A DNA stretch of 64,000 bases from Kribbella sp. CA-293567 (lineage in GTDB: Bacteria > Actinomycetota > Actinomycetes > Propionibacteriales > Kribbellaceae): the NCBI RefSeq assembly GCF_027627575.1, contig NZ_CP114065.1, forward strand, positions 2,108,001-2,172,000, written 5' to 3'. A model generated the notes under the pieces. That model was not told where the DNA came from. It did no database searches and saw only the letters and a list, made by a program, of their open reading frames with translations. Shown here one piece after another: positions 1 to 64,000 of the stretch (within the stretch, counting starts at the first letter, position 1; each line of letters begins with the position of its first letter). Made by a program: the position numbers and the translations under genes.

Positions 1-833
1 TCGGCGATGGTCGCGTTGACCTGGCCCTCGGCCATCGCTGCCAGTACGTCGTGCTCGCGCGGGGTCAGGCGACTGAGTGGATCGGTGTGGGTGGTGCGAG
101 CCAGGAGTTGCCGGATCATCTCGGGATCGAAGGCGACGCCGCCGGTTCCGACCCGCTCCAGCGCTTGCAGAAACTCCTCGATGCGCATCACCCGGTCCTT
201 CAGCAGATACCCGACGCGGTCCTGACCGGAGGTGATCAGCTCGGTCGCGTAGGCCTTCTCCACGTACTGCGAGAGCACGAGCACGCCGACCGTTGGCCAC
301 TTCTGCCGGATGGTCAGGGCGGCCCGGATGCCTTCGTCGGTATGGGTCGGGGGCATGCGGACGTCGATCACCACCACGTCGGGCAAGGCGGTAATGGGAA
401 CGCCGGATGCGCCCGATGCGCCGGCGATTGCGCCGGGCGGGCTGGCGTCGGCGTCTGGGGTGGTGCCAGGTGCGCCAGCGCCAGCGCCAATGCTCGTGCT
501 CGTGCCAGTGCTCGTGCCAGTGCCAGTGCCCGTGCCAGTGCCAGTGCTCGTGCCAGTGCTGGTGCCAGTGCCCGTGCCAGTGCCAGTGCCAGTCCCAGTG
601 CTGGTGCCCGTGCCCGTGCTGGTGCCCGTGCCAGCGCCAGCGCCGATGTCGACGCTGGTGTCGGCGCTGGTGTCGGCGCTGATGCCGGCATCAGGCGCGG
701 CCAGGGCCTCGATCGCTGCCAGCAGGGACTCGGCGTCGCCGACCGAGGCGAGCACCTCGTGGCCTTCCTCCAGCAAGACCAGATCCAGGCCGGCGCGGAG
801 CAGGACGTGGTCTTCGGCGAGCATCACCCGCAT
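1..833 (-). CDS. NarL/LuxR-family response regulator with repeat-filled receiver (partial)
   Basis: Partial gene running off the left edge; ATG at 833. It is a cytoplasmic response regulator and the likely phosphorylation partner of the kinase just upstream, whose end it overlaps by 10 bp (translational coupling). Receiver landmarks are the acidic pair E7-D8, the phosphoacceptor D157 in VVVIDVRMP and the conserved Lys in YLLKD; the C-terminal helix-turn-helix begins with LTPREHDVLAAMAEG and is cut by the window. In this family the acceptor Asp normally sits near residue 55. Here about 100 extra residues separate helix 2 from strand 3, largely Gly-Thr and Gly-Ser dipeptides. The family call is secure; whether the enlarged receiver still works cannot be judged from sequence. 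Confidence 0.88.
   Translation of the reverse strand, partial: MRVMLAEDHVLLRAGLDLVLLEEGHEVLASVGDAESLLAAIEALAAPDAGISADTSADTSVDIGAGAGTGTSTGTGTSTGTGTGTGTGTGTSTGTSTGTGTGTGTGTSTGTSTSIGAGAGAPGTTPDADASPPGAIAGASGASGVPITALPDVVVIDVRMPPTHTDEGIRAALTIRQKWPTVGVLVLSQYVEKAYATELITSGQDRVGYLLKDRVMRIEEFLQALERVGTGGVAFDPEMIRQLLARTTHTDPLSRLTPREHDVLAAMAEGQVNATIA
473..652. repeat. Hexamer microsatellite inside the response regulator
   Basis: About 30 imperfect copies of a 6-bp unit (GTGCCA, GTGCCC or GTGCTC on the plus strand) lie in tandem. On the minus strand they encode an uninterrupted Gly-Thr/Gly-Ser stretch, residues ~62-120 of the response regulator, in frame with the flanking receiver domain. The plus strand is also open through the repeat, but those frames lack any family signature and are shadows. 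Confidence 0.9.
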
Positions 834-2035
834 GGCAGCTCCGCTCTCACGATGGTCGGGCCGCCGACGGGGCTGTCGACGGTGAAGAGTCCGTCGCCGG
901 CGGCGACTCGTCCTGCCAGGCCTGCAAGGCCGCGACCGGCCGGATCAGCACCGCCGCCGCCGTTGTCGGAGACGCAGACGACCAATCGGCCCGATCCCGT
1001 CCGTTGGTTTTGGTCGTGGTTGTCCGGCGAATCGGCGCTCCGGGCGAGGCTGACCTTCAGTTCGGTGGCGCCGGAGTGCTTTGCCGCGTTGGTGACGGCC
1101 TCGGAGACCACGAAGTAGGCGACTGTCTCGACGGCGACCGGCGGTCGCTCGGACAGGTCGTAGTGCAGTGTCACCGGGATGCTCGATCGCTCCGCCAGTA
1201 CTGCGATGACGTCACGCAGCCCGAGCTGGTCGAGCACCGTCGGGTACACCCGCCAGGCGACCTCGCGCAGGTCGTCCAGCGCTTGCTCGGATGCCTCGTG
1301 CGCCTGCCGCACAAGCTCCGCGGCGCGGGCCGGATCGTCGGCCCGCCGGGCACGGCTGAGCAGCAGCCCGAGCGCGACCAGACGTTGTTGCACCCCGTCG
1401 TGCAGGTCGCGCTCGATCCGGCGGCGTTCGTCGTTGACCACCTCGACCACCTCGGCCCGGCTGAGGGTCAGCTCGGACACGCGTCGCGCGAGCAGTTCCT
1501 CCGTCGACGGAGCCAGGTAGCGCCGGGCCAATCGCGCGTCCAGGACCGGCACGCCGACGATGCCCATCACGTTCAGATAGAGCAGGACGAGCCCTGGGAC
1601 AGCGACGACGGCGAGCGAGGAGACGGTGACCCGGCCGCCGTCCTCGAGGAACGCCCAGTGCCCGTTCAGGACGAAGGCCGAGAGCATCGAGACGGCCACG
1701 ATCAAGCCGAGCAGGAGCAGCAGCAGGACGAAGCCGCCGAGCATGCCGATCGGCCAGCGCCGGGAGATGTAGCGGAAGGCCGCGCGGTCGGAGTACGGGC
1801 CGAGGTCGGGCAGTTGGTGGAAGCCGGTCAGCCGTCGCTGCTCCAGCGCCGCGAGCGGCCGGGCCCAGCGATGGACGAAACCGACCACCCGCGGCCGGGA
1901 GCGGGGCACCGCGATCACCGGCAACAGGCCGATCGCGGAGATCACCAGGAAGGCGAGCTCCACCCAGGCCAGCATCGCGCCGAGCACGACCCCCGCCAGG
2001 GTCGTCCCCGCTCGCATTACCAGGCGATTCCGCAT
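824..2035 (-). CDS. Sensor histidine kinase, NarL/LiaS type (HisKA_3)
   Basis: A 403-residue membrane histidine kinase. Residues ~1-175 hold hydrophobic segments in the arrangement of the actinobacterial four-helix sensor module. The dimerisation/phosphotransfer box follows (NDERRRIERDLHDGVQQ, with the His after RDL). The ATPase domain shows the N box (SEAVTNAAKHSGA) and a G box (VSDNGGGG, then GRGLAGLAGR). ATG at 2035 is preferred because the open frame upstream reads into the divergent promoter region; an ATG at 2017 is the alternative. It overlaps the response regulator gene downstream by 10 bp, so the two are one operon. The stimulus is unknown; related LiaS/NarL kinases often sense envelope conditions. 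Confidence 0.88.
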   Translation of the reverse strand: MRNRLVMRAGTTLAGVVLGAMLAWVELAFLVISAIGLLPVIAVPRSRPRVVGFVHRWARPLAALEQRRLTGFHQLPDLGPYSDRAAFRYISRRWPIGMLGGFVLLLLLLGLIVAVSMLSAFVLNGHWAFLEDGGRVTVSSLAVVAVPGLVLLYLNVMGIVGVPVLDARLARRYLAPSTEELLARRVSELTLSRAEVVEVVNDERRRIERDLHDGVQQRLVALGLLLSRARRADDPARAAELVRQAHEASEQALDDLREVAWRVYPTVLDQLGLRDVIAVLAERSSIPVTLHYDLSERPPVAVETVAYFVVSEAVTNAAKHSGATELKVSLARSADSPDNHDQNQRTGSGRLVVCVSDNGGGGADPAGRGLAGLAGRVAAGDGLFTVDSPVGGPTIVRAELPCG

Positions 2036-2167
2036 GCGGGCCACGTTAGTGGACACAGGACGGCAGCGGACTGTGGTTTTCCACAGTTCTGTACTGTGGG
2101 AGAGCCGAGGAAACACGACGGTCGACCGCAGGGTGCGCGAAAGGTTCGCGGACCTAGTGTCGACGCC

Positions 2168-2848
2168 ATGACCCCGACGAACCAGGTGATGATGAGCGCA
2201 CTTGCGCAGGCAACGCAGCAACCGACCGACGGTGTGGCCGGCTGGGCCATCGAGATGATGGAGAAGCTGGGCGCCCCGGGCGCGGGGCTTGCCGTGGCGC
2301 TCGAAAACCTCTTTCCGCCACTGCCCAGCGAGGTGATCCTGCCGCTGGCCGGGTTCGCGGCCAACCGGGGTGATCTCGGGCTGGTCAGCGCCATTATCTT
2401 CACGACCCTCGGGTCGGTCGTCGGCGCCCTGGCGCTGTACGGCGTCGGCGCCCTGCTGGGCCGTGACCGGACGCGCGCGCTGATCGGGCGCCTGCCGCTG
2501 GTCAAGCTGGAGGACGTCGACAAGGCGGAGGACTGGTTCAACCGGCACGGCGCCAAGGCGGTGCTGTTCGGCCGGCTGGTGCCGGTCGTCCGGAGCATGA
2601 TCTCGGTCCCGGCCGGAGTCGAGCGGATGGCGCTGCCGTTGTTCCTGGCGCTGACGGCGTTCGGGAGTCTCGTCTGGAACTCGGCGCTGATCATCGCCGG
2701 GTATGCGCTGGGCGAGAAGTGGCACGTGGTGGAGTCGTCGGTCGGGGTGCTGCAATACGTCGTTCTGGCCGGCGCCGTGGGCGCGGTGACGTGGTTCGTG
2801 GTTGTCAAGATCAGGTCCAGAAGTTCAGCAGATGAGAAAGTCGAGTAG
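2168..2848 (+). CDS. DedA-family membrane protein
   Basis: A 226-residue polytopic membrane protein of the DedA/SNARE-associated family (undecaprenyl-phosphate or phospholipid flipping is known for some members). The family signature is seen as ENLFPPLPSEVILPLAGF near residues 46-63, a Gly-rich first helix (TLGSVVGALALYGVGALLG), and the R-x-x-P motif region FGRLVPVVRSMISVPAG, where the conserved arginines occur. ATG at 2168 starts just before the first family-conserved block. It is divergent from the histidine kinase with ~130 bp between them. The stop codon lies in the loop of a short terminator-like hairpin. Confidence 0.9.
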   Translation: MTPTNQVMMSALAQATQQPTDGVAGWAIEMMEKLGAPGAGLAVALENLFPPLPSEVILPLAGFAANRGDLGLVSAIIFTTLGSVVGALALYGVGALLGRDRTRALIGRLPLVKLEDVDKAEDWFNRHGAKAVLFGRLVPVVRSMISVPAGVERMALPLFLALTAFGSLVWNSALIIAGYALGEKWHVVESSVGVLQYVVLAGAVGAVTWFVVVKIRSRSSADEKVE

Positions 2849-2861
2849 CCAGCTCGACTTT
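2837..2861 (+). terminator. Terminator-like hairpin at the end of the DedA gene
   Basis: Nine-base perfect stem AAAGTCGAG (2837-2845) and CTCGACTTT (2853-2861) with a 7-nt loop that holds the TAG stop codon. There is no long T tract. A TAGGCT hexamer at 2865-2870 directly afterwards could be the -10 element of the next gene. Confidence 0.5.
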
Positions 2862-2907
2862 GGCTAGGCTCGAGACCTCACTTCCGAACCTCAGGAGTCG
2901 CGTCCCG

Positions 2908-3522
2908 ATGCCTTCAGCCGCCTTCGAGCCGAGGCTCGTTCCCGATTTGCCGGTCTGGCCGCAATCCGTCGTCACCGTGGTGGGGAATCCCAAACCGGGC
3001 TCCCGCACCGCCGCGGCGGCTGCTTCTGTCGCGGAGCTGCTCGCCTCCGAGCTCGGTACGCCGTACCGGATCGACGAACTGGTGGACCTGGTCACTTTCG
3101 CCCCGGCCATCTTCCAGGGGGACGACGCGGCCGAGAAGGACCGCGAAGCGCTGGAGAGCGCGATCGAGCTGGTCTCGTCGGCCTCGGTGATCATCCTGGC
3201 CACGCCGGTCTACAAAGGCAGCTACACCGGACTGCTGAAGAGCTTCCTCGACGTGCTGCCGCATCAGGCGCTGGCCGGTTCGGTGGTGGTGCCGGTGACG
3301 GTATCAGCGGCAGCGAGCCACAAACTGCTGGCCGATCTGCATCTGCGTCCGGTTCTCGCCGAGCTCGGTGCCAGTGTGCCGACGCCGCCGGTCACGCTGG
3401 AAGAGAAGGACTTCGAGGACCTGCAGCTGCCCGTCTCGGCGTGGCTTCGCAAGCACGCCGCCTTGATCCAGGCGACCACCATCGCCCTGCAGCCGGTCGC
3501 CGAGCCGATCCCGGCCCACTAG
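2908..3522 (+). CDS. NAD(P)H-dependent FMN reductase-like flavoprotein
   Basis: A 204-residue flavodoxin-like protein of the NADPH-dependent FMN reductase family (SsuE/MsuE type). The phosphate-binding turn is visible as VVGNPKPGSRTAAAA near residues 25-39 and the second flavin-binding block as ATPVYKGSYTGLLKSFLDVL. Such enzymes reduce free FMN for partner monooxygenases in the cytoplasm; no monooxygenase is adjacent, so the physiological partner is unknown. ATG at 2908 is chosen because CAGGAG at 2892-2897 is correctly spaced, although an open frame extends upstream to a TTG. It ends just before a strong hairpin. Confidence 0.82.
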   Translation: MPSAAFEPRLVPDLPVWPQSVVTVVGNPKPGSRTAAAAASVAELLASELGTPYRIDELVDLVTFAPAIFQGDDAAEKDREALESAIELVSSASVIILATPVYKGSYTGLLKSFLDVLPHQALAGSVVVPVTVSAAASHKLLADLHLRPVLAELGASVPTPPVTLEEKDFEDLQLPVSAWLRKHAALIQATTIALQPVAEPIPAH

Positions 3523-3550
3523 GCGTGTGTCCCTGGCTCGTCGAACAGTT

Positions 3551-3588
3551 CTGGGGCTTCAGCAGGTGGTTTCCTGCTGAAGCCCCAG
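3551..3588. terminator. Strong bidirectional terminator hairpin
   Basis: A perfect 16-bp inverted repeat, 3551-3566 against 3573-3588, with the 6-nt loop TGGTTT. It lies between two convergent genes, the FMN reductase-like gene and the ABC permease gene, and could terminate both. Confidence 0.85.
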
Positions 3589-3615
3589 TTCCTCGCTGAG
3601 GTGCTGCCGCCGGTG

Positions 3616-6120
3616 TCAGTCGGCGCGGGCAGCGGCCTCGGCGGGGCGGGTGGCCAGCGACTTGGTGGCCGGGATCAGCGTGGAGAGCATCGTCAGCACG
3701 AAGGCGATGGCGATGATCACCAGGTAGATCCAGATCGGTCCGCTGGGAGCCGCGGAGGTGGAGACCGCCGCGGCGTAGGGCAGCAGCGTGGCCAGCGCGA
3801 CCAGCGTGCCCAGGACGATGCCGGCCACGGCGACCAGGACACCTTCGGTGGAAAGCATCCGGAGGACCTGGGCTCGAGTCGAGCCGGTCAGCCGCTGAAG
3901 TCCGAACTCGCGGCGCCGGCGAACCGTCGCCGAGGCGAGCGTGTTGACGACCGAGACGGCGGTGTAGGCGATCAGCATGCCGACCAGCAGGTAGTTGATC
4001 CAGGCCTGGGTTTGCAGGTCCTCGCCGTTGCCGGCGATCAACGCCTCCCGATCAGCGACCTGTACGCCGGGAGTCGCCGCCGCCAACTTGCTGAGAGCCG
4101 GTCCGATCGAGGCGCCGGGCTCGGCTCGCACCAGGATCTGCGGGGCCAGCCGGTTGGTCGTGTGAGCGGCGACCAGATCAGCGGGGAGCACGATGCTCTC
4201 GTAGCCACGCTCGGCGGCGAAGGTGGCGACGACGCGCAGCTCCACCGGCGTACCGTCGCCGAGCGTCATCTTGATCGCTGTCCCGACGTGACGATCGATC
4301 TTGTCCGCCACCCGGTCGGGCAGGGCGACCGTGTTGCCGGTCAGTCCTTCGAGGGAGCCCGAGGTCAGCCGAACCGGCGCCGTACCGTCCTCGCCCTGAG
4401 GTGAGACGCCTTGCAGGAGTGCGCCTTCTTCGTCGAAGGGGGCATGCCGCGGCTCGTCGATGACGCCCAGGCTGGTGACGTACTCGGAAGCGCTCGCGAC
4501 GCCAGGCAACGCCTGCACCTTGGGCAGCAGCGTCGGTGAGAGACCGGCAGCAGCCGAGACGAGTACCGCGTCAGCACGGAGGTCCTTGGTGAAAGCCTTC
4601 TCGGACGCGTCCACGTTGGTGGTCTGCATGTAGATGTTGGCGGTGGCGATCCCCACGGCCAGCATGACCGGCATCACCGCGGCGGACATCGCGACGGACC
4701 GGGCTGTCACGTTGAGGATCGCGAGCCGGCCGTTCACCCGGGTGACGGCGTACAAGGGCCAGCGGACGATCGAGAGCACGGCCTTGGTGACCAGCGGGCC
4801 GAGGGCGGCGAGACCGATCGCCCAGCAGAGCACCGCGGGACCGGCAGTCGCGCCGGCCAGCGGACCGGTCATGACGGTGGCCGTGATGATCATCAGGGCC
4901 AGGCCGCCGCTGACGAAGAGCACTCCGGTGATCAGCCGCGGCCAGCTGAACCACTTGGCCTGGAGCGACGCCTCGACCAGCGCCTCGACCGGGCGGATCC
5001 TGGCCGACCGGCGGGAGGCCATCAGGCCGGCGCCGATCGCGGCCAGTACCGCGGCACCCGCGCCGGCCGCGAACGGGATCAGGCCTTGATAAAAGGTCAC
5101 GTCCGGCGACGCGACCCCGTTGGCGGAGAGCCGTTCGAGGAGGAACCGGCCGAGCAGCGCGCCGGGGAGAACGCCGACCAGGACCGCGGGCAGCGAGACC
5201 AGCATCGCCTCGCCGAGGATCATCCGCCGGACCTGGCCGGGGGTGGTCCCGATACTGCGCAGCAACGCGAACTCGCGCTGCCGGTGCTGCGCGGCCAGGG
5301 CCAGCGTCGAGGCGACCACGAACATCATCGTCATGGTCGCGATCCCACCGAACGACCCCGCGACCGAGATCAGCATGACCTTCTTGACCGCCACGTCCGG
5401 GTGCTCGACCTCGCCCCGGTCGAGACCGGTCATCGCCGAGATGTCGGCGGTTGCCTCGATCTTCTTCTGCAACGCCTCCAGGTCGGTGCCCGGAGCAACC
5501 AGTACGCCGAGCGCCGCGGCCCGGCCCGGCCGGTTGGCGATACGGCTCGCCTCGTCGTCGGAGAAGAACGTGTGCCCGGCCGGTCCGGCTGCGATCCCGC
5601 TGACGGTGAAGGCGGTCTGCTGGCCACCGACCAGCAGGTTCACCTTGCCGCCGACCTTGGCGTCGAGCTGCTTCGCGGTCGTCTCGTCCAGTACGACGTC
5701 GCCGTTGCTCGGCGCGGTACCGGAGGTGAGGCGGAACGGAGCCAGGACTGCCGAGGCCCAGTTGTGGCCTTCACCTTGGTTGAAGCCTTGGTTCAAGGTG
5801 ACCGGCGCGGGAAAGGTCTGGTCGCCGATGACGTCGGTAACGCCTTCCAGCGAACGGATCTGGGCTGCCACCGACTCGGGGACGCCGACCTGCTCGGTGA
5901 GCGGGGTCGGGTCCTCCTCGCCAGGGCGATGGTGGCTGAGGTCGCCGGTGACCACGATCGGAGCACCGGCGAGCCGCTCCGGAGCGACGTTGGAGCGGAT
6001 ACCGGTCTCCATCAGCCCGCCGCAGGCGAGCACGATCGCCGTACCGAAGACGACGGCGATGAACGTGGCGAGGAAACCGCTCTTGCGGTAGCGCAGTGTG
6101 CGGACGGCCAGACGCATCAT
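3616..6120 (-). CDS. ABC transporter permease, FtsX/MacB type
   Basis: An 834-residue membrane protein with two FtsX-type modules. An N-terminal helix after LRYRKSGFLATFIAVV leads into a large extracytoplasmic domain. Three helices cluster near residues 255-400, including the typical REFALLRSIGTTPGQVRRM block. A further group and a second periplasmic-type domain follow, then a C-terminal trio with RRREFGLQRLTGSTRAQVLRM. Permeases of this layout export antimicrobial peptides or lipids or act as mechanotransmission pumps rather than import. Its start overlaps the ATPase stop by 4 bp (ATGA). It is the last gene of the minus-strand run that begins with the MFS gene, so it may export or give immunity to that operon's product; this is inference. 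Confidence 0.9.
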   Translation of the reverse strand: MMRLAVRTLRYRKSGFLATFIAVVFGTAIVLACGGLMETGIRSNVAPERLAGAPIVVTGDLSHHRPGEEDPTPLTEQVGVPESVAAQIRSLEGVTDVIGDQTFPAPVTLNQGFNQGEGHNWASAVLAPFRLTSGTAPSNGDVVLDETTAKQLDAKVGGKVNLLVGGQQTAFTVSGIAAGPAGHTFFSDDEASRIANRPGRAAALGVLVAPGTDLEALQKKIEATADISAMTGLDRGEVEHPDVAVKKVMLISVAGSFGGIATMTMMFVVASTLALAAQHRQREFALLRSIGTTPGQVRRMILGEAMLVSLPAVLVGVLPGALLGRFLLERLSANGVASPDVTFYQGLIPFAAGAGAAVLAAIGAGLMASRRSARIRPVEALVEASLQAKWFSWPRLITGVLFVSGGLALMIITATVMTGPLAGATAGPAVLCWAIGLAALGPLVTKAVLSIVRWPLYAVTRVNGRLAILNVTARSVAMSAAVMPVMLAVGIATANIYMQTTNVDASEKAFTKDLRADAVLVSAAAGLSPTLLPKVQALPGVASASEYVTSLGVIDEPRHAPFDEEGALLQGVSPQGEDGTAPVRLTSGSLEGLTGNTVALPDRVADKIDRHVGTAIKMTLGDGTPVELRVVATFAAERGYESIVLPADLVAAHTTNRLAPQILVRAEPGASIGPALSKLAAATPGVQVADREALIAGNGEDLQTQAWINYLLVGMLIAYTAVSVVNTLASATVRRRREFGLQRLTGSTRAQVLRMLSTEGVLVAVAGIVLGTLVALATLLPYAAAVSTSAAPSGPIWIYLVIIAIAFVLTMLSTLIPATKSLATRPAEAAARAD

Positions 6121-6938
6121 CGCCCGACCGCCCCGGTGGCGAGGGCGTCCGCGGCGGTGTGAGAGTTGCGGGCCGCGCGAGCGCGGGCGCCGAGATGAGT
6201 GAGCCGGTCGGCGACCTGCTCGGCGGTCGGCGAGAGCAGGCTGCCCGCCAGCACGCCGTCGGCCAGGAAGACCACCTGGTCGGCGTACGAGGCCGCGACG
6301 GGGTCGTGGGTCACCATCACGACGGTCTGGCCCTGGGTACGGACCGGCTCGCGGAGCAGGTCGAGCACGTCGGCGGCGGTCTGGGTGTCCAGTGCGCCGG
6401 TCGGTTCGTCGGCGAAGATGACCGCGGGCCGCGCGACCAGGGCGCGGGCGATCGCGACGCGCTGCTGCTGACCGCCGGACAGCTCGCCCGGACGGCTCTT
6501 GTGCTTCCCGCTGAGGCCGACGCGGTCGAGAACCTCGCGGACGGCGGCCTTGTTCGCGCGGCGGCCGTCGAGCTCCTGCGGAAGGGTGACGTTCTGCCAG
6601 ACCGTCAGCGCGGGCAGCAGGTTGAACGACTGGAAGACGAAGCCGATCCGCTCGCGGCGCAGCTCGGTGAGCTGCCGCTCGTTCAGGCCGGCCAGCGGTA
6701 CGTCGTCGATCGCGACGGTGCCCGAGGTCGGCCGGTCGAGTCCGGCCGCGCAGTGCAGGAAGGTGCTCTTGCCCGAACCCGACGGCCCCATCACGGCGGT
6801 GAACGTGCCGCGCGCGAAGCTGATGCTGATGCCGTCGAGCGCGGTGACGGCGTTGCCGCCCTTGCCATAGACCCGGCGTACGTCGCTCAGCACGACCGAG
6901 TCGTTCGACCTGCTGAACTGTTCCTGCTTGCGCCTCAT
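6117..6938 (-). CDS. ABC transporter ATP-binding protein, MacB/LolD type
   Basis: A 273-residue ATPase with Walker A GPSGSGKST (~residue 51), Q loop in FVFQSFNLLPALTVWQNV, signature LSGGQQQRVAIARAL, Walker B VIFADEPTGALD and the H loop VMVTHDP. FQSFNLLP and the length are typical of the LolD/MacB class that pairs with FtsX-type permeases. ATG at 6938 gives about 15 residues before the first strand (VVLSDVRRVYG). A 93-bp gap separates it from the condensation-domain gene upstream, so this pair may have its own promoter, although all genes here run in the same direction. Confidence 0.93.
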   Translation of the reverse strand: MRRKQEQFSRSNDSVVLSDVRRVYGKGGNAVTALDGISISFARGTFTAVMGPSGSGKSTFLHCAAGLDRPTSGTVAIDDVPLAGLNERQLTELRRERIGFVFQSFNLLPALTVWQNVTLPQELDGRRANKAAVREVLDRVGLSGKHKSRPGELSGGQQQRVAIARALVARPAVIFADEPTGALDTQTAADVLDLLREPVRTQGQTVVMVTHDPVAASYADQVVFLADGVLAGSLLSPTAEQVADRLTHLGARARAARNSHTAADALATGAVGR

Positions 6939-7031
6939 GGCTGACCCCTCATAGCTGTCCGACTGACGGAGTCGACGCTACGGAGACGCGGCCGCGCTCC
7001 CCAGGGAGCTGAGCAGCCTCAAGGGGTAGTG

Positions 7032-8222
7032 CTAGCTCCCCTCTTCGTGGAGGAGATAACTGCGGAACCCTGTCCGCACCTGATGCACCAGCGGTTCACT
7101 CCAGTCGGTGCCGTCGGCACTGAAGTGGCCTGTGAGTACGCCGTCCGTCCTGGTGCGTACCCGGATCGCGAGCGCGTCGGCCAGCCCTGTGTCCTTCGGC
7201 CCGGCTGCTGCGGTCACTACTGCGTTGACCGGCCCGAAGGCGAAGCCTGCAGGCCACTGCTGCGGGACGTACTCGAAGAACGGCGTCCGCTGCGGGCTGT
7301 CGACGGTCTCGTAGATCTGCGCGTTCGGGTAGCGCGAGTAGCGGCTGCAGCCGACTACTGCTTCCCGCATGGCACCTACGTCGGCGTCCAGCGAGCCGCT
7401 GCCTCTGGGGATGGCCAGGTAGGAAGGCACGATGCAGGGGCCGAGCACCTGCTGCCACTCAGGTCGGTCGCGCTTACCGAAGAGAGTGGTGAACAGCAAC
7501 GTGTCACCCGGTCCTACCTGGGGCTCCATCCCGTGGGCGAGCGCGGCCAGGTAGGTGACGAGCGGCGTACTGCGGTGTCGTCGGGTCAGCTCCTCGACTC
7601 GGGAGACCTCAGTGGGGTCCAGCAGGTCGTCGCGGAAGGCCAGGGCCTCGGCAGGCTGCGTGGGGGAGGTGCTGTTGGGTTGTGGGCAGATCTTGGCGTC
7701 CCGCACTCGTGAGTTCCACCAGTTGATGGCGTCGGCGCGAGTACGGCGTACGTGCTCGGCCTCGGCTGTCGCGTACTCCCTGTACTGCGCAACTGGTGGC
7801 GGCACGGCGTCACCAGCCAGTGCGGCCGTATAGAGGACTGCTAGCTCGCTGACTGTCTCCCAGAGAGTTGCTGGGTCAGACACCAGGTGATGGAGGTGCA
7901 GCGCAAGCTGATTGCCGGCTAGGCGCAGCCGGATCGGCCGGTCGAGTTCTACCGGTGCATGCGAACTGAGCTCGGTGACTAGCTCCAGGGCGGAGCGGGG
8001 CTCGGAGTGGATCAGTTGGAGGCGCTCGTCGAGCACCTCCGTGCGCAGTACCTCGTGGCGTTGCTGCAGTTGGTGAAAGGCGTCGGCCAGGAGGTCTGCG
8101 CGCAGTTCGCCGTCCAGGGCGAGTACTGCGTTCATGGTGAACCACGGGCCCTTGGCGAAGCCGGGACGGCGTTCGTCCATCTCCAGGGCGAAGGTCTGCC
8201 ACAGCGAGGTCGGGACGTTCAC
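7032..8222 (-). CDS. Stand-alone condensation-domain protein (NRPS C-domain fold)
   Basis: A 396-residue protein matching the chloramphenicol acetyltransferase/NRPS condensation fold. The active-site motif is present as HLHHLVSD (HHxxxD, with Pro in place of the usual Gly after Asp). An early block (LQQRHEVLRTEV) fits C-domain motif C2, and TTLFGKRDRPEWQQVLGPCIVP fits the later GRxxP...G-F-N region. Condensation enzymes join a carrier-bound acyl or aminoacyl donor to an amine or alcohol. No adenylation domain is attached or nearby, but a free carrier protein is in the same operon at 12459. GTG at 8222 overlaps the upstream stop by 4 bp. The longer open frame upstream lies inside the glycosyltransferase gene and is not used. 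Confidence 0.8.
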   Translation of the reverse strand: MNVPTSLWQTFALEMDERRPGFAKGPWFTMNAVLALDGELRADLLADAFHQLQQRHEVLRTEVLDERLQLIHSEPRSALELVTELSSHAPVELDRPIRLRLAGNQLALHLHHLVSDPATLWETVSELAVLYTAALAGDAVPPPVAQYREYATAEAEHVRRTRADAINWWNSRVRDAKICPQPNSTSPTQPAEALAFRDDLLDPTEVSRVEELTRRHRSTPLVTYLAALAHGMEPQVGPGDTLLFTTLFGKRDRPEWQQVLGPCIVPSYLAIPRGSGSLDADVGAMREAVVGCSRYSRYPNAQIYETVDSPQRTPFFEYVPQQWPAGFAFGPVNAVVTAAAGPKDTGLADALAIRVRTRTDGVLTGHFSADGTDWSEPLVHQVRTGFRSYLLHEEGS

Positions 8223-9256
8223 AGCAGCGCCTGCGAGTAGTCGGGGACGTCGGCCGCGAGCAGAGCTTCGTGCAGGTCTGCCAGCACCTCCACTGCGAAC
8301 CCCTTCTGCTGCCACTGCTCGAAGGAGATCCCGAAGCCCAGCTCAATCCACAGGTCGGCGTTGCGCTGCTCGTGAGCGCCGAACGGCTCCAGCAGTACTG
8401 CCGGAGTCGCAGACCACAGTGAGTCGAGCAGCGTGCCACCGCCTGGCTTGCTCACTGTCGCCAGTGCCCGGCGACACAGGTCGAAGGAGCCGTGGTGCCC
8501 AGTGCGTTGGTGGTAGCTGGTCGGGCGGCCGGTGACCACCTCCCCGAAGGGCGGGTAGCCGTCATCGAGCCAGGGGTGCCAATCGGGATCGATCATGAAG
8601 TAGCGGACGCCGCCGGTGGAGAGGTCGCGGTCCTCGTACGCGATCATGTCGAGCTCGAAGCCGGCTTGAAGCAGGTCGCCGGCGCGCTCGCGGTACGTAC
8701 CCATGCCCCAGCCGCCACCGTGTACAAGAAGCCGCTGGTTCCGGTCGCTCCACGGAACCGGCTGGTCGCGGCTGACCGGGATACTGCAGGGGATGGTCAG
8801 GTTGTCGGCGTCTGCCAGCCAGATGTGCCGCACGGGCAGGGAAGTCGGACCGGCTTTGTCGAACGAGGGTGACTGCACCGAATCCACGTGGCAGACATCG
8901 ACGGGCACTTCGCCGTACTGCGCCGCGTAGCGCTCGACCAGCGGGAGCCAGAAGCCGGAGAAGACGACGAACCGGCTCACTTGTCGCTCGCGCCAACTCT
9001 CCAGCAATGCGATGACGGCGGCCTCCTCGGTGGAGACGGAGGCGTCGCGGGCGAGCTGCTGTCCGGCCAGGGCGACCCGGAAGTTGCGATGGAAGGCCTG
9101 CTTGGAGCGGGCCGTGGTGGTGAGAGTTTCGGGTGGCATCAGGCGCTCGAGGACGGAGACGTTCGCCGCCCCGCCTTGCTCCTGGACGCGGTCGGCGAGG
9201 AGCAGGCCGGGGACGTGGACGCCGAGCGCGACGCCGGAGGTCAGGACCTCGATCAC
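8219..9256 (-). CDS. GT-B fold glycosyltransferase-like protein
   Basis: A 345-residue protein. The C-terminal half has a nucleotide-sugar donor-site pattern: SKPGGGTLLDSLWSATPAVL, then EPFGAHEQRNADLW, as in UDP-glycosyltransferase-like GT-B enzymes (G-G-G-T, then a carboxylate and the E/N pair). The N-terminal half is less typical but has a Rossmann-like start (LTSGVALGVHVPGLLLADRV). It probably transfers a sugar in the cytoplasm; donor and acceptor are unknown. GTG start at 9256 overlaps the kinase stop by 4 bp, and its own stop overlaps the next GTG by 4 bp, so it is firmly inside the operon. Confidence 0.7.
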   Translation of the reverse strand: MIEVLTSGVALGVHVPGLLLADRVQEQGGAANVSVLERLMPPETLTTTARSKQAFHRNFRVALAGQQLARDASVSTEEAAVIALLESWRERQVSRFVVFSGFWLPLVERYAAQYGEVPVDVCHVDSVQSPSFDKAGPTSLPVRHIWLADADNLTIPCSIPVSRDQPVPWSDRNQRLLVHGGGWGMGTYRERAGDLLQAGFELDMIAYEDRDLSTGGVRYFMIDPDWHPWLDDGYPPFGEVVTGRPTSYHQRTGHHGSFDLCRRALATVSKPGGGTLLDSLWSATPAVLLEPFGAHEQRNADLWIELGFGISFEQWQQKGFAVEVLADLHEALLAADVPDYSQALL

Positions 9257-10149
9257 AGTCGGTCCAGCTCTTTGTTCAAGTGCCGAAGAATCAGTTGGAG
9301 CATCGCGTCGTGGTCGGGGCCGGCGTAGCCCCGCGGGGTGCCCTCGATCAGCATGATCAGGTAGAGGTAGATGCGGTAGAGCGACAGGGTCTCGCCGGGA
9401 TCCAGGGCGCCGTAGCCGGCCAGCAGATCGGCGTCCACCGAAGTGCTGAACAAGGTGAGCGAGACGAACTCGGCGACCGGGTCGCCCCAGAAGGCGCGCT
9501 CGCCGTCGACCAGGCCGGTGATCCGGCCGTCCTCGACCAGGATGTTGCCGTCCCAGAGGTCGAAGTGGATCAGCCGGGGCGTCCGGACCGCGTCGAGAAG
9601 ATCGAAGCGTTCGAGGACGAGCTGGCGGAGCTGCTCCGGCGGTCGCGGGAGCTTCACGCCGAAGCGGCTGGCATCGGCGAGGACGTCGTCGATCATCGAC
9701 AGGAAAGCCGCGCTCCAGGTGGGAACCAGACCCTTCTGTGGGTAGCCGAATCCGGGGCCGGTCACCTCGTGCAGGGTCGAGACGATGCCGCCCAGTTCAC
9801 GCCGCAGCACGGCTCGCTCGGCACCGGTCACCGCCTGCATCGTCGTACCGGGCAGGGCGGTCATCAGCAGGTGGTCATCGCCGGAGTGCACGACCTCGGG
9901 AACGGGCGCCTTGCCGCGAGCTGCTTCGTAGAAGAGCGCTTCGGTCCGGATCAGGTCCTTCTCGTAGGTCAGCACCGGCGCCGCGGGATCGGGCGAAACC
10001 TTCAGAACGAGGTCAGCACCGATCCGGTAGACGGTGTTGAAGGTTCCCTCGGTCAGCTCGGTGATCTCGAGATCGCCGTCGGTGTCGACTCCGGCTTGGT
10101 TCAGGACTTCGTTCAAGGCCTGTGCATCGAGGTGGCGTTTGTTGCTCAT
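9253..10149 (-). CDS. Aminoglycoside phosphotransferase (APH)-fold kinase
   Basis: A 298-residue protein of the APH/choline kinase fold. The catalytic loop is LIHFDLWDGNILV (H-x-D-x4-N) and the metal-binding block is GLVDGERAFWGDPVAEF, followed by the helical C-terminal lobe. The nucleotide-binding strands are seen in the first 60 residues (TEGTFNTVYRIGADLVLKV, with the conserved Lys). APH-fold enzymes phosphorylate hydroxyl groups of small molecules. Within a biosynthetic operon this could be a tailoring or activation step or self-resistance; sequence alone cannot decide. ATG at 10149 overlaps the dehydrogenase stop by 4 bp. Confidence 0.85.
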   Translation of the reverse strand: MSNKRHLDAQALNEVLNQAGVDTDGDLEITELTEGTFNTVYRIGADLVLKVSPDPAAPVLTYEKDLIRTEALFYEAARGKAPVPEVVHSGDDHLLMTALPGTTMQAVTGAERAVLRRELGGIVSTLHEVTGPGFGYPQKGLVPTWSAAFLSMIDDVLADASRFGVKLPRPPEQLRQLVLERFDLLDAVRTPRLIHFDLWDGNILVEDGRITGLVDGERAFWGDPVAEFVSLTLFSTSVDADLLAGYGALDPGETLSLYRIYLYLIMLIEGTPRGYAGPDHDAMLQLILRHLNKELDRL

Positions 10150-11096
10150 CCGTTCTCCTTGCGGCGGCGGGCGTCGGCGTAGATCTCGTCCATCAGGATG
10201 ATCCGCGGTACTGCGGCCGCCAGGTCGTCGGTGGAGCTGTCGAGGATCCGGGCCAGCTGGCGCTCGTAGTACGCGATCGCGGGAAAGCTGATCACCCGGC
10301 GGTCGCCGTCGGACGGGGTGACGATCAGGTTCAGTGGGACGGCGCCGGCGACCGGGCGGAGGAAGTTCCGCAGCTTGACCGTGGCGCGCTCGAAGGTAAA
10401 GACGTGCTCCGAGACGTGCTGGCTGCCGACACCGGCGGTCAGGGTCGCCTCCACACCGGTTGCCCAGCGCAACGATGCCTCGAACGACCGGTCGACGCCG
10501 TTGGGGCCGTCGAACTCCGACCGGCCCTCAGCGATGACAGGATCCAGGCCGATCGTCGCCTGGACGGCCTGCAGCCAGTAGCTCGCCACGTCGAAGAAGA
10601 TGCCGCCGCCCAGCTCCGGCCGGTCACGGTATCCGCCAGGCTCGGGGACGGCGAACGTCACCCGAGTGGTTGCCCCGAGCAACGGGCCGTGGGGCTCTTC
10701 GTGGACGAAGTCGTGAACGGTCTCCTGCCAGGGGTGGTCCATGGTCGCGACCGCCTCGAACACCTTCACGTCGGTGGCGGCGAACGACAGTTCGGCGGCC
10801 TCGTCGGCGGTGAGGCACAGCGGCTTCTCGACGATCACGTGCTTGCCGGCGACGGCGGCGCGAACGGCCCAGCGGTGATGGGCGGAGTTGTGCAGAGAAA
10901 TGTAGACGGCGTCGACTTCCGGATCGGCCAGCAGCGCCGCGTAGGTCTCGTGCACGACCGGGATCCGGTGCCTGCTGGCGTACTCCTTGGCGCGGACGGG
11001 GTCGCTCGCGGCGACGGCTCTGACGCCGGCACCCTGGTCGAGCAGGGTGCGTTCGGCGATCCCGGTGGCTCCGATCAAGCCGATCTCAAGCGGCAT
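10146..11096 (-). CDS. Gfo/Idh/MocA-family NAD(P)-dependent oxidoreductase
   Basis: A 316-residue oxidoreductase. The N-terminal Rossmann domain begins EIGLIGATGIAERTLL; the EKP motif that contributes the catalytic Lys is present in GKHVIVEKPLCLTADEAAEL near residue 95. The C-terminal alpha/beta domain contains GGGIFFDVASYWLQAV, in the place of the family's G-G-x-x-x-D-x-G-x-H motif, with Ser/Tyr replacing the usual terminal His. These enzymes oxidise or reduce sugars, inositols and related alcohols with NAD(P). In this operon a sugar- or cyclitol-like building block is plausible but unproven. It overlaps the ATP-grasp gene by 11 bp. Confidence 0.88.
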   Translation of the reverse strand: MPLEIGLIGATGIAERTLLDQGAGVRAVAASDPVRAKEYASRHRIPVVHETYAALLADPEVDAVYISLHNSAHHRWAVRAAVAGKHVIVEKPLCLTADEAAELSFAATDVKVFEAVATMDHPWQETVHDFVHEEPHGPLLGATTRVTFAVPEPGGYRDRPELGGGIFFDVASYWLQAVQATIGLDPVIAEGRSEFDGPNGVDRSFEASLRWATGVEATLTAGVGSQHVSEHVFTFERATVKLRNFLRPVAGAVPLNLIVTPSDGDRRVISFPAIAYYERQLARILDSSTDDLAAAVPRIILMDEIYADARRRKENG

Positions 11097-12462
11097 CGGT
11101 CATCCCTCGTGGTGTCAGGCCGGCCGAGATCACTTCGGTCAGCAGGCGTTGCCGCCAGCGGTGGAGCTCACCGGCGGCGCAGAAGATGGCGACGTGAACG
11201 CGACCACCGGGGGCCGTCAGGGTGCTCCCGTTGAGCACCGTGACGCCCGGCCGGGCGCTGCCGTCGTACCGGATGTTGCCGAAGGCATCGAGCACGTTGT
11301 CGACGGTGCCGCCGGGAGCGAGGTTGAGTTCCAGTTGCCAGAGGTGGCCGGTCAGACCGTACTGCGTGGCCCGGCGGTCGAGGTGGATGGCCAGCAGGCC
11401 GAGGGATTGGCGGGCATTGATCTCCAGGATGGGGATCAAGGTGCCGTCGTCGAGGAGCATGGAGTCGATGCCGACGGGACCCCAGTAGCCCGCGGCGGTG
11501 AGCGAGGGCAGCACCTCGGCCACAGTCTCGGCGTACCAGCCGTGGTCGATCAGGGTCGCGCAGGCCGGGCTGGAACCGAAGTGACGGAAGCCGCGGTTCG
11601 TCATCTGCTGGATGCCGAGGAACTCCCAGCTGCCGTCGCGGTCGAGGTCGAAGTGGCCGGAGATGTCGTGGCGCTTGTGGAACTTCTCCTGGACGACGAG
11701 TTCGACGCGGCGGCCGTCGGCGACCTGCCGGCGCAGTACTCGCTCGATCGCTTTGAGGACGCCGGGGGAGGGGACCTCGAGCAGGGCGCGGCCGGAGACG
11801 CCGTACGGGTCCTTGATCAAAGCCTTGAACTTAGTAGCCGTAACGGCGTCGACCAGGTCGTCGACGCTGCGGGCGAGCCGGCCGGCGCCGGGCAGACCGA
11901 GTTGCCGGACCAGTTCGTTGGACCACGATTTCGAGTTGACCTGGGCAACCACCTCCGGGGTCGGCAACTGCTGCTCGGCCAGCGTCCAGGTGTCCGGCAG
12001 GACGGCGTACGGCGTGATGGTGGCGCCGCGGATGTCGTTCATCACGTGCTGGTCGGCCAGGATGTGCCGCTCGATCGGTCCCGGGCCGGGATCGCCCAGC
12101 GCCAGGTGATCGAACCGGGTGCCGAAGGCGGCGGCCAGCCCTTCGCGGACAGCAGTGTTCATCGGCCGTCGGGTGATCAGCAGGTCGCCCGTCTGGCAGA
12201 AGCCGGCCAGTAGCTCGTCCATGGCGTCGACGGCGGGATCGCCGGCGCCACCGCCGATCGCCGGCAGCGCGGCGAGGTCGGCGGGGCGCCACCAGGACTC
12301 GGCGTCGAACGTTCCCAACCGGACGACCCGTCCACGGCCGCGGCCGGCCAGTTCGCGGCCGGCCGGCTCGCGTCTGGCTGGCTCGCGTCTGGCTGGCTCG
12401 CGTCTGGCGGGCTCGCGTCCGGCGGGCGGGGCCGGGTCGTCAGGTCCTAGGTGGTCGGTCAT
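11086..12462 (-). CDS. ATP-grasp ligase-like protein
   Basis: A 458-residue protein with an ATP-grasp core. The ATP-binding Lys lies in FKALIKDPYGVSGRALLEV. An acidic strand follows near VVQEKFHKRHDISGHFDLD, and the metal-binding signature is PILEINARQSLG (E-x-N-A-R). The N-terminus (residues ~14-45) is a low-complexity REPAR repeat and probably disordered. ATP-grasp enzymes join a carboxylate to an amine or thiol through an acyl-phosphate. Its start overlaps the stop of the free carrier protein gene by 4 bp, which suggests that it loads an amino acid onto that carrier or ligates a carrier-bound acid, as BtrJ does for BtrI in butirosin assembly (known precedent, here inferred). Confidence 0.8.
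   Translation of the reverse strand: MTDHLGPDDPAPPAGREPARREPARREPARREPAGRELAGRGRGRVVRLGTFDAESWWRPADLAALPAIGGGAGDPAVDAMDELLAGFCQTGDLLITRRPMNTAVREGLAAAFGTRFDHLALGDPGPGPIERHILADQHVMNDIRGATITPYAVLPDTWTLAEQQLPTPEVVAQVNSKSWSNELVRQLGLPGAGRLARSVDDLVDAVTATKFKALIKDPYGVSGRALLEVPSPGVLKAIERVLRRQVADGRRVELVVQEKFHKRHDISGHFDLDRDGSWEFLGIQQMTNRGFRHFGSSPACATLIDHGWYAETVAEVLPSLTAAGYWGPVGIDSMLLDDGTLIPILEINARQSLGLLAIHLDRRATQYGLTGHLWQLELNLAPGGTVDNVLDAFGNIRYDGSARPGVTVLNGSTLTAPGGRVHVAIFCAAGELHRWRQRLLTEVISAGLTPRGMTDAA
12356..12425. repeat. 15-bp tandem repeats in the ATP-grasp gene
   Basis: Four to five near-identical 15-bp units (GGCTCGCGTCTGGCT on the plus strand) encode successive REPAR pentapeptides at the N-terminus of the ATP-grasp protein. 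The repeats keep the reading frame. Confidence 0.85.
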
Positions 12463-12713
12463 TGCACCGGCGCGGCCAGGCGGGCGACGAAGGTGCTGAA
12501 CTGGCGGACCGAGCGGAGATCGTCCAGCTGAAGGCTGGGATAGTCGAGTTCCAGGTCGAACTCGTCCTCGATCGCCAGCAGGAAGGTGATGGTCTGCAGC
12601 GAGTCGAGGCCGTACTGCTCGACCAGGTCCGCCTCCGGCCCGATCTCCTCGGCGGTGACGCCGTTGTCCAGCACCCGGGCCAGAACCACCTTGACGCGTT
12701 CTTCGATCTCCAC
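12459..12713 (-). CDS. Free-standing acyl/peptidyl carrier protein
   Basis: An 84-residue acidic helical protein. The phosphopantetheine attachment site is visible as EQYGLDSLQTITFLLAIED (Ser of GLDSL, residue ~38), with the usual four-helix spacing on both sides. It carries acyl or aminoacyl groups as thioesters for the enzymes around it. GTG start at 12713, one base after the radical SAM stop; the stop overlaps the ATP-grasp ATG by 4 bp. A phosphopantetheinyl transferase must be supplied from elsewhere. Alone it could serve fatty acid or polyketide chemistry, but the ATP-grasp, condensation and radical SAM neighbours favour an aminoacyl carrier. Confidence 0.92.
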   Translation of the reverse strand: MEIEERVKVVLARVLDNGVTAEEIGPEADLVEQYGLDSLQTITFLLAIEDEFDLELDYPSLQLDDLRSVRQFSTFVARLAAPVQ

Positions 12714-12714
12714 C

Positions 12715-13890
12715 TCAGACTCCGTTCAGATAAAGGAGGATGCACTTCGAGCAGACCGGCATCATGCCGTTCTCGGACATGATCTGGCGGACCTGTTTGA
12801 ACGACTCGCTCTGCCACAACTCGTTCACCGGCTGGTCGTAGAGGTTGCCGACCACGAACTCCGGAAAGAACTTGCAGGAGCTGACCGCGCCGTCGGCGTG
12901 CACCTCCATCCGGTTCGAGACCGCGAGGCATTTGCTGCGGTGCTGGGCCGGCCGCGACGTACCGAGGATGAAGTCGGTGACCTCGTCGTCCTCCAGTTGC
13001 GGCTGGTAGCGCAGCCGCACGTTCCAGGCGCGGGACGCCAGGCGGGTCATCGAGTCCCGCAACGCGGGCAGTTGGTCGGCGGGCAGTTGGTAGGTGTAGC
13101 TGTGCCAGGTCGGCTTCTTGGTGTCGGTGCTCGGCTTCAGCCAGGCGAAGGACTGCTCGTACAGCCGGTCCATCGACTCGGCCACCTCAGGGCTGATGTA
13201 CCAGGGGAACTGGAAGTAGACGGTGTTCACGCCGAGCTCCTCGGCCCACTCCATGAACTCGTACATCTTGTGCACGGTGACGTGGCTGACCATGCACGAC
13301 AGCGACAGCTCACCGTCCCACTCGCCCTTGCGCTTGAGATCCAGCATCAGCTGGATGTTCTCCATCGTGCGCTTGAAGGTGCCCCGGCCGCGGAGCGCCT
13401 CGTGGTCCTCGCCGAGTCCGTCCAGGCTGACCAGCAGGTTGAGGTTCTCGCCGATCTTCAGCAGGTCGTCGAGTTTGCGCTTGAACAGCAGGCCGTTGGT
13501 GCACATGTTGACGGTCCGCGGATACTTCACGAGTAAGTCCGCGACTTGATCGAACTTGGTGTGCATCAGCGGCTCGCCGCCCCAGAGGAACAGCTTCGAG
13601 CGGACCGGCGCCGTGGTGCGCAGGACGTCCTCGATCACCTCGAGGTCGAGCTCGGTCTTCTGCTTCTGGGCGCTGAAGTCACGGAAGAAGCCCTGCTCGT
13701 TCCACTGGTAGCAGTGGGTACAGCGCAGATTGCAGCGGTAGGTCAGCTGCAGGCTGACCTCCTGCGGCAGCGGAGCGGCGTAGCTGGGGTCCAGCAGCAG
13801 GTTCTTGCGGGCCTTCGAGCGGATGGACACGGTGTGTTTGATGTCCGCGAACTCTTTGGTGTTCAGCGTTCGGGTCGTAGTGGGGCGCAT
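12715..13890 (-). CDS. Radical SAM/SPASM-domain enzyme
   Basis: A 391-residue radical S-adenosylmethionine enzyme. The [4Fe-4S] motif is LTYRCNLRCTHCYQW (CxxxCxxC, residues ~53-60), with the SAM-binding GGE block in LFLWGGEPLMH. The C-terminal SPASM region has cysteines in SKCLAVSNRM, AVSSCKFFPEFVVGNLYDQP and MMPVCSKCILLYLNGV, enough for at least one auxiliary cluster. SPASM enzymes modify peptides and carbohydrates (epimerisation, C-C or thioether links, alcohol oxidation as in BtrN). No obvious precursor peptide lies beside it, and the next gene encodes a carrier protein, so a carrier-bound or small-molecule substrate is a reasonable inference. ATG at 13890 has GGGAG upstream. Confidence 0.92.
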   Translation of the reverse strand: MRPTTTRTLNTKEFADIKHTVSIRSKARKNLLLDPSYAAPLPQEVSLQLTYRCNLRCTHCYQWNEQGFFRDFSAQKQKTELDLEVIEDVLRTTAPVRSKLFLWGGEPLMHTKFDQVADLLVKYPRTVNMCTNGLLFKRKLDDLLKIGENLNLLVSLDGLGEDHEALRGRGTFKRTMENIQLMLDLKRKGEWDGELSLSCMVSHVTVHKMYEFMEWAEELGVNTVYFQFPWYISPEVAESMDRLYEQSFAWLKPSTDTKKPTWHSYTYQLPADQLPALRDSMTRLASRAWNVRLRYQPQLEDDEVTDFILGTSRPAQHRSKCLAVSNRMEVHADGAVSSCKFFPEFVVGNLYDQPVNELWQSESFKQVRQIMSENGMMPVCSKCILLYLNGV

Positions 13891-13900
13891 ACGATCTCCC

Positions 13901-15370
13901 TCAGTTCTGACTGGCCTGGATCTGGCTGACGTTTCGGATCGACAGCACGCTGGCTCCCGCGATCACACCTCCCGTCGCGAGGACGAGGACGAGTCCGGTG
14001 GAGGTTCCGAGCCGGTCGCCCAGTACGCCGCCCGCGAGGCCGCCGGTGACGGCGCCGAGGGGGATGGTCGAGGACGTGATGGTCCGGGCGGTCGCGTGCA
14101 CGCTGCTCTGCAGCGCGAGCGGGGTGAGGTGCTGACGGATGCTGGTGGTCAGGACGTTCCAGATCGGCGACCAGACCGAGGCGCAGACGCGGATCGCCAC
14201 CAGGACGAGAGCGGGCGCGACGAGCAGACAGAGTGGGATCGCCAGCCAGCAGACGCCTTCCAGACCGGTCAGCAGGAGGGTGCGGTTGGTGCCGATCCGG
14301 GCGACCAGGCGGTTGGCGGCGAACGCGCCGAGCAGGCCGCCGATCGAGCCGGCGGCGATCAGGAGACCGCCTTGCAGGCTGGACAGGCCGAGCACGCGGT
14401 AGGCGAAGAGGAGGAGTACGGCGTCGACCATGCCGGTGCCGAAACTGCGGACGGCTGCTGCGGTCACCAGCGGTTTCAGCACGTTGTGGTCCATCACGAA
14501 CCGGAAGCCGACAACTATGCGTCGCAGCATCGCTTGCGGCGATGGCGCGGCGGATGAGGCAGGGGAGACGGAGGACGCGGACGCAGCGGCGCCGGACTCC
14601 GCTTCGCTTAGTTCACGGGGTGGGAGGGCGCTGGAGTCCGCTTCGCTTAATTCACGGGGTGGGAGATTGGACTCCGCTTCACTCAGTTTGCGGGGTGGAA
14701 GGGCGTCGAACTCCGCTTCGCTTGGTTCACAGGGTGGGAGGCTGGACTCCGCTTCGCTCAGTTTGCGGGGTGGGACGGGACTGGGCTCGGTTGTTCGGAC
14801 GCGGGTTCGGGCCAGGGCTGAGGCCAGGAACGGGAGGGCGCTCAGGAGGAGGCCGGCGTACGGGCCGGTGGTCTTGAGGGCCAGGCCGGCGAGGGCTGGG
14901 CCGATCAGTTTGGAGAGGCTGTCGGAGGCCTGCAGGTTCGCGTTGGCCGCGACGAGCGTGCCGGGGGTGGTGACGACCGGGAGGTAGGACTGGCCGGCTA
15001 TGTCGACGAAGACAGTGGCAATGCCCGCGACGGCGACGACGATCAGCAGTTGGGGGACGGAGACCCAACCGGCCAAGGCAGCCAGCGGGACGGTGGCGAA
15101 GACCGCGAAGCGGATCAGTTCGCCGGTGATCATCACCTTGCGCCGGGGGACGTGGGTCAGGGCGGCGCCCGCGACCAGGCCCAGGGTGGGATAGGCGAGC
15201 CAGCCGATCGCGGACAGTACGCCGACCTCGGCGGAGGTGGCGTTCATGGTCAGGATCGCGATACTCGGAACGGCGAACCCGGTCAACCGGTCGCCGACGA
15301 AGCTGGCGGTCTGAGCACCCCAGTACCAGTGGAAGTCCGCCGTGGGCGGAGCTGTCACGTTCGTACGCAC
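13901..15370 (-). CDS. MFS exporter with repeat-expanded central loop
   Basis: A 489-residue major facilitator protein, probably 12 membrane segments, similar in layout to MFS-3 type drug exporters; the first segment follows the FHWYWGAQTASFVGDRL block. Between the two six-helix halves is an unusually long hydrophilic loop (~residues 190-270) made of five copies of a 12/13-residue unit resembling PPRKLSEAES. The gene leads the operon; GTG at 15370 has GGAGG just upstream. It likely exports the operon product or an intermediate. The stop is 10 bp before the radical SAM gene. Confidence 0.88.
   Translation of the reverse strand: MRTNVTAPPTADFHWYWGAQTASFVGDRLTGFAVPSIAILTMNATSAEVGVLSAIGWLAYPTLGLVAGAALTHVPRRKVMITGELIRFAVFATVPLAALAGWVSVPQLLIVVAVAGIATVFVDIAGQSYLPVVTTPGTLVAANANLQASDSLSKLIGPALAGLALKTTGPYAGLLLSALPFLASALARTRVRTTEPSPVPPRKLSEAESSLPPCEPSEAEFDALPPRKLSEAESNLPPRELSEADSSALPPRELSEAESGAAASASSVSPASSAAPSPQAMLRRIVVGFRFVMDHNVLKPLVTAAAVRSFGTGMVDAVLLLFAYRVLGLSSLQGGLLIAAGSIGGLLGAFAANRLVARIGTNRTLLLTGLEGVCWLAIPLCLLVAPALVLVAIRVCASVWSPIWNVLTTSIRQHLTPLALQSSVHATARTITSSTIPLGAVTGGLAGGVLGDRLGTSTGLVLVLATGGVIAGASVLSIRNVSQIQASQN
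14598..14785. repeat. Alternating 39/36-bp tandem repeat in the MFS gene
   Basis: Five imperfect units each begin TCCGCTTCGCTTAG or a close variant, at 14598, 14637, 14673, 14712 and 14748, giving periods of 39, 36, 39 and 36 bp. They keep the MFS reading frame and encode acidic LSEAES-type repeats in the cytoplasmic loop. Confidence 0.88.
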
Positions 15371-15415
15371 CGCACCTCCGACTCCCCAGCCGCCGTGTGT
15401 GCTGCCTGAAATGTC

Positions 15416-15440
15416 GCTTAGTTCAAGGTCTGAAATAAGC
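15416..15440. promoter_or_regulatory. Quasi-palindrome just after the operon start site
   Basis: GCTTA-G-TTCA and TGAA-A-TAAGC are arranged around a 5-nt centre. It sits immediately downstream of the expected transcription start of the MFS-led operon, so it could be an operator or a 5' UTR hairpin. No protein is known to bind it. Confidence 0.45.
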
Positions 15441-15450
15441 GGCTCGGCAC

Positions 15451-15479
15451 AACCTAACCGGGTAAGTCGCGAGTCTCAA
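15451..15479 (-). promoter_or_regulatory. Promoter of the biosynthetic operon
   Basis: On the minus strand TTGAGA (15479-15474) is separated by 17 bp from TAGGTT (15456-15451), a good housekeeping-type promoter. The expected start site is about 15444, some 75 nt before the GTG of the MFS gene. Confidence 0.6.
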
Positions 15480-15587
15480 GCCCTCCGTCACTTCTTGGTC
15501 GCGGACAGTCGCGAAGTGGGAGAGGTCTTCATTTTCCGAGCCGCCAGGGATCTTCGGCGGTCCGGCGGGCTTTTCGGGCCCGGGAAG

Positions 15588-16211
15588 CTAGATCGCGGGG
15601 CCGGAATCGGCGGGAATGGGGCGCAGCAGGGCGGCCAGGCCGGCCGAGTAGCCGGCCGGGGTGACATCGCCCAGCAGCAGGCGTTGCAGGATAAAGCCGG
15701 GGATCATGCCGAAGAGCACTTGGGCGATCTCTTCGGGGTCGGCTGCGGGGTCCACCGTGCCGTCCGCCTGAGCTCGCCGGGCGACGGTGGCGAAGTGCGA
15801 CCGCAGCATCCGATACTTGGTGGAGGCGGTCGTCATGATCGCGTCGTTGTGCAGCGCCTCGGCCCACGCCTGGATGGCGACCCGGGTCAGGTCGCCGTCC
15901 GGCCGGGTGGCGATCTGCAGGATGTGGTCCAGCGTCGCCCGCAACGCGGCAGCGGGGGAGAGCGGCTCCTTGGTCGCCAGGATGCCCTGGAACAACTCGT
16001 CGATCGAACTCAGCACCTCGTCGGCGATCGCCGCGACGATCTCGTCCTTGCTCTTGAAGTAGCCGTAGACCGCGCCCGCCGACAGCCCGGACTCGCTGAT
16101 CACGTCGGCCATCGTCGTCTTGTGGAATCCCTGCCGCCCGACGCACCGGCGCGCGGCGTGCAGGATCTCGCGGCGGCGGTTCGCGCGGTGTTCGTCGGTG
16201 ACCTTCGGCAT
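15588..16211 (-). CDS. TetR-family repressor
   Basis: A 207-residue transcription factor. The N-terminal helix-turn-helix is typical: RREILHAARRCVGRQGF, then TTMADVISESGLSAGAVYGYFKSKDEI (residues ~33-58). The C-terminal helices form the ligand and dimer domain. ATG at 16211 is the only sensible start. It is divergent from the membrane protein gene at 16318, and two copies of one operator-like sequence lie between them, so it very likely represses that gene and itself. It lies directly upstream of the biosynthetic operon in the same direction, but that operon has its own promoter. Confidence 0.93.
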   Translation of the reverse strand: MPKVTDEHRANRRREILHAARRCVGRQGFHKTTMADVISESGLSAGAVYGYFKSKDEIVAAIADEVLSSIDELFQGILATKEPLSPAAALRATLDHILQIATRPDGDLTRVAIQAWAEALHNDAIMTTASTKYRMLRSHFATVARRAQADGTVDPAADPEEIAQVLFGMIPGFILQRLLLGDVTPAGYSAGLAALLRPIPADSGPAI

Positions 16212-16222
16212 GCCGCGAACTT

Positions 16223-16241
16223 AAAACGAATGTCCGTTCTT
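16223..16241. promoter_or_regulatory. TetR operator copy 1
   Basis: AAAACGAATGTCCGTTCTT, a partial dyad (AACG...CGTT). It is repeated in inverted orientation at 16279-16298 and lies 12 bp upstream of the TetR start codon. Confidence 0.65.
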
Positions 16242-16278
16242 GACAACTCGAACGGTGGCCGGGCACTCTCGCATCAAT

Positions 16279-16298
16279 AAAGAACGACCATTCGTTTT
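16279..16298. promoter_or_regulatory. TetR operator copy 2 (inverted)
   Basis: AAAGAACGACCATTCGTTTT is the reverse complement of copy 1 with few mismatches. It ends 19 bp before the start codon of the membrane protein gene, where bound repressor would block transcription. Confidence 0.65.
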
Positions 16299-16317
16299 GA
16301 AGAGGAGCTGACCAGCG

Positions 16318-17328
16318 ATGTCCACCGATCACGCCGCAGTCGAGGATCACCGCCGACCACCGGTACTGGCCGTCGTCGGCTTGCTGACCGCGGTACTGAC
16401 GGTGCTGCTGATTGCCTTCGCCTGGCCGGCCGCGCGCTCGGCGCCTCGTGACGTGCCGCTGGCCATTGCCGGCCCTGCGCAGGCAGTCGCGCAGGTGCAA
16501 GGTGGCTTGGACAAGGCCATGCCGGGGGCGTTCGAAATCACTGCGGTGGCCGACCGGTCGGCAGCGGTCGACGCGATCGAGCACCGCGACGTGTACGGCG
16601 CGATCGTGCTCGGTCAGCAGGCCCCGGAGGTGCTCACCGCGTCGGCGGGCGCTCCTGCCATAGCGCAGATCCTGACCCAGCTCTCAGCTCAACTCGCGGC
16701 CGGGAATCCGCAGGTGAAGGTGACTGACGTCGTACCGCTGCCGGCTGACGATCCGCGAGGTGCGGGCCTCGCCGGCGGGGCGCTGCCGCTGGTTCTCGGT
16801 GGCATCGCCGCCGCCGCGATGCTGACCCAGTTGGTGCGGGGTGGCGGCCGCCGGATGGCCGGGGCGGTCACGTTCGCGATCACCGGTGCGCTCGCGTTGG
16901 CGGCGGTGCTGCAGTTCTGGTTCGGCTCGCTCGAAGGCAGCTACTTCGCCAACGCGGGAGTGATCGCGATGTCGATCGGTGCGATCTCGCTGACCTTGCT
17001 GGGCCTGGAGTGGCTGCTCGGCACGGTCGGTCTCGGCCTCGGCGCCGCGACGATGATGCTGCTCGGCAATCCGCTCTCCGGTCTGACGAGCGCACCGGAG
17101 ATGCTGCCCAGCGGTTGGGGTGCGCTCGGTCAGCTCCTGCCGCCCGGAGCAGCCGGTACCGCGCTCCGCTCGGTCAGTTTCTTCGATGGCGCGGGCTCGG
17201 CCCAAGCCTTCCTCGTGCTCGCCAGCTGGCTCGCGCTCGGGCTGGTGCTCTGCGGGCTGGGCGCGATGCGGGGTCGCGGCCGGAGCGTCGTACGGGCTCG
17301 TGGTGAGGTGTCGGCCGTCACTGCCTGA
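16318..17328 (+). CDS. ABC-2/YhgE-like membrane protein
   Basis: A 336-residue membrane protein with one N-terminal helix (PPVLAVVGLLTAVLTVLLIA), an extracytoplasmic stretch of ~120 residues (DVPLAIAGPAQAVAQVQ onward) and a C-terminal group of five to six helices. This is the topology of YhgE/Pip and ABC-2-type transporter membrane proteins. No ATPase gene is adjacent. ATG at 16318 has GAGGAG about 10 bp upstream. It is divergent from the TetR gene and probably induced when the TetR ligand is present, as expected for a drug or lipid efflux component. The family is assigned from topology and composition, so the exact name is uncertain. Confidence 0.65.
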   Translation: MSTDHAAVEDHRRPPVLAVVGLLTAVLTVLLIAFAWPAARSAPRDVPLAIAGPAQAVAQVQGGLDKAMPGAFEITAVADRSAAVDAIEHRDVYGAIVLGQQAPEVLTASAGAPAIAQILTQLSAQLAAGNPQVKVTDVVPLPADDPRGAGLAGGALPLVLGGIAAAAMLTQLVRGGGRRMAGAVTFAITGALALAAVLQFWFGSLEGSYFANAGVIAMSIGAISLTLLGLEWLLGTVGLGLGAATMMLLGNPLSGLTSAPEMLPSGWGALGQLLPPGAAGTALRSVSFFDGAGSAQAFLVLASWLALGLVLCGLGAMRGRGRSVVRARGEVSAVTA

Positions 17329-17337
17329 CGGATGACG

Positions 17338-17374
17338 GCGCGGTGACCGGATCGTTACGGCCCGGTCACCGCGC
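17338..17374. terminator. Hairpin terminator after the membrane protein gene
   Basis: A perfect 13-bp stem, GCGCGGTGACCGG (17338-17350) with CCGGTCACCGCGC (17362-17374), and an 11-nt loop. It lies 10 bp after the stop codon. Confidence 0.75.
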
Positions 17375-17391
17375 AACCGCGTCTCGTCAAC

Positions 17392-17403
17392 GACAACGTT
17401 GTC
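17392..17403. promoter_or_regulatory. LacI-type operator 1
   Basis: GACAACGTTGTC is a perfect 12-bp palindrome with the central CG typical of LacI-family operators. It lies just upstream of the -35 element of the substrate-binding protein gene. Confidence 0.6.
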
Positions 17404-17412
17404 TGTCAACCA

Positions 17413-17442
17413 TTGACTTCACCGGTCCGGGCCTCCTACCGT
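17413..17442 (+). promoter_or_regulatory. Promoter of the sugar ABC transporter operon
   Basis: TTGACT (17413-17418) is followed after 18 bp by TACCGT (17437-17442). It lies between two LacI-like operator sites, a classical repressible arrangement. Confidence 0.5.
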
Positions 17443-17480
17443 CACGGAAAGCCCAGGGGGTTTGCGGGGTGGTACCGGGA

Positions 17481-17495
17481 TGACAACGATTGCCC
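17481..17495. promoter_or_regulatory. LacI-type operator 2
   Basis: TGACAACGATTGCCC resembles site 1 (core ACAACG-TTG) and lies downstream of the putative start site, 14 bp before the ATG. Confidence 0.45.
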
Positions 17496-17508
17496 GAAGG
17501 TGGACGTG

Positions 17509-18903
17509 ATGGCCATGAAAAACGGTTTGAAGACCGCGGGTGTACTCGCCGTGGGAGCGCTGCTGCTGGGGGTGTCGGCCTGTAGCCAGGGGTCGACCAC
17601 CAAGACGCCGGAGGCCGGCGGCGGCCAGAGCGCCGGCCCGGCGAACATCAAGATCGCCTACCAGCAATGGGGGCCCGGCACGGTGATGAAGACCTTCCTC
17701 ACCGGCGCGAAGGCCGAGTACGAGGCCGCCAACCCGGGCTCGAAGGTCGAGATCCTGCCGATCGTGGCGAGCGAGAACGACTACTACACCAAGCTCCAGT
17801 TGATGATGCGCTCGCCGAACACGGCGCCGGACATCGTCTACGAGGACACCTTCCTGATCAACTCCGACATCACCGCGGGATACCTGAAGCCGCTGGACGA
17901 CTACCTCAAGGACTGGGGCGACTGGAACCAGTTCGAGGACACGGCCAAGGGCGCGGCGAAGGGGCAGGACGGCAAGACGTACGGGATTCCGGACGGCACC
18001 GACACCCGAGCCTTCTGGTACAACAAGGAACTCTTCAAGCAGGCCGGTCTGCCGACCGAATGGCAGCCCAAGACCTGGGACGACGTGCTGACCACCGCGC
18101 GGACGCTCAAGGCGAAGCTGCCCGGCGTGATCCCGCTGAACGTGTACTCCGGCAAGCCGATGGGCGAGGCCTCGGCCATGCAGGGCTTCGAGATGCTGCT
18201 CTACGGCACCAAGGACCCGCTGTACAACTTCGACCAGCAGAAGTGGGTCGTCGGCAGCCAGGGCTTCAAGGACTCGCTGAACTTCATCAAGACCATCTAC
18301 ACCGAAGGCCTGGCCCCGACGCCGAAGCAGGCGCTCGACCCGAACATGGGCAGCAAGGTCGGCACCGAACTGCTGCCGAACAACAAGCTGGCGATCGCGC
18401 TGGACGGTTCGTGGGTCTACAGCAACTGGCTGAAGACCGGCGCGAAGCCGTGGCCGCAGTGGTCCGAGGTACTCGGCCAGGCCGCGATGCCGACCCAGGA
18501 CGGTAGCGGCAAGGGCAAGGTCAGCCTCTCCGGTGGCTGGACCTGGGCGATCCCGGCCAAGTCGAAGTCGCCGGACGCGGCCTGGAAGTTCATCCAGGCG
18601 CTGCAGACGCAGAAGAACGCGACCAAGTACGCCACCGACGGCGCGCAGATCGCGGTCCGCAAGGACGTCGCCTCCGACGCCGGCTACAAGTCGTCGTCGA
18701 GCAGCACCCAGTTCTTCACCGACCTGGTGTCGGTGACGGTCTACCGGCCCGCGCTGCCGGAGTACCCGAAGGTCTCGAACGAGATCATCACCGCGATGGA
18801 AGCCGTGATGACCGGTCAGTCGTCGCCCGAGGAGGCCGCCAAGAACTACGACGAAGCGGTCGAGGGCATCGTCGGCAAGGACAAGACGACCGCCGGTCAG
18901 TAA
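17509..18903 (+). CDS. Extracellular sugar-binding lipoprotein of an ABC importer
   Basis: A 464-residue family 1 extracellular solute-binding protein. The signal peptide ends in a lipobox (LLLGVSAC, Cys25), so the mature protein is a membrane-anchored lipoprotein. Typical blocks are KAEYEAANPGSKVEIL, APDIVYEDTFLINSDI, YGIPDGTDTRAFWYNKELF and SLSGGWTWAIPAKSKSPDAA. It delivers a carbohydrate to the two permeases that follow. ATG at 17509 is chosen because GAAGG lies 8 bp upstream and it gives a clean signal peptide; the open frame extends further upstream into the promoter. Substrate unknown. Confidence 0.93.
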   Translation: MAMKNGLKTAGVLAVGALLLGVSACSQGSTTKTPEAGGGQSAGPANIKIAYQQWGPGTVMKTFLTGAKAEYEAANPGSKVEILPIVASENDYYTKLQLMMRSPNTAPDIVYEDTFLINSDITAGYLKPLDDYLKDWGDWNQFEDTAKGAAKGQDGKTYGIPDGTDTRAFWYNKELFKQAGLPTEWQPKTWDDVLTTARTLKAKLPGVIPLNVYSGKPMGEASAMQGFEMLLYGTKDPLYNFDQQKWVVGSQGFKDSLNFIKTIYTEGLAPTPKQALDPNMGSKVGTELLPNNKLAIALDGSWVYSNWLKTGAKPWPQWSEVLGQAAMPTQDGSGKGKVSLSGGWTWAIPAKSKSPDAAWKFIQALQTQKNATKYATDGAQIAVRKDVASDAGYKSSSSSTQFFTDLVSVTVYRPALPEYPKVSNEIITAMEAVMTGQSSPEEAAKNYDEAVEGIVGKDKTTAGQ

Positions 18904-18930
18904 AGCGGAGCGATCGAAAGGCCTTCTCCT

Positions 18931-19866
18931 GTGACGACAACCGCTCCCGCCGTGCCCGTTCCGACCGGCAGCAAGCCTGCCGGCCGGAGCGGGCCCCCGC
19001 GCGGCGCCAAAGCTGTCAAGATGTTGCCGTTGGCACCGGCCATCGGGCTGATGCTGGTCTTCCTGGCCGGCCCGATCCTGTACTGCGTGTACGCCGCGTT
19101 CACCAACATGGCGCTCACCGGTACCGGCGCGGCGGACGTCCAGTTCATCGGGCTGGACAACTTCCGCAAGGCCTTCGGCAGCAGTGCTTTCACCAACTCC
19201 ATCTGGCTCACCCTGGTCTTCACGCTGATCTCCGCGATCATCGGTCAGAACACCCTGGGACTCGGCCTGGCGTTGCTGATGCGCCGATCCAGCAAGTACG
19301 TCCGCAACTTCGTCGGTACCGCCGTGATCGGCGCGTGGGTGCTGCCGGAGGTGGTCGCGGCGTACCTGCTCAGTGCTTTCTTCAATGAAGAGGGCACGCT
19401 GAACGTGATGCTGCACAAGGTCGGACTGCCCGGCCAGGACTGGTTGTACGCCGCGCCGATCATCGCGGTGTCGCTGGCCAACATCTGGCGCGGTACGGCG
19501 TTCTCGATGCTGGTCTACTCCGCGGCGCTCAGTGAGGTGCCGAAGGAGATCGAGGAGTCGGCCGAGATGGACGGCGCGGCCGGTCTGCGCCGGCTGGTCT
19601 ACGTCACGCTGCCGATGATCAGCCGCGCGATCATGACCAACCTGATGCTGATCACGCTGCAGACGCTGAGCGTGTTCGGCCTGATCTTCGCGATGACGCG
19701 GGGCGGTCCCGGCACCAAGAGCCAGACGCTGCCGCTGTACATGTACGAGCAGGCGTTCAGCTTCTCCCAGATCGGCTACGGCACCGCGATCGCGCTGGTG
19801 ATGCTCGCGATCGGCGCGGTCTTCTCGCTGATCTACCTACGTGGACTGAACTCGGAGGCCGCATGA
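18931..19866 (+). CDS. Sugar ABC transporter permease (MalF type)
   Basis: A 311-residue binding-protein-dependent permease with six predicted helices. The EAA-type loop that contacts the ATPase is EVPKEIEESAEMDGAAGLRRLVYVTLPMI near residues 205-233. GTG at 18931 follows the binding-protein gene by 27 bp, and its end overlaps the next permease by 4 bp. It forms the translocation channel with that permease. No ATPase gene is present; carbohydrate importers of this family in actinobacteria commonly share one multi-sugar ATPase (MsiK) encoded elsewhere. Confidence 0.94.
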   Translation: MTTTAPAVPVPTGSKPAGRSGPPRGAKAVKMLPLAPAIGLMLVFLAGPILYCVYAAFTNMALTGTGAADVQFIGLDNFRKAFGSSAFTNSIWLTLVFTLISAIIGQNTLGLGLALLMRRSSKYVRNFVGTAVIGAWVLPEVVAAYLLSAFFNEEGTLNVMLHKVGLPGQDWLYAAPIIAVSLANIWRGTAFSMLVYSAALSEVPKEIEESAEMDGAAGLRRLVYVTLPMISRAIMTNLMLITLQTLSVFGLIFAMTRGGPGTKSQTLPLYMYEQAFSFSQIGYGTAIALVMLAIGAVFSLIYLRGLNSEAA

Positions 19867-20690
19867 TCGCCCGCGACCGCGTCAGCAAGCTGACCGCGAA
19901 CCTCGTCCTGCTGGCCCTCGGCATCCTGTTCGTGCTGCCGTTGCTCTGGGTGCTGTTCGCCTCGGTGAACCGGACGGCGGGGTTGCGGGTCGAGCTGCCG
20001 ACCAGCCCGACGTTCGCCAACTTCAAGGCGGTGCTGAACACCGACACGACGTACCGGCCGGTGCTGAACGGGATCGTGCTGTGCGGCGGGTCGGCGCTGC
20101 TGACGATGGTCTGCGCGGTGCTCGCGGCTTATCCCTTGTCACGATTCAAGACGAAGTTCAACCGGCCGTTCCTGCTCACCGTGCTGTTCTGCACCGGGCT
20201 GCCGATCACCGCGGTGATGGTGCCGGTCTACGGGTTGTTCGTGCAGCTCAACCTGGTCGACACCCTGGGCGGCACGATCATGTTCATGGCGACCTCGTCG
20301 CTGCCGTTCGCGATCTGGCTGACCAAGACCTTCATGGACGGCGTCCCGATCTCGCTGGAGGAAGCGGCCTGGGTCGACGGCGCCAGCAACATGCAGGCGC
20401 TGCGCCGGATCGTCCTGCCGTTGATGTGGCCGGGCATCGCGGTGGTGCTGATCTTCACCTTCATCGGCATGTGGGGAAACTTCTTCGTCCCCTTCATGCT
20501 GCTGCTGTCACCTGAGCGGCTGCCCGCGTCGGTCAGCATCTTCACCTTCTTCGGCCAGTACGGCGAACCGAACTACGGCCAGCTGGCGGCGTACTCGCTG
20601 ATCTACACGATGCCGGTGCTGCTGCTCTACCTGCTGCTGAGCCGCAAGCTCGGCGGCGCCTTCGCCCTGGGCGGCGCGATCAAGGGTTAG
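19863..20690 (+). CDS. Sugar ABC transporter permease (MalG type)
   Basis: A 275-residue second permease with six helices. The EAA loop is PISLEEAAWVDGASNMQALRRIVLPLM and the start is the usual MalG-type short cytoplasmic leader before ANLVLLALGILFVLPLLWVL. ATG at 19863 overlaps the first permease stop by 4 bp (ATGA). The stop is one base from the stop of the convergent SGNH hydrolase gene, and no separate terminator is seen in that junction. Confidence 0.94.
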   Translation: MIARDRVSKLTANLVLLALGILFVLPLLWVLFASVNRTAGLRVELPTSPTFANFKAVLNTDTTYRPVLNGIVLCGGSALLTMVCAVLAAYPLSRFKTKFNRPFLLTVLFCTGLPITAVMVPVYGLFVQLNLVDTLGGTIMFMATSSLPFAIWLTKTFMDGVPISLEEAAWVDGASNMQALRRIVLPLMWPGIAVVLIFTFIGMWGNFFVPFMLLLSPERLPASVSIFTFFGQYGEPNYGQLAAYSLIYTMPVLLLYLLLSRKLGGAFALGGAIKG

Positions 20691-20691
20691 T

Positions 20692-21327
20692 TCACGACGT
20701 AGTTCCGGCGATCGACTCGCAGATCTCCCACGCTGAGCGGCGGAGGAGGTCTGCGGTGTCGTTGTCGAGACCTTTGATCGGGACGGCGAGGTCGGTGGGG
20801 TCTTCGTGCAGGAGGGTGATCAGGAAGACGCAGGCGGCCAGGTAGCTGCCGGTCAGCGCCGGGTGGGAGTTGTCGGGGGCGTGCAGGGGCAGCGTGGGGT
20901 GGATGGTCTGGAAGTGCTGCCAGATCAGGCCGGCCGGGACGAGGGTGACGCCGAGTTCGGCGGCGATGGCGGCGTACGCCGTGGTGAGCGGTTCCTGGGG
21001 CTGGTTCTTGCGGGACCAGGTCAGGTAGAGCGCTGTCGCGGCGCCGGACTCCGTGATCGCGGTGTGGAGGTCACGGACGTTCTCGTGGAAGCGGGCCGGG
21101 TTCTTGGCGGGGAGGGTGCTCTGCTCCTGCAGTACGACGGTGTCGTAGTTGCCGCCGGCAAGCTCGGTGAGGACTTTGCCGGCGTTCAGGTGCTGTCGCA
21201 GAGACGCGCCGCCGGCGGAGATCAGGCGATGCTCGACGGTCACGCCGCGGGCGGCGGCCAGGGTGGCGAGCAGGCCGGGCAGGTTGTTGCGCGACGTGAA
21301 GCTGTTGCCGACGAACAGGAGCCGCAT
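20692..21327 (-). CDS. SGNH/GDSL-type hydrolase-like protein
   Basis: A 211-residue cytoplasmic protein with SGNH hydrolase landmarks. Block I is LFVGNSFTSRNNLPGLLA (Ser nucleophile in GNSFT), a Gly block is in SAGGASLRQHL, the strand VVLQEQST follows, and the C-terminal DNSHPALTGSYLAA carries the Asp-x-x-His pair. Such enzymes cleave esters of small molecules or carbohydrates. No signal peptide is seen. It lies between a sugar importer and a peptidase pair and is divergent from the latter with only 29 bp between start codons. Confidence 0.72.
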   Translation of the reverse strand: MRLLFVGNSFTSRNNLPGLLATLAAARGVTVEHRLISAGGASLRQHLNAGKVLTELAGGNYDTVVLQEQSTLPAKNPARFHENVRDLHTAITESGAATALYLTWSRKNQPQEPLTTAYAAIAAELGVTLVPAGLIWQHFQTIHPTLPLHAPDNSHPALTGSYLAACVFLITLLHEDPTDLAVPIKGLDNDTADLLRRSAWEICESIAGTTS

Positions 21328-21344
21328 CCCTACAGGATGGCACG

Positions 21345-21350
21345 TAGGGT
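21345..21350 (+). promoter_or_regulatory. -10 element, leaderless start of the M16 operon
   Basis: TAGGGT ends 6 bp before the ATG at 21357, so transcription probably begins at or within a base of the start codon. No Shine-Dalgarno sequence is present. Confidence 0.5.
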
Positions 21351-21356
21351 GGTCGC

Positions 21357-22730
21357 ATGCCGCTGAACTATCCGCTTGCTGAGCAGACGTTGGACAACGG
21401 TCTGCGGGTCATCGTCAGTTCCGACCGGAACGTGCCGATCGTGTCGGTGAACCTCTGGTACGACGTGGGGTCGCGGCACGAGCCGCCGGGCCTGACCGGG
21501 TTCGCGCACCTGTTCGAGCACCTGATGTTCCAGGGGTCGCGCAACGTCGAGTCCGGCCAGCACTTCTCGCTGCTGGAGGCGGTCGGCGCGAGCCTGAACG
21601 CGAGCACCTTCTTCGACCGGACCAACTACTTCGAGTCGCTGCCCAGCGGTGGCCTGGAGCTGGCGCTGTGGCTCGAGGCGGACCGGATGGGCTACCTGCT
21701 CGACGCGGTCAACCTGGAGAACCTCGACAACCAGCGCGACGTGGTCAAGGAGGAGAAGCGGCAGAGCTACGACAACCGGCCGTACGGCGACTCCTACGAG
21801 CGGCTGGTCCGGCTGGTGTTCCCCGAGGGCCACCCGTACGCGCACATGACGATCGGCTCGATGGCCGACCTGGACGCGGCCGCGGTCGAGGACGTGCACG
21901 CCTTCTTCCGCAAGTACTACGGCCCGAACAACGCCGTCCTGACGATCGTCGGTGACGTCGCCGAGGAGGACGCCTTCGACGCCGCCAAGCGGTACTTCGG
22001 GCACCTGCCGGCGATCCCGACGCCGCCGCCGGCGCCGGACGGCACGCTCGGCCCGCTGGAGGGAGTGTTCCGCGACGACGTCGTCGCCGACGTCCCGTCG
22101 GACCTGATCACGATGATGTTCCGGCTGCCCGTCGACGGTACGCCGGAGCTGGACGCCGCGGCGCTCGCGCTCGACGTCCTGGCCGGTGGGCAGAGCGGCC
22201 GGCTCAACCGCCGGCTGGTCCGCGACGAGCAGATCGCGCAGTCGGTCTCGGGCGGCGCGCTGCCGCTGATCGGCGGGGTCTCGTTCGGCACGCTGACCGG
22301 GATCGCCTCGGACGGGGTCGACCTGCAGCAGGTCGAGGACGCGCTCGCCGAAGAGGTCGAGAAGCTCGCCGCCGAGGGCGTCACGGCCGACGAGCTGGCG
22401 ACCGTGCAGGCACAGGCCGAGCGGGACTGGCTCGAGCAACTGGCCACCTGCGGTGGCCGCGCGGACGAGATCTCGCACCACGCGCTGCTGTTCGGCGACC
22501 CGAACAGGATCAACACCAGGATCGACGAGATCCGCGCGGTGACGGCCGAGGAAGTGCAGGCAGTGGCCGTGAAGTGGATCCGGGCCGAGGCCCGGGTGCA
22601 GGTCACGTACCGGCGGCGGACAGAGGAGCCGGCCGACGAGGCCGGAGCGGGAGCAGACGCAGGAACCGACGCGAGCACCACCGCAGGGGCCGGCGCTGAC
22701 GCGAGCAACGCAGCAGGGGAGCAGGAATGA
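21357..22730 (+). CDS. M16-family zinc peptidase (catalytic subunit)
   Basis: A 457-residue insulinase-like peptidase. The inverted zinc motif is GFAHLFEHLMFQGS (HxxEH near residues 54-58), with the distal Glu expected in the helix ending RQSYDNRPYG. The fold continues through HPYAHMTIGSM and GDVAEEDAFDAAKRYFG. The last ~30 residues are an Ala/Gly/Asp low-complexity tail (AGADAGTDASTTAGAGADAS). M16B enzymes of this size work as heterodimers with a second, metal-free M16 protein, which is exactly the next gene (4-bp overlap). Cytoplasmic, since no signal peptide is seen. Confidence 0.92.
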   Translation: MPLNYPLAEQTLDNGLRVIVSSDRNVPIVSVNLWYDVGSRHEPPGLTGFAHLFEHLMFQGSRNVESGQHFSLLEAVGASLNASTFFDRTNYFESLPSGGLELALWLEADRMGYLLDAVNLENLDNQRDVVKEEKRQSYDNRPYGDSYERLVRLVFPEGHPYAHMTIGSMADLDAAAVEDVHAFFRKYYGPNNAVLTIVGDVAEEDAFDAAKRYFGHLPAIPTPPPAPDGTLGPLEGVFRDDVVADVPSDLITMMFRLPVDGTPELDAAALALDVLAGGQSGRLNRRLVRDEQIAQSVSGGALPLIGGVSFGTLTGIASDGVDLQQVEDALAEEVEKLAAEGVTADELATVQAQAERDWLEQLATCGGRADEISHHALLFGDPNRINTRIDEIRAVTAEEVQAVAVKWIRAEARVQVTYRRRTEEPADEAGAGADAGTDASTTAGAGADASNAAGEQE

Positions 22731-24079
22731 GCAGCCAGGCCTTGACCACACCGCCCGCCGTCGCGCCGCCGCGGCCGTGGCGGTTCCCGGTCGCGACCAC
22801 GACGACCACCCGAACCGGTACGCCGGTGCACGTGTTCGACCGTCCCGGCCAGTACGTCGCCACCGTGCGCGTCACCGTCGCGATGCCGCTGGCCGTCGAG
22901 CCGCGTGAGCTGGAAGGCGTCGCGACGATCATGTCGCGCACCCTCGACGAGGGCACCCAGCTCAAGTCGGCCAACGAGTTCGCCGCGGCGCTCGAGCGGC
23001 ACGGCGCGGCGTACGGGGTGGATGTCAGCTCCGACGCGCTGCACGTGGAGATCTCGGTCCCGACCTCGCAGCTGGCACCGGCGGTCAAGCTGCTCGCCGA
23101 GGCGGTCACCCGGCCTGCCTTCAACCCGGCGGACGTCGGCCGGCACGTGACGATCCGCCTCGGCGAGATCAACCAGGAGCGTGCCAACGCGGGTTACCGC
23201 GCTCGCGAGGCCTTCGCGGCGAACCTGTTCGACCCGTCGTCGCGCCGGTCCCGCCCGACTGCCGGTACGCCGGACACGATCCGGCCGCTGACCAACGTCC
23301 AGGTGGCCGAGTTCTACCACGCCAACATCGGCCCGGCGCGAGCCCAGATCCTGTTCGCGGGCGACGCCACCGGTGTCGACGTGGCCGGGGTGATCGACGA
23401 GGCGTTCGGTGACTGGACCTCGGACGCCGGCGCCGCGGTCGAGACCCCCGAGCCGCTCTACGTCGCCGGGGACAAGCTGGTGCTGGTCGACCGGCCCGGT
23501 TCGGTCCAGAGCCAGTTGCTGATCGGCTGCTCCGGGCCGGACCGCCGCGAGGACATCTGGGGTGCGGCCGCGGTCGCCAACCACGTCGTCGGTGGCACCA
23601 TCACCTCCCGCGTCGACACCGTGCTGCGTGAGGAGAAGGGCTACACCTACGGCACCCGCACCAGCTTCACCGCGCCGCGCAAGGGCGGCACCTTCAGCCT
23701 GGGCGGCGCGGTCCGCACCGAGGTGACCGGCGCCGCGATCGCCGACGCGCTGAAGATCCTCCGGGACGCTCGCGACGGGCTGACCGCGCGGGAGGTGCAG
23801 GAGGCGCAAGACAGCCTGATCCGGACGGCGCCGCTGCGCTACGAGCAGGCCGACTCCATCGCTCAGCAGGTCGGCAGCAACATCGCCGTCGGCGTACCGC
23901 TGGATTTCGCCGACACCTATCTGGCCCAGATCGCCGCGACCACCGCCGAGTCGGCGACCGAGGCCTACCGCCGGTACGTCGGAACCAACGGGCTGCTGGC
24001 CGTCGTCGTAGGGGAAGCGAAGGACGTTCGCTCCCAGCTCGCCGAGCTCGGGATCGGCGACGTCACCGAACTGAGCTGA
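22727..24079 (+). CDS. M16-family peptidase, non-catalytic partner
   Basis: A 450-residue M16-fold protein without the HxxEH zinc motif: the corresponding position reads ELEGVATIMSRTLDEGT. The fold is otherwise conserved (ERHGAAYGVDVSSDALHVEI, and RKGGTFSLGGAVRTEVTGA in the C-terminal half). By analogy with heterodimeric M16B peptidases it supplies the substrate-binding half of the chamber to the catalytic subunit encoded just upstream, with which it overlaps by 4 bp (ATGA). Loss of the zinc site is therefore expected rather than a sign of decay. Confidence 0.88.
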   Translation: MSSQALTTPPAVAPPRPWRFPVATTTTTRTGTPVHVFDRPGQYVATVRVTVAMPLAVEPRELEGVATIMSRTLDEGTQLKSANEFAAALERHGAAYGVDVSSDALHVEISVPTSQLAPAVKLLAEAVTRPAFNPADVGRHVTIRLGEINQERANAGYRAREAFAANLFDPSSRRSRPTAGTPDTIRPLTNVQVAEFYHANIGPARAQILFAGDATGVDVAGVIDEAFGDWTSDAGAAVETPEPLYVAGDKLVLVDRPGSVQSQLLIGCSGPDRREDIWGAAAVANHVVGGTITSRVDTVLREEKGYTYGTRTSFTAPRKGGTFSLGGAVRTEVTGAAIADALKILRDARDGLTAREVQEAQDSLIRTAPLRYEQADSIAQQVGSNIAVGVPLDFADTYLAQIAATTAESATEAYRRYVGTNGLLAVVVGEAKDVRSQLAELGIGDVTELS

Positions 24080-24090
24080 AAGTTCCCTAG

Positions 24091-24125
24091 GCTCAGGGAC
24101 GGAGACGACACCTTCGTCCCTGAGC
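24091..24125 (+). terminator. Hairpin between the M16 pair and the DUF4190 gene
   Basis: An 11-bp perfect stem GCTCAGGGACG (24091-24101) with CGTCCCTGAGC (24115-24125). It can terminate the M16 transcript. A TAGGCT hexamer at 24088-24093 overlaps it, so it may instead lie in the 5' UTR of the next gene. Confidence 0.55.
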
Positions 24126-24140
24126 AGAGGAGCAGCACGC

Positions 24141-24506
24141 ATGTCGTTCGACGGGCGACCCCAGGACCGGCCGCAGGGGCCGGCGCCGACGCAGTACGAG
24201 CTGCAGCCCGGCTACGTGTACCCGCAACCGGCGTACGGCGTGCGGCGGGACAACAGCAACGCCACTCTCGCGATGGTGCTCGGCTTGCTCGGCCTCGGCA
24301 CCATGTTCATCGTGCTGTCGCCGATCGCTTGGTGGAAGGGCAACCAGGCGCTCGCCGAGATCGACGCGATGCCCGGCGTCTACAGCAATCGGGGGATGGC
24401 CGTGGCCGGTCAGATCACCGGCATCATCGGGACCGTCCTGCTCGGGCTGGGAGTGCTCTTCGTAGCCGGTCTGCTGCTCTTCGCGATCGTTGCCACCAGT
24501 AACTGA
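24141..24506 (+). CDS. Small DUF4190-type membrane protein
   Basis: A 121-residue protein: a Pro/Gln/Tyr-rich cytoplasmic N-terminus (QPGYVYPQPAYGVRR) and then two membrane helices around LAMVLGLLGLGTMFIVLSPIAWW and AVAGQITGIIGTVLLGLGVL, linked by the KGNQALAEID block typical of DUF4190 proteins. AGAGGAG is at a good distance before ATG 24141. Function unknown. A similar module is fused to a septum-formation domain in the gene at 26414. Confidence 0.75.
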   Translation: MSFDGRPQDRPQGPAPTQYELQPGYVYPQPAYGVRRDNSNATLAMVLGLLGLGTMFIVLSPIAWWKGNQALAEIDAMPGVYSNRGMAVAGQITGIIGTVLLGLGVLFVAGLLLFAIVATSN

Positions 24507-24636
24507 CCGGAACGATCCGGTCAGTCGTTTGCTTACTGGTTCCGGCCACGTCGATCTCTGCCCGAACACTGGTGGTCCAGCCCACGCACGCCTAGCGTGT
24601 GCCGGGTCAGACTCACTTCAGGGAGGGGATCCACTC

Positions 24637-26349
24637 GTGAGAGACGTCCGTAGATCGTTGTGTGCGGCCACTGGCGCGATCGCGCTGCTGGCCGGCGCGC
24701 TGGCGGTTCCGGCCATCGCCGGTGCCGAGACGACGGCGGTTGCCGGTGGCACCACCGAGTACCTGGTGCTGGTGAAGGACGGGGCCGACCAAGCCCAGGC
24801 GCTGGCCGCCGTCCAGGCAGCCGGTGGATCGGTGGTCAAGGAGAACGCGAACCTCGGCACCATCACGGTGCGGGCCGCCGACTCCGGGTTCGTCACCCGG
24901 CTGTCCAAGTCGCCGGCCATCGACGGCGCGGCCCGCGCCCGGCCGATCGGTAAGTTGCCGCAGGCAAGGCCGAGCGTGGTCGAGCAGGAGCACCTGAGTG
25001 CCGGTGCCAAGGGCAAGGGAGTGGCCGGCAAGAAGGCCGCCAAGAACAAGACCGCCGACCCGCTCGACGCGCAACTGTGGGGCCTGAAGATGATCCGGGC
25101 GGATCTGGCGCACGCCAAGCACCCGGGCAAGAAGGCGGTCAAGGTCGGCGTCCTGGACTCCGGGATCGACGCCCGCAACCCCGACATCGCGCCGAACTTC
25201 GACTGGAACCTGTCCCGCAACTTCGCCGCGGACCTGCCCGAGATCGACGGGCCGTGCGAGTTCCGCGGCTGTGTCGACCCGGTCGGCTGGGACGACTCGG
25301 GTCACGGTACGCACGTGGCCGGCACGATCGGCGCCGCGCTGAACGGGCTCGGCGTCTCCGGGGTCGCGCCGAACGTGACGCTGGTCGAGATCCGCGGCGG
25401 TCAGGACAGCGGCTACGTCTTCCTCGGCCCGGTGCTGGAGGCGCTCACCTACGCCGGTGACGTCGGCCTGGACGTGGTCAACATGTCCTTCTACATCGAC
25501 CCGTGGCTCTACAACTGCACCAACAACCCGGCCGACAGCCCGGAGGCACAGGCCGAGCAGCGCGCCACCATCAAGGCCGTCAAGCGCGCGCTGAACTACG
25601 CGCACGGCAAGGGCGTCACGCTGGTCGGTTCGCTCGGCAACAACCACGAGGACCTCGGCAAGCCGCGCGACGACATCTCCAGCCCGGACTTCGGCGACGT
25701 CCCGCCGTACACCCGGCCGATCGACAACGCGACCTGCGTCGACCTGCCGGTCGAGGGCCCGAACGTGATCGGCGTGTCCGCGCTCGGCCCGTCGGCCAAG
25801 AAGGCGGACTACTCCAACTACGGCGTCGAGCAGACCGACGTGGCGGCGCCGGGTGGCTGGTTCCGTGACTACTTCGGTACGGCGGACCACCGGGTGAACG
25901 AGAATCTCATCCTGTCGACGTACCCGGTGAACACGCTGCAGGCCGACGGTCTGGTCGACGCGGCGGGTGCGATCACCCCGGACGGCGTGGCGGGCGGCGT
26001 ACAGAAGCAGTGTGCGCCCGGTGTCACCGACTACACGAAGTGCGGTTACTACAACTGGCTGCAGGGCACCTCGATGGCGTCCCCGCACGCGACCGGTGTG
26101 GCCGCTCTGATCGTCAGCGAGTACGGCAAGAAGGGCCCGCGCAACTCGTTCGGCATGGCGCCGACCAAGGTGCGGAGCATCCTGCTGGACAGCGCGCAGG
26201 AGCGTGCCTGCCCGACGCCCCCGCTGCAGACCTACGTGAACGAAGGCCGGACGCCGGAGTTCGACGCGCTCTGTGAGGGCTCGCGGAAGTTCAACGGGTT
26301 CTACGGTCACGGCATCATCGATGCCTACGCCGCGGTCACCCGGTACTGA
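24637..26349 (+). CDS. Secreted subtilisin-like serine protease (S8)
   Basis: A 570-residue exported protease. A Sec signal peptide (SLCAATGAIALLAGALAVPAI, then AGA) is followed by an inhibitor-I9-like propeptide (TEYLVLVKDGADQAQALAAV). The catalytic triad is complete: Asp in VKVGVLDSGID, His in DDSGHGTHVAGTIG, Ser in LQGTSMASPHATGVAAL, with oxyanion Asn in SLGNNHED. Cysteine-containing insertions (CEFRGCVDP, YNCTNNP) suggest disulfides. GTG at 24637 is preferred because GGGAGGGG lies 8 bp upstream; a longer open frame exists upstream. It acts outside the cell; no P-domain or wall anchor is seen. Confidence 0.93.
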   Translation: MRDVRRSLCAATGAIALLAGALAVPAIAGAETTAVAGGTTEYLVLVKDGADQAQALAAVQAAGGSVVKENANLGTITVRAADSGFVTRLSKSPAIDGAARARPIGKLPQARPSVVEQEHLSAGAKGKGVAGKKAAKNKTADPLDAQLWGLKMIRADLAHAKHPGKKAVKVGVLDSGIDARNPDIAPNFDWNLSRNFAADLPEIDGPCEFRGCVDPVGWDDSGHGTHVAGTIGAALNGLGVSGVAPNVTLVEIRGGQDSGYVFLGPVLEALTYAGDVGLDVVNMSFYIDPWLYNCTNNPADSPEAQAEQRATIKAVKRALNYAHGKGVTLVGSLGNNHEDLGKPRDDISSPDFGDVPPYTRPIDNATCVDLPVEGPNVIGVSALGPSAKKADYSNYGVEQTDVAAPGGWFRDYFGTADHRVNENLILSTYPVNTLQADGLVDAAGAITPDGVAGGVQKQCAPGVTDYTKCGYYNWLQGTSMASPHATGVAALIVSEYGKKGPRNSFGMAPTKVRSILLDSAQERACPTPPLQTYVNEGRTPEFDALCEGSRKFNGFYGHGIIDAYAAVTRY

Positions 26350-26382
26350 GCCGGTTGAGTTGCTGAAGGATCGTTAAGGCTG

Positions 26383-26406
26383 CGGGCCCGGCTGTTGCCG
26401 GGCCCG
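26383..26406. terminator. Bidirectional terminator hairpin
   Basis: Perfect 10-bp stem CGGGCCCGGC / GCCGGGCCCG with the 4-nt loop TGTT, between the convergent protease gene and the DUF4190/septum-formation gene. Confidence 0.8.
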
Positions 26407-26413
26407 TTCGCTT

Positions 26414-27142
26414 CTACTTCGGGACCAGCAAGCAGGTGGTACCACGGTCGCCGAGGGCCCAGCCGTTCTCGACCGGGTGCAGGAAGAAGACTGCGGAGGG
26501 CTTGGCCGCCGGTTGATTCAGCGCCTTGAACCGGTCCGTGCAGCCCTTCTCGGCGTCGGCCTGGACCGAGGCGAGCCCGGGCCAGGGGCCGGCCGGCAAC
26601 TCGAAGACGGCGAAGACCTTGCCGCCGTTCGGCTGCTCACACGGCTGGACCTGAAGGTCCTTGACCTCGCCTTCGCTCAGCGAGGTGACGCAGTCGCCGA
26701 CCCGGAGCTTGTCCGGCCGGGTGGTCTGGGTGGTGGTGACCTGCCCGGACGAGTCCCGGCCGGGTTCGCCGTCGTTGATCGAGACGGCCACGATCGCGAT
26801 GATCGCCGCGACCCAGAGCCCGCTGATCACCAGACCCGCGATGGCGAAACCCTTGCCCCGCTGGTTGCGCTGGGGGATCCGGTTGAGCGCGACGATACAC
26901 AGGATGACGCTGATCGCCCCGCCGCCGAACAGACTGAGGACGAAACCGACGACGGCAGGTGTGCTCGTCCCGCCGGTGCCCGGCGGCTGATAGGGCAGCT
27001 GGGTGCTCCCGGGGTACTGCGGGTAGTTCTGCCCGGGTGGGTAGCCACCTGGACCAGGGGGTGGGTAACCGCCTTGGGCAGGCGGGTAGCCACCACCCTG
27101 GGGAGGCTGCTCGGCGTTCTGCGGGGGTGGTGTCGGCTCCAT
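26414..27142 (-). CDS. DUF4190 plus septum-formation-domain membrane protein
   Basis: A 242-residue protein with a Pro/Gly/Tyr/Gln-rich N-terminus (repeated GGYPP motifs, residues ~16-52), two membrane helices (VVGFVLSLFGGGAISVILCI and GFAIAGLVISGLWVAAIIAI) and an extracytoplasmic C-terminal domain beginning KLRVGDCVTSL. The paired cysteines (GDCVTSL, QPCEQPNGG, KGCTDRF, TTCLLVPK) match the actinobacterial septum-formation family. It probably sits in the membrane with the C-domain outside. ATG at 27142. Function unknown; the name of the family does not prove a septation role. Confidence 0.75.
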   Translation of the reverse strand: MEPTPPPQNAEQPPQGGGYPPAQGGYPPPGPGGYPPGQNYPQYPGSTQLPYQPPGTGGTSTPAVVGFVLSLFGGGAISVILCIVALNRIPQRNQRGKGFAIAGLVISGLWVAAIIAIVAVSINDGEPGRDSSGQVTTTQTTRPDKLRVGDCVTSLSEGEVKDLQVQPCEQPNGGKVFAVFELPAGPWPGLASVQADAEKGCTDRFKALNQPAAKPSAVFFLHPVENGWALGDRGTTCLLVPK

Positions 27143-27183
27143 GGACGGAATCTAGACGCCGCCAGGAGCAGATCGGGGAAAGG

Positions 27184-27612
27184 TCAGCCGGAGATGTAGT
27201 TGGAGAGCTGCTCGCGCTCGAACTCGAGCTCGCCGATCCGGGTCTTGACCACGTCACCGATGCTGACGATGCCGGTCAGGGCGCCGTCGACGACGACCGG
27301 GACGTGCCGGATCCGGCGGTCGGTCATCAGCCGCATCAGGTGGTCGACGAGGTCGTCCGGCCCGCAGGTGTGCACCTGCTCGGTCATGATCGCGCTGACC
27401 CGGACGTCGCCGGCGTCCGGCGTACCGTGCAGCAGCCGGACCACGTCGCGCTCGGACACGATGCCGGTCACCGCGCTGCCGTCGGTGCTGACCACCAGCG
27501 CGCCGACGTTGTGCTCCGCCAGCAGCGCGAGGAGCTCGGTGACAGTGGCTTCTGGGGAGATGGTGACGACCTGGTTGCTGCCTTTACCGCGCAGTACGTC
27601 GTTGATCTTCAC
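27184..27612 (-). CDS. CBS-domain pair protein
   Basis: A 142-residue protein made of two CBS domains. The first spans ~residues 15-70 (TVTELLALLAEHNVGALVV...GIVSERDVVRLL) and the second ~75-130 (LVDHLMRLMTDRRIRHVPVV...GIVSIGDVV). CBS pairs bind adenosyl nucleotides and act as regulators. GTG at 27612 is chosen because GGAGG lies just upstream and the protein then begins directly with the domain; the much longer open frame upstream overlaps the divergent MFS gene. Partner unknown. Confidence 0.9.
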   Translation of the reverse strand: MKINDVLRGKGSNQVVTISPEATVTELLALLAEHNVGALVVSTDGSAVTGIVSERDVVRLLHGTPDAGDVRVSAIMTEQVHTCGPDDLVDHLMRLMTDRRIRHVPVVVDGALTGIVSIGDVVKTRIGELEFEREQLSNYISG

Positions 27613-27684
27613 GGAGCCTCCTGGTGATGGTTCGGAGCCCAAGAACCAAAGGTAGCGAATGAAACCAGTGAACGGCAGGTCTGG

Positions 27685-27690
27685 CACAAT
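27685..27690 (+). promoter_or_regulatory. Possible -10 element of leaderless MFS gene
   Basis: CACAAT ends 7 bp before the GTG at 27698, the spacing seen at other apparently leaderless genes in this window. The first base is not the consensus T and no good -35 is seen. Confidence 0.35.
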
Positions 27691-27697
27691 ACAGACA

Positions 27698-28927
27698 GTG
27701 ACCTGGCGTGAGGACCTGGCCGTACTGCGCCACCGTGATGTCCGCATCTTCGTGACTGCCCGTTTCGTCTCGATGCTCGGGTCCTCGATCGCTCCGATCG
27801 CGCTCGTCTTCGCCGTCCTGGACGTCTCCGACGCCGCCAGCGCGGTCGGGATCGTGCTGGCCGCCCGCAGCATCCCCAACGTCGTCTTCCTGCTGGTCGG
27901 TGGTGTCATCTCCGACCGGCTGCCGCGCAAGCTGGTGCTGATCGTGGCGAACTCCGTCAGTGGCCTGACCCAGGCGCTCGCGGCGGTGCTGGTGCTGTCC
28001 GGGGACGCCGAGATCTGGCAACTGGCCGTGATCGAGGCGCTGAATGGGATCGCGTCGGCCTTCGTGCTGCCCGCGATGGTCGGCATCCTGCCGTCGATCC
28101 TGGACCGGTCGGAGTTGCCCCAGGCCAATGCGGTGTCCGGGTTCGCCCGGTCGATCGCGCTGATCGGTGGCGGCGCGGTGGCCGGGGTGATCGTCGGCCT
28201 GACCTCGCCGGGGGTCGGGCTCGCCGTCGACGCTGTCGCCTTTGGGCTGGCCGCTTACCTGCTGACGTTGCTACGGGTGCCACGGATCGAGCGGTCGGCC
28301 AGTTCGATGCTGCACGATCTGCGGGTCGGCTGGACGGAGTTCGTCTCCCGGCAGTGGGTCTGGACCGTGGTGGCCGGCTTCCTGGTGCTGAACATGGTCT
28401 TCACGGCCTGCTACCAGACGCTGGGGCCGGTGATCGCCGACGACACCTTCGGCCGGGTCGGCTGGGGCGCGGTGAGTGCCGCCTTCGGCGCCGGACTGAT
28501 TGCCGGGGGCATCGTGATGATCCGGCTCAAACCGCGGTACCCGGTCCGGATCGGGATGTTCGGAATGCTGTCGATCGTGCCGATGTACCTGGTGCTCGCG
28601 CTGGCGCCGTACACGGCGGCGGTCGCGGTGGTCGCGTTCGTGGTGGGCGTGGGGTTCGAGCTGTTCGGGATCGGCTGGGAGACCGCGCTCGGTCAGCACA
28701 TCCCGCTGGACAAGCTGTCGCGGGTTTCGTCGTACGACATGCTGGGGTCGTTCGTGGCCGGGCCGGTCGGGCAGTTGTCGGTCGGTTACCTGGCCGCGGT
28801 GACGAGCGCGAAGGCCGTCGAGCTGTACGGCGCCGCGGTGCACGTGGTGGTCGTGGTCGCGGTGCTGCTGGTGCCGTCGGTCTGGCGGTTGCAGCGCCAC
28901 GACGGCCGGCCGGTCGACGAGGTCTGA
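27698..28927 (+). CDS. MFS transporter
   Basis: A 409-residue major facilitator protein with about 12 helices and the MFS-3/EntS-type signature. The start is TWREDLAVLRHRDVRIFVTAR, followed by GGVISDRLPRKLVLIVAN, the conserved loop 2-3 motif. Probably an exporter of small molecules; substrate unknown. The GTG at 27698 gives the family-typical N-terminus and has an upstream -10-like hexamer; an ATG at 27659 would add 13 residues that look unlike the family. It is divergent from the CBS gene. Confidence 0.9.
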   Translation: MTWREDLAVLRHRDVRIFVTARFVSMLGSSIAPIALVFAVLDVSDAASAVGIVLAARSIPNVVFLLVGGVISDRLPRKLVLIVANSVSGLTQALAAVLVLSGDAEIWQLAVIEALNGIASAFVLPAMVGILPSILDRSELPQANAVSGFARSIALIGGGAVAGVIVGLTSPGVGLAVDAVAFGLAAYLLTLLRVPRIERSASSMLHDLRVGWTEFVSRQWVWTVVAGFLVLNMVFTACYQTLGPVIADDTFGRVGWGAVSAAFGAGLIAGGIVMIRLKPRYPVRIGMFGMLSIVPMYLVLALAPYTAAVAVVAFVVGVGFELFGIGWETALGQHIPLDKLSRVSSYDMLGSFVAGPVGQLSVGYLAAVTSAKAVELYGAAVHVVVVVAVLLVPSVWRLQRHDGRPVDEV

Positions 28928-28979
28928 GTCCGAGCGGCTGAGCCTGGTCGGTCGGGCCTGGTTGGGTCGATCGAGTGGG

Positions 28980-29762
28980 TCAGCGCTGCAGCCGGGCCAG
29001 TACCTCGTCGTGCAGGCGGCCGTTGGTGGCGACGGCGTTCGGGCCGTTCGGGCCGGGGCTGCCGTCGACGGAGGTGAACCGGCCGCCGGCCTCGTCGACG
29101 ATGATCGACAAAGCGGCCATGTCGTAGAGGTTGAGCTCGGGCTCGGCCGCGATGTCGACCGCGCCTTCGGCCACCAGCATGTAGGACCAGAAGTCCCCGT
29201 ACGCGCGGGTCCGCCAGGCCGAGTCCATCAGGTCGGCGAACTGGTCCTTCTTGCCGAGCTTGTCCCAGCCCTTCAGTGACGAGTAGGACATCGACGCGTC
29301 CTCGATCGACGCGACGTCGCTGACCCGGCACGGCTGGGCCGACATCAGCGCGCGGCCGGTCCACGCGCCGTCGCCGTACGACGCCCACCAACGGCGGCCC
29401 AGCGCGGGCGCGGAGACCACCCCGACCACCACCTGGTCCTCGATCATCAGGCTGATCAGGGTGGCCCAGACCGGGACGCCGCGGATGTAGTTCTTGGTCC
29501 CGTCGATCGGGTCGACCACCCAGCGGCGGATGCCCCAGCCGGTGGTGCCCTCCTCCTCGCCGACGAACGCGTCCCGCGGCCGGGCCCGGGCCAGCGTCTT
29601 GCGCATCACGTCCTCGACCTTGCGGTCGGACTCGCTCACCGGGGTGAGGTCCGGCTTGGTCGCGACGTGCAGGTCGAGCGCCTTGTAGCGGTCCATCGTG
29701 GTGGAGTCGGCGTCGTCGGCCAGGATGTGGGCGAGCCGCAAGTCGTCGGTGTGCGAGGGCAT
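28980..29762 (-). CDS. hisN: Histidinol-phosphatase, inositol monophosphatase family
   Basis: A 260-residue Mg-dependent phosphatase. Metal-site motifs are GEEEGT (Glu, residue ~70), WVVDPIDGTKNYIRGVPVW, and the C-terminal ELNLYDMAALSIIVDEAGG. Actinobacterial HisN proteins dephosphorylate histidinol phosphate in histidine synthesis. The assignment over other IMPase-family activities rests on overall similarity and on its neighbourhood with rsgA and aroA, a frequent actinobacterial arrangement. ATG at 29762, with a hexamer TAGCCT 7 bp upstream suggesting a leaderless transcript. Confidence 0.85.
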   Translation of the reverse strand: MPSHTDDLRLAHILADDADSTTMDRYKALDLHVATKPDLTPVSESDRKVEDVMRKTLARARPRDAFVGEEEGTTGWGIRRWVVDPIDGTKNYIRGVPVWATLISLMIEDQVVVGVVSAPALGRRWWASYGDGAWTGRALMSAQPCRVSDVASIEDASMSYSSLKGWDKLGKKDQFADLMDSAWRTRAYGDFWSYMLVAEGAVDIAAEPELNLYDMAALSIIVDEAGGRFTSVDGSPGPNGPNAVATNGRLHDEVLARLQR

Positions 29763-29769
29763 GAGCGGA

Positions 29770-29775
29770 AGGCTA
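29770..29775 (-). promoter_or_regulatory. -10 element, leaderless hisN
   Basis: On the minus strand TAGCCT ends exactly 7 bp before the ATG of hisN. No Shine-Dalgarno sequence precedes the start. Confidence 0.5.
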
Positions 29776-29918
29776 GCCTGCCGCCTGGCCGGGCGGCAGG
29801 GTGCGCCCGTACCGCGGTCCGGGGTGAAGGTTGCGTCTCGGTCTCGGCTGTCGTTGAACCGTTCGGGGTGGTTGAACGTGCAGCTAGTGTCAGACCTCAT
29901 CGACAAGCTGGAGGCGTC

Positions 29919-30413
29919 ATGTTCGAGCGCTTCGGGGATCTACCGCTGCACATCCTGGTGATCCACCTGACCGTGCTGCTGCTGCCGGTCGCCGCGCTGA
30001 CCGCGATCGTCTACGCGCTGGTGCCGAAGTGGCGGTGGCTGCTGCGCTGGCCGACGCTGCTGCTCGGGCTCGCGGCCGCGGTCTGCGCGTTCGTCGCGAA
30101 GCAGAGCGGCGAGGCATTCGTTGCCGCGATCCCGCAGTTGCAGCCGCTGGTCAAGGTCCACCAGGACCGGGGCAACTTGCTGCTCCTGTTCGTACTGGTC
30201 CTCGCGGTGCTGGCGGTGGCGGCGTTCCTGCTGCTCGGCGGTCCGTCCGCGCTGGCCAGCGGAAAGGGCGCCAAGGAGACCAAGAGCCGTCCGATCGAGC
30301 TGATCACCAGTGCCGCGATCGTGGTGATCGGTGTCCTGGTGATCATCCAGACCATCCGCACCGGCGATGCGGGAGCGAAGGCGGTCTGGGACGGGCAACT
30401 GCCGCCGAAGTAG
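29919..30413 (+). CDS. DUF2231-type integral membrane protein
   Basis: A 164-residue membrane protein with four helices. The family pattern is visible: FGDLPLHILVIHLTVLLLPVA (an H-x4-H pair in the first helix), LPVAALTAIVYALVPKWRW, then FVAKQSGEAFV and VKVHQDRGNLLLLFVLVL with further conserved His. The His-rich pattern resembles heme or metal sites, but the family's function is unknown. ATG at 29919 has GGAGG 6 bp upstream; the longer open frame upstream overlaps hisN on the opposite strand. Confidence 0.8.
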   Translation: MFERFGDLPLHILVIHLTVLLLPVAALTAIVYALVPKWRWLLRWPTLLLGLAAAVCAFVAKQSGEAFVAAIPQLQPLVKVHQDRGNLLLLFVLVLAVLAVAAFLLLGGPSALASGKGAKETKSRPIELITSAAIVVIGVLVIIQTIRTGDAGAKAVWDGQLPPK

Positions 30414-30518
30414 GCGGACCGCCACCACACATCAACCTCGCCGAGGCGGATCGTGCTCCGCCTGAAGACGCTTGCTACAGCGGCGACGGCGGAGGTTGGT
30501 GTGTGCTGGCGGTGCGGG

Positions 30519-31511
30519 CTAGCTGGTTTCGAGGTCGCGACCTTCGCGGCTCGCCAGCAGGCGGCGGAAGGACGCGACCCGCTCGGGATCGATCCGGCCT
30601 TCGGCGACCGCCTCGTCGAGCGCGCAGTTGGGCTCGGTCTCCGAGTGCGTGCAGCCACGGGGGCAGTCGCGCGTCTCGTCGGCCAGGTCGCCGAACGCGT
30701 TGATCAACTGGTCCGGCTGGACGTGGGCCAGCCCGAACGACCGGATGCCCGGCGTGTCCACGATCCAGCCGCCGTCCGGCAGCCGGAGCAGGAGCGCGCT
30801 AGTCGAGGTGTGCCGGCCGCGGCCGGTGTTGTCGTTGACCACGCCGATCGCCCGGTTGGTCCCGGGCACCAGCGCGTTCACCAGCGTCGATTTGCCGACA
30901 CCCGAGTGGCCGACCATCATGCTGGTCCGGTCGCGCAACTGCTCGGCCAGTTCGCTGAGATCGCCGTTGTGCTGGGTGGCGACGGACTCGACGCCGAGCG
31001 GCCGGTAGATCGAGAGCAGCGGATCCGGGTCGGCCAGGTCGGTCTTGGTCAGGCACAGCAGCGGCCGCATCCCCGCGTCGTACGCCGCCACCAGGAACCG
31101 GTCGATCAGCCTGGTCCGGGGCTCGGGGTTGGCCACCGCGACCACGATGACGAGCTGGTCGGCGTTGGCCACCAGCGGCCGCTCGACCGGGTCGTCGTCA
31201 TCGGCGGATCGGCGCAGCAGGGTCTTGCGGGGGAGGACCTCGACGATCCGGGCCAGCGTGTCCTTGTCGCCGGTGGCGTCACCGTCGAGCTTCACCATGT
31301 CACCGACGATGACGCCCTTGCGACCGAGCTGCCGGGCCTTCATCGCCGTGACGACGCGGTCCGACTCGCCTACCCAGCAGGTGTAGCGGCCGCGGTCACG
31401 GGTGATCACGAAGCCGATCACGGCGTCGTCGTAGGCCGGGCGGTCCTTGGTGCGCGGCCGGGTCCGGCGCCGGGGCCGGTCGTACTTGGCTTCCTCGTCG
31501 TACTTCGACAT
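30519..31511 (-). CDS. rsgA: Ribosome small-subunit-dependent GTPase A
   Basis: A 330-residue circularly permuted GTPase acting in late 30S maturation. The order of motifs is diagnostic: G4 (CLTKTDLADP) comes before G1 (VGHSGVGKSTLVN) and G3 (VDTPGIRSFGL). The zinc site CPRGCTHSETEPNC lies near the C-terminus. The N-terminal OB-like domain starts around AVIGFVITRDRGRYTCWVG, preceded by a charged tail (RPRRRTRPRTK). ATG at 31511 shares one base with the aroA stop (TGATG), so it is translationally coupled to aroA. Confidence 0.95.
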   Translation of the reverse strand: MSKYDEEAKYDRPRRRTRPRTKDRPAYDDAVIGFVITRDRGRYTCWVGESDRVVTAMKARQLGRKGVIVGDMVKLDGDATGDKDTLARIVEVLPRKTLLRRSADDDDPVERPLVANADQLVIVVAVANPEPRTRLIDRFLVAAYDAGMRPLLCLTKTDLADPDPLLSIYRPLGVESVATQHNGDLSELAEQLRDRTSMMVGHSGVGKSTLVNALVPGTNRAIGVVNDNTGRGRHTSTSALLLRLPDGGWIVDTPGIRSFGLAHVQPDQLINAFGDLADETRDCPRGCTHSETEPNCALDEAVAEGRIDPERVASFRRLLASREGRDLETS

Positions 31512-32782
31512 CAGCTCACCAGCGCCGACCACAGCTCGGGGAACTCGGGCAGCGTCTTGGCCGTCGTCGCGATGTTCTCGATCTCGATCCCGGGAACGAC
31601 GAGGCCGAGCACGGCGGCGGCGTGTGCCATCCGGTGGTCGTGGTAGGTGCCGAAAAGCCCGCTGTGCAAGGGCTTCGGGCGGATCTCCAGCCCGTCGGCG
31701 GTCTGGTTCACATCGCCGCCGAGCGCGTTGAACTCGGCCTCCAGCGCGGCCAGCCGGTCGGTCTCGTGGTTGCGCAGGTGCGCGATACCCCGCAGGTACG
31801 ACGGTTCGTCGGCGAGCACTGCGACGGCGGCCAGCACCGGGGTCAGTTCACCGACCTGGCTGAGGTCAAGGTCAACACCCTTGACCCGGCCGGTGCCGCG
31901 GACGGTCAGCAGGTCGCCGTCCAGGGACACCTCGGCGCCGAAGCGGGTGAACAATTCGGGCAGTTGGCCGCCCGGCTGGGTTGTCTGGGCCGGCCAGCCG
32001 GTCACGGTCACTTCGCCGCCGGTGACCACAGCGGCGGCCAGGAACGGTGCCGCGTTGGACAGGTCGGGCTCGATCGCGCTGTCCAGCGCGCGAATGGGGC
32101 CGGGGGCAACGATCCAGCGGTTGGGCTCGGAGTCGTCGACCTGGACGCCGCGCTCGCGCAGCATCGCGACGGACATGTCGAGGTGCGGCTGGGACGGGAC
32201 CGGCTTGCCGTCGTGCAGGATGTCGACACCCTCGTCGTACCGGGCGCCGGCGAGCAGCAGCGCGGAGACGAACTGGCTCGAGCCGGAGGCGTCCAGCGTC
32301 ACCTTGCCGCCGCGGACGGAGCCGGCGCCGCTGACGGAGTACGGCATCCGGCCGGTGCCGTGGTCTTCGATCCGGACGCCGAGGCTGCGCAGGGCGCCGA
32401 GAATGATGTGCATCGGCCGCTCACGGGCGTAGAGGTCACCGTCGAACGCGATCTCGCCGTCGGCCAGCGCAGCCACCGGCGGGACGAAGCGCATCACGGT
32501 GCCGGCCAGACCGCAGTCGACACTCGCCGGGCCCTTGAGAGAGCCGGGGGTGATGGTGACCAGGCCGTCCTGCTCGCTGATTCCGACGCCGAGCGAGACC
32601 AGAGCGGAGCGCATCAAGGTGGTGTCGCGGGCTACCAGCAGCCCGGACAGCGTGGACGGACCATCGGCGATCGCGGCGAGCACCAGAGCCCGGTTGCTGA
32701 TCGACTTCGAGCCGGGGACGGTGACCCGCCCGCTGACCGCGCCCTCGGCCGACGGTGCCGGCCAACCTTGCTGCGATTCCAT
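31511..32782 (-). CDS. aroA: 3-phosphoshikimate 1-carboxyvinyltransferase (EPSP synthase)
   Basis: About 423 residues. It catalyses the sixth step of the shikimate pathway (shikimate-3-phosphate plus PEP to EPSP). Signatures: [20 protein letters not shown] (substrate site), [51 protein letters not shown], and [15 protein letters not shown]. The start is uncertain: ATG 32782 has GGGAGTGAG upstream and gives the short N-terminus usual in the family, while ATG 32806 lies 10 bp after a TAGGCT -10-like hexamer (32822-32817). It forms an operon with rsgA. Confidence 0.94.
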
Positions 32783-33119
32783 CTCACTCCCAGAGTCACG
32801 AGGCATTTCGCCCACGAGCCTAGTACCGAACCCGCCCACCCCCACACCACGGCGCTCCAGCAGCCGGGCCGGTGGCGGTGGGGGGTACCCCGGGAAAGAG
32901 AACCCGCCTCGGTCCGGATGAACGGCGCCGAGGCGGGGGAGTGCGTGATTTGAGGGTGGGTCGCTGGGACTGACTGCGAGTGTGCAGGGGGAGGGAACTG
33001 GCGCGCGTGGCCGGGCAGCTGGAACGGGCCGCGGGTCAGCCGATCCAGCGGGTCAGCCGAACCAATCGGGTCAGCGGGACCAGTGGATCTGGGGAACCAG
33101 TGGGTCAGCCGACCAGTGG
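32783..33119. other. Gap between aroA and the DoxX gene
   Basis: No gene is seen. It holds the aroA promoter region (TAGGCT on the minus strand at 32822-32817), a terminator hairpin at 32902-32936, and a degenerate run of GGGTCAGC-like units at about 33031-33120 that appears to be decayed simple-sequence repetition. Confidence 0.6.
32902..32936 (-). terminator. Hairpin downstream of the DoxX gene
   Basis: Perfect 10-bp stem CCCGCCTCGG / CCGAGGCGGG with a 15-nt loop. It is placed to end the DoxX transcript before the aroA promoter. Confidence 0.6.
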
Positions 33120-33710
33120 TCAGCGGAAGGGGAGTTCGGCTTTGGCGGCGTGGGCGGCGAGCCTTGCCTCGCGCTTGGCGGTCCGGGCGAACTGCTTCGT
33201 CTCACGCTTGGCGAGCTTCGCGCTGCGCTTGGTCTCCCGCTTGACGGCCTTGGCGCCGTGGGTGGTTCGCCAGGCGACGCCCGGCTTGCCCTCGGTGTCG
33301 ACGGCGGCGAGCAGCAGGCCGCCCATGATGCCGAGGTTCTTCAGGAACTGGATCTTCTGCGCGGCCTTCGCCGACTTGTCGGTCTCCTGCCAGAACGAGT
33401 GCCCGGCCAGGGTGGTCGGCACCAGCGAGCTCGCCAGCAGGACCGCGCCCAGCCGGCGTCCCTTGCCGGAGGCGAGCGCGAGTCCACCGAGCACCTGGGC
33501 GGCACCGTTGAGGCGGACCAGGTTCGCGGTGCTCTCCGGGATCCGCTCGCCGACCTGCGGCGGAGCCACCCGCTGGATCAGCGGCACGAAGCGGTCGGCG
33601 ACCGGCTGAGCCTTCGCCACGTGCGGCTCTGGGTCCCGCAGCGCTTTCGCGCCCTGGACGACGAAGATGGCGGACAGCAAGGGCCTGGCCAGTGCGCGCA
33701 CGACAGTCAT
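33120..33710 (-). CDS. DoxX-family membrane protein
   Basis: A 196-residue membrane protein. The DoxX fold is seen as an N-terminal helix (LARPLLSAIFVVQGAKAL), the conserved LVRLNGAAQVLGGLALASGKGRR block, and helices around LGAVLLASSLVPTTLAGH and FLKNLGIMGGLLLAAVD. The C-terminal ~45 residues are a Lys/Arg/Ala-rich helix with repeated KRETK and KREAR units (residues ~152-190), longer than in most relatives. DoxX proteins associate with redox and detoxification functions, but the activity is poorly defined. Confidence 0.87.
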   Translation of the reverse strand: MTVVRALARPLLSAIFVVQGAKALRDPEPHVAKAQPVADRFVPLIQRVAPPQVGERIPESTANLVRLNGAAQVLGGLALASGKGRRLGAVLLASSLVPTTLAGHSFWQETDKSAKAAQKIQFLKNLGIMGGLLLAAVDTEGKPGVAWRTTHGAKAVKRETKRSAKLAKRETKQFARTAKREARLAAHAAKAELPFR

Positions 33711-33778
33711 GTCTCCTTCTTACCTGGTCCGACAATCCCGGTGGGGCAGCAAGGGCCCCGCGCGTCTTGTACCCAGCC

Positions 33779-34504
33779 TTAAATCGCGCAGCCGTCAGGC
33801 CCGCACGCGGCGTCGTCGGTGGCTCCGGGAGTTGTGATCAGCGTCACCGCCGGCCGCTCGGCCGCGGCCCGCCGGATCGCCTCCTGGAACACCTCGACCG
33901 GCTGGGCGCCGCTGACGCCGTACTTCTGGTCGATCACGAAGAACGGCACCCCGTTGGCGCCGTACGCGAGGGCCTGCGCCTGGTCGGCGGCGACGTCGTC
34001 GGCGTACGTCGTACCGGCGAGCACGTCGCTGACCTGGTCGGCCGGCAGGCCGGTCTCGACCGCGAGCCTGGTCAGGGTCGCGTGGTCACCGACCGGAAGT
34101 CCCTCGGTGAAATAAGCCTTGAGCAAACGCTCCTTGAGCCGGCTCTGGGCATCGGCCGGTACGTCGCCTGCCTCGGCGAGCTCGAGCGCGAGGTGCAGGA
34201 CGCGGTGCGCGTCGACGGTGTTGGCGGACTTCGCGTCCTCCAGGTGGAACTCGAGTCCGACCTCTGCAGCCGTCGCGGTCACATGGGCGTTGGCCTCCTT
34301 GGCCCAGTCGGGCCCGCGGCCGTACTTCTCGCCCAGCCGCTCGTCGAGGGAGCGGGGGTCGTCGTTGGTGGAGGAGGGGTCGAGCTGGAAGCTGTGCCAG
34401 ACGATCTCGGCCTTCTCACCGGACTCCGTCAGAGCCTGCTCCAGGCGGCGCTTGCCGATGTAGCACCACGGGCAGACGACGTCGGACCAGATATCGATGC
34501 GCAT
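33779..34504 (-). CDS. DsbA-family protein, FrnE-like
   Basis: A 241-residue thioredoxin-fold protein with an inserted helical domain. The active site is SDVVCPWCYIGKRRLE (CPWC, residue ~11). The FrnE-type features RVLHLALELAEAG and VPFFVIDQKYGVSGAQPVEV (cis-Pro loop and conserved G-A-Q) are present. There is no signal peptide, so it is a cytoplasmic dithiol oxidoreductase. The C-terminus ends ACGPDGCAI with an additional C-x4-C pair. ATG 34504 is preferred over an upstream TTG because the GGGAG motif fits it. Confidence 0.88.
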   Translation of the reverse strand: MRIDIWSDVVCPWCYIGKRRLEQALTESGEKAEIVWHSFQLDPSSTNDDPRSLDERLGEKYGRGPDWAKEANAHVTATAAEVGLEFHLEDAKSANTVDAHRVLHLALELAEAGDVPADAQSRLKERLLKAYFTEGLPVGDHATLTRLAVETGLPADQVSDVLAGTTYADDVAADQAQALAYGANGVPFFVIDQKYGVSGAQPVEVFQEAIRRAAAERPAVTLITTPGATDDAACGPDGCAI

Positions 34505-34543
34505 GTCAGTGAGCAACTCCCGGTGCTACGGCCGTTATTCCCG

Positions 34544-34581
34544 AGAACGCGCGGCCCCGGTTTCCCGGGACCGCGCGTTCT
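34544..34581 (-). terminator. Terminator of the secreted hydrolase gene
   Basis: Stem AGAACGCGCGG (34544-34554) with CCGCGCGTTCT (34571-34581), extended inward by partial CCCCGG/CCGGGA pairing. It lies just after the stop of the minus-strand hydrolase gene. Confidence 0.7.
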
Positions 34582-34597
34582 TGGGCTGGAAAGATGG

Positions 34598-35392
34598 TCA
34601 GCGGGTGGTGGCGGCCTTCTCGATCAGCTTGGTGACCGGGGTCGGCTCGGAGATCATCACCAGGTGCGAGGCGCCCTCGACCTTGACGATCTTGGCTCCG
34701 GCGCGCTGTGCCATCCACAGCTCACCGGCCGGCGCGATGGCGCGGTCGCGGGTCGGGACGATCGCGTACTTCGGCAGCGCGGCCGGCGCCGACTTGGCGA
34801 TCTTCTCGGTGAAGACCGACGCGGCGACCGGGCGCTGGGAGGCTCCGAGCAGCGACTGCTCGCGCCGCGGCAGGTCGTCGGCGAAGACCGTGCGGAACGC
34901 CTCCGGGCGCATCACCAGATCGGCACCACCGGGGTAGGTGATGAGGTTGGTGGTGTCCGGACCGATCTCGCTGCCGGGGTACTTCGCGTTGAGCTCGCCG
35001 AGCGTTTCGCCGGCCTGCGGGACGAACGCCCCGACGTACACGAGCGCCTTGATGTCCGGGGTGGAGGCGAGCTGGGTGATGATCGCGCCGCCGTAGGAGT
35101 GGCCGACCAGGACCTTCGGGCCGGGGATGCCGGCCAGTACGCCGGTCAGGTAGCTGGTGTCGCTGGCGACGCCGCGCAGCGGGTTGGCCGGGACGACGAC
35201 CTGGTAGCCGTCGCGCTGGAGCTTCTTGGTGACCTCGTTCCAGCTGGAGCCGTCGGCGAAGGCGCCGTGGACCAGCACGATGGTCGGCTTCGGGGTGGGG
35301 TGGGTGTCGGTGGTGGCGGTCGCCGCGGTGGCGCCGGTGGCGAGCAGGGCCGCGCTGGCGGCGATGACGAGGATGCGGCGAAGGGGGTTCAT
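34598..35392 (-). CDS. Exported alpha/beta hydrolase
   Basis: A 264-residue alpha/beta-hydrolase. The N-terminus is a Sec signal peptide (RRILVIAASAALLATGATAA). The fold begins TIVLVHGAFADGSSWNEV; the nucleophile elbow is VLVGHSYGGAIITQLA (Ser in GHSYG). The acid and His are expected near VPTRDRAIAPA and EGASHLVMISEP. It is most like the small esterases related to salicylate-binding/HNL-type hydrolases. It is a clear paralog of the next upstream gene (35553), sharing the VLVHGAFAD.SSWNEV and FVP..GETLG.LN blocks, but only this copy is exported. Confidence 0.9.
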   Translation of the reverse strand: MNPLRRILVIAASAALLATGATAATATTDTHPTPKPTIVLVHGAFADGSSWNEVTKKLQRDGYQVVVPANPLRGVASDTSYLTGVLAGIPGPKVLVGHSYGGAIITQLASTPDIKALVYVGAFVPQAGETLGELNAKYPGSEIGPDTTNLITYPGGADLVMRPEAFRTVFADDLPRREQSLLGASQRPVAASVFTEKIAKSAPAALPKYAIVPTRDRAIAPAGELWMAQRAGAKIVKVEGASHLVMISEPTPVTKLIEKAATTR

Positions 35393-35400
35393 GGCTTGTT

Positions 35401-35552
35401 TCTCCTTGGGTGAACTAAGGCTTGTTTCAAAAGGGGGTGAATCAAGGCTTGTTTCGAAGCGGGTGAATTAAGGGGCTTGTGCCAGAAGGGGGTGGGCGAA
35501 GGCTTGTTCCAGAAGGGGGTCTACGAAGGCTTCAGAAAGGGTGTGTACGAAG
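35401..35552. repeat. ~26-bp degenerate tandem repeats between two hydrolase genes
   Basis: Five and a half units resemble GGGGTGAATCAAGGCTTGTT followed by TCAAAAG, starting near 35408, 35434, 35460, 35489, 35516 and 35539. They fill the whole gap between the paralogous hydrolase genes and run into the ribosome-binding region of the downstream copy. No coding signature was recognised in them. Confidence 0.7.
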
Positions 35553-36260
35553 TCAGAGCGCGGAGACGATGAAGTCGGCGACGGCCTTCGGCTGGGAGAC
35601 CGAGACGGCGTGCGAGGCGTCGATCTCGAGGATGGTGCCGCCGGCCCGCTCGGCCATCGAGCGCTCGCCGTCGGGGTGGATGGCCTGGTCACCGGTGGCA
35701 ATCAGGAAGTGACTCGGCAGCCGCTTCCAGCTCGCCGGGCCGGCCTTCTCCACGAACGCGGCGGCCGCGACCGGGCGCTGTGAACGGGCCATCACGTCGG
35801 CCTGGGCGTCGGGGACGTCGGCGGCGAACAACTGGTGGAACTTGTCGGTGGCGATGCTCAGCCAGACCTCTTCGCCGCCGTCGGAGGCCGGCAGGGTGTG
35901 CGGGGCCAGACCCGCGCCGAACTCGGTGGCCGGGAAGCTGTCGTTCAGGCCGCCGAGGGTCTCGCCCTCGTCCGGGACGAAGGCCGCGACGTAGACCAGG
36001 CCGGTGACGTTGTCGGCCTCGTTGGCCGCGGCGGTGATGACCGCGCCGCCGTACGAGTGACCGACCAGGACGACCGGGCCGTCGATCTCGCGGACCTGGG
36101 CGGCGAGCCGGCTGCCGTCGCGGGCGGCGCCGCTCAGCTCGTTGGCCGGTGCCAGGGCGGGGATGCCGCGGGCGGTGAGGTCGGCGACGACCTCGTTCCA
36201 GCTCGACGCGTCGGCGAAGGCGCCGTGGACCAGGACGACGGTGGTGGTCTTCTCGCTCAT
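35553..36260 (-). CDS. Cytoplasmic alpha/beta hydrolase
   Basis: A 235-residue alpha/beta-hydrolase, paralog of the exported enzyme at 34598. It starts TTVVLVHGAFADASSWNEVV; the nucleophile elbow is VVLVGHSYGGAVITAAA, the acid region IATGDQAIHPDGE and the His region DASHAVSVSQP. It has no signal peptide. ATG 36260 has AGGA upstream and gives the family-typical short leader; the longer frame upstream is not used. The two genes are probably a tandem duplication that later diverged in location (one exported, one not). Substrate unknown. Confidence 0.9.
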   Translation of the reverse strand: MSEKTTTVVLVHGAFADASSWNEVVADLTARGIPALAPANELSGAARDGSRLAAQVREIDGPVVLVGHSYGGAVITAAANEADNVTGLVYVAAFVPDEGETLGGLNDSFPATEFGAGLAPHTLPASDGGEEVWLSIATDKFHQLFAADVPDAQADVMARSQRPVAAAAFVEKAGPASWKRLPSHFLIATGDQAIHPDGERSMAERAGGTILEIDASHAVSVSQPKAVADFIVSAL

Positions 36261-36398
36261 TGTTCGTTCCTCGTTCTCTTCCGGTGGGGTTTTCCAGCAC
36301 CGCAATAGAACCTCGGAAGGATGAGCCGCCGAATCGACCGAACAGCGGAACTCCGGTGGGTGCGATCGGGGGGTCAGCTCACCCGGTGCACCCGAATC

Positions 36399-39272
36399 TC
36401 ATGCGTTCGGGGGAGACGCGAACCGTTCCAGGACCAGGCGGGTCAGCTGGACCCGCGAATTCACCCCGAGCTTGCCGAAAGCCGCCCTCAGGTGGGTCCC
36501 GACGGTGCTGGCCGACAACACCAACTGGTCTGCCGCCGACCGGTTGGTGTGGCCCTCGGCCACCAGCAACGCGACTCGGCGCTCCATCGGAGTCAACGCC
36601 TCCCAGCCGGACTCCGGCCGCTGCTGTACGGCGGCCCACTTACGCCTCCGCACACCCGCCGCCTGAAGCGTTGCTTGCACCCGCGCGGCAGGTGCTGCTG
36701 CTCCCAGTCGTGTCAGGGACTCCAGCGCGCGCTCCAACGCGGCCACGCCAGTCGCCCGATCTCCACTGTCCAGCTCTGCCCGCCCGAACAGCTCGTCGGC
36801 TCGGGCCACCAGCAGTTGCCGAGGCGAATCGTTCAGCATGCCGACCACGGCACCCAGCTGAGCCCGAGCCGCGCCGACCTGTGTGTCGCTGCCATCTGCG
36901 CTGGCGTTCCTGACGACGTCGCTGGTCGCCAGCACCACGGCGGGAGCGTCGGTGCGGGAGTCGCTATCGCCGCCGGTGTCGCCTGCAGCTCCGGCGCTGA
37001 CTGAGTCGCCTGCAGCTGCGGCGCCGACCGAGTCGCCTGCAGTTGCGGCGCCGACCGAGTCGCCTGCAGTTGCGGCGCCTGCCGCCTTGGACTGACCGGT
37101 TGTGGTGGTCGCGGCTGTGGCTTTTCGGAGCAGGTTGTGGGCTTCGACGAGTTGGGCGGCCGCTTGGAAGGTGACGGTTGGGGTGGCTTCTGCCTGTTCG
37201 GTCAGCAGTTGGGCGGCTTGGTCGGCGGTTTGTGGGTTGGTCGTGCTGGTGGCGGCCATGATCAGGAGGTCGTGGCGCTCGGGGTAGTCGAGAGGGGTGT
37301 CGAGCAGGCGAGTGGCCGCGGTGAGGTCGCCGTCGGCTACGGCCAGGAGGGCTCGGATGTGGTCGTCGGGGGCCTGTTCCCGTGCTTCGGTAAGGCGCCC
37401 CTTGAGCAGGGCGATCAGGGCGAGGATCTGGCGGGCGGTCGGTTCCGCGGAGGAGTCGAACACCTCCGCGCTCCAGCGGATGCAGGAATTGGCGGCTTCG
37501 GCCGCGGCAGGGAGGTTGCCGATGGCAAGCTCCAGCCGCGCGCGCAGTACGGACAGTTGGGGTGCGAGCCAGGAGTCGCTGGTACCGAGGAGTTCCTTCA
37601 GCCGGCCCAGGGCGCCGGTGAGGTCGTCGGCCTGCGCCTGACAGAAGAGTTCGGCGATCTCGATGTGGGTGGCCGGATGGCTCCCGACCTCGTCGCCGGC
37701 GGCGGAACGGGCCTGGCGATACAGATCGCGTGCCTCGGCGTACCGGCCGGACTGCTGGGCGCGCTCGGCGGCGGCGAGATGCTGGACCCCCGTCGCGACA
37801 GGGTCAGTGCTCTCGAACGGCTCTTCACGGTGGGCCAATACTCGATGGGCCCGGAGGCGCTCCGCCAGCGGGTTCGACGTACCCGGGATGTCCAGCTCAG
37901 CCGATTCGAGCCGCCCGGTCGCCCACCGATGCGGTAGTAGCCGCAGCACTATCGACGCGCGCAGGTCCGGCGGTACAGGACCGCGGTAGAGAGCAGTGCC
38001 GCCCAGCAGATCGTCGGCGAACGCCTCGGCCTGCTGGAACTGCCTGGCAACGAGCAGAATCGCTACGACGTCCTCGCCGACCTCAGCACGGAACTCGTCA
38101 TCGACAAGGGTCAGCTCGAAGGTCTGCTGGATCACGCTGAGTGCAGTGATCGACATGGTGGCCAGCAGATCCTTGGCCGCAGCCCGGAGGGTGTTGATCG
38201 CCGCTACGTCTCCGGTCGCCGCAGTGGCCAGGATGTGTGGCGCCGCGGCCGACGGCCCCCGCCCACCGGCCAGCAACTGGTCCGCGATCGCCCGATGCAG
38301 GGCGCGCTGCGCAGACGGCGGCACCTCGGCCAGTACTGCGGTCCGCAACAGTTCATGCCTAAAACTAAGTGTCGCGCTCCCATCGGCCAGCAGTCCCGAG
38401 CGGATTGCCTCGTCCAGCGGACCGGCCAGCTTCGCGATCGGTTCACCCATCAGCGCGGCGACATCTTCCAACTGGAACTCACTGCCGAACACAGCGGCGG
38501 TCCGCAGCAACGCCTGACACAGCTCGGAAGTGCTGCTGACTCGTCGCCGCACACCTTCGACCAAGCCGTCCGGCAAGTCCGCGACATAGAGCCCGGCCAC
38601 CAACTGCTCCGCCAGGAACGGAACGCCCTGTACTCCGCTCAAGCGGACCGACAGCGCCGGGTCGATCGGCGTACCGAGTCGGTCCGCAGCCAGCTCCAGC
38701 ACAGCCTCGGTGCTGAGCGGCGCCAAGTGGATCGGATGGATCGGCAACTGGCCCTGAACCGAGTCGACGACCTGATCAGGCATCGCGCCCGGTGCGGGGC
38801 GTGTCGCTAGCACCCACATCACCTTCGCCTGACTCAGCCGTGCAATGACGACCCGCAGGACGAAGTTGGTCAGCGGATCGGCCCACTGCGCATCATCGAG
38901 CACGATCAACGCCGGTACGCCGTCCAGGCGCCGGCCGATCAGGTCTGCCAGCCGCTCACCCAGCCAGAGGGGCTGGCCGTTGAGTGCGGCGAGTTCCAGG
39001 AAGTGTTCGGTGCTGATGAGCGGGTCGGAACCGCTGCGGAGCGCAGGAGCCAGTGAGGCGAGAGGGCTGATCTCATCGGTCTGGTGAGCCGCTGCCTGCG
39101 CTACGAGCAGCCCATGCCGCTCCGCCTGCTCTACGAGCGCCCGGACGAGCGCCGACTTGCCGATGCCGGGCTCGCCGGTGACCACCGTCAGGGACGCAGT
39201 TCCGGCTTCTGCAGCGCGCATGGCCGCCAGCAGTTGGCCCAGCTCGGCTGAGCGTCCCCGCAGCGGTTCCAT
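36399..39272 (-). CDS. Large LAL-type (AAA/STAND plus LuxR HTH) transcriptional regulator
   Basis: A 957-residue regulator. The N-terminal ATPase has Walker A TGEPGIGKSALVRAL (~residue 33) and Walker B ALIVLDDAQWAD. A long helical, TPR-like middle region follows, and a LuxR-type helix-turn-helix closes the protein (LTPMERRVALLVAEGHTNRS, then STVGTHLRAAFGKLGV). This is the LAL/MalT class, which often activates specialised metabolism or sugar use in actinobacteria. A Gly/Ala/Asp/Ser linker at ~residues 725-775 carries tandem AGDSVGAAT units. Nothing adjacent reveals the target. ATG at 39272 is the first start that precedes the ATPase. Confidence 0.92.
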   Translation of the reverse strand: MEPLRGRSAELGQLLAAMRAAEAGTASLTVVTGEPGIGKSALVRALVEQAERHGLLVAQAAAHQTDEISPLASLAPALRSGSDPLISTEHFLELAALNGQPLWLGERLADLIGRRLDGVPALIVLDDAQWADPLTNFVLRVVIARLSQAKVMWVLATRPAPGAMPDQVVDSVQGQLPIHPIHLAPLSTEAVLELAADRLGTPIDPALSVRLSGVQGVPFLAEQLVAGLYVADLPDGLVEGVRRRVSSTSELCQALLRTAAVFGSEFQLEDVAALMGEPIAKLAGPLDEAIRSGLLADGSATLSFRHELLRTAVLAEVPPSAQRALHRAIADQLLAGGRGPSAAAPHILATAATGDVAAINTLRAAAKDLLATMSITALSVIQQTFELTLVDDEFRAEVGEDVVAILLVARQFQQAEAFADDLLGGTALYRGPVPPDLRASIVLRLLPHRWATGRLESAELDIPGTSNPLAERLRAHRVLAHREEPFESTDPVATGVQHLAAAERAQQSGRYAEARDLYRQARSAAGDEVGSHPATHIEIAELFCQAQADDLTGALGRLKELLGTSDSWLAPQLSVLRARLELAIGNLPAAAEAANSCIRWSAEVFDSSAEPTARQILALIALLKGRLTEAREQAPDDHIRALLAVADGDLTAATRLLDTPLDYPERHDLLIMAATSTTNPQTADQAAQLLTEQAEATPTVTFQAAAQLVEAHNLLRKATAATTTTGQSKAAGAATAGDSVGAATAGDSVGAAAAGDSVSAGAAGDTGGDSDSRTDAPAVVLATSDVVRNASADGSDTQVGAARAQLGAVVGMLNDSPRQLLVARADELFGRAELDSGDRATGVAALERALESLTRLGAAAPAARVQATLQAAGVRRRKWAAVQQRPESGWEALTPMERRVALLVAEGHTNRSAADQLVLSASTVGTHLRAAFGKLGVNSRVQLTRLVLERFASPPNA
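36994..37074. repeat. 27-bp tandem repeat in the LAL regulator gene
   Basis: Three units, 36994-37020, 37021-37047 and 37048-37074, of the form GCGCCGACCGAGTCGCCTGC plus AGTTGCG, the last two identical. They encode AGDSVGAAT repeats in the linker between the helical region and the C-terminal part. Confidence 0.9.
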
Positions 39273-39311
39273 GGCTACTTTCTACCATTGCGGCATGCAG
39301 GGCCTGTCTGG

Positions 39312-40586
39312 CTAGCTGCAGCGGCGTACGGCGAGCAGTGCGTAGGTGCGAGCACAGTGGAGGACCTCGGCCAGTGACACGTGCTCGTCTACTGCGTGGG
39401 CGTAGCGGACGTCGCCCGGGCCGTACTGAAGTGTGGGGATGCCGGCAGCGGCGTACAGGCGCAGGTCGGAGCCGTACGGCCCGCCCTTGACCTCCGGGGC
39501 TCCGGAAGCTCCCGCAGCCGTTGCTGCCCGCAACGTGTCGTCCAGCAGCGGGTCGCCCTCCGGCAGTACGCCGGACGCGAAGATGCCGCCGGGCCAGGTC
39601 ACCTTGACCGGGTGGTCACGCAGCCAGTTGTCCGCCGCGCACGCGGTGGCAAGCGCCTGTTCGAAGGCGTGCCTCGCCTCGGCGACCGGCTCACCCAGCC
39701 GTACGCCGTACCGGCCTTCCGCGACGAGCAGGTCGGGGACGGTGCTGGCCCAGTCGCCCGCCTGGACCGTGCCGACGGAGAGCGGATTGGCCAGGTCCAG
39801 GTGCTTGAGCAGCGGGTGCGGATCGAGATTGCGCTCGGCCTCCAGCGTCATCAGCGCCTGCTGGATCACGGCGAACTTCTCGATCGCGCTGACCCCACGG
39901 GTTCGCGTCGAGCCGTGGGTGGCGAGACCCGGCACCTCCAGCCGGAAGGTGAGTGAGCCGGCGTTGGCCGGGATGACGCCGCCGGAGGTGGGTTCGGCGA
40001 TCAGGCAGGCCTCGCCGGTGTGACCGCGCTTCAGGGTGCCGAACGCACCGAGCCCGCCGTCCTCTTCGCCGACCACGGTGTGCACCGCGAGCGGCTTCCG
40101 CAGCGTGACGCCGCTCGCTGTGATCGCGGCGACGGCTCCGATGATCGCCGCCAGTCCACCTTTCATGTCGCAGGTGCCGCGGCCCCACATGACGCCGTCG
40201 CTCACCCGCGCAGCGAACGGATCGCCGTCCGGCCACTGGGCCAGGTCGCCGACCGGTACGACGTCCACGTGACCGTTGAAGACGAGTCCCGGCGTACCGC
40301 CGCCTGAGGTCACTCCGACACAGCCCCAGGCGTCCGCTCGATCGACCTCCCAGCCGGGGAAGTCCGGGTCGCCGGTGAGCGCCGGCAGGTCGAACTGCCA
40401 GTGGTCGACCTCCAGGCCGGCTTCGCGAAGCCGCTCCGCGACCCAGCCCTGGATCTCGCTCTCCTCGGCCGTCCCGTCGACACTCGGGATCTGCACCAGC
40501 TCTCGGAGATCAGCCACGATCCGTGCGTCGTCCACGGCTGCCAGCACGCCCCGCTCGACCTCACTCAGCATGCCGCCATCATCCAT
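39312..40586 (-). CDS. M20-family metallopeptidase/deacylase (ArgE/DapE type)
   Basis: A 424-residue M20 enzyme. Metal-site blocks in order: VFNGHVDVVPVGD, WGRGTCDMKGGLAAI (bridging Asp), TVVGEEDGGLG (catalytic and metal Glu), ACLIAEPTSG, and YAHAVDEHVSLAEV (final His). The dimerisation domain contains the usual AGSLTFRLEVPGLATHGSTR. It hydrolyses an N-acyl or peptide bond of an amino acid derivative in the cytoplasm; ArgE- and DapE-like members cannot be told apart here. Start is ATG 40586 or ATG 40571; neither has a clear ribosome site. Confidence 0.9.
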   Translation of the reverse strand: MDDGGMLSEVERGVLAAVDDARIVADLRELVQIPSVDGTAEESEIQGWVAERLREAGLEVDHWQFDLPALTGDPDFPGWEVDRADAWGCVGVTSGGGTPGLVFNGHVDVVPVGDLAQWPDGDPFAARVSDGVMWGRGTCDMKGGLAAIIGAVAAITASGVTLRKPLAVHTVVGEEDGGLGAFGTLKRGHTGEACLIAEPTSGGVIPANAGSLTFRLEVPGLATHGSTRTRGVSAIEKFAVIQQALMTLEAERNLDPHPLLKHLDLANPLSVGTVQAGDWASTVPDLLVAEGRYGVRLGEPVAEARHAFEQALATACAADNWLRDHPVKVTWPGGIFASGVLPEGDPLLDDTLRAATAAGASGAPEVKGGPYGSDLRLYAAAGIPTLQYGPGDVRYAHAVDEHVSLAEVLHCARTYALLAVRRCS

Positions 40587-40622
40587 CAAGCGGCCGCCGA
40601 GTGAGGCGAGCGGTCGGTCACC

Positions 40623-41912
40623 TCAGGGCGTCAGGCGGTGCAGGTCGCGCGGGAAGAGCGTGACCTCGCGAACGTTCTCCGCTCCCGTCAGCCGGGCGAC
40701 GAAGCGTTCGAGCCCGATCGCGAACCCACCGTGCGGGGGCATCCCGTGCTTGAACGCCTGCAGATACGACTTGTACTCCGCTGCGTCGGCCGACTCGCCG
40801 CGTGCCGCGAGCGCCGCCACGTAGTCGCTGTAGCGGTGCAGGCGCTGGCCGCCGGTGACCAGCTCGACGCCCTTGAAAAGAAGGTCGAACGAGTTGGACC
40901 AGCGCGGGTCCGACGGCTGCGGGTGGGTGTAGAACGGCCGCTTCACCATCGGGTAGCCCTCGATCGCGACGAAGTCACTGCCGTGTTCCCGCAGCGCCCA
41001 CTCGCCCAGCGCGCGCTCGTCGGCCGGCGCGAGGTCGGGCTCGTCGGGGCCGGCCCCGGCCAGTTTCAGCGCCTCGCTGAAGTGCAGGACGGGAACCTCG
41101 GTCGGGATCTCCGGCAACGCGACGCCGAGCCGCTCCAGCGCAGTACCGGCTCGCTCGCCGACTGTGCGCAGCATGTCGGACAGGACGGTTCGCAGTACGG
41201 CGAGGACGTCGCGGTGGTCGCGAATGAAGCCGAGCTCGGCGTCGAGCGAGACGTATTCGGCGAGGTGCCGGACCGTGTCGTGCGGCTCGGCGCGGAAGAC
41301 CGGGCCGACCTCGTAGACGCGTTCGAAGACGCCGACCATCGTCTGCTTGTAGAACTGCGGCGACTGGGCCAGGTACGCCGGGCCGCCGAAGTAGTCCAGG
41401 GCGAAGACATTGGCGCCCGACTCTGTTGCCGTACCGACGATCTTCGGCGTCTGGATCTCCGTGAATCCCTGCCGGTCCAGTGAGCTGCGGTAGCCGTGCA
41501 GCGCGGCTGCGGCGACCTCCCAGCCCGCCCGGACAGCCGGGTGCCGCAGGGCGACCGGAGCGTTGTCCAGTACTACGGGCAGCCCGGCCCCGACCGACGG
41601 CCGCCACAGCTCGATCGGTGGCGTCTGCGCCGGCTCGGTCAGCGGCTCGATGGTGGGGTCGACGATCTCGGCCCCACCCGGCGCCTGCGGGTTGGCGGCG
41701 ACCGTGCCGGTCACCTGGACGACGGTCTCCTCGCCGAGTTCGTCCAGCTGGGCCTGGGTTTCAGGCGTCTTGACGACGATCTGGCTCAGGCCGGAGCGGT
41801 CCCGTAGTACCAGGAAACTGACGGCCGCCAGCCGTCGTCTTCGATGGATCCAGCCGGCCACCGTGACGGTCTGGCCTACTGCTGAGGGGATCTCGTGGTT
41901 GAGAATGCGCAT
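40623..41912 (-). CDS. aspS: Aspartyl-tRNA synthetase, archaeal/short type
   Basis: A 429-residue class II synthetase with the N-terminal OB-fold anticodon domain (VTVAGWIHRRRRLAAVSFLV) and catalytic motifs: motif 2 in PVFRAEPHDTVRHLAEY and motif 3 in GGFAIGLERFVARL. It is much shorter than the ~590-residue bacterial AspRS because the bacterial insertion domain is absent, so it is the archaeal-type enzyme, often non-discriminating (able to charge tRNA-Asn). The organism probably also has a long bacterial enzyme elsewhere. ATG 41912 is preceded by a T-box leader with a sequestered GGAGGTGA ribosome site. Confidence 0.93.
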   Translation of the reverse strand: MRILNHEIPSAVGQTVTVAGWIHRRRRLAAVSFLVLRDRSGLSQIVVKTPETQAQLDELGEETVVQVTGTVAANPQAPGGAEIVDPTIEPLTEPAQTPPIELWRPSVGAGLPVVLDNAPVALRHPAVRAGWEVAAAALHGYRSSLDRQGFTEIQTPKIVGTATESGANVFALDYFGGPAYLAQSPQFYKQTMVGVFERVYEVGPVFRAEPHDTVRHLAEYVSLDAELGFIRDHRDVLAVLRTVLSDMLRTVGERAGTALERLGVALPEIPTEVPVLHFSEALKLAGAGPDEPDLAPADERALGEWALREHGSDFVAIEGYPMVKRPFYTHPQPSDPRWSNSFDLLFKGVELVTGGQRLHRYSDYVAALAARGESADAAEYKSYLQAFKHGMPPHGGFAIGLERFVARLTGAENVREVTLFPRDLHRLTP

Positions 41913-42138
41913 CGCTGTTGTTCACCTCCGTTGGTCATCTCGAACCCCGGAGGTGTGGGCGAAGGGGATCTCGCGGTGCCACCACACCTTCACCGGACCC
42001 CGCATGGTGGTGTCCGGCCTCTTGCGTCGCATTCGCTCAGGAGTGTCTTCACGACCGCCTCGCGCATCGCCTTCGCAGCTACCGGCGACTCTCTCGTGCG
42101 CAAGGGTGAGGGCGCTACTTGGTTCCGTCACCACGAAC
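41913..42138 (-). ncRNA. Asp-specific T-box riboswitch leader (translational)
   Basis: On the minus strand the leader shows all T-box landmarks in order. AGAGAG (42094-42089) precedes a stem TCGCC (42088-42084) / GGCGA (42071-42067) capped by the GGTAGCTGCGAA loop. The specifier context is GAA-GAC-A followed by CTCCTGAGC; specifier GAC (42047-42045) is an Asp codon. The T-box core is TGGTGGCACCGCG (41984-41972); UGGC (41981-41978) has C opposite the G73 discriminator of tRNA-Asp. GGTGTGG (41988-41982) can pair with CCACACC (41958-41952), the antisequestrator. The overlapping CACCTCCG (41955-41948) can pair instead with CGGAGGTG (41930-41923), hiding the aspS ribosome site. There is no terminator T-run. 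Confidence 0.9.
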
Positions 42139-42144
42139 TTGTTC

Positions 42145-42174
42145 AGGGTAGATGGGTGGTTTGGGTTGTACCAA
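42145..42174 (-). promoter_or_regulatory. Promoter of the T-box-aspS transcript
   Basis: On the minus strand TTGGTA (42174-42169) and TACCCT (42150-42145) are separated by 18 bp; the predicted start is near 42138. The -35 is 7 bp from the left end of the repeat element at 42181. Confidence 0.5.
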
Positions 42175-42180
42175 ACGCAT

Positions 42181-42245
42181 TTCCCACGCAGCTCCTGCGT
42201 CGCTGCTCCCACCCGCCTGGTGCGCGGCTCCTTCGTCGCCGCTTG
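42181..42245. repeat. Left arm of a 65-bp inverted repeat
   Basis: Begins TTCCCACGCAGCTCCTGCGT. Its reverse complement matches 42794-42859 almost base for base (one insertion and about two substitutions by eye). The arm also folds on itself through ACGCAG-CTC-CTGCGT. Confidence 0.85.
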
Positions 42246-42454
42246 GTGGGTGGCGGTTCGCGGGTGGGTGCCGGGTCGCTGGGTGTTGAGGTGGGAGGTG
42301 GCGCCGAGGCTCGTCGCGAAGTACGCGCCGCGCATCGCAGTCGTTGTCACAGGTCACAGGTCGCGGGGGCCGCAGGTCGCACGCCGCGCTGGCCGCTGGT
42401 GGCGAGCGAGGTGGCTGAGTCGCCAGGCGATGGGTTGACCGCTGAGTGGTGGCT

Positions 42455-42678
42455 AGGTCGGGAAGCGGTGACTCGTCACAGAGCCGTGGCGGGAGCGCCA
42501 AACGACGACTGGATCGGGAAGCGGTGGGTCGTCACAGAGCGGTGACCGGAGCGCCAAACGACGGCTAAGTCGGGAAGCGGTGACTTGTCATGGAGCGGTG
42601 GCTGGAGCGCCGAACGACGGCTAGATCGGGAGGCGGTGGCTCGTCACAGAGCCGTGGCGGGAGCGCCGAGTTGTATCT
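42455..42678. repeat. Four 56-bp tandem repeats
   Basis: Units start at 42455, 42511, 42567 and 42623, each exactly 56 bp. All share TCGGGA-GCGGTG at the start, a central CGTCAC/GAG block and GGAGCGCC near the end. Copy 1 contains the small dyad GTGAC-TC-GTCAC; later copies vary in it. Spacing is invariant although bases have diverged. Confidence 0.88.
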
Positions 42679-42793
42679 GAGCCACCGGGGGTGGCTTGAC
42701 CTAGCACCGGAGACACCTGGCCGGCACCAGCGGTGCAGCGGCAGGCTGCCCACACCTGCACCTCCACACGCGGTGTCCACCACGCACTTCACG

Positions 42794-42859
42794 CAAGCGG
42801 CGACGAAGGAGCCGCGCACCAGGGCGGGCGGGAGCAGCGACGCAGGAGCTGCGTGGGAA
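42794..42859. repeat. Right arm of the 65-bp inverted repeat
   Basis: Begins CAAGCGGCGACGAAGGAGCC and ends CAGGAGCTGCGTGGGAA, the mirror of the left arm. It ends 4 bp before the stop codon of the sigma-factor fusion gene, so it may also serve as that gene's terminator. Confidence 0.85.
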
Positions 42860-42863
42860 GACC

Positions 42864-45146
42864 TCACCGCCTAGTCTTCCCCGGCGGGATCCCCGCAGCA
42901 TCCGTGTCATACCGCCCAGCAGTAGTCGCGGTCACCGTGATCGTATTAGCCGTGCCGGTGCCTGGCCAGGCGGCCCACTCGGTGTTCAGGGGTCTTGTGT
43001 AGTTGTTCGTCGAGCAGGTGGCCCGGCGTACGTCGGTGGAGCGGGAGCAGGTCCAGCCGCGGTTGAAGTAGGAGACCAGGGACAGGTTGCGGCCCCAGGA
43101 GATCTCCAGGGTGACTCGGCCGGTGGTGCCGCCGATGGTCAGGAAGCGGTTGTAGACGAACGGGTTCGGGTCGTTGTGCGGGTCCGGGGTGACGATCCGC
43201 AGGAGCGACTCGTCGGGTTGCGGACCGGGCAGCGTTTCGGAATCCGTGTCGTACAGCAGCCCGGCCGTCGCCGCCACCGAGTAGGTGCGCGCCGCCGAAC
43301 TGCCTTCCGGTACTGCGAACTCGCCGTACAGCGGAGCAGGTCTCGCAGGGTTGGCGGCTGTGCAGGTGCGGCTGGCCTGAGTGCACTTCCACCCGGCCGG
43401 GCTACCGGTGAACGGCCACGACAGTGCGCTCCCGTACTGGATCTTCACCGTCACGCTGGTCCGGACACCGGGCGCGATGGTGATGGTGCGCAGGTACGAG
43501 TCCGGGGCGGTCTTGGTGGTGCTCAGCTTCAGCAGGCTCTCGTCGAGTCGCGGTTGAGGCTGCGGCGGGGGAGCCGGCGCGTTGAGGGTCTGGGAGTCGT
43601 CGTCGTACAGGCGGCCGCTCTTGGCCGACACGGTGAAGGTGCGCTGCGCTGCCGTCCCGCCGGTCGGCGCCGCGAACGCCACTGGCATGGTCGCCGGTGA
43701 CGCCGGGTTGGTGGCCGTGCAGTTGCCGGTCGCCTTCACGCAGCTCCAGCCGGCCGGGTTGGCCCGCAGCGGCCACTGCAGCGCCGAGCCGTACTTGATG
43801 CCGATCACCACCGGCTTCTTGTTCGCCGCCGGGACCTTGATCGTGATCAGCCACGTCGCGCTGGCCGCGGCTTCCTCGATGGCCTCGGCCCGCGCGGCCG
43901 GCCCGTACGGCGCTCGCCCGCCCGCTGCCCCGCCACCCTGCGGGGCGCTGATCGTCAGCAGGCCCTCGTCGAGGATCGGCGTGGTCGGCTCCGGCCGCGT
44001 CGGCGTCGGGGTGGGCGTGGTCGGCGGCGTGGTCGTGGGCGCGCTGGTCGGCGCTGTCGTCGGCTCAGGCGGCGGCGCGGTCGTCGGGTCGGGCTTGGTG
44101 GTCGGTGGGACCACCGGAGGCTTCACCGTCGGCGGTTTGACCGGCGGAGGGTTCACCGGCGGGTTGACCGGTGGCTGCGTCGGCTGTTGCGTCGGCGGCT
44201 TCTCGATGGCTGCCGGGGGAGTCTCGTTGCCGGTGAGCGCCATGGCGGCTATCACCGCGGCAACCACGACCACCACGACGGTGCCTGCGCCGACCGCCGT
44301 ACGGGTGCTGTTCTCGGTGACCTTCTGCCAGCCGGTGACCAGGAAGCCGGCGATGCCGACCTTGGCGCCCGAAGCGGCGGCGAGGTAGCCGAGGCCCGCA
44401 GTACCGAGCAGTGCCGGGGCAAGCAGTGCAGGCAGCGCACTGTTGACCTCGACGAGCTCCAGGTAGACCGCGGTGCACTTGGCGCACTCGTCCAGGTGCT
44501 CGCGGACGTTCTTGTTCTCCCGTTTGGTGAGGCCACCGCGCACGTAGGCGCCGAGTCGCTCGGTAGTCCAGCGGCAGCGGTCACTGGCGACGTCTGCCAG
44601 GTGCTGCTGCAGATAGGCCTGCCGCAGGCCCTCACGGGCGCGGTAGGCGAGTGCGGAGACGCCGTTGGCGGTCAGGCCGAGCAGTGGCGCGATGGCGGCG
44701 GGCTTCTCGCCCTCCACCTCGGTGTGCCAGAGCACGGCCTGCCAGCGCTCGGGCAGCGAGGCGAAAGCCTTGGCCGCGGCGCCGCTCTCGAATCCGGTGA
44801 CGCTCGGGTCGTCGAAGCCCTGCGGCTCCCGCTCGTACGCCGCGATGTCGTCGGTCGTCTGCACCTTGCGGCCCGACCGGATGCGGTCGACGTGCACCCG
44901 CCGGACGGTGGTCAGCAGATAGGCGCGGAAGGAGATGTCCGGGCCGCCGCCGTTGCGGAGCGCGTCGAGCACCTTCGCGAAGGCGTCGCTGGCCAGGTCG
45001 TCGGCGTCGTTGGCCGGGACCAGTTGCCGCGCCATCCGCTCCGCGGCCTGGTGATGGCGGCCGAACAGCTCGCCGTACGCCTCGAGGTCGCCGTTGCGAA
45101 CGCGGGCGATCAGCTCGGCGTCGCTGGGTCCTTCCGGCGTCTCCAC
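42864..45146 (-). CDS. ECF sigma factor fused to anti-sigma zinc finger, membrane helix and extracellular domains
   Basis: One 760-residue polypeptide. Residues ~10-90 are sigma region 2 (DDLASDAFAKVLDAL) and ~125-180 region 4 (LPERWQAVLWHTEVEGEKPA, then GVSALAYRAREGLRQAYL). A zinc-finger anti-sigma module follows (H217-x3-C221-x2-C224 in EHLDECAKC). Membrane segments lie at ~235-272 and ~286-305. A Pro/Thr-rich linker (~308-390) leads to three repeated domains, each with a GW-C...C pattern (PAGWSCVKATGNC, PAGWKCTQASRTC, NRGWTCSRSTDVRRATC). This resembles the ECF53-type architecture known in actinobacteria. GTG 45146 is chosen because GGGGGAG lies 5 bp upstream. How the sigma domain is released is unknown. 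Confidence 0.88.
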   Translation of the reverse strand: METPEGPSDAELIARVRNGDLEAYGELFGRHHQAAERMARQLVPANDADDLASDAFAKVLDALRNGGGPDISFRAYLLTTVRRVHVDRIRSGRKVQTTDDIAAYEREPQGFDDPSVTGFESGAAAKAFASLPERWQAVLWHTEVEGEKPAAIAPLLGLTANGVSALAYRAREGLRQAYLQQHLADVASDRCRWTTERLGAYVRGGLTKRENKNVREHLDECAKCTAVYLELVEVNSALPALLAPALLGTAGLGYLAAASGAKVGIAGFLVTGWQKVTENSTRTAVGAGTVVVVVVAAVIAAMALTGNETPPAAIEKPPTQQPTQPPVNPPVNPPPVKPPTVKPPVVPPTTKPDPTTAPPPEPTTAPTSAPTTTPPTTPTPTPTRPEPTTPILDEGLLTISAPQGGGAAGGRAPYGPAARAEAIEEAAASATWLITIKVPAANKKPVVIGIKYGSALQWPLRANPAGWSCVKATGNCTATNPASPATMPVAFAAPTGGTAAQRTFTVSAKSGRLYDDDSQTLNAPAPPPQPQPRLDESLLKLSTTKTAPDSYLRTITIAPGVRTSVTVKIQYGSALSWPFTGSPAGWKCTQASRTCTAANPARPAPLYGEFAVPEGSSAARTYSVAATAGLLYDTDSETLPGPQPDESLLRIVTPDPHNDPNPFVYNRFLTIGGTTGRVTLEISWGRNLSLVSYFNRGWTCSRSTDVRRATCSTNNYTRPLNTEWAAWPGTGTANTITVTATTAGRYDTDAAGIPPGKTRR

Positions 45147-45384
45147 TCGAGCTCCCCCTGGGTTTGTCACTACATCGTCACCGGCTGTCACATCGTTGCC
45201 GGGATCAAGGTTCCCATGAGGGACGGATCGGCGCACCTAGACATGACGACGGCGGCAGTCGTGAGGTTACGCGAAAAAAGAATCCGAAATCCGCGTCATG
45301 AACCCGTCACGGCGCTGTCTCACCTCCAGAACGACGCTTCCGGCCACCCGGTCGGGAGACGAAGGGGCCACCCGAGGAGGGGAC

Positions 45385-46200
45385 ATGTCGCTGTTCGCGG
45401 ACATCCGCCGACGGCTCGACCTGCGTCCCAGCCGGTCCCTGAACCTGGCGGGGTCGCTCGCCCGGGACCGGCCGGAGGCGTCGTCCACAGAGCAACCGTG
45501 CGGAAGGAGGGAGCCGCACGGCACCGCTGGCATCGACCGCAGCGCTTATCTGGCGATCGCAGAAGCGCTGCGGGACGGTGCCGATGTCGTGCCCGCGAGT
45601 GACGAGGTCGGACGCCGGTTGGCCGAAGACGGAGTCTCGCTGCTCGAGGCACTGGATGGGCTGGGTGCGCTGTACCGCTCGATCGCCGGGGGCGAGCCGG
45701 CCTTCGACGCGGTACGCGCACTCAGTTCCAGCTGGGCCGAGGCTTCGCTCATCTACCTGCACTCACTGTCGTGCGAGGACCCACTGACCGGGCTGTCCAG
45801 CCTGGCGCACCTGCGGTCCCGGCTCGGCGAGATCTACCGGGAGGCTGAACTCCGTGGAACTTCCGTACCGGCGACCCACGCACTGGTGGTGGTCGAGCCG
45901 CTCTACCCGGCCGGGATCACGCCCGTCGAACGCGAGCTCCGGCTCATCGACGTCGCGGAGTGCCTCCGGATCGTGTTCGCGGGCGGTGACGTACTGGGCC
46001 GCCTCGGCGCACGCCGCGCGGCGGCGCTCGTCGACCGCGACCCGGACCTGCCGGACCAGGTCGAGACGGTCCGAGCGCTGATCACCCAGTGGCGGATGGA
46101 CACCGACGAGCCGCAGCTGGCCCGGGTCTGGATCGAGGGACTGCCCACGGCCGAGCAGTGGGCCGGGCGAGTGCTGGACGAGTTGGCAAGACCTGCATAG
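45385..46200 (+). CDS. Degenerate GGDEF-like domain protein
   Basis: A 271-residue soluble protein. The second half begins CEDPLTGLSSLAHLRSRLGEIY, the classic entry into a GGDEF (diguanylate cyclase) domain (D-x-L-T-G-L). Where the GGDEF loop should be it reads VLGRLGARRAAALVDRD, so the catalytic signature is absent and cyclase activity is very unlikely. The N-terminal ~100 residues are helical and not recognised. ATG 45385 has GAGGAGGGG upstream. It is divergent from the sigma-factor fusion, with 238 bp between starts that hold both promoters. It may be a signalling adaptor; role unknown. Confidence 0.65.
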   Translation: MSLFADIRRRLDLRPSRSLNLAGSLARDRPEASSTEQPCGRREPHGTAGIDRSAYLAIAEALRDGADVVPASDEVGRRLAEDGVSLLEALDGLGALYRSIAGGEPAFDAVRALSSSWAEASLIYLHSLSCEDPLTGLSSLAHLRSRLGEIYREAELRGTSVPATHALVVVEPLYPAGITPVERELRLIDVAECLRIVFAGGDVLGRLGARRAAALVDRDPDLPDQVETVRALITQWRMDTDEPQLARVWIEGLPTAEQWAGRVLDELARPA

Positions 46201-46205
46201 GACCC

Positions 46206-46239
46206 GCGTCCGGCCGCCGACAGGGGGACGGCCGGACGC
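46206..46239 (+). terminator. First of two tandem hairpins after the GGDEF-like gene
   Basis: Perfect 10-bp stem GCGTCCGGCC (46206-46215) / GGCCGGACGC (46230-46239), 5 bp after the stop codon. Confidence 0.65.
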
Positions 46240-46252
46240 ATCGAGCCGACGG

Positions 46253-46282
46253 CGGATCGCCTATCACGGGGTAGGCGATCCG
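46253..46282 (+). terminator. Second tandem hairpin
   Basis: Perfect 11-bp stem CGGATCGCCTA (46253-46263) / TAGGCGATCCG (46272-46282) with an 8-nt loop. With the previous hairpin it makes a double terminator before the SRAP gene. Confidence 0.65.
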
Positions 46283-46353
46283 TCGTCGCCGCCCGTTGGC
46301 GGACCACGCCCGCCCGGCAGCCCGTAGTACCGGAATTTGTCGGTGCCGGTGGC

Positions 46354-46359
46354 TAGGCT
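46354..46359 (+). promoter_or_regulatory. -10 element, leaderless SRAP gene
   Basis: TAGGCT ends exactly 7 bp before the ATG at 46367, with no ribosome-binding site between. The same hexamer and spacing precede pdtaS. Confidence 0.6.
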
Positions 46360-46366
46360 GCTTTCC

Positions 46367-47167
46367 ATGTGTGGGCGCTATGCATCGAGTCGGGACCCCG
46401 CCGATCTGGTCGTCGAGTTCGAGATCGACGCGGGCAACGTGAAGGAGTCCGTGCAGGAGCTGGCGGACAACTACAACGTCGCGCCGACGGACGAGGTGAT
46501 CGCCGTCGTCGAGCGGAAGAACCGGGATGTCCCGGACCAGACGGTCCGCAAGCTCACCACGGTCAAGTGGGGGCTGGTGCCGTCCTGGGCCAAGGACACC
46601 TCCATCGGCAGCCGGCTGATCAACGCGCGGATGGAGACGGTGGCGGAGAAGCCCGCCTTCAAGAAGGCCTTCGCCGTACGCCGCTGCATCCTGCCGGCGG
46701 ACGGCTACTACGAGTGGTACACGGCCGAGGAGAAGGTCAACGGCAAGCCGGTCAAGCAGCCGTACTTCATTCACCCGGCCGACGGCGGCGTACTGGCGAT
46801 GGCCGGGCTGTACGAGATCTGGCGCAACAAAGCGGTCGCCGACGCCGACCGTGACGACGCCTGGCTGTGGACCTGCACCGTCCTCACCACCACGGCCACC
46901 GACGACCTCGGTCGCATCCACGACCGGATGCCGCTGCTCGTCGAGCCCGACCGGTACGACGCCTGGCTCAACCCGCTGTCCTCGGATCCCGACGAGTTGC
47001 TCGACCTGCTGGTCCCCGCGGCGCCCGGCCGGCTGGAGGCCTACGCCGTCTCCAAGGCGGTCAGCTCGGTCAAGAACAACGGCCCCCACCTGGTCACGCC
47101 GCTCCCACCGGACGGCACCGATCCCGTCGACAAGCCCGAGGAACCCGAAGAAATCACCCTGTTCTGA
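46367..47167 (+). CDS. SOS response-associated (SRAP/HMCES/YedK) protein
   Basis: A 266-residue SRAP-domain protein, which protects abasic sites in single-stranded DNA by covalent capture through Cys2. Start is MCGRYASS, so Cys2 is present after Met removal. Other conserved blocks: DNYNVAPTDEV (Asn), VKWGLVPSWAKD, NARMETVAEKPAF, RRCILPADGYYEW and RIHDRMPLL (His). The exact start matters because Cys2 is catalytic: ATG 46367 is required, and the ATG-less frame upstream would bury it. The ATG follows a -10-like hexamer by 7 bp, indicating a leaderless mRNA. Confidence 0.94.
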   Translation: MCGRYASSRDPADLVVEFEIDAGNVKESVQELADNYNVAPTDEVIAVVERKNRDVPDQTVRKLTTVKWGLVPSWAKDTSIGSRLINARMETVAEKPAFKKAFAVRRCILPADGYYEWYTAEEKVNGKPVKQPYFIHPADGGVLAMAGLYEIWRNKAVADADRDDAWLWTCTVLTTTATDDLGRIHDRMPLLVEPDRYDAWLNPLSSDPDELLDLLVPAAPGRLEAYAVSKAVSSVKNNGPHLVTPLPPDGTDPVDKPEEPEEITLF

Positions 47168-47200
47168 CGTCCCGCCCCCCGCGCACCTACACCCCCCACC

Positions 47201-47316
47201 TGGCGACCTTGAACACCACCTGGCGACCTTGAACACCACGTGGCGACCTTGAACACCACGTGGCGACCTTGAACACCACGTGGCGACCTTGAACACCATG
47301 TGGCGACCTTGAACAC
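47201..47316. repeat. Array of six 20-bp direct repeats
   Basis: Units TGGCGACCTTGAACACCACG begin at 47201, 47221, 47241, 47261, 47281 and 47301 with almost no divergence (the final base pair varies; the last unit is cut after GAACAC). They are strictly contiguous with no spacers, so this is not a CRISPR array. An inverted copy follows at 47325. Confidence 0.95.
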
Positions 47317-47343
47317 GTAATAACTTGTTCAAAGTCGCCACAT
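47298..47343. terminator. Hairpin formed by the last repeat and an inverted copy
   Basis: ATGTGGCGACCTTGAACAC (47298-47316) faces TTGTTCAAAGTCGCCACAT (47325-47343): about 17 of 19 positions pair, with an 8-nt loop. It may terminate the SRAP transcript. It shows that the array unit also occurs in opposite orientation. Confidence 0.65.
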
Positions 47344-47430
47344 CCTGTCCGAGGACACCACTTGCGGCGGTTGGCGGGGCGGGATCGTCGCGGTGGGTGT
47401 TTGGGGCCGGGTCAATGACAGGATGGGGCC

Positions 47431-48063
47431 GTGACCGACGAACGGATTGTGGCGACGCCGCACGGTGAGGCTCGGATCGTGGCTTACCGGGCTCGGCGGC
47501 CGGTGGCGACCTTGGCGCTTGGTCATGGGGCCGGCGGGGGGATCGAGGCCGGTGACCTGGCCGCGCTGGCGGCCCGGCTGCCGAAGCAGGACATGAACGT
47601 GTTCCTGATCGAGCAGCCGTGGCGGCGGGCGGGCAAGAAGCTGGCGCCGGCGCCGAAGGTGCTGGACGAGGCGTGGATCGCGATCATCGGTCAGTTGCGG
47701 ATCAGGACGCCGCTGGTGCTGGGCGGGCGGAGCGCGGGAGCGCGGGTGGCGTGCCGTACGGCGGCGGGGCTGGGCGCTTCCGGCGTACTGGCGCTGTCGT
47801 TTCCGCTGCATCCGCCGGGTAAGCCGGACAAGTCGCGGGTCGACGAGCTGCAGAGTTCGCGGTTGCCGACGCTGGTCGTCCAGGGGGAGCGGGACCCGTT
47901 CGGCGTACCGGAGGAGTTTCCGCCGCTGACCGAGATGGCCGTGGTGCCCGACGGCGACCACTCGTTCAAGGTGCCGAAGCGCGCGGAGCTGACCCAGGAC
48001 GAGAGTTTCGACGTACTGGTCGAAGCTGTGTTCGAGTGGGTGACCCGGGAGATCTCCGGCTGA
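47431..48063 (+). CDS. Alpha/beta hydrolase of the KANL3/TEX30-like type
   Basis: A 210-residue small alpha/beta-hydrolase. The opening strand is [20 protein letters not shown], the nucleophile elbow [17 protein letters not shown] (Ser in GRSAG), the acid [10 protein letters not shown] and the His [13 protein letters not shown]. It lacks a lid domain and a signal peptide. This cytoplasmic family has no settled function. GTG 47431. It ends inside the 5' leader of sigR: the sigR promoter starts 19 bp after its stop. Confidence 0.85.
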
Positions 48064-48081
48064 ATCGGCCTGCCAGGGCCG

Positions 48082-48107
48082 GGAATGACCCGGCCGTGAG
48101 CCTTGTT
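48082..48107 (+). promoter_or_regulatory. SigR-type autoregulatory promoter of sigR
   Basis: GGAAT (48082-48086), exactly 18 bp, then GTT (48105-48107), matching the known SigR consensus GGAAT-N18-GTT. The predicted start near 48113 leaves upstream in-frame starts (ATG 48126) able to give an N-terminally extended isoform. Confidence 0.8.
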
Positions 48108-48165
48108 GTGATGACTATGACGGCGATGAGTCTGGCTCCTGCGCGAAAGACTGCGAAGACCCCGG

Positions 48166-48171
48166 TATTCT
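48166..48171 (+). promoter_or_regulatory. Housekeeping -10 of sigR (leaderless form)
   Basis: TATTCT ends 8 bp before ATG 48180, consistent with a leaderless constitutive transcript encoding the short sigma factor. No clear -35 is seen. Confidence 0.5.
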
Positions 48172-48179
48172 CGATCACG

Positions 48180-48821
48180 ATGCCGACTCCGACGACCACC
48201 GAGACACCCGAGCAGCGGACCGAGCGCTTCGAGCGCGAGGCGCTGCCCTTCCTCGACCAGATGTACGCCGCCGCGATGCGGATGACGCGGAACCCGGCCG
48301 ACGCCGAGGACCTCGTCCAGGACACCTTCGCGAAGGCGTACAGCTCCTTCCACCAGTTCACGCCCGGCACCAACCTGAAGGCGTGGCTGTACCGGATCCT
48401 GACGAACACGTTCATCAACGGATACCGCAAGCGGCAGCGTCAGCCGACGCAGTCGCCGACCGAGGAGATCGAGGACTGGCAGCTCACCGCCGCCGAGTCG
48501 CACACTCCCGGTGGGCTGAAGTCGGCCGAGGCGGTCGCTCTGGAGCATCTGCCCGACTCCGACGTGAAGTCGGCGTTGCAGTCGATCCCGGAGGACTTCC
48601 GGCTGGCGGTGTATCTCGCCGACGTCGAGGGGTTCGCCTACAAGGAGATCGCCGACATCATGGGGACGCCGGTGGGCACCGTGATGTCGCGGCTGCACCG
48701 TGGCCGGCGTCAGCTGCGTGAGCTGCTGGCCGACTACGCCCGGGAGCGGGGCCTGATCCCCGCGCTAGAAGATGCGCCGGCGGACGGTTCCGCCGCGGCT
48801 GCCGAGGAGAAGAAGTCATGA
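48180..48821 (+). CDS. sigR: ECF sigma factor SigR (thiol-oxidative stress)
   Basis: A 213-residue ECF sigma factor very close to streptomycete SigR/mycobacterial SigH. Region 2 is [59 protein letters not shown]. Region 4 is [20 protein letters not shown], then [18 protein letters not shown]. It directs transcription of thiol-homeostasis genes when released by RsrA, the next gene (4-bp overlap). ATG 48180 gives the compact protein and follows a -10-like TATTCT. The frame stays open upstream (starts at 48111, 48117 and 48126), which may make a longer, unstable isoform from the SigR-dependent promoter, as reported for S. coelicolor SigR'. Confidence 0.95.
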
Positions 48822-49105
48822 GCTGCGGCGAGGACCACAACGTGGACTGCAGCGAGATCCTGGAACGTGTGTACGTCTTCATCGACAACGAACTCGAGGA
48901 CGCCACCACCGACGAGATCCGCCAGCACCTCGAAGAGTGCGCACCCTGTCTCGATCAGTACGACATCGAGCGCTGCGTGAAGAAGCTCGTGCACCGCTCC
49001 TGCGGCGACGAACACGCCCCCGACGCGCTCCGTCAGCGGATCCTGCTCCGCCTCACCGAGATCCGGATCGAGACCAGCACCACCACGATCATCTCGACCG
49101 ACTGA
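48818..49105 (+). CDS. rsrA: Redox-sensitive zinc anti-sigma factor RsrA
   Basis: A 95-residue ZAS-family anti-sigma factor. The zinc and redox residues are visible: Cys11 (NVDCSEILE) and the signature [10 protein letters not shown] (H-x3-C-x2-C). Oxidation of these cysteines releases zinc and sigma factor in the known homologs. Further cysteines (SCGEDH, ERCVKK, RSCGDE) are present. ATG 48818 overlaps the sigR stop by 4 bp. A strong terminator follows. Confidence 0.94.
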
Positions 49106-49119
49106 CAGGTACTTCACGC

Positions 49120-49150
49120 AAGGCCCGGCCGGACATCCGCGCCGGGCCTT
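49120..49150 (+). terminator. Terminator of the sigR-rsrA operon
   Basis: Perfect 10-bp stem AAGGCCCGGC (49120-49129) / GCCGGGCCTT (49141-49150), 11-nt loop. Confidence 0.8.
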
Positions 49151-49258
49151 CGTACGTCGCGGGCCGCGTCTGCGGCGAGGATGTCGAGAAGGACCGGAGC
49201 GTTCCGACGTACCGTCAGCAGGCGAGCCGCGGGCACGCCCATCAGCTGGAGGTTCCTC

Positions 49259-49630
49259 GTGAAGTACGTGATCCTGATCCACTCCCACCCGGAGCCCTGG
49301 GGCCACCCGACCCCGCAGTACACCGCCGAGGGCCGGCAACTCTCGCCCGAGCAGCACGACCAGATGTCGCGCGACTTCGAGCTGCTGCTGACCGAGGTCT
49401 CCGTCTCCGGCGAGCTCATCACCGCGGAGGCCCTGGGCGACCCGGCTCACTCCCGCTTCTACACCGCAGGCCGCACCGGCCCCATCACCACCGACGGCCC
49501 GTACGCCGAAGCCAAGGAGCAACTCGCCGGCTTTTTCCTCTTCGACTTCGCCACCCAGGAGCGCGCCGAGGAGATCGCCGCCCGCTTCGCCTCCCCAGGC
49601 GACACCGTGGAACTCCGCCCGATCATGTGA
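49259..49630 (+). CDS. YCII/DGPF-family protein
   Basis: A 123-residue small protein of the YCII-related family common beside ECF sigma factors. It starts KYVILIHSHPEPWGHP; the family core is GPITTDGPYAEAKEQLAGFFLFDFATQERA (DGPF-like block), ending TVELRPIM. YCII domains form ferredoxin-like dimers; no function is established here. GTG 49259 has GGAGG 7 bp upstream. It is convergent with the STAND regulator gene, whose stop lies 7 bp away. Confidence 0.87.
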   Translation: MKYVILIHSHPEPWGHPTPQYTAEGRQLSPEQHDQMSRDFELLLTEVSVSGELITAEALGDPAHSRFYTAGRTGPITTDGPYAEAKEQLAGFFLFDFATQERAEEIAARFASPGDTVELRPIM

Positions 49631-49636
49631 CCCAGC

Positions 49637-52051
49637 TCAGCTGGATCGATCGTGCCGAGCGAGCAACTCCAGCGCGGCAGCCTCGTCGTTCGGGAAACCG
49701 GCCCGGAGGACGCTCGCGGCGTTCCGCCAAGACTCCGATGCCGCAGCGAGGTCTCCGGTAGCGGCCTGGACCTTGCCGAGCTCTGTGAGCAACTGGCCTT
49801 CACGCTGACGGTTGCTGTAGGCACGGGCCAGCCGGAGACCCGACTCGGCATAGCTGATCGCGGCGGCATAGTCGCCGAGGGCCAAAGAGTTGGTTGCCAG
49901 ATTCTGCAGGCATTCTGCCTGTGCGTTGCCGTCTTCGAGTTGCTCGTAGAGGTCGAAGGTCTTCAGCAACAGCTCTGAGGCCGCAGAGTGGCGATCGGCT
50001 TGCATGAAGGATTGGCCGGCGTACTGGTAGCGCCTGGCCAGGGATCGCAGGTTGCCCGAGTTCGATACCAGTTCGATGGCCAGGTCGAAAGACTCTCGGG
50101 CACGATCGTGGTCGCCTCGCCGGCTGTGCAACTTTCCAAGCGCCATATGGCTGATCCCGATAACACTCTGGTCACCGATCTGGACGCTGAGGGCCAGCGC
50201 TTCCTCCGCCCAGTGCAGTGCCTCGTCCAGGCGGCCCATCAGTTCCGCGACGTGGCTCAGCGACGTACAGCAGCGGGCTTGGCCGGCAAGGTCGGGAATC
50301 GCCTCGAACATCGTCAGACTCGCGCGCAGATGGTCAAGCGCGGGCGATAGGTCGCCGCGCTCGGCGGCCGGAATCGCGAGGTCATGTTCGAGCCAAGCGG
50401 CCAGCCGGTGAAAACCCAGTTCACCGGCGATCCGTCGCCCGATCCGGTTGATCGTGCGCATTTCGATCCAGTGAGAGCGAACCTCGACGTAGCTGAAGAG
50501 TGCGAGCACTAGTTCCGGGACTCGGCCTTGCAAACTGGCCGACTCACTGGCCTGTTGGACGACTCCGAGGATGTTGATCCACTCCCGGTCGAGCCAGGCC
50601 AACGATGTTGGGGCGTCGGGCAGCAACGGACCAGGGCGGCCTGGGGGACTGGCCAGAACGAGCCGGCGGCTGTCTGGATGAGTCAGCTCGTGACTTCGCC
50701 AGGCCACGTCGGTGTAGTGCTGCAGAACCCGGGTCATCGCGTCGGTACGAACGCCTTCCGACAGCGCCTGAACGGCGCGTTCCCGGGCGAAGGTGCGGAT
50801 CAGGTCGTGCATCCGGTAACGACCGGGAAGCGCGGATGAGAGCAGGTTGAGATCGACCAGGCGCTCGAGGATCTGTTCGGCCACCGATTCCGAAAGACCG
50901 AGGAGATGCGCGGCCGTCAGGGCGCTCAGGTCCGCGCCGTCCGGCAGACCGAGAAGCGGTAGAGCTCGGGCTGCGCGCCGGTCGAGCTGCTGGTTGCTGC
51001 CGGCCAGGAACTCCAAACTGCCGGCAATATTGGCCCGCACCCCTGACTCGCCGGTGCCGAACTCGTCGAGCCGCCGGTGCTCGTCACGGAGCTGGTTCAC
51101 CATGTGCGTGAGCGGCCAGGTTGGCCGGGCGGCGAGCCTGGCGCCGATCAGGCGGAGCGCCAACGGCAGTCGGCCGGTCAGCTCGGCGATGGAGTGGGCC
51201 GCTGAGCTCTCGGACGCGGTTCGGTCGCGGCCGGCGATTCCGGCCAGCAGATCAATCGAATCCGCTTCGGACAGCGCGTTCAGGGCGACCTGCCGGAAAC
51301 CCGGCAACGTGGTCAGCGCGCGCCGGCTGGTCGCGATGACGGCCGAGCCTGGCACTCCCGGCAACAACGGCAGCACCTGGGCCGCGCTGTTGGCATTGTC
51401 CAACAGCAGGAGTACCCGCTGACCGGCCAGCCGCGACCGGTACAAGCCGGCCAGTTCGTTGATACCCGAGGGAACTGTTCGGTCGTCGTCCAAGCCGAGC
51501 GAGCGGAGCAGTTGACTGAGCGCCTCGACCGGTTCAAGTGGGGTCTCAGGCCCGTAGCCGCGGAGATCCAGATAGAGCTGACCATCCGGGAAGTCGTCGC
51601 CGACGAGGTGGGCGACGTGCACCGCCAGCGCGGTCTTGCCGACCCCGCCCATGCCGGTCACCGCGGCCAGTTGGACGCTCTCCGGCGGATCGCCGGCCGG
51701 TCGGAAGAGTCCGACCAGCTCAGCGACCTCTGTAGTCCGACCGGTGAAGTCCGACAAGCTGGGCGGCAATTGCCGAGGCAGCATCCGTGGGGCCTCGGTC
51801 CGCGGTACGGGCGATTCGGCCGCCGACCGCCGGGGAGCCCTGGAAGCCAGCGAGAACCGGCGCAAATCATCGGGACCGAGCTCCATCGCCTTGGTCAGCG
51901 CTTCGATCGTCTCGGCCCGCGGCCGGCGCCGCGTCCCACGCTCCAGCAGACTGATCGCCTGCTCGCTCAACCCGGCCTTCTCCGCCAGACTCGCCTGAGT
52001 CAGGCCAGCCTCCAGCCGGTACTTCCGCAGCAACTCGGCCAACGTTTCCAC
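49637..52051 (-). CDS. STAND regulator: XRE HTH, NB-ARC ATPase, TPR repeats
   Basis: An 804-residue signal-transduction ATPase. The N-terminal XRE helix-turn-helix is EAGLTQASLAEKAGLSEQAI. The NB-ARC domain has Walker A VTGMGGVGKTALAVHVA (~residue 135), Walker B RVLLLLDNANS and the sensor block SAVIATSRRALTTLPG. The C-terminal ~350 residues are tetratricopeptide-like helices (DEALHWAEEALALSVQIG, LGDYAAAISYAESGL). Such proteins resemble AfsR without its SARP domain and regulate development or specialised metabolism. GTG 52051 lies 2 bp after a small ORF. Ligand and targets unknown. Confidence 0.9.
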   Translation of the reverse strand: METLAELLRKYRLEAGLTQASLAEKAGLSEQAISLLERGTRRRPRAETIEALTKAMELGPDDLRRFSLASRAPRRSAAESPVPRTEAPRMLPRQLPPSLSDFTGRTTEVAELVGLFRPAGDPPESVQLAAVTGMGGVGKTALAVHVAHLVGDDFPDGQLYLDLRGYGPETPLEPVEALSQLLRSLGLDDDRTVPSGINELAGLYRSRLAGQRVLLLLDNANSAAQVLPLLPGVPGSAVIATSRRALTTLPGFRQVALNALSEADSIDLLAGIAGRDRTASESSAAHSIAELTGRLPLALRLIGARLAARPTWPLTHMVNQLRDEHRRLDEFGTGESGVRANIAGSLEFLAGSNQQLDRRAARALPLLGLPDGADLSALTAAHLLGLSESVAEQILERLVDLNLLSSALPGRYRMHDLIRTFARERAVQALSEGVRTDAMTRVLQHYTDVAWRSHELTHPDSRRLVLASPPGRPGPLLPDAPTSLAWLDREWINILGVVQQASESASLQGRVPELVLALFSYVEVRSHWIEMRTINRIGRRIAGELGFHRLAAWLEHDLAIPAAERGDLSPALDHLRASLTMFEAIPDLAGQARCCTSLSHVAELMGRLDEALHWAEEALALSVQIGDQSVIGISHMALGKLHSRRGDHDRARESFDLAIELVSNSGNLRSLARRYQYAGQSFMQADRHSAASELLLKTFDLYEQLEDGNAQAECLQNLATNSLALGDYAAAISYAESGLRLARAYSNRQREGQLLTELGKVQAATGDLAAASESWRNAASVLRAGFPNDEAAALELLARHDRSS

Positions 52052-52053
52052 AG

Positions 52054-52170
52054 TCAGCCGATCCTGCCGGGAGAGGCCTCGTTGGCGTCGGCGAGTTCGG
52101 ACAAGCCGGCCTGCGTGAGCGCAACCGCGAGCCGGCGAAGTTGCAGTGATCCGCCTGGTGCGCTTGCCAT
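52054..52170 (-). CDS. Possible 38-residue small ORF upstream of the STAND gene
   Basis: ATG 52170 has GGGGAGA about 9 bp upstream and the frame ends 2 bp before the GTG of the STAND gene. The product (MASAPGGSLQLRRLAVALTQ, then AGLSELADANEASPGRIG) is a plausible amphipathic helix with no recognised family. It could be a leader or coupling peptide, or chance. Support is only the ribosome site and the tight spacing. Confidence 0.35.
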   Translation of the reverse strand: MASAPGGSLQLRRLAVALTQAGLSELADANEASPGRIG

Positions 52171-52471
52171 GTCACCGATCTCCCCGTCAGCTCCGGCGAA
52201 CGCAGGTGATGCGTCCGCTTGCCAACTGTAGGCAAGATCGCCGACAGTGCGCCTTCGGTTATCCACAGTTGAAGAACGCCACGCCGGACGCCGTGGTGGC
52301 GGCGCCCCACTCAGGGGCAATCACTTTCGTGTGGAGCGGTTCATAACAATCGGTGCCGGATTGGTGACAAAAGTATTTCGGCGAATAGCGAAGCGTATCC
52401 AGAAGGGAACACTGAGTATACGAAACCAGTGTGGTCATTGGTCTTGTTGTGACATGTGACCAAACTGCAAA
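52171..52471. other. Gap between the STAND gene and bL37
   Basis: About 300 bp, noticeably AT-richer than its surroundings after 52320. No gene is recognised. It probably contains the promoter of the STAND operon on the minus strand; no clear -35/-10 pair was picked out. Confidence 0.5.
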
Positions 52472-52493
52472 GACCCCGGTTTTCACCGGGGTC
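52472..52493 (-). terminator. Terminator of the bL37 gene
   Basis: Perfect 9-bp stem GACCCCGGT (52472-52480) / ACCGGGGTC (52485-52493) with a 4-nt loop, 23 bp after the bL37 stop codon. Confidence 0.75.
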
Positions 52494-52516
52494 CTCGCTG
52501 TCAGTGACTGACTGAC

Positions 52517-52591
52517 TCAGGCGTTGGGACGCTTGCCGTGGTTAGCGGCCTTCTTCTTCCGTGCGCGACGCTTGCGGCCGGTCTTACCCAT
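52517..52591 (-). CDS. Ribosomal protein bL37, 24 residues
   Basis: A 24-codon gene read directly from the minus strand: MGKTGRKRRARKKKA followed by ANHGKRPNA. The Lys/Arg-rich body and the invariant NHGKRPN end match the actinobacterial 50S protein bL37 seen in mycobacterial ribosomes. AAGGAGG lies about 8 bp before the ATG, and a terminator hairpin follows, so it is a complete single-gene unit. It is easily missed because of its size. Confidence 0.9.
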   Translation of the reverse strand: MGKTGRKRRARKKKAANHGKRPNA

Positions 52592-52860
52592 CTGAAAGCC
52601 TCCTTGTAACAACTGCAAAGAGTCACAGTCTCTCATACCATGTCGGTGTGCTCGCTACAGTGCAGCGGGTCACTGTCTGGCTTACAGTGTTTCGGCGCAG
52701 TCCTGATGAGCAAAATTAAGTCGAGTCAGCGATGTGCTGTCTGCCCCCTGTGCCTGTCACCCGACGGGCGCAAGACCGCGACCGCTGAACGGAGGTGGCC
52801 TATCATGGGCGGTGACTTGTGGGACTGGTGAACCACCCCTCAGAGCAAAGGTAGGGTCAC
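52592..52860. other. Gap between bL37 and the HD-GYP gene
   Basis: About 270 bp with divergent promoters. On the minus strand TATGAG (52636-52631) is a possible -10 for bL37. On the plus strand an 8-codon frame (52805-52831, MGGDLWDW) with GGAGG upstream precedes the HD-GYP gene; see the rejected list. No other gene is seen. Confidence 0.5.
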
Positions 52861-54213
52861 GTGATGCGACGTTACGCGCTGCGCGCGTACGTCGCCGTCG
52901 CTACGACTTCCTCCCTGCTGATTCTCGGCCTCGCTTTCGGCCGCGTCGAGAACCTCTGGACCGTAGTCGCGCTCTGTTTCATGATGCTGGTCGGCGGCGC
53001 CCTCACGTTCTCTGTCGGTTCCGGTTCCCCTGCCTCATTGGACTCTGTGGTTCTGGTGACGGTCTACGTGGTAGCTGGTCCATGGGCTGCCGTCATCGCG
53101 GCAGCAGTCTCATATCTTCCTCGGGTGCAACGGCGGATCCCCTTGATCCGGCGGATCTTCAACGGTGTCCAGCGCGTCCTCGCAGCGGCTGCGGGAGGAA
53201 TCGCCTATGACCTCGCGTCCGGTCCGGTAGGTAGCGGAGCGCTGGATCACGAGGCCCGGGCGATCTTCGCCACGATGGCCGCGAACCTCGCGATGCACCT
53301 TGCGAACGCCATCCTGGTTTCCCTGGCGATCTCGATCGAGGGGACAAGTAGCCCGGTCGAGTTCATTCGCCGGGTGGTGGTGCCGACCTTCCTGCCCATG
53401 GCCGGATACGGGTTTCTAGGGCTGCTGCTCGCAATGGTCTGGCTGGGTGGTCTGGGGCCGGTGGCCGGTTTCCTCGTTCTGGTCCCACTTCTGTTCGCAC
53501 GTTGGGCGCTTTCGCAGTACGAGGTGGAGAAGACCGCCCAGGCCGCGACCATGCGGGCTTTCATCCAGGTGATCGAGACCAAGGACCTCTATACCCGCGG
53601 TCACTCCGAGCGGGTCAGCGAAGGGGTGGGGATGCTCGGGCGCTTCCTCCGGTTGAGCGACGACCGGCAGAGCGCCCTCGAGCACGCTGGCCTGCTGCAC
53701 GACGTCGGCAAGGTCGGTGTCCCGACCAGCATCATCCAGAAGCCCGGACGACTCGACGATTCCGAGATGGACGCGATCCGGTTGCACCCCGCCCGCGGGG
53801 TGGAACTGATCGGCAACATCCCGTTCCTGGAAGAAGTGAAGTCGGCTGTCCTGCACCACCATGAGAAGTACGACGGCACCGGCTATCCGGCGGGGCTGAG
53901 CGGCACCAACATTCCGTACTTCGCCCGCATCATCGGCATCGTGGACGCTTTCGACTGCCTGACCTCCACCCGGTCCTACCGGCCGGCCCGAAGCGTCGAG
54001 GAGACGCTGGCGATCCTGGAGCAGGACCGGCATTCGCACTTCGATCCGCAGTTGGTCGACGCCTTCGTCGAAGTGATCGCCGAAGAAGGCTGGAAGGCCG
54101 CGGAGGTCGAGCAGTTGCCGCCCGACGCCACCGTCCGCGCCAGCATCGACCATGACGACCTCAGCCTCGGCAGCAGCGGTGGCGCCTCGGGTTCCGCCGC
54201 TGGACCGTCCTGA
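52861..54213 (+). CDS. HD-GYP-domain membrane protein
   Basis: A 450-residue protein. Residues ~10-215 form seven to eight membrane helices (MASE-like sensor region). The C-terminal HD-GYP domain is intact: HSERVSEGVGMLGRF, the HD motif LLHDVGKVGVP, then VLHHHEKYDGTGYPAGLSG, the diagnostic GYP block. Intact HD-GYP domains hydrolyse cyclic di-GMP or related dinucleotides. The C-terminus ends in a Ser/Gly/Ala tail. GTG 52861 directly precedes ATG 52864; either may start. The stop shares one base with the next ATG (TGATG), coupling it to a degenerate HD-GYP homolog. Confidence 0.9.
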   Translation: MMRRYALRAYVAVATTSSLLILGLAFGRVENLWTVVALCFMMLVGGALTFSVGSGSPASLDSVVLVTVYVVAGPWAAVIAAAVSYLPRVQRRIPLIRRIFNGVQRVLAAAAGGIAYDLASGPVGSGALDHEARAIFATMAANLAMHLANAILVSLAISIEGTSSPVEFIRRVVVPTFLPMAGYGFLGLLLAMVWLGGLGPVAGFLVLVPLLFARWALSQYEVEKTAQAATMRAFIQVIETKDLYTRGHSERVSEGVGMLGRFLRLSDDRQSALEHAGLLHDVGKVGVPTSIIQKPGRLDDSEMDAIRLHPARGVELIGNIPFLEEVKSAVLHHHEKYDGTGYPAGLSGTNIPYFARIIGIVDAFDCLTSTRSYRPARSVEETLAILEQDRHSHFDPQLVDAFVEVIAEEGWKAAEVEQLPPDATVRASIDHDDLSLGSSGGASGSAAGPS

Positions 54214-55490
54214 TGGCGGCAGCCAACGAGGGGCTCGAGATCCGCAAGCTCGGCAGTGGTGTCGTCATCGTGCTGGCCGGGATGGGACTCGGTTGTGCCG
54301 CGGTGGTCATTCTCGCCCGCGCCGGCGTCACCGAGTGGTCTTTCGTGCTGGCCTTCGGCTTCTTGATCGCGATCGGCGAGATGGTGCAGTTCAAAGTCGA
54401 TCGCAGTCGCAACCGGGCCCCGATCGCCACCAGCGCCGCGCTCGGGTACGCGATGCTGCGGGGACCGTCGGTCGTCCCGTCGCCTGAGGTTGCGCAGATC
54501 ATCGCGGTGACCTTCATGGCGACCATGGCAGGTGTCGCACCGCGAGCGATCGCGGGTCTGCGCTGGGATCTGGTGGTGTCTTGCCGCAGGGTGCTCTCGG
54601 TGGCCTGTGCGGCCGTGGTTTTCAACGCGGTGATCCCCGCCGACCTGTCCTGGAACGGCTCCTGGCGGCATGCGTTGCCGTTGACCCTGGCCATGCTGCT
54701 CGGTGTCCTGACCGCCGGTGTCGTCGACGCTCTGGTCGGTGCCGGTCAGACGACCGAGCACGACAACAAACCATTCCCCGCCTCCTTGCGCGACGAGTTG
54801 AAAATGATGGGTCAGATCGGGATGGCGATGGCGCTCGGCGGCGTCCTGCTCGCGGCTGGAACCTCGTTGATCGGGCTGTGGGCGCCGCCGCTGGTGATCG
54901 TGCCGTTGTTGCTGACGCAGTTCGCGTTCCGGCGGTTCGCGTCGGCGCAGCGGACCTATCGGACGACCGTGCGGTCGATGGCGCGGAGTACGGAGATCGC
55001 GGGGTTCAGTAGTCCGGGGCAGAATGCGCGGACCGCGAGTCTGGCGGTGGCGATCGGGAACGATCTCGGGTTGACGCCGGCCCGGATGGAGGCGTTGGAG
55101 TACGCCGCGTTGCTGTCCGGGGTGGGGCAGTTGGCGCTGGCGGATCCGAGTCCGGGTGGGGCGTCGTTGCTGCGGAGTCGGGAGGAGCGGCAGCAGGCGG
55201 CGGAGATCGGGGCTTCGATCATCGAGCGGTCCGGCGTGCTGGATCACGTGGCCGAGATCGTGCGGCACTCCAACGATCCGTACCGGCAGGGGCGGGCGAA
55301 CGACTCCTCCATTCCGGTGGAGAGCGGGATCGTCAACGTCGCGCTGGCGTACGAGCAGTTGGTAGGGGAGGGCACGGGGCAGACGCCGGCCAAGGCGATG
55401 GAGAACATCGGGCTGGGGATCGGCGCGGAGTACGACCCGGTCGTCGTCGAGTCACTGCGCCGGGTGATCGGCCGCGGGTTTCGGTTCTAG
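54213..55490 (+). CDS. Degenerate HD-GYP-like membrane protein
   Basis: A 425-residue homolog of the preceding gene: membrane helices in residues ~15-235 and an HD-GYP-like C-domain. The block aligning with the active HD motif reads EALEYAALLSGVGQLALADP, so His-Asp is replaced by Ser-Gly, and no GYP block is found; the region reads VRHSNDPYRQGRAND. It is therefore probably catalytically dead and may act as a partner or regulator of the intact enzyme with which it is translationally coupled. Its last 39 bp overlap the 3' end of the convergent DUF5317 gene. Confidence 0.78.
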   Translation: MAAANEGLEIRKLGSGVVIVLAGMGLGCAAVVILARAGVTEWSFVLAFGFLIAIGEMVQFKVDRSRNRAPIATSAALGYAMLRGPSVVPSPEVAQIIAVTFMATMAGVAPRAIAGLRWDLVVSCRRVLSVACAAVVFNAVIPADLSWNGSWRHALPLTLAMLLGVLTAGVVDALVGAGQTTEHDNKPFPASLRDELKMMGQIGMAMALGGVLLAAGTSLIGLWAPPLVIVPLLLTQFAFRRFASAQRTYRTTVRSMARSTEIAGFSSPGQNARTASLAVAIGNDLGLTPARMEALEYAALLSGVGQLALADPSPGGASLLRSREERQQAAEIGASIIERSGVLDHVAEIVRHSNDPYRQGRANDSSIPVESGIVNVALAYEQLVGEGTGQTPAKAMENIGLGIGAEYDPVVVESLRRVIGRGFRF

Positions 55491-56054
55491 GTCTTCCCAG
55501 CTGGGCGGTGCTTCGACCGGGACGCGGCCGGTGCCACCCATCCCGGCGTACACGAGCAGGCCGGCGCCCGCGGCGATCAGTACGTCGCCTGGGCTGATCG
55601 CTTGACCGAGGCCGGGCAGCGCGACCGGTACGACGTCTCCGAGCCAGGGCAGCCGTGTCGCGGCATCGGCAAGCTCGTGGCGCGGGCCTTCGACGAAACC
55701 GTTGATGCCGGCGCGGGCCAGGGTGGCCAGGGAGACCGGCATCGCGCCGTTCAGGGCCACCACCAAGGCGTTGCAGGCGAAGCCGAGGGCGAGCAGGGCA
55801 ACGCCGGGGCGTCGCAGGTTGAGGCGCAGGAAGACGCCGATGCAGGCGGCGGAGCCGATCAACCCGACGGGGTACGCGATTCCGCCCGTGAGAGAGCCCA
55901 GAATCTGTCCTGAGGCCGCCGCGGCCAGCCAGTGCAGGCCGGACAGGGTGTTGTCCGCCAAGTCCGTCAGGCGCCCGCCGGTCAGCAGCGCCGCGACCGC
56001 GGCGAGGACCATGACGAGCAGAACCAGCAACATCCTGGTGATTCTGCCCGCCAT
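55452..56054 (-). CDS. DUF5317-type membrane protein
   Basis: A 200-residue membrane protein with about five helices (LLVLLVMVLAAVAALLTGG, LIGSAACIGVFLRLNL, VALLALGFACNALVVALNG). The Asn in CNALVVALNGAMPVS and the loop GPRHELADAATRLPWLGDVV, which precedes a Pro/Gly-rich helix, match the DUF5317 pattern. Function unknown. ATG 56054. It is convergent with, and overlaps by 39 bp, the degenerate HD-GYP gene, so the two transcripts are complementary at their ends. Confidence 0.7.
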   Translation of the reverse strand: MAGRITRMLLVLLVMVLAAVAALLTGGRLTDLADNTLSGLHWLAAAASGQILGSLTGGIAYPVGLIGSAACIGVFLRLNLRRPGVALLALGFACNALVVALNGAMPVSLATLARAGINGFVEGPRHELADAATRLPWLGDVVPVALPGLGQAISPGDVLIAAGAGLLVYAGMGGTGRVPVEAPPSWEDLEPKPAADHPAQ

Positions 56055-56111
56055 GGCCCGCCAAACCGGCGCACCCGACTCCTTAGCGTGTCGGGTCAGG
56101 CACTGTCCGTA

Positions 56112-57767
56112 CTACGCCTTGGCCGGCTTCGCGCCGCCCTCGTCCAGCAGCTCCGGCAGCTCCTTCACGCCCGGGTCGCCCGCGTCCGCGAGGTAGTCGG
56201 TGGGATGCGTGGTGTCCTTGCCCTCCGGCACCTTGAGCGCCCGGAAGATCAGCGTCAGCGCGACGGTGATGACCAGGTTGATCCCGATCGCGGTGAGCCC
56301 GATGTAGACCTGCGTCTCGGTGAACGGGATGTTCGCCAGCGAACCACCGAAGTGCTTCTTGGTCGCCGGGTTGATCACGTTGTAGGCCTCGATGGTGCCG
56401 AACACCATCGCGACCGCCCAGCCGGCCAGCAGCGCCCAGCGGTGGAACCACCGGGTGAACAGACCGACCACGATCGCCGGGAAGGTCTGCAGGATCCAGA
56501 TTCCGCCCAGCAACTGCAGGTTGAGCGAGATCGTCTTGTCCATCCCGAGCACGAAGACGAGCGCGCCGAACTTCACCAGCAGCGAGGCCAGCTTGGAGAC
56601 CTTGGCCTCCTGGGCCGGGGTGGCGTCCTTCTTGAGGAAGTCGCGGTAGATGTTGCGGGTGAACAGGTTGGCCGCCGCGATCGACATGATCGCCGCCGGG
56701 ACCAGCGCACCGACCGCGATCGCCGCGAAGGCGATGCCGGCGAACCAGGCGGGGAACTCCTGGTCGAACAACCGCGGGATCGCCAGCTGCGGGTTCGGCA
56801 GCCCGTCCAGGCCGGTGATGTTCACGTTGGCCTTGATCGCCATGAACCCCAGCAGCGCGAGCAGGCCGAGCAGCAGCGAGTACGCCGGCAGGATCGCCGC
56901 GTTCCGCCGTACGACGTTGCGGTCCTTGGTCGACAGCACAGCGGTCACCGAGTGCGGGTACATGAACAGCGCCATCGCCGAACCGAGCGCGAGCGTCATG
57001 TACGCCGAGTAGCCGGTCTCACCCGGGATCAGGGCGCCGCTCGGCTTCCCGGTGGTCGGGTTCGGCGTCTCGAACTTGGTCTTGGCCGCCTCGAAGATGG
57101 AGTCCCAGCCGCCGAGCGCGTGCGGCAGGTAGATGATCGCGACCGCGATCACCAGGTAGATCAGGCCGTCCTTGACGAACGCGATCATGGCCGGCGCGCG
57201 CAGCCCCGAGGAGTACGTGTACGCCGCCAGGACGGCGAAGGCGATCAGCAGCGGCAGGTCCTTCTCGAGCAGGTTCTTGCCGCCCAGGCCCATCGTCTCG
57301 AAGACTGCCTGCATGCCGACCAACTGCAGCGCGATGTACGGCATGGTCGCCAGGATGCCGGTGACGGCGACCGCCAGCGAGAGGCCACGGCTGCCGTAGC
57401 GGCCGCCGACGAAGTCCGCCGGGGTCACGTAGCCGTTGCGGTGCGCGACCGACCAGAGCCGGGACATGAAGATGAAGATGATCGGGTAGACGACGATCGT
57501 GTAGGGCACCGCGAAGAAGCCGCTGATCGCGCCGGTGGCGTACATCGCGGCCGGCACCGCGACGAAGGTGTACGCCGTGTAGAGGTCTCCGCCGAGCAGG
57601 AACCAGGTGATGAAGGTGCCGAAGCCCCGTCCACCCAGACCCCACTCGTCCAGACTGTCGAGCTCCCCGGTACGCCGCCAGCGGGCCGCCATGAAGCCCA
57701 TCACGGTGACCGCGACGAAGATGAGGACGACGATCGTGAGCTGGACGTAGTCCACCGTGGTGTTCAT
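56112..57767 (-). CDS. Sodium:solute symporter, MctP-like monocarboxylate type
   Basis: A 551-residue SSS-family symporter with about 13 helices. Family signals: EWGLGGRGFGTFITWFLLGG near residues 41-60, YTAYTFVAVPAAMYATGA, YGSRGLSLAVAVTGILATMP, and helix 8 with FAAIAVGALVPAAIMSIAAAN (Na-site Ser/Ala). The closest described role is proton- or sodium-linked uptake of short monocarboxylates or amino acids. It is translationally coupled (4-bp overlap) to the small DUF3311 gene, a recurring partner of this transporter class. Confidence 0.9.
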   Translation of the reverse strand: MNTTVDYVQLTIVVLIFVAVTVMGFMAARWRRTGELDSLDEWGLGGRGFGTFITWFLLGGDLYTAYTFVAVPAAMYATGAISGFFAVPYTIVVYPIIFIFMSRLWSVAHRNGYVTPADFVGGRYGSRGLSLAVAVTGILATMPYIALQLVGMQAVFETMGLGGKNLLEKDLPLLIAFAVLAAYTYSSGLRAPAMIAFVKDGLIYLVIAVAIIYLPHALGGWDSIFEAAKTKFETPNPTTGKPSGALIPGETGYSAYMTLALGSAMALFMYPHSVTAVLSTKDRNVVRRNAAILPAYSLLLGLLALLGFMAIKANVNITGLDGLPNPQLAIPRLFDQEFPAWFAGIAFAAIAVGALVPAAIMSIAAANLFTRNIYRDFLKKDATPAQEAKVSKLASLLVKFGALVFVLGMDKTISLNLQLLGGIWILQTFPAIVVGLFTRWFHRWALLAGWAVAMVFGTIEAYNVINPATKKHFGGSLANIPFTETQVYIGLTAIGINLVITVALTLIFRALKVPEGKDTTHPTDYLADAGDPGVKELPELLDEGGAKPAKA

Positions 57768-58036
57768 CGCTTGCCCTCCTTCCTGCTGGATCCGGCGTCG
57801 AGACCGGCCGCGGCCCGTCGCTTACGCTCCTCCCGCATCACCAGCTGGTACGAGATGCTCACCGTGATGGCGGACAGGAAGACCCAGAGCAGCTGGTACC
57901 AGTAGAAGAACGGAAAACCCCATAACCGGGGTTCGTCCCGGGCATAGGTGGAGACTAGAAGCGGTACGACCACCGAGACCGTCAGCAGTACTCCGGCGAT
58001 CCAGTAGCCGGGTCTGACCGCGGCAAGTTTGGACAC
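57764..58036 (-). CDS. DUF3311 small membrane protein (symporter partner)
   Basis: A 90-residue protein with two helices: GYWIAGVLLTVSVVVPLLVS and FPFFYWYQLLWVFLSAITVS. The WGFPFFYWYQLLWV core is the DUF3311 signature. A basic cytoplasmic tail follows (REERKRRAAAG). DUF3311 proteins are small subunits encoded with SSS symporters and are thought to aid their assembly. GTG 58036 has GAGGAGG upstream. Its stop overlaps the symporter ATG by 4 bp. Confidence 0.87.
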   Translation of the reverse strand: MSKLAAVRPGYWIAGVLLTVSVVVPLLVSTYARDEPRLWGFPFFYWYQLLWVFLSAITVSISYQLVMREERKRRAAAGLDAGSSRKEGKR

Positions 58037-58115
58037 AGCAACCTCCTCAGGACACAGGCGCGCGGTGAACGCTACAGCTCGCTGACGCACAGCGACTAGA
58101 CCTACGGGGTGAGTG

Positions 58116-59180
58116 ATGGACACAGAGGCGGCCTGGAACCTTCGGCGGATCGTGCTGTCGGTGCTGTTCCTGCTGGTCGTTGCCCTGCCGCTGTATCCGG
58201 AGCTGTACGGGCTGGACGAGGTCACCCCGTTCACTCAGCTGGTGTCCTTCCGGCCGCAGCTCCTGGTGCTCGTGCTGGTCTTGGGCGTGGCGATGCTGCT
58301 GCGCTGGAACTGGCGGATCGCAGCCGGTCTGGTGATCCTGCTGGCCCTCACCGGCGGCGCGCTGATCGCCCCGCGGGACCTGTCCAAGCCGAATCCACCA
58401 CCGGCCGGCTCACGGGTTCTGACGGTGATGGCGGCCAATGTGCTGGGCGGCGGCGCCGACGCGGCGGAGGTGGCCAAGCTGATCAGCACCCACAAGCCCG
58501 ACATCGTCTCGTTGCCGGAGGCCCAGGTCGACGTACGGCAGGAGATCGAGGCGCACCTGCAGGGCCTGAAGTACAACGGCTACACCCAGCAGGCCAACGC
58601 GGCCGTGGAGAGCGCCACCAGCGTGCTGGTCGCGGCCGGCCTGGGCAGCGTCCAGTTCGACTCCGAGAAGCTGGACACGGGCAAGGTCAGCGCCGAACAA
58701 CCCGGTACGCCGAAGCCCGGCGCCGGCGCTCCGGGCGCGGAGACGATCGGGCCGGTGCAGCAGACCAGCACCCAGTTCGGCCACATCGTCATCACCGGCG
58801 GCAACCTCGGCAAGCTCCGTCTGATCGCCTACCACGGCTATCCGCCGCTGCCGAAGGACGTGACGATCTGGAAGCAGGACCTGCAGATCGTCAAGGACTG
58901 GTGTTCCGACGGCCCGCCGACGATCCTCGCCGGCGACTTCAACGCGACCACCGACCACGCCGACTTCCGCGCCGCCCTCGGCCGCCACTGCAAGAGCGTC
59001 GCGCCCTCCGTCGGAGCCGGCCTCCAGGGCACCTGGCCGGCTGATCGTCCAGCCCTCTTCCGCACCCAGATCGACCACGTCGTCGCCACCAACGGCCTTC
59101 TCCCCGGCAAGTTCAGGACCTACGACCTGCCGGGCTCCGACCATCGCGCCGTGATCGCGACGGTCGCCGTACCGGGGTAG
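58116..59180 (+). CDS. Membrane-anchored endonuclease/exonuclease/phosphatase-fold protein
   Basis: A 354-residue protein with three N-terminal helices (LRRIVLSVLFLLVVALPLYP onward, residues ~8-85) and an EEP-fold domain outside the membrane. Active-site blocks: VMAANVLGGGADAAEV (Asn), IVSLPEAQVDV (metal Glu), ILAGDFNATTDH (D-x-N) and LPGSDHRAVIATV (Asp-His). The topology is like that of VanJ/StaP-type teicoplanin-resistance phosphatases, but general EEP phosphodiesterases look alike. ATG 58116 or GTG 58113. It is divergent from the symporter pair. A Pro/Gly/Ala stretch near residues 195-215 is low complexity. Confidence 0.82.
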   Translation: MDTEAAWNLRRIVLSVLFLLVVALPLYPELYGLDEVTPFTQLVSFRPQLLVLVLVLGVAMLLRWNWRIAAGLVILLALTGGALIAPRDLSKPNPPPAGSRVLTVMAANVLGGGADAAEVAKLISTHKPDIVSLPEAQVDVRQEIEAHLQGLKYNGYTQQANAAVESATSVLVAAGLGSVQFDSEKLDTGKVSAEQPGTPKPGAGAPGAETIGPVQQTSTQFGHIVITGGNLGKLRLIAYHGYPPLPKDVTIWKQDLQIVKDWCSDGPPTILAGDFNATTDHADFRAALGRHCKSVAPSVGAGLQGTWPADRPALFRTQIDHVVATNGLLPGKFRTYDLPGSDHRAVIATVAVPG

Positions 59181-59194
59181 TAGGTGCGAAATGC

Positions 59195-60091
59195 CTACTT
59201 GGCCGGGCGGTAGATGTACGGCTGCGACCCGCGGACCGCTTCGGTCAGCAGCAGCAGCATGTCGGCGCGGGCTTCGATCGGGCGGCCGAAGAGTTCGTCG
59301 TCGCCGGGGATCGGGAAGCCCTTGACGCCGATGGCCAGCTGGCTGAGCAGCACGTGCAGGACGCTGCGGGCGTTGAACACGTTGGGCGTCGGCCACTCGG
59401 GCAGCGTCTCGTGCATCAGCGGCTGCTGGGCCGCCGTCGCGGCGATCGGCTTGAGCCAGCGCTCCAGTTCGTCGCTGGTCAGCATGTTGCGGTGCAGGAT
59501 CGTCATCACCGCGTGGGCGACCCGGTCGTGCTCCTCGTGCACCCAGCGGTACTGCGTCTCCTTCACGATCCGGTCGGCCAGCACGTCGAGCAGGGCCCGC
59601 AGTACGCCGGCGTCGCAGTGCCGGGAGCGGGCCAGCGCGCCGATCGCGTCGGCGCCGTGTGCGACGGCATGCGCCCAGCCGCAGTCGGCGACATACCCGC
59701 GCAGGTCGCGCTCGCGCAGCAGCCAGGTGGCCAGCCGGTCGCCCCAGCGCATCACCACCTCGTCGTGGACGAGGAACTCGGCGTTGTCGCGGTGGATCAC
59801 CTCCGCCAGCGTCAGCGCGGTGAAGGACCGCCGGAACACCGTGTCGGTGCCGTCCTCACCGAGCCCGTAGGCCAGACCAGCGCACAGACCATCACCGAAG
59901 CCCGGCAGCAGGTCGTCGTAGACCCCGCGCTCCAGCCAGGTGGCCAGCGTCGGATAGGCCAGCGCGTCCCGCACCTGCGGGTTGGTGCTGGCGAGGCCGC
60001 GGACGAGCTCCTCGGTGAGGTCGGGCAGCGCGCGGTCGTGCGGTACCGCGTAGTCCGCGGCCATCACGTCCTGCCAGTACGTCGACTCCAC
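59195..60091 (-). CDS. DUF2785-family protein
   Basis: A 298-residue, mostly helical soluble protein. Conserved-looking blocks are LVRGLASTNPQVRDALAYPTLA, FRRSFTALTLAEVIHRDNA, RDLRGYVADCGWAHAVAHGADAI (His pair) and VHEEHDRVAHAVMTILHRN, characteristic of DUF2785. It resembles HEAT-like repeat proteins. Function unknown. ATG 60091. It is divergent from pdtaS with 168 bp between starts. Confidence 0.78.
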   Translation of the reverse strand: MESTYWQDVMAADYAVPHDRALPDLTEELVRGLASTNPQVRDALAYPTLATWLERGVYDDLLPGFGDGLCAGLAYGLGEDGTDTVFRRSFTALTLAEVIHRDNAEFLVHDEVVMRWGDRLATWLLRERDLRGYVADCGWAHAVAHGADAIGALARSRHCDAGVLRALLDVLADRIVKETQYRWVHEEHDRVAHAVMTILHRNMLTSDELERWLKPIAATAAQQPLMHETLPEWPTPNVFNARSVLHVLLSQLAIGVKGFPIPGDDELFGRPIEARADMLLLLTEAVRGSQPYIYRPAK

Positions 60092-60246
60092 CGATGCATC
60101 CTTTCACTTGGACCTGCTCAATCAACACCCATCCACCCCAACCTGTCGAGCGCCGCCTGTCGAGCCTTCCCAGGCTGGGCCGCCGCAACCACCCCCGTAC
60201 CCAGTCGCCGGAGCCCCAGCCGACCGCCCGCACCGGCGAGATGGCC

Positions 60247-60252
60247 TAGGCT
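60247..60252 (+). promoter_or_regulatory. -10 element, leaderless pdtaS
   Basis: TAGGCT ends exactly 7 bp before the GTG at 60260, with no ribosome-binding site between. Hexamer and spacing are identical to those of the SRAP gene. Confidence 0.6.
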
Positions 60253-60259
60253 CGGACCC

Positions 60260-61735
60260 GTGCCGTCCTTGACCGATGTGGCGCGGAACCACACGACGCT
60301 GGACCAGGCGGACCTGGACCGGCTGCAGTTGCTGGTGTCCGACTGGCAGATGCTCGCCGACCTGTCCTTCGCCGACCTGGTGCTCTGGCTGCCCGACACC
60401 GAGGGCCTCGGCTTCTGGGCCGGGGCGCAGATGCGGCCGACCACCGGGCCGACGGCGTACCTGGACGACATCGTCGGCAGCTTCATTCCGCGCGACCGCC
60501 GCCCGCTGCTCGACCAGGCCTACGACGGCGGCCGGATCTGCCGCGAGGGCGATCCGGAGTGGCGCGACGACGTCCCGGTCCGGGTCGAGACCATCCCCGT
60601 CCGCCGGGGCAGCCGGGTGATCGCCGTGATCGCCCGCAACACCAACCTGCTCGGTGTCCGGACGCCCAGCCGGCTCGAGATCGCCTATCTGCAGAGCGCG
60701 ACCGACCTGGCCCGGATGATCACCGACGGCATCTTCCCGTACGGCGGGGAGCGGCTGCTCTCCACCACACCGAGGGTCGGCGACGGCTGCATCCGGGTCG
60801 ATCGGCACGGCATGGTGACGTTCGCCAGCCCCAACGCGTTGTCCGCCTACCGCCGGATGGGCCTCGTCACCGACCTGGTCGGCAGCCGGCTGAAGGACGT
60901 CACGGGTGAGCTGATCCACAGCGGGCAGAAGGTGGACGACGTGCTCGCGTCGGTGCTCACCGGCCGGGCCGCGCAGGAGATCGAGATCGAGAACTCCGAC
61001 GCGACGCTGTTCCTGCGGGCGATCCCGCTGCGCGCCGACGGCGAGCACGTGGGCGCGCTGATCCTGCTCCGGGACGTGACGGAGCTGCGCAGCAGGGAAC
61101 GGGAGCTGGTCACCAAGGAGGCGACCATCCGGGAGATTCATCATCGCGTCAAGAACAACTTGCAGACCGTCGCCGCGTTACTGCGAATGCAGGCCCGGCG
61201 CATCACAGTGCCCGAAGGTCAGGCGGCGCTGGCCGAAGCCGTCCGCAGGGTGGGATCGATCGCGATCGTGCACGAGACGTTGTCGGAGTCGTTCGACGAG
61301 CACGTGGACTTCGACGACGTCGCCGACCGGGTGGCCGCGATGGTCGCCGACGTGTCGACGGTCTCGACCCAGGTGGCGATCAACCGGACCGGCAACTTCG
61401 GCGTACTGGACTCCGAGATCGCGACGCCACTGGCGATGGTGCTGACCGAGCTGATGCAGAACTCGGTCGAACACGCCTTCGGCAGCAGGTCGGAGGAAGC
61501 TGCCACCGGCACCATCGAGCTGGCCGCCCAACGGTCGGTCGGGCGGTTGCGAGTGGTGGTGACCGATGACGGCAAGGGACTTCCGGCCAACTTCGACTCC
61601 GAGACGTCCGGCAATCTGGGCCTGTCGATCGTCCGCACGCTGGTGATCGGCGAACTCGACGGACTGCTCGAATTCCACCCGAACCCAGACGGTCCGGGCA
61701 CCACGGTCGTTCTCGATTTTCCAGTGAAGGAGTAG
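60260..61735 (+). CDS. pdtaS: Sensor histidine kinase PdtaS (HisKA_2 family)
   Basis: A 491-residue soluble kinase. Residues ~15-150 are a GAF-like domain (DLSFADLVLWLPDTEGLGFW), ~175-280 a PAS domain (GCIRVDRHGMVTFASPNALS), then the HisKA_2 box REIHHRVKNNLQTVAALLRM with the phospho-His, and the ATPase domain (VLTELMQNSVEHAF, VVTDDGKGLP, NLGLSIVRTLV). This matches mycobacterial/streptomycete PdtaS, whose partner PdtaR is an RNA-binding ANTAR antiterminator; no ANTAR gene is in the window. GTG 60260 immediately follows a -10 hexamer, so the mRNA is probably leaderless. Confidence 0.92.
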   Translation: MPSLTDVARNHTTLDQADLDRLQLLVSDWQMLADLSFADLVLWLPDTEGLGFWAGAQMRPTTGPTAYLDDIVGSFIPRDRRPLLDQAYDGGRICREGDPEWRDDVPVRVETIPVRRGSRVIAVIARNTNLLGVRTPSRLEIAYLQSATDLARMITDGIFPYGGERLLSTTPRVGDGCIRVDRHGMVTFASPNALSAYRRMGLVTDLVGSRLKDVTGELIHSGQKVDDVLASVLTGRAAQEIEIENSDATLFLRAIPLRADGEHVGALILLRDVTELRSRERELVTKEATIREIHHRVKNNLQTVAALLRMQARRITVPEGQAALAEAVRRVGSIAIVHETLSESFDEHVDFDDVADRVAAMVADVSTVSTQVAINRTGNFGVLDSEIATPLAMVLTELMQNSVEHAFGSRSEEAATGTIELAAQRSVGRLRVVVTDDGKGLPANFDSETSGNLGLSIVRTLVIGELDGLLEFHPNPDGPGTTVVLDFPVKE

Positions 61736-61836
61736 TGCTCGTTATCTCTGAACAGCCGTGGGTCCTTGCCCACAGTTCTTCAGGTACAACGTGCTTTTTC
61801 CTTGTCCTGCCTGGGGAAACTGCCCGGGAAATCGAA

Positions 61837-61861
61837 AGGCCCCGCGGATCCCGCGGGGCCT
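61837..61861. terminator. Bidirectional terminator between pdtaS and whiB1
   Basis: Perfect 11-bp stem AGGCCCCGCGG / CCGCGGGGCCT with a 3-nt loop, between convergent genes. Confidence 0.85.
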
Positions 61862-61876
61862 GCGTCGAAAATCGTG

Positions 61877-62128
61877 TCAGGCAGTACGGATGCGAGCGCG
61901 GGCGTTGCGGCGCTTCAGAGCGCGTCGCTCGTCCTCACTCAGACCGCCCCAGACACCGTGGTCCTGGCCGGCTTCCAGTGCCCAGGCCAGGCACTGCTCA
62001 CGTACGTCGCAGCGACGGCACACCTGCTTGGCCTCCTCGATCTGCATGATCGCGGGCCCGGTGTTACCGATGGGGAAAAATAGTTCCGGGTCCTCATCGA
62101 GGCAAATGGCCCGGTGGCGCCAATCCAT
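61877..62128 (-). CDS. whiB1: WhiB1/WblE iron-sulfur transcription factor
   Basis: An 83-residue Wbl protein: MDWRHRAICLDEDPELFFP. Four cluster cysteines (Cys9, and QVCRRCDVREQC) bind a [4Fe-4S] cluster; the turn GVWGGLSEDERRALKRRNAR and a basic tail follow. Sequence and length match WhiB1/WblE, an essential NO-responsive regulator that binds the primary sigma factor. ATG 62128 gives the family N-terminus and has GAGATGGG upstream; a longer frame to 62170 is open but not family-like. A CRP-like site lies ~100 bp upstream. Confidence 0.96.
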   Translation of the reverse strand: MDWRHRAICLDEDPELFFPIGNTGPAIMQIEEAKQVCRRCDVREQCLAWALEAGQDHGVWGGLSEDERRALKRRNARARIRTA

Positions 62129-62222
62129 GGCGGATCCCATCTCTCTCAGTAGTTTTGACGCTGACGGCATGGTCTGTGCCCAGTCAGCGCAGCTGTACTC
62201 GCACGGGGGTGGTGCGAAGCGT

Positions 62223-62238
62223 TGTGAACGTTTTCACG
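62223..62238. promoter_or_regulatory. CRP/Cmr-type site upstream of whiB1
   Basis: TGTGA-ACGTTT-TCACG matches the TGTGA-N6-TCACA consensus at 9 of 10 fixed positions. In M. tuberculosis the cAMP receptor protein is known to bind upstream of whiB1 at this type of site. Confidence 0.6.
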
Positions 62239-62540
62239 AACGACTCCATGTTCCCAATCTCGGGTGAACGAAACAAGGGTTCTGGACTTGTCGATCCGAT
62301 CACAACACTTCCTTAACACTACGAACCGGTGCACAGCGGAACATCGCGTCCGGAAACCGGACGGAAGGACCTTGGTGCGATCACCCGTTCACTGCAAGTA
62401 ACCGATCCAACGGCCCTGGGGTTACGCGGAATCTTCAATCCCTGTGGGGCTGAACTTCTCCGGCCGGCGCGCTTCCAGGGGAGGAGGGTGGTCGTCCCGG
62501 CAGCATCGCGGCCAGGATCCTGCAACTCCGGGCCCAGCAC

Positions 62541-62546
62541 TACGCT
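62541..62546 (+). promoter_or_regulatory. -10 element, leaderless membrane protein gene
   Basis: TACGCT ends exactly 7 bp before the GTG at 62554; no ribosome-binding site. Confidence 0.5.
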
Positions 62547-62553
62547 GGAGCAC

Positions 62554-62964
62554 GTGCCGACCGAATCCACGCCGTCCACCGCTCCCCGCCCGCTCAAGCT
62601 AGCCGCGGCCGTGGTCGCTGCGGAAGGGCTGGTGCTCGCTGTTCTCGGAATTGCCGAAGCAATAACGATCGACTCGGACCGGATTCGGATGGGCGTCACC
62701 ACCGCCGTCTTCCTCGGGTTGTACGGCGGCGCCCTGGTCTTCGTGGCGCGTGGGCTCTACCGGCTCTCGACCTGGAGTCGCGGCCCGGCCGTGTTCGCCC
62801 AGCTGATCCAGTTGGGCGTCGCATGGAGCTTCTGGGGTGACAGCACCAGCGTCGTCTCGGTGGTGCTGGCGATCGCGGCCGTGGTGGTCCTGGTCGCGAT
62901 CTTCCAGAAGGTGTCGATGGAGGCGCTGGCCGACGACCCGACGAAGGATCGTCCCGTCCTCTAG
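62554..62964 (+). CDS. Small integral membrane protein
   Basis: A 136-residue protein with four predicted helices (LKLAAAVVAAEGLVLAVLGI, AVFLGLYGGALVFVARGLY, GPAVFAQLIQLGVAWSFWG, VSVVLAIAAVVVLVAIFQ) and a short hydrophilic C-terminus. It resembles the conserved actinobacterial integral membrane proteins found beside whiB1 and sigma factor genes. Function unknown. GTG 62554 is chosen because it sits 7 bp after a -10 hexamer and begins just before the first helix; a longer frame is open upstream but not protein-like. Confidence 0.75.
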   Translation: MPTESTPSTAPRPLKLAAAVVAAEGLVLAVLGIAEAITIDSDRIRMGVTTAVFLGLYGGALVFVARGLYRLSTWSRGPAVFAQLIQLGVAWSFWGDSTSVVSVVLAIAAVVVLVAIFQKVSMEALADDPTKDRPVL

Positions 62965-62995
62965 CTTGCGTCTCCCAATTCCCGCCCAGGCGCGG

Positions 62996-63790
62996 CTACT
63001 CCTTCAGCAGGCCCGCGCGGAGTTCGGTGAGGGTGCGGGCGAGCAGCCGGGAGACGTGCATCTGGGAGATGCCGATCTCGTCGGCGATCTGCGACTGCGT
63101 CATCCCCCGGAAGAAGCGAAGAGTCAGGATGCGCTTCTCGCGGTGGTCCAGCTGCGCGAGGAGCGGTTTGAGGGACTCGCGGTACTCCACGCTCTCCAGC
63201 GCCTCGTCCTCGCCTCCCAGGCCGTCCAGGACCGTGGTGGCGTCCGCCTCGTTCTGGTCCGGGGCGTCCAGGGACAGCGTGTTGTAGGCGTTCGCGGACT
63301 CCAGGCCCTCGATGATCAGGTCGGCCGGCAGTCCCAGCCGTTCGGACAGCTCGCCGACGGTCGGGGCACGGCCCTGCTCCTGGGTCAGCTCGGCGGTCGC
63401 CGCGGTCAGCGACAGCCGCAGCTCCTGGAGCCGGCGGGGAACCCGGATCGCCCAGCCCTTGTCCCGGAAGTACCGCTTGATCTCGCCGAGGATCGTCGGC
63501 GTGGCGTACGTCGAGAACTCCACGCCGCGCTCGGAGTCGAACCGGTCGATCGCCTTGATCAGGCCGATGGTGGCGACCTGGACCAGGTCGTCGTAGGGCT
63601 CACCGCGGTTGCGGAAGCGCCGGGCCAGGTGCTCCACCAGCGGCATGTGCAGCGAGACCAGACCGTCCCGGGCCGCCGTGTGAGCCGGCTCGCCGGGGGC
63701 GGAGGCGCCCATCGCGGCGAAGAAGGTGGCCGTCCTGGTGCGTAGGTCGGGTTCCTGGGACTCGATGCCCAGGGGTCTGTCGTCGGTCAC
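62996..63790 (-). CDS. SigF/SigB-family RNA polymerase sigma factor
   Basis: A 264-residue group 3 sigma factor. Region 2 is DDLVQVATIGLIKAIDRFDSE and FSTYATPTILGEIKRYFRDK, region 3 IRVPRRLQELRLSL, region 4 LRFFRGMTQSQIADEIGISQ then MHVSRLLARTL. These match the stress/sporulation SigF, SigB and SigH family of actinobacteria, normally held by an RsbW-type anti-sigma factor. GTG 63790 overlaps the stop of exactly such a gene by 4 bp. In streptomycetes a similar set lies close to wblE, so the arrangement looks conserved; which paralog this is cannot be settled here. Confidence 0.93.
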   Translation of the reverse strand: MTDDRPLGIESQEPDLRTRTATFFAAMGASAPGEPAHTAARDGLVSLHMPLVEHLARRFRNRGEPYDDLVQVATIGLIKAIDRFDSERGVEFSTYATPTILGEIKRYFRDKGWAIRVPRRLQELRLSLTAATAELTQEQGRAPTVGELSERLGLPADLIIEGLESANAYNTLSLDAPDQNEADATTVLDGLGGEDEALESVEYRESLKPLLAQLDHREKRILTLRFFRGMTQSQIADEIGISQMHVSRLLARTLTELRAGLLKE

Positions 63791-64000
63791 GCCTTCTCCG
63801 GCGCGGTCGCCGACGCGGACACCGTGATGGTCAGCCGGCCGTCGACGGTCTCGGCCGCGGCGGACTCCACCAGCGCGGTCAGCACGGTCCAGCCGAACGA
63901 GGTGGTGTCCGGCTTCCAGTCGCTCGGCACGGTGGCCGTCGTGCTGATCGTCAGCTGCGGCGGGGCGATCGCGAAAACCAGGTCCAGGACGCCGTCGGTG
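63787..64000 (-). CDS. RsbW-like anti-sigma factor (C-terminal part)
   Basis: Partial gene: about 70 C-terminal residues remain, the rest lies beyond the right edge. The visible part contains TSFGWTVLTALVESAAAETV and DGRLTITVSASATAPEKA, consistent with the last helix and strand of an RsbW/UsfX-type serine kinase-like ATPase fold. The stop overlaps the sigma factor GTG by 4 bp, the usual anti-sigma/sigma operon. The identification leans on this context because the ATP-binding motifs are outside the window. Confidence 0.7.
   Translation of the reverse strand, partial: TDGVLDLVFAIAPPQLTISTTATVPSDWKPDTTSFGWTVLTALVESAAAETVDGRLTITVSASATAPEKA

Follow-up and report, generated by a model that had tools for sequence, protein, structure and literature searches.

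The leader of a 429-aa aspartyl-tRNA synthetase gene (aspS2) of Kribbella sp. CA-293567, located at 42138-41912 of the window (the whole 64,000 nt stretch of DNA that was analysed), is very probably an aspartate-specific T-box riboswitch, which would act on translation initiation and control a second aspartyl-tRNA synthetase (AspRS). The leader lies on the minus strand, which was left unnamed in the original prediction, and ends at the ATG start codon of aspS2 (41912). By every defining anatomical test made it is a T-box, and its parts, its specificity, two mutually exclusive helices and their conservation can all be read from the sequence and from comparison with related leaders. The motifs quoted in the original prediction (AGAGAG, the loop, GAA-GAC-A, the T-box with its C, and both helices) were each found in place on the minus strand, to which all coordinates of the leader given here refer.

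Stem I is of full length (42138-42034) and includes a K-turn, a specifier loop, an AGAGAG bulge in the head (42094-42089) and a terminal loop (GGTAGCTGCGAA in DNA, GGUAGCUGCGAA in RNA, 42083-42072), as delineated by alignment to the Rfam T-box model RF00230 and by conservation in 38 Kribbella leaders, all of which keep the terminal loop. The K-turn at its foot reads CGU-GGU-GA-CGGA / UCCU-GA-GCG, with the GA/GA positions invariant in the 38 leaders, and the head with its AG bulge and terminal loop, which is the elbow-contact part, is present, the elbow contact itself being predicted. The RF00230 alignment places the specifier GAC (context GAA-GAC-A) at 42047-42045, and this codon pairs with the anticodon GUC of tRNA-Asp. 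Stem III with its flanking purines (AAGAGGCCGGAC...GUCCGGUG) was located by sequence and by the same alignment at 42024-41991, and is followed by the antisequestrator (41988-41952), which is composed of helix A1 (GGUGUGG/CCACACC, or GGTGTGG/CCACACC in DNA, 41988-41982/41958-41952), the T-box bulge UGGCACC and helix A2 (GCGA/UCGC). The T-box sequence TGGTGGCACCGCG occupies 41984-41972, with its variable base C at 41978, and the UGGC at 41981-41978 is complementary to the G73-CCA of uncharged tRNA-Asp, the gene of which ends in G-CCA. The Shine-Dalgarno sequence (GGAGGUG, 41929-41923) lies 10 nt before the ATG and can be covered by the sequestrator CACCUCCG/CGGAGGUG (41955-41923; DNA strands CACCTCCG/CGGAGGTG, 41955-41948/41930-41923), as indicated by sequence, conservation, cross-clade comparison and forced-state folding. 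About 10 nt upstream of Stem I, a -10-like TAnnCT element is conserved in Kribbella, its TA and CT in nearly all of the 38 leaders; the copy in the window (TACCCT, 42150-42145) would place the transcription start at about 42139, the foot of Stem I, and no sigma-70 consensus pair was found by a promoter scan of the leader region. The presence of a conserved element adjoining Stem I argues against a transcription start downstream of 42040, a case raised in the original prediction.

The aspS2 gene (40623-41912, minus strand) encodes an archaeal-type AspRS, which is predicted from its NCBIfam matches and its solved relative to be non-discriminating. The protein matched NF003483 with 535 bits (cut-off 353) and TIGR00458 with 359.6 bits, just under the cut-off of 368.4, both of these being NCBIfam aspartate--tRNA(Asn) ligase models, and its best solved relative is the T. 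thermophilus AspRS2 (1n9w). Residues H23 and P78 align with the His and Pro of the latter, are invariant in 12 relatives, and correspond to a His and a Pro in the anticodon-binding domain that characterise non-discriminating AspRS; the enzyme probably charges both tRNA-Asp and tRNA-Asn. An ordinary bacterial AspRS is also present in the host genome, away from aspS2, which together with the NF003483 match bears out the earlier description of an archaeal-type second enzyme, and no AsnRS scored above cut-off in the host genome. A gene for an M20-family peptidase/deacylase (39312-40589, minus strand) starts 33 nt downstream of aspS2, and is possibly co-transcribed with it.

The bacterial AspRS was found in 52/53 aspS2 genomes of the same order that were examined, and in 43 of the 49 named ones. 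It was present in 91/93 genomes with a T-box-led aspS2 versus 4/9 without a T-box (Fisher p 3e-5); the 102 genomes thus divide into 91 with T-box and bacterial AspRS, two with the T-box only, four with the bacterial AspRS only and five with neither, the same four classes counting 75, 0, 0 and 2 in the Actinomycetota subset (Fisher p 3e-4), where both tests ignore relatedness and several informative cases are incomplete MAGs. The only one of these 53 genomes of the order in which no bacterial AspRS was found, a Nocardioides-like genome (G283, leader L048), is also the only one in which aspS2 has no T-box. This distribution is consistent with a back-up enzyme that is kept off by its T-box and that loses the T-box on becoming the sole AspRS. 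The exceptions are two MAGs with a T-box and no bacterial AspRS, four genomes with both enzymes and no T-box, and six genomes where the T-box is on the bacterial AspRS, which show that control of the principal AspRS by the element is possible as well. From anatomy and comparison we infer that aspS2 is made on demand, and its role is likely to be that of an inducible back-up in case of failure of the housekeeping AspRS or of aspartate shortage.

A rival for this role, which leaves the mechanism as it is, would have aspS2 serve mainly as a resistance copy, induced when an AspRS inhibitor rather than aspartate shortage leaves tRNA-Asp uncharged. Such an inhibitor is known in microcin C, which blocks AspRS and causes uncharged tRNA-Asp to accumulate (PMC7136475), and an extra, resistant SerRS accompanies albomycin production, being encoded in the albomycin clusters (PMC12525621). 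The finding of a related T-box before a serS gene points the same way, as does the origin of aspS2 from another branch than the housekeeping enzyme, with a tree that departs from taxonomy. However, the neighbours of aspS2 in the window are the M20 peptidase, a LuxR regulator and a sigma factor, and aspS2 was found in 38 Kribbella genomes, a spread that looks more like that of a core gene in this genus than like that of a sporadic one. We consider a main role in resistance possible, though on the unlikely side. The findings point to inducible second synthetases, which have a bearing on the tolerance of drugs directed against aminoacyl-tRNA synthetases.

For the switch itself, two mutually exclusive helices had been proposed, and both were seen: CCACACC, which forms the 3' side of A1, continues into the sequestrator strand CACCUCCG, which pairs with the Shine-Dalgarno sequence, and as CACC is shared between them the two helices exclude each other. 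When forced, the two states of the leader in the window were near-equal in energy, at -26.5 and -26.9 kcal/mol. Folding without constraint gave a sequestered structure (-33.4 kcal/mol), as is expected of a switch that is off without tRNA; minimum-free-energy folding did not distinguish the leader (z -0.85). The seven core pairs of the sequestrator never vary in Kribbella, and the evidence for it within this genus is thus one of conservation only, without covariation. Across clades, A1 is altered on both sides yet remains paired (GGUGUGG/CCACACC, AGUGCGG/CCGCACU, GGCGCGG/CCGCGCC and GGAGUGG/CCGCUCC), as is the sequestrator (ACCUCC/GGAGGU, ACUCCC/GGGAGU and CACUCC/GGAGUG).

We infer from this arrangement that tRNA binds the leader and that translation rises as a result. 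With tRNA-Asp charged, the leader would rest in the sequestrator fold, with CACCUCCG on the Shine-Dalgarno strand CGGAGGUG, and aspS2 would be poorly translated. Once tRNA-Asp is uncharged, its anticodon would pair with the GAC in Stem I and its elbow would pack against the head of that stem. Pairing of its free GCCA end with UGGC would stabilise the antisequestrator GGUGUGG/CCACACC, drawing CACC from the sequestrator and leaving the ribosome site free. The AspRS2 so made would then charge tRNA-Asp, and probably also tRNA-Asn. An output at the level of transcription, via attenuation or Rho instead of ribosome access, is improbable for this leader. It has a precedent in Chloroflexota, where some aspS2 leaders end in terminator-like hairpins with T runs (L214, with L213, L220 and L230 by sequence), but no intrinsic terminator-like site was found between 42350 and 41850, and in most of the Actinobacterial leaders that were read the Shine-Dalgarno sequence is covered by the alternative helix, which stays paired although its sequence changes. 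Both observations support the translational output that had been predicted.

The specificity for aspartate, likewise part of the original prediction, was upheld by both contacts with the tRNA, since the host tRNA-Asp, with anticodon GUC and an encoded G73-CCA end, fits the specifier GAC and UGGC alike, and both are kept in 38/38 Kribbella leaders. The variable N of the UGGN bulge is a C, the complement of G73 in the tRNA named by the specifier, and GAC is also the trinucleotide that the leader has in common with the ultrashort leaders of related genomes (see below). Two other frames of the specifier loop were considered and rejected: AAG (Lys), as its tRNA has discriminator A, which does not fit the T-box C, and AGA (Arg, G73), which does fit the C and is absent from the ultrashort leaders, whose loop reads CxUGACRxx.

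Co-variation of specifier and T-box base with the regulated gene, suggested as a check in the original prediction, was seen in several comparisons. A further 20 T-boxes fetched from the same order precede ileS and combine the specifier AUC with UGGU, with many of their hosts also having the aspS2 element. A covariance model (R1) built from Nocardioides-type aspS2 leaders only matched 79 of 294 genomes of the order, 75 of them genomes with aspS2, and in the remaining four the element stands in front of a bacterial-type aspS, encoding an enzyme of different architecture; in a class-wide sample it matched 17/395 genomes, the gene that follows being of the aspS2 type in 14, bacterial aspS in two and serS in one. 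This Nocardioides-type Asp T-box precedes bacterial-type aspS, not aspS2, in six genomes from two families (L235, L236, L237, L238, L242 and L245). The serS leader (L250 in G908, at ~1560 of the reverse strand) is a full-size T-box with the same body, specifier UCC (Ser) and UGGC kept, located before a serine--tRNA ligase gene that scores above the serS cut-off, and bacterial tRNA-Ser has discriminator G73. Taken together, the ileS (AUC/U), serS (UCC/C) and bacterial aspS leaders indicate that RNA and gene change together. The serS gene behind L250 may encode a second, inhibitor-resistant SerRS. About half of the Kribbella genomes contain a second T-box, which precedes ileS where checked (G002, G027, G037, G055, G070 and G088; L131-L136). 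Five Chloroflexota-type aspS2 leaders (L213, L214, L216, L220 and L230) have U in place of C as T-box base, so that pairing with G73 would have to be of the G-U kind, unless the specifier is to be read differently.

Sensing of tRNA-Asn is a very improbable alternative to sensing of tRNA-Asp, according to which the non-discriminating enzyme may serve the transamidation route to Asn-tRNA. It would be in line with the place of AspRS2 in the aspartate--tRNA(Asn) ligase models, the lack of an AsnRS above cut-off in the host and the G73 that the host tRNA-Asn likewise has, and the B. cereus lysK T-box is known to respond to Lys and Asn tRNAs (PMC2916919). The specifier is GAC, however, none of the aspS2 leaders read has an AAC specifier, and the same element also precedes bacterial-type aspS.

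The RF00230 hit by which the original prediction was to be checked does exist: a permissive scan gave a match of 56.1 bits (E 2.4e-11) that spans positions 1-219 of the model. In a genome-wide scan (E 4.3e-11) it was the sole hit at E <= 0.001 in 7.6 Mb, and the host genome has no second T-box at this threshold. The Rfam gathering score for RF00230 is 93 bits, above the 56.1 of the leader, and a default Rfam scan reported nothing. As none of the T-boxes in 294 genomes of the same order, ileS included, passed the cut-off of 93, failure of the leader to do so says little. All 38 aligned Kribbella leaders keep the specifier, T-box and sequestrator, and GAAGACAC and UGGUGGCACCGCGA are unchanged in 38/38 while much of the remainder is variable. 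That the leader is a decayed T-box without present function, as its score below the Rfam cut-off and the missing Stem II might suggest, is very improbable, since the functional positions are kept in the 38 Kribbella leaders amid a variable remainder, and the absence of the T-box in the Nocardioides-like G283, where the bacterial AspRS seems to be lost, demonstrates that loss happens and is visible.

The whole-model RF00230 match supports the full-size Stem I of the original prediction, to which we add that Stem II and IIA/B are missing, since in Kribbella the complete Stem I is separated from Stem III by a linker of ~12 nt. These are optional and not defining parts of a T-box, and the ultrashort or intermediate Stem I that is typical, without being defining, of translational Actinobacterial T-boxes is not found in Kribbella either. 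Translational T-boxes were described from ileS (PMC1262725), and mostly have a shortened Stem I, with a few long ones (PMC7583486). T-boxes of this translational kind are present before ileS in the sister genomes. The ileS T-boxes of M. tuberculosis and N. farcinica resemble the Kribbella leader in the output by Shine-Dalgarno sequestration, the T-box bulge and the layout of the antisequestrator, whereas they have an ultrashort or intermediate Stem I, a Stem II with S-turn, IIA/B, specifier AUC and T-box U; in the Kribbella leader Stem I is full, Stem II is lacking, the specifier is GAC and the T-box base is C. In C. acetobutylicum a T-box-controlled aspS operon has dual Asn/Glu specificity. 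As with aspS2, one of several AspRS genes in that species, namely one of three aspS copies, is under T-box control (PMC2494555); there the T-box is of the Firmicutes and transcriptional. The full Stem I, short linker to Stem III and lack of Stem II are shared with the Firmicutes glyQS leader (PMC7583486), which is transcriptional and Gly-specific, while the Kribbella leader is apparently translational and Asp-specific. The B. cereus lysK T-box also controls a second, archaeal-type synthetase beside a housekeeping one, and differs in its Lys/Asn response and transcriptional output (PMC2916919). In the open-access literature no T-box on aspS or serS was found reported for Actinobacteria, Kribbella or Nocardioides; TBDB has searched reference genomes of Actinobacteria with a class II model of its own (PMC7778990), and may already list some of these loci.

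The original prediction described an Asp T-box with full-size stem I on a second-type AspRS as unusual, a point that we change: the element accompanies aspS2 through Actinomycetota and Chloroflexota and is a widespread companion of this gene, not a rarity of the host genome. The combination of a long Stem I, no Stem II, translational output and Asp specificity is a variant one, and the surprising part is formed by the ultrashort sister leaders. Full Stem I, Stem II with S-turn and IIA/B are all present in Micromonospora and in the f4 family of the order, and in Nonomuraea and some Streptomycetaceae Stem I is likewise full but the Stem II regions are shorter. Stem I is ultrashort in Terrabacter, Humibacillus and Flexivirga, where it consists of a K-turn and a hairpin whose loop contains GAC, and a short linker leads on to Stem III. 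Counted from Stem I through A1, these elements measure 107-109 nt; they have no Stem II, an architecture based on a handful of sequences. Kineosporia has an IIA/B-like segment in addition. A further type, the Nocardioides type, is that of Nocardioides, Oerskovia, Microbacterium and Promicromonospora; here the ultrashort Stem I sits on a lower helix of its own, an IIA/B-like pseudoknot is present, one more hairpin is optional, and no K-turn can be recognised. The structure proposed for this type is well supported by comparison, with 92.4% of cells paired and 15/33 pairs changed on both sides, compared to 7.7 in shuffles; such two-sided changes affect 7/8 pairs of the lower helix and 3/4 of the specifier hairpin. 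In eight loci with ultrashort forms Rfam gave nothing at E <= 1. The default search of Rfam misses the Actinobacterial Asp and Ser T-boxes described here. A leader from a Micromonosporaceae MAG (L192, upstream of 3001) apparently has an intermediate Stem I with GAC in a side loop and a short capping hairpin, plus Stem II, and is a possible step between long and ultrashort Stem I.

These sister leaders may represent a tRNA-Asp sensor with ultrashort Stem I and without Stem II (~108 nt in Terrabacter, Humibacillus and Flexivirga), which in the Nocardioides type also lacks a recognisable K-turn, with Stem I having been shortened more than once in one orthologous leader while the specificity was unchanged, a proposal to which we give about an even chance. 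Descriptions of translational T-boxes come almost exclusively from ileS, with Stem II as what enables an ultrashort Stem I to function. In published work Stem II is held to be essential when Stem I is ultrashort, and for ileS T-boxes the need for Stem II and IIA/B is supported (PMC10651847); an ultrashort sensor without Stem II would, if true, overturn this view, and the Nocardioides-type leaders would bear on the question of whether a K-turn is needed for a T-box to function. For a single gene, and with a single codon read, the leader occurs in at least four architectures, namely complete, lacking Stem II, ultrashort and lacking Stem II, and ultrashort with an IIA/B-like pseudoknot but no visible K-turn; these provide natural constructs for asking what a T-box needs and how small a tRNA sensor can be.

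Mapped onto a tree built from 99 AspRS2 proteins, the ultrashort form of Stem I requires six changes of state, at least three of which are forced by well-supported branches. Chloroflexota and other deep branches have a long Stem I, which makes shortening the likelier direction, a direction that is read from an unrooted tree. The tree does not follow taxonomy, with Micrococcales sequences placed among those of Nocardioides and having the same leader type, which suggests that aspS2 gene and leader moved together. In one Kribbella genome (G064, leader L078), the aspS2 match is in two pieces with a break, perhaps a frameshift, while the T-box is intact.
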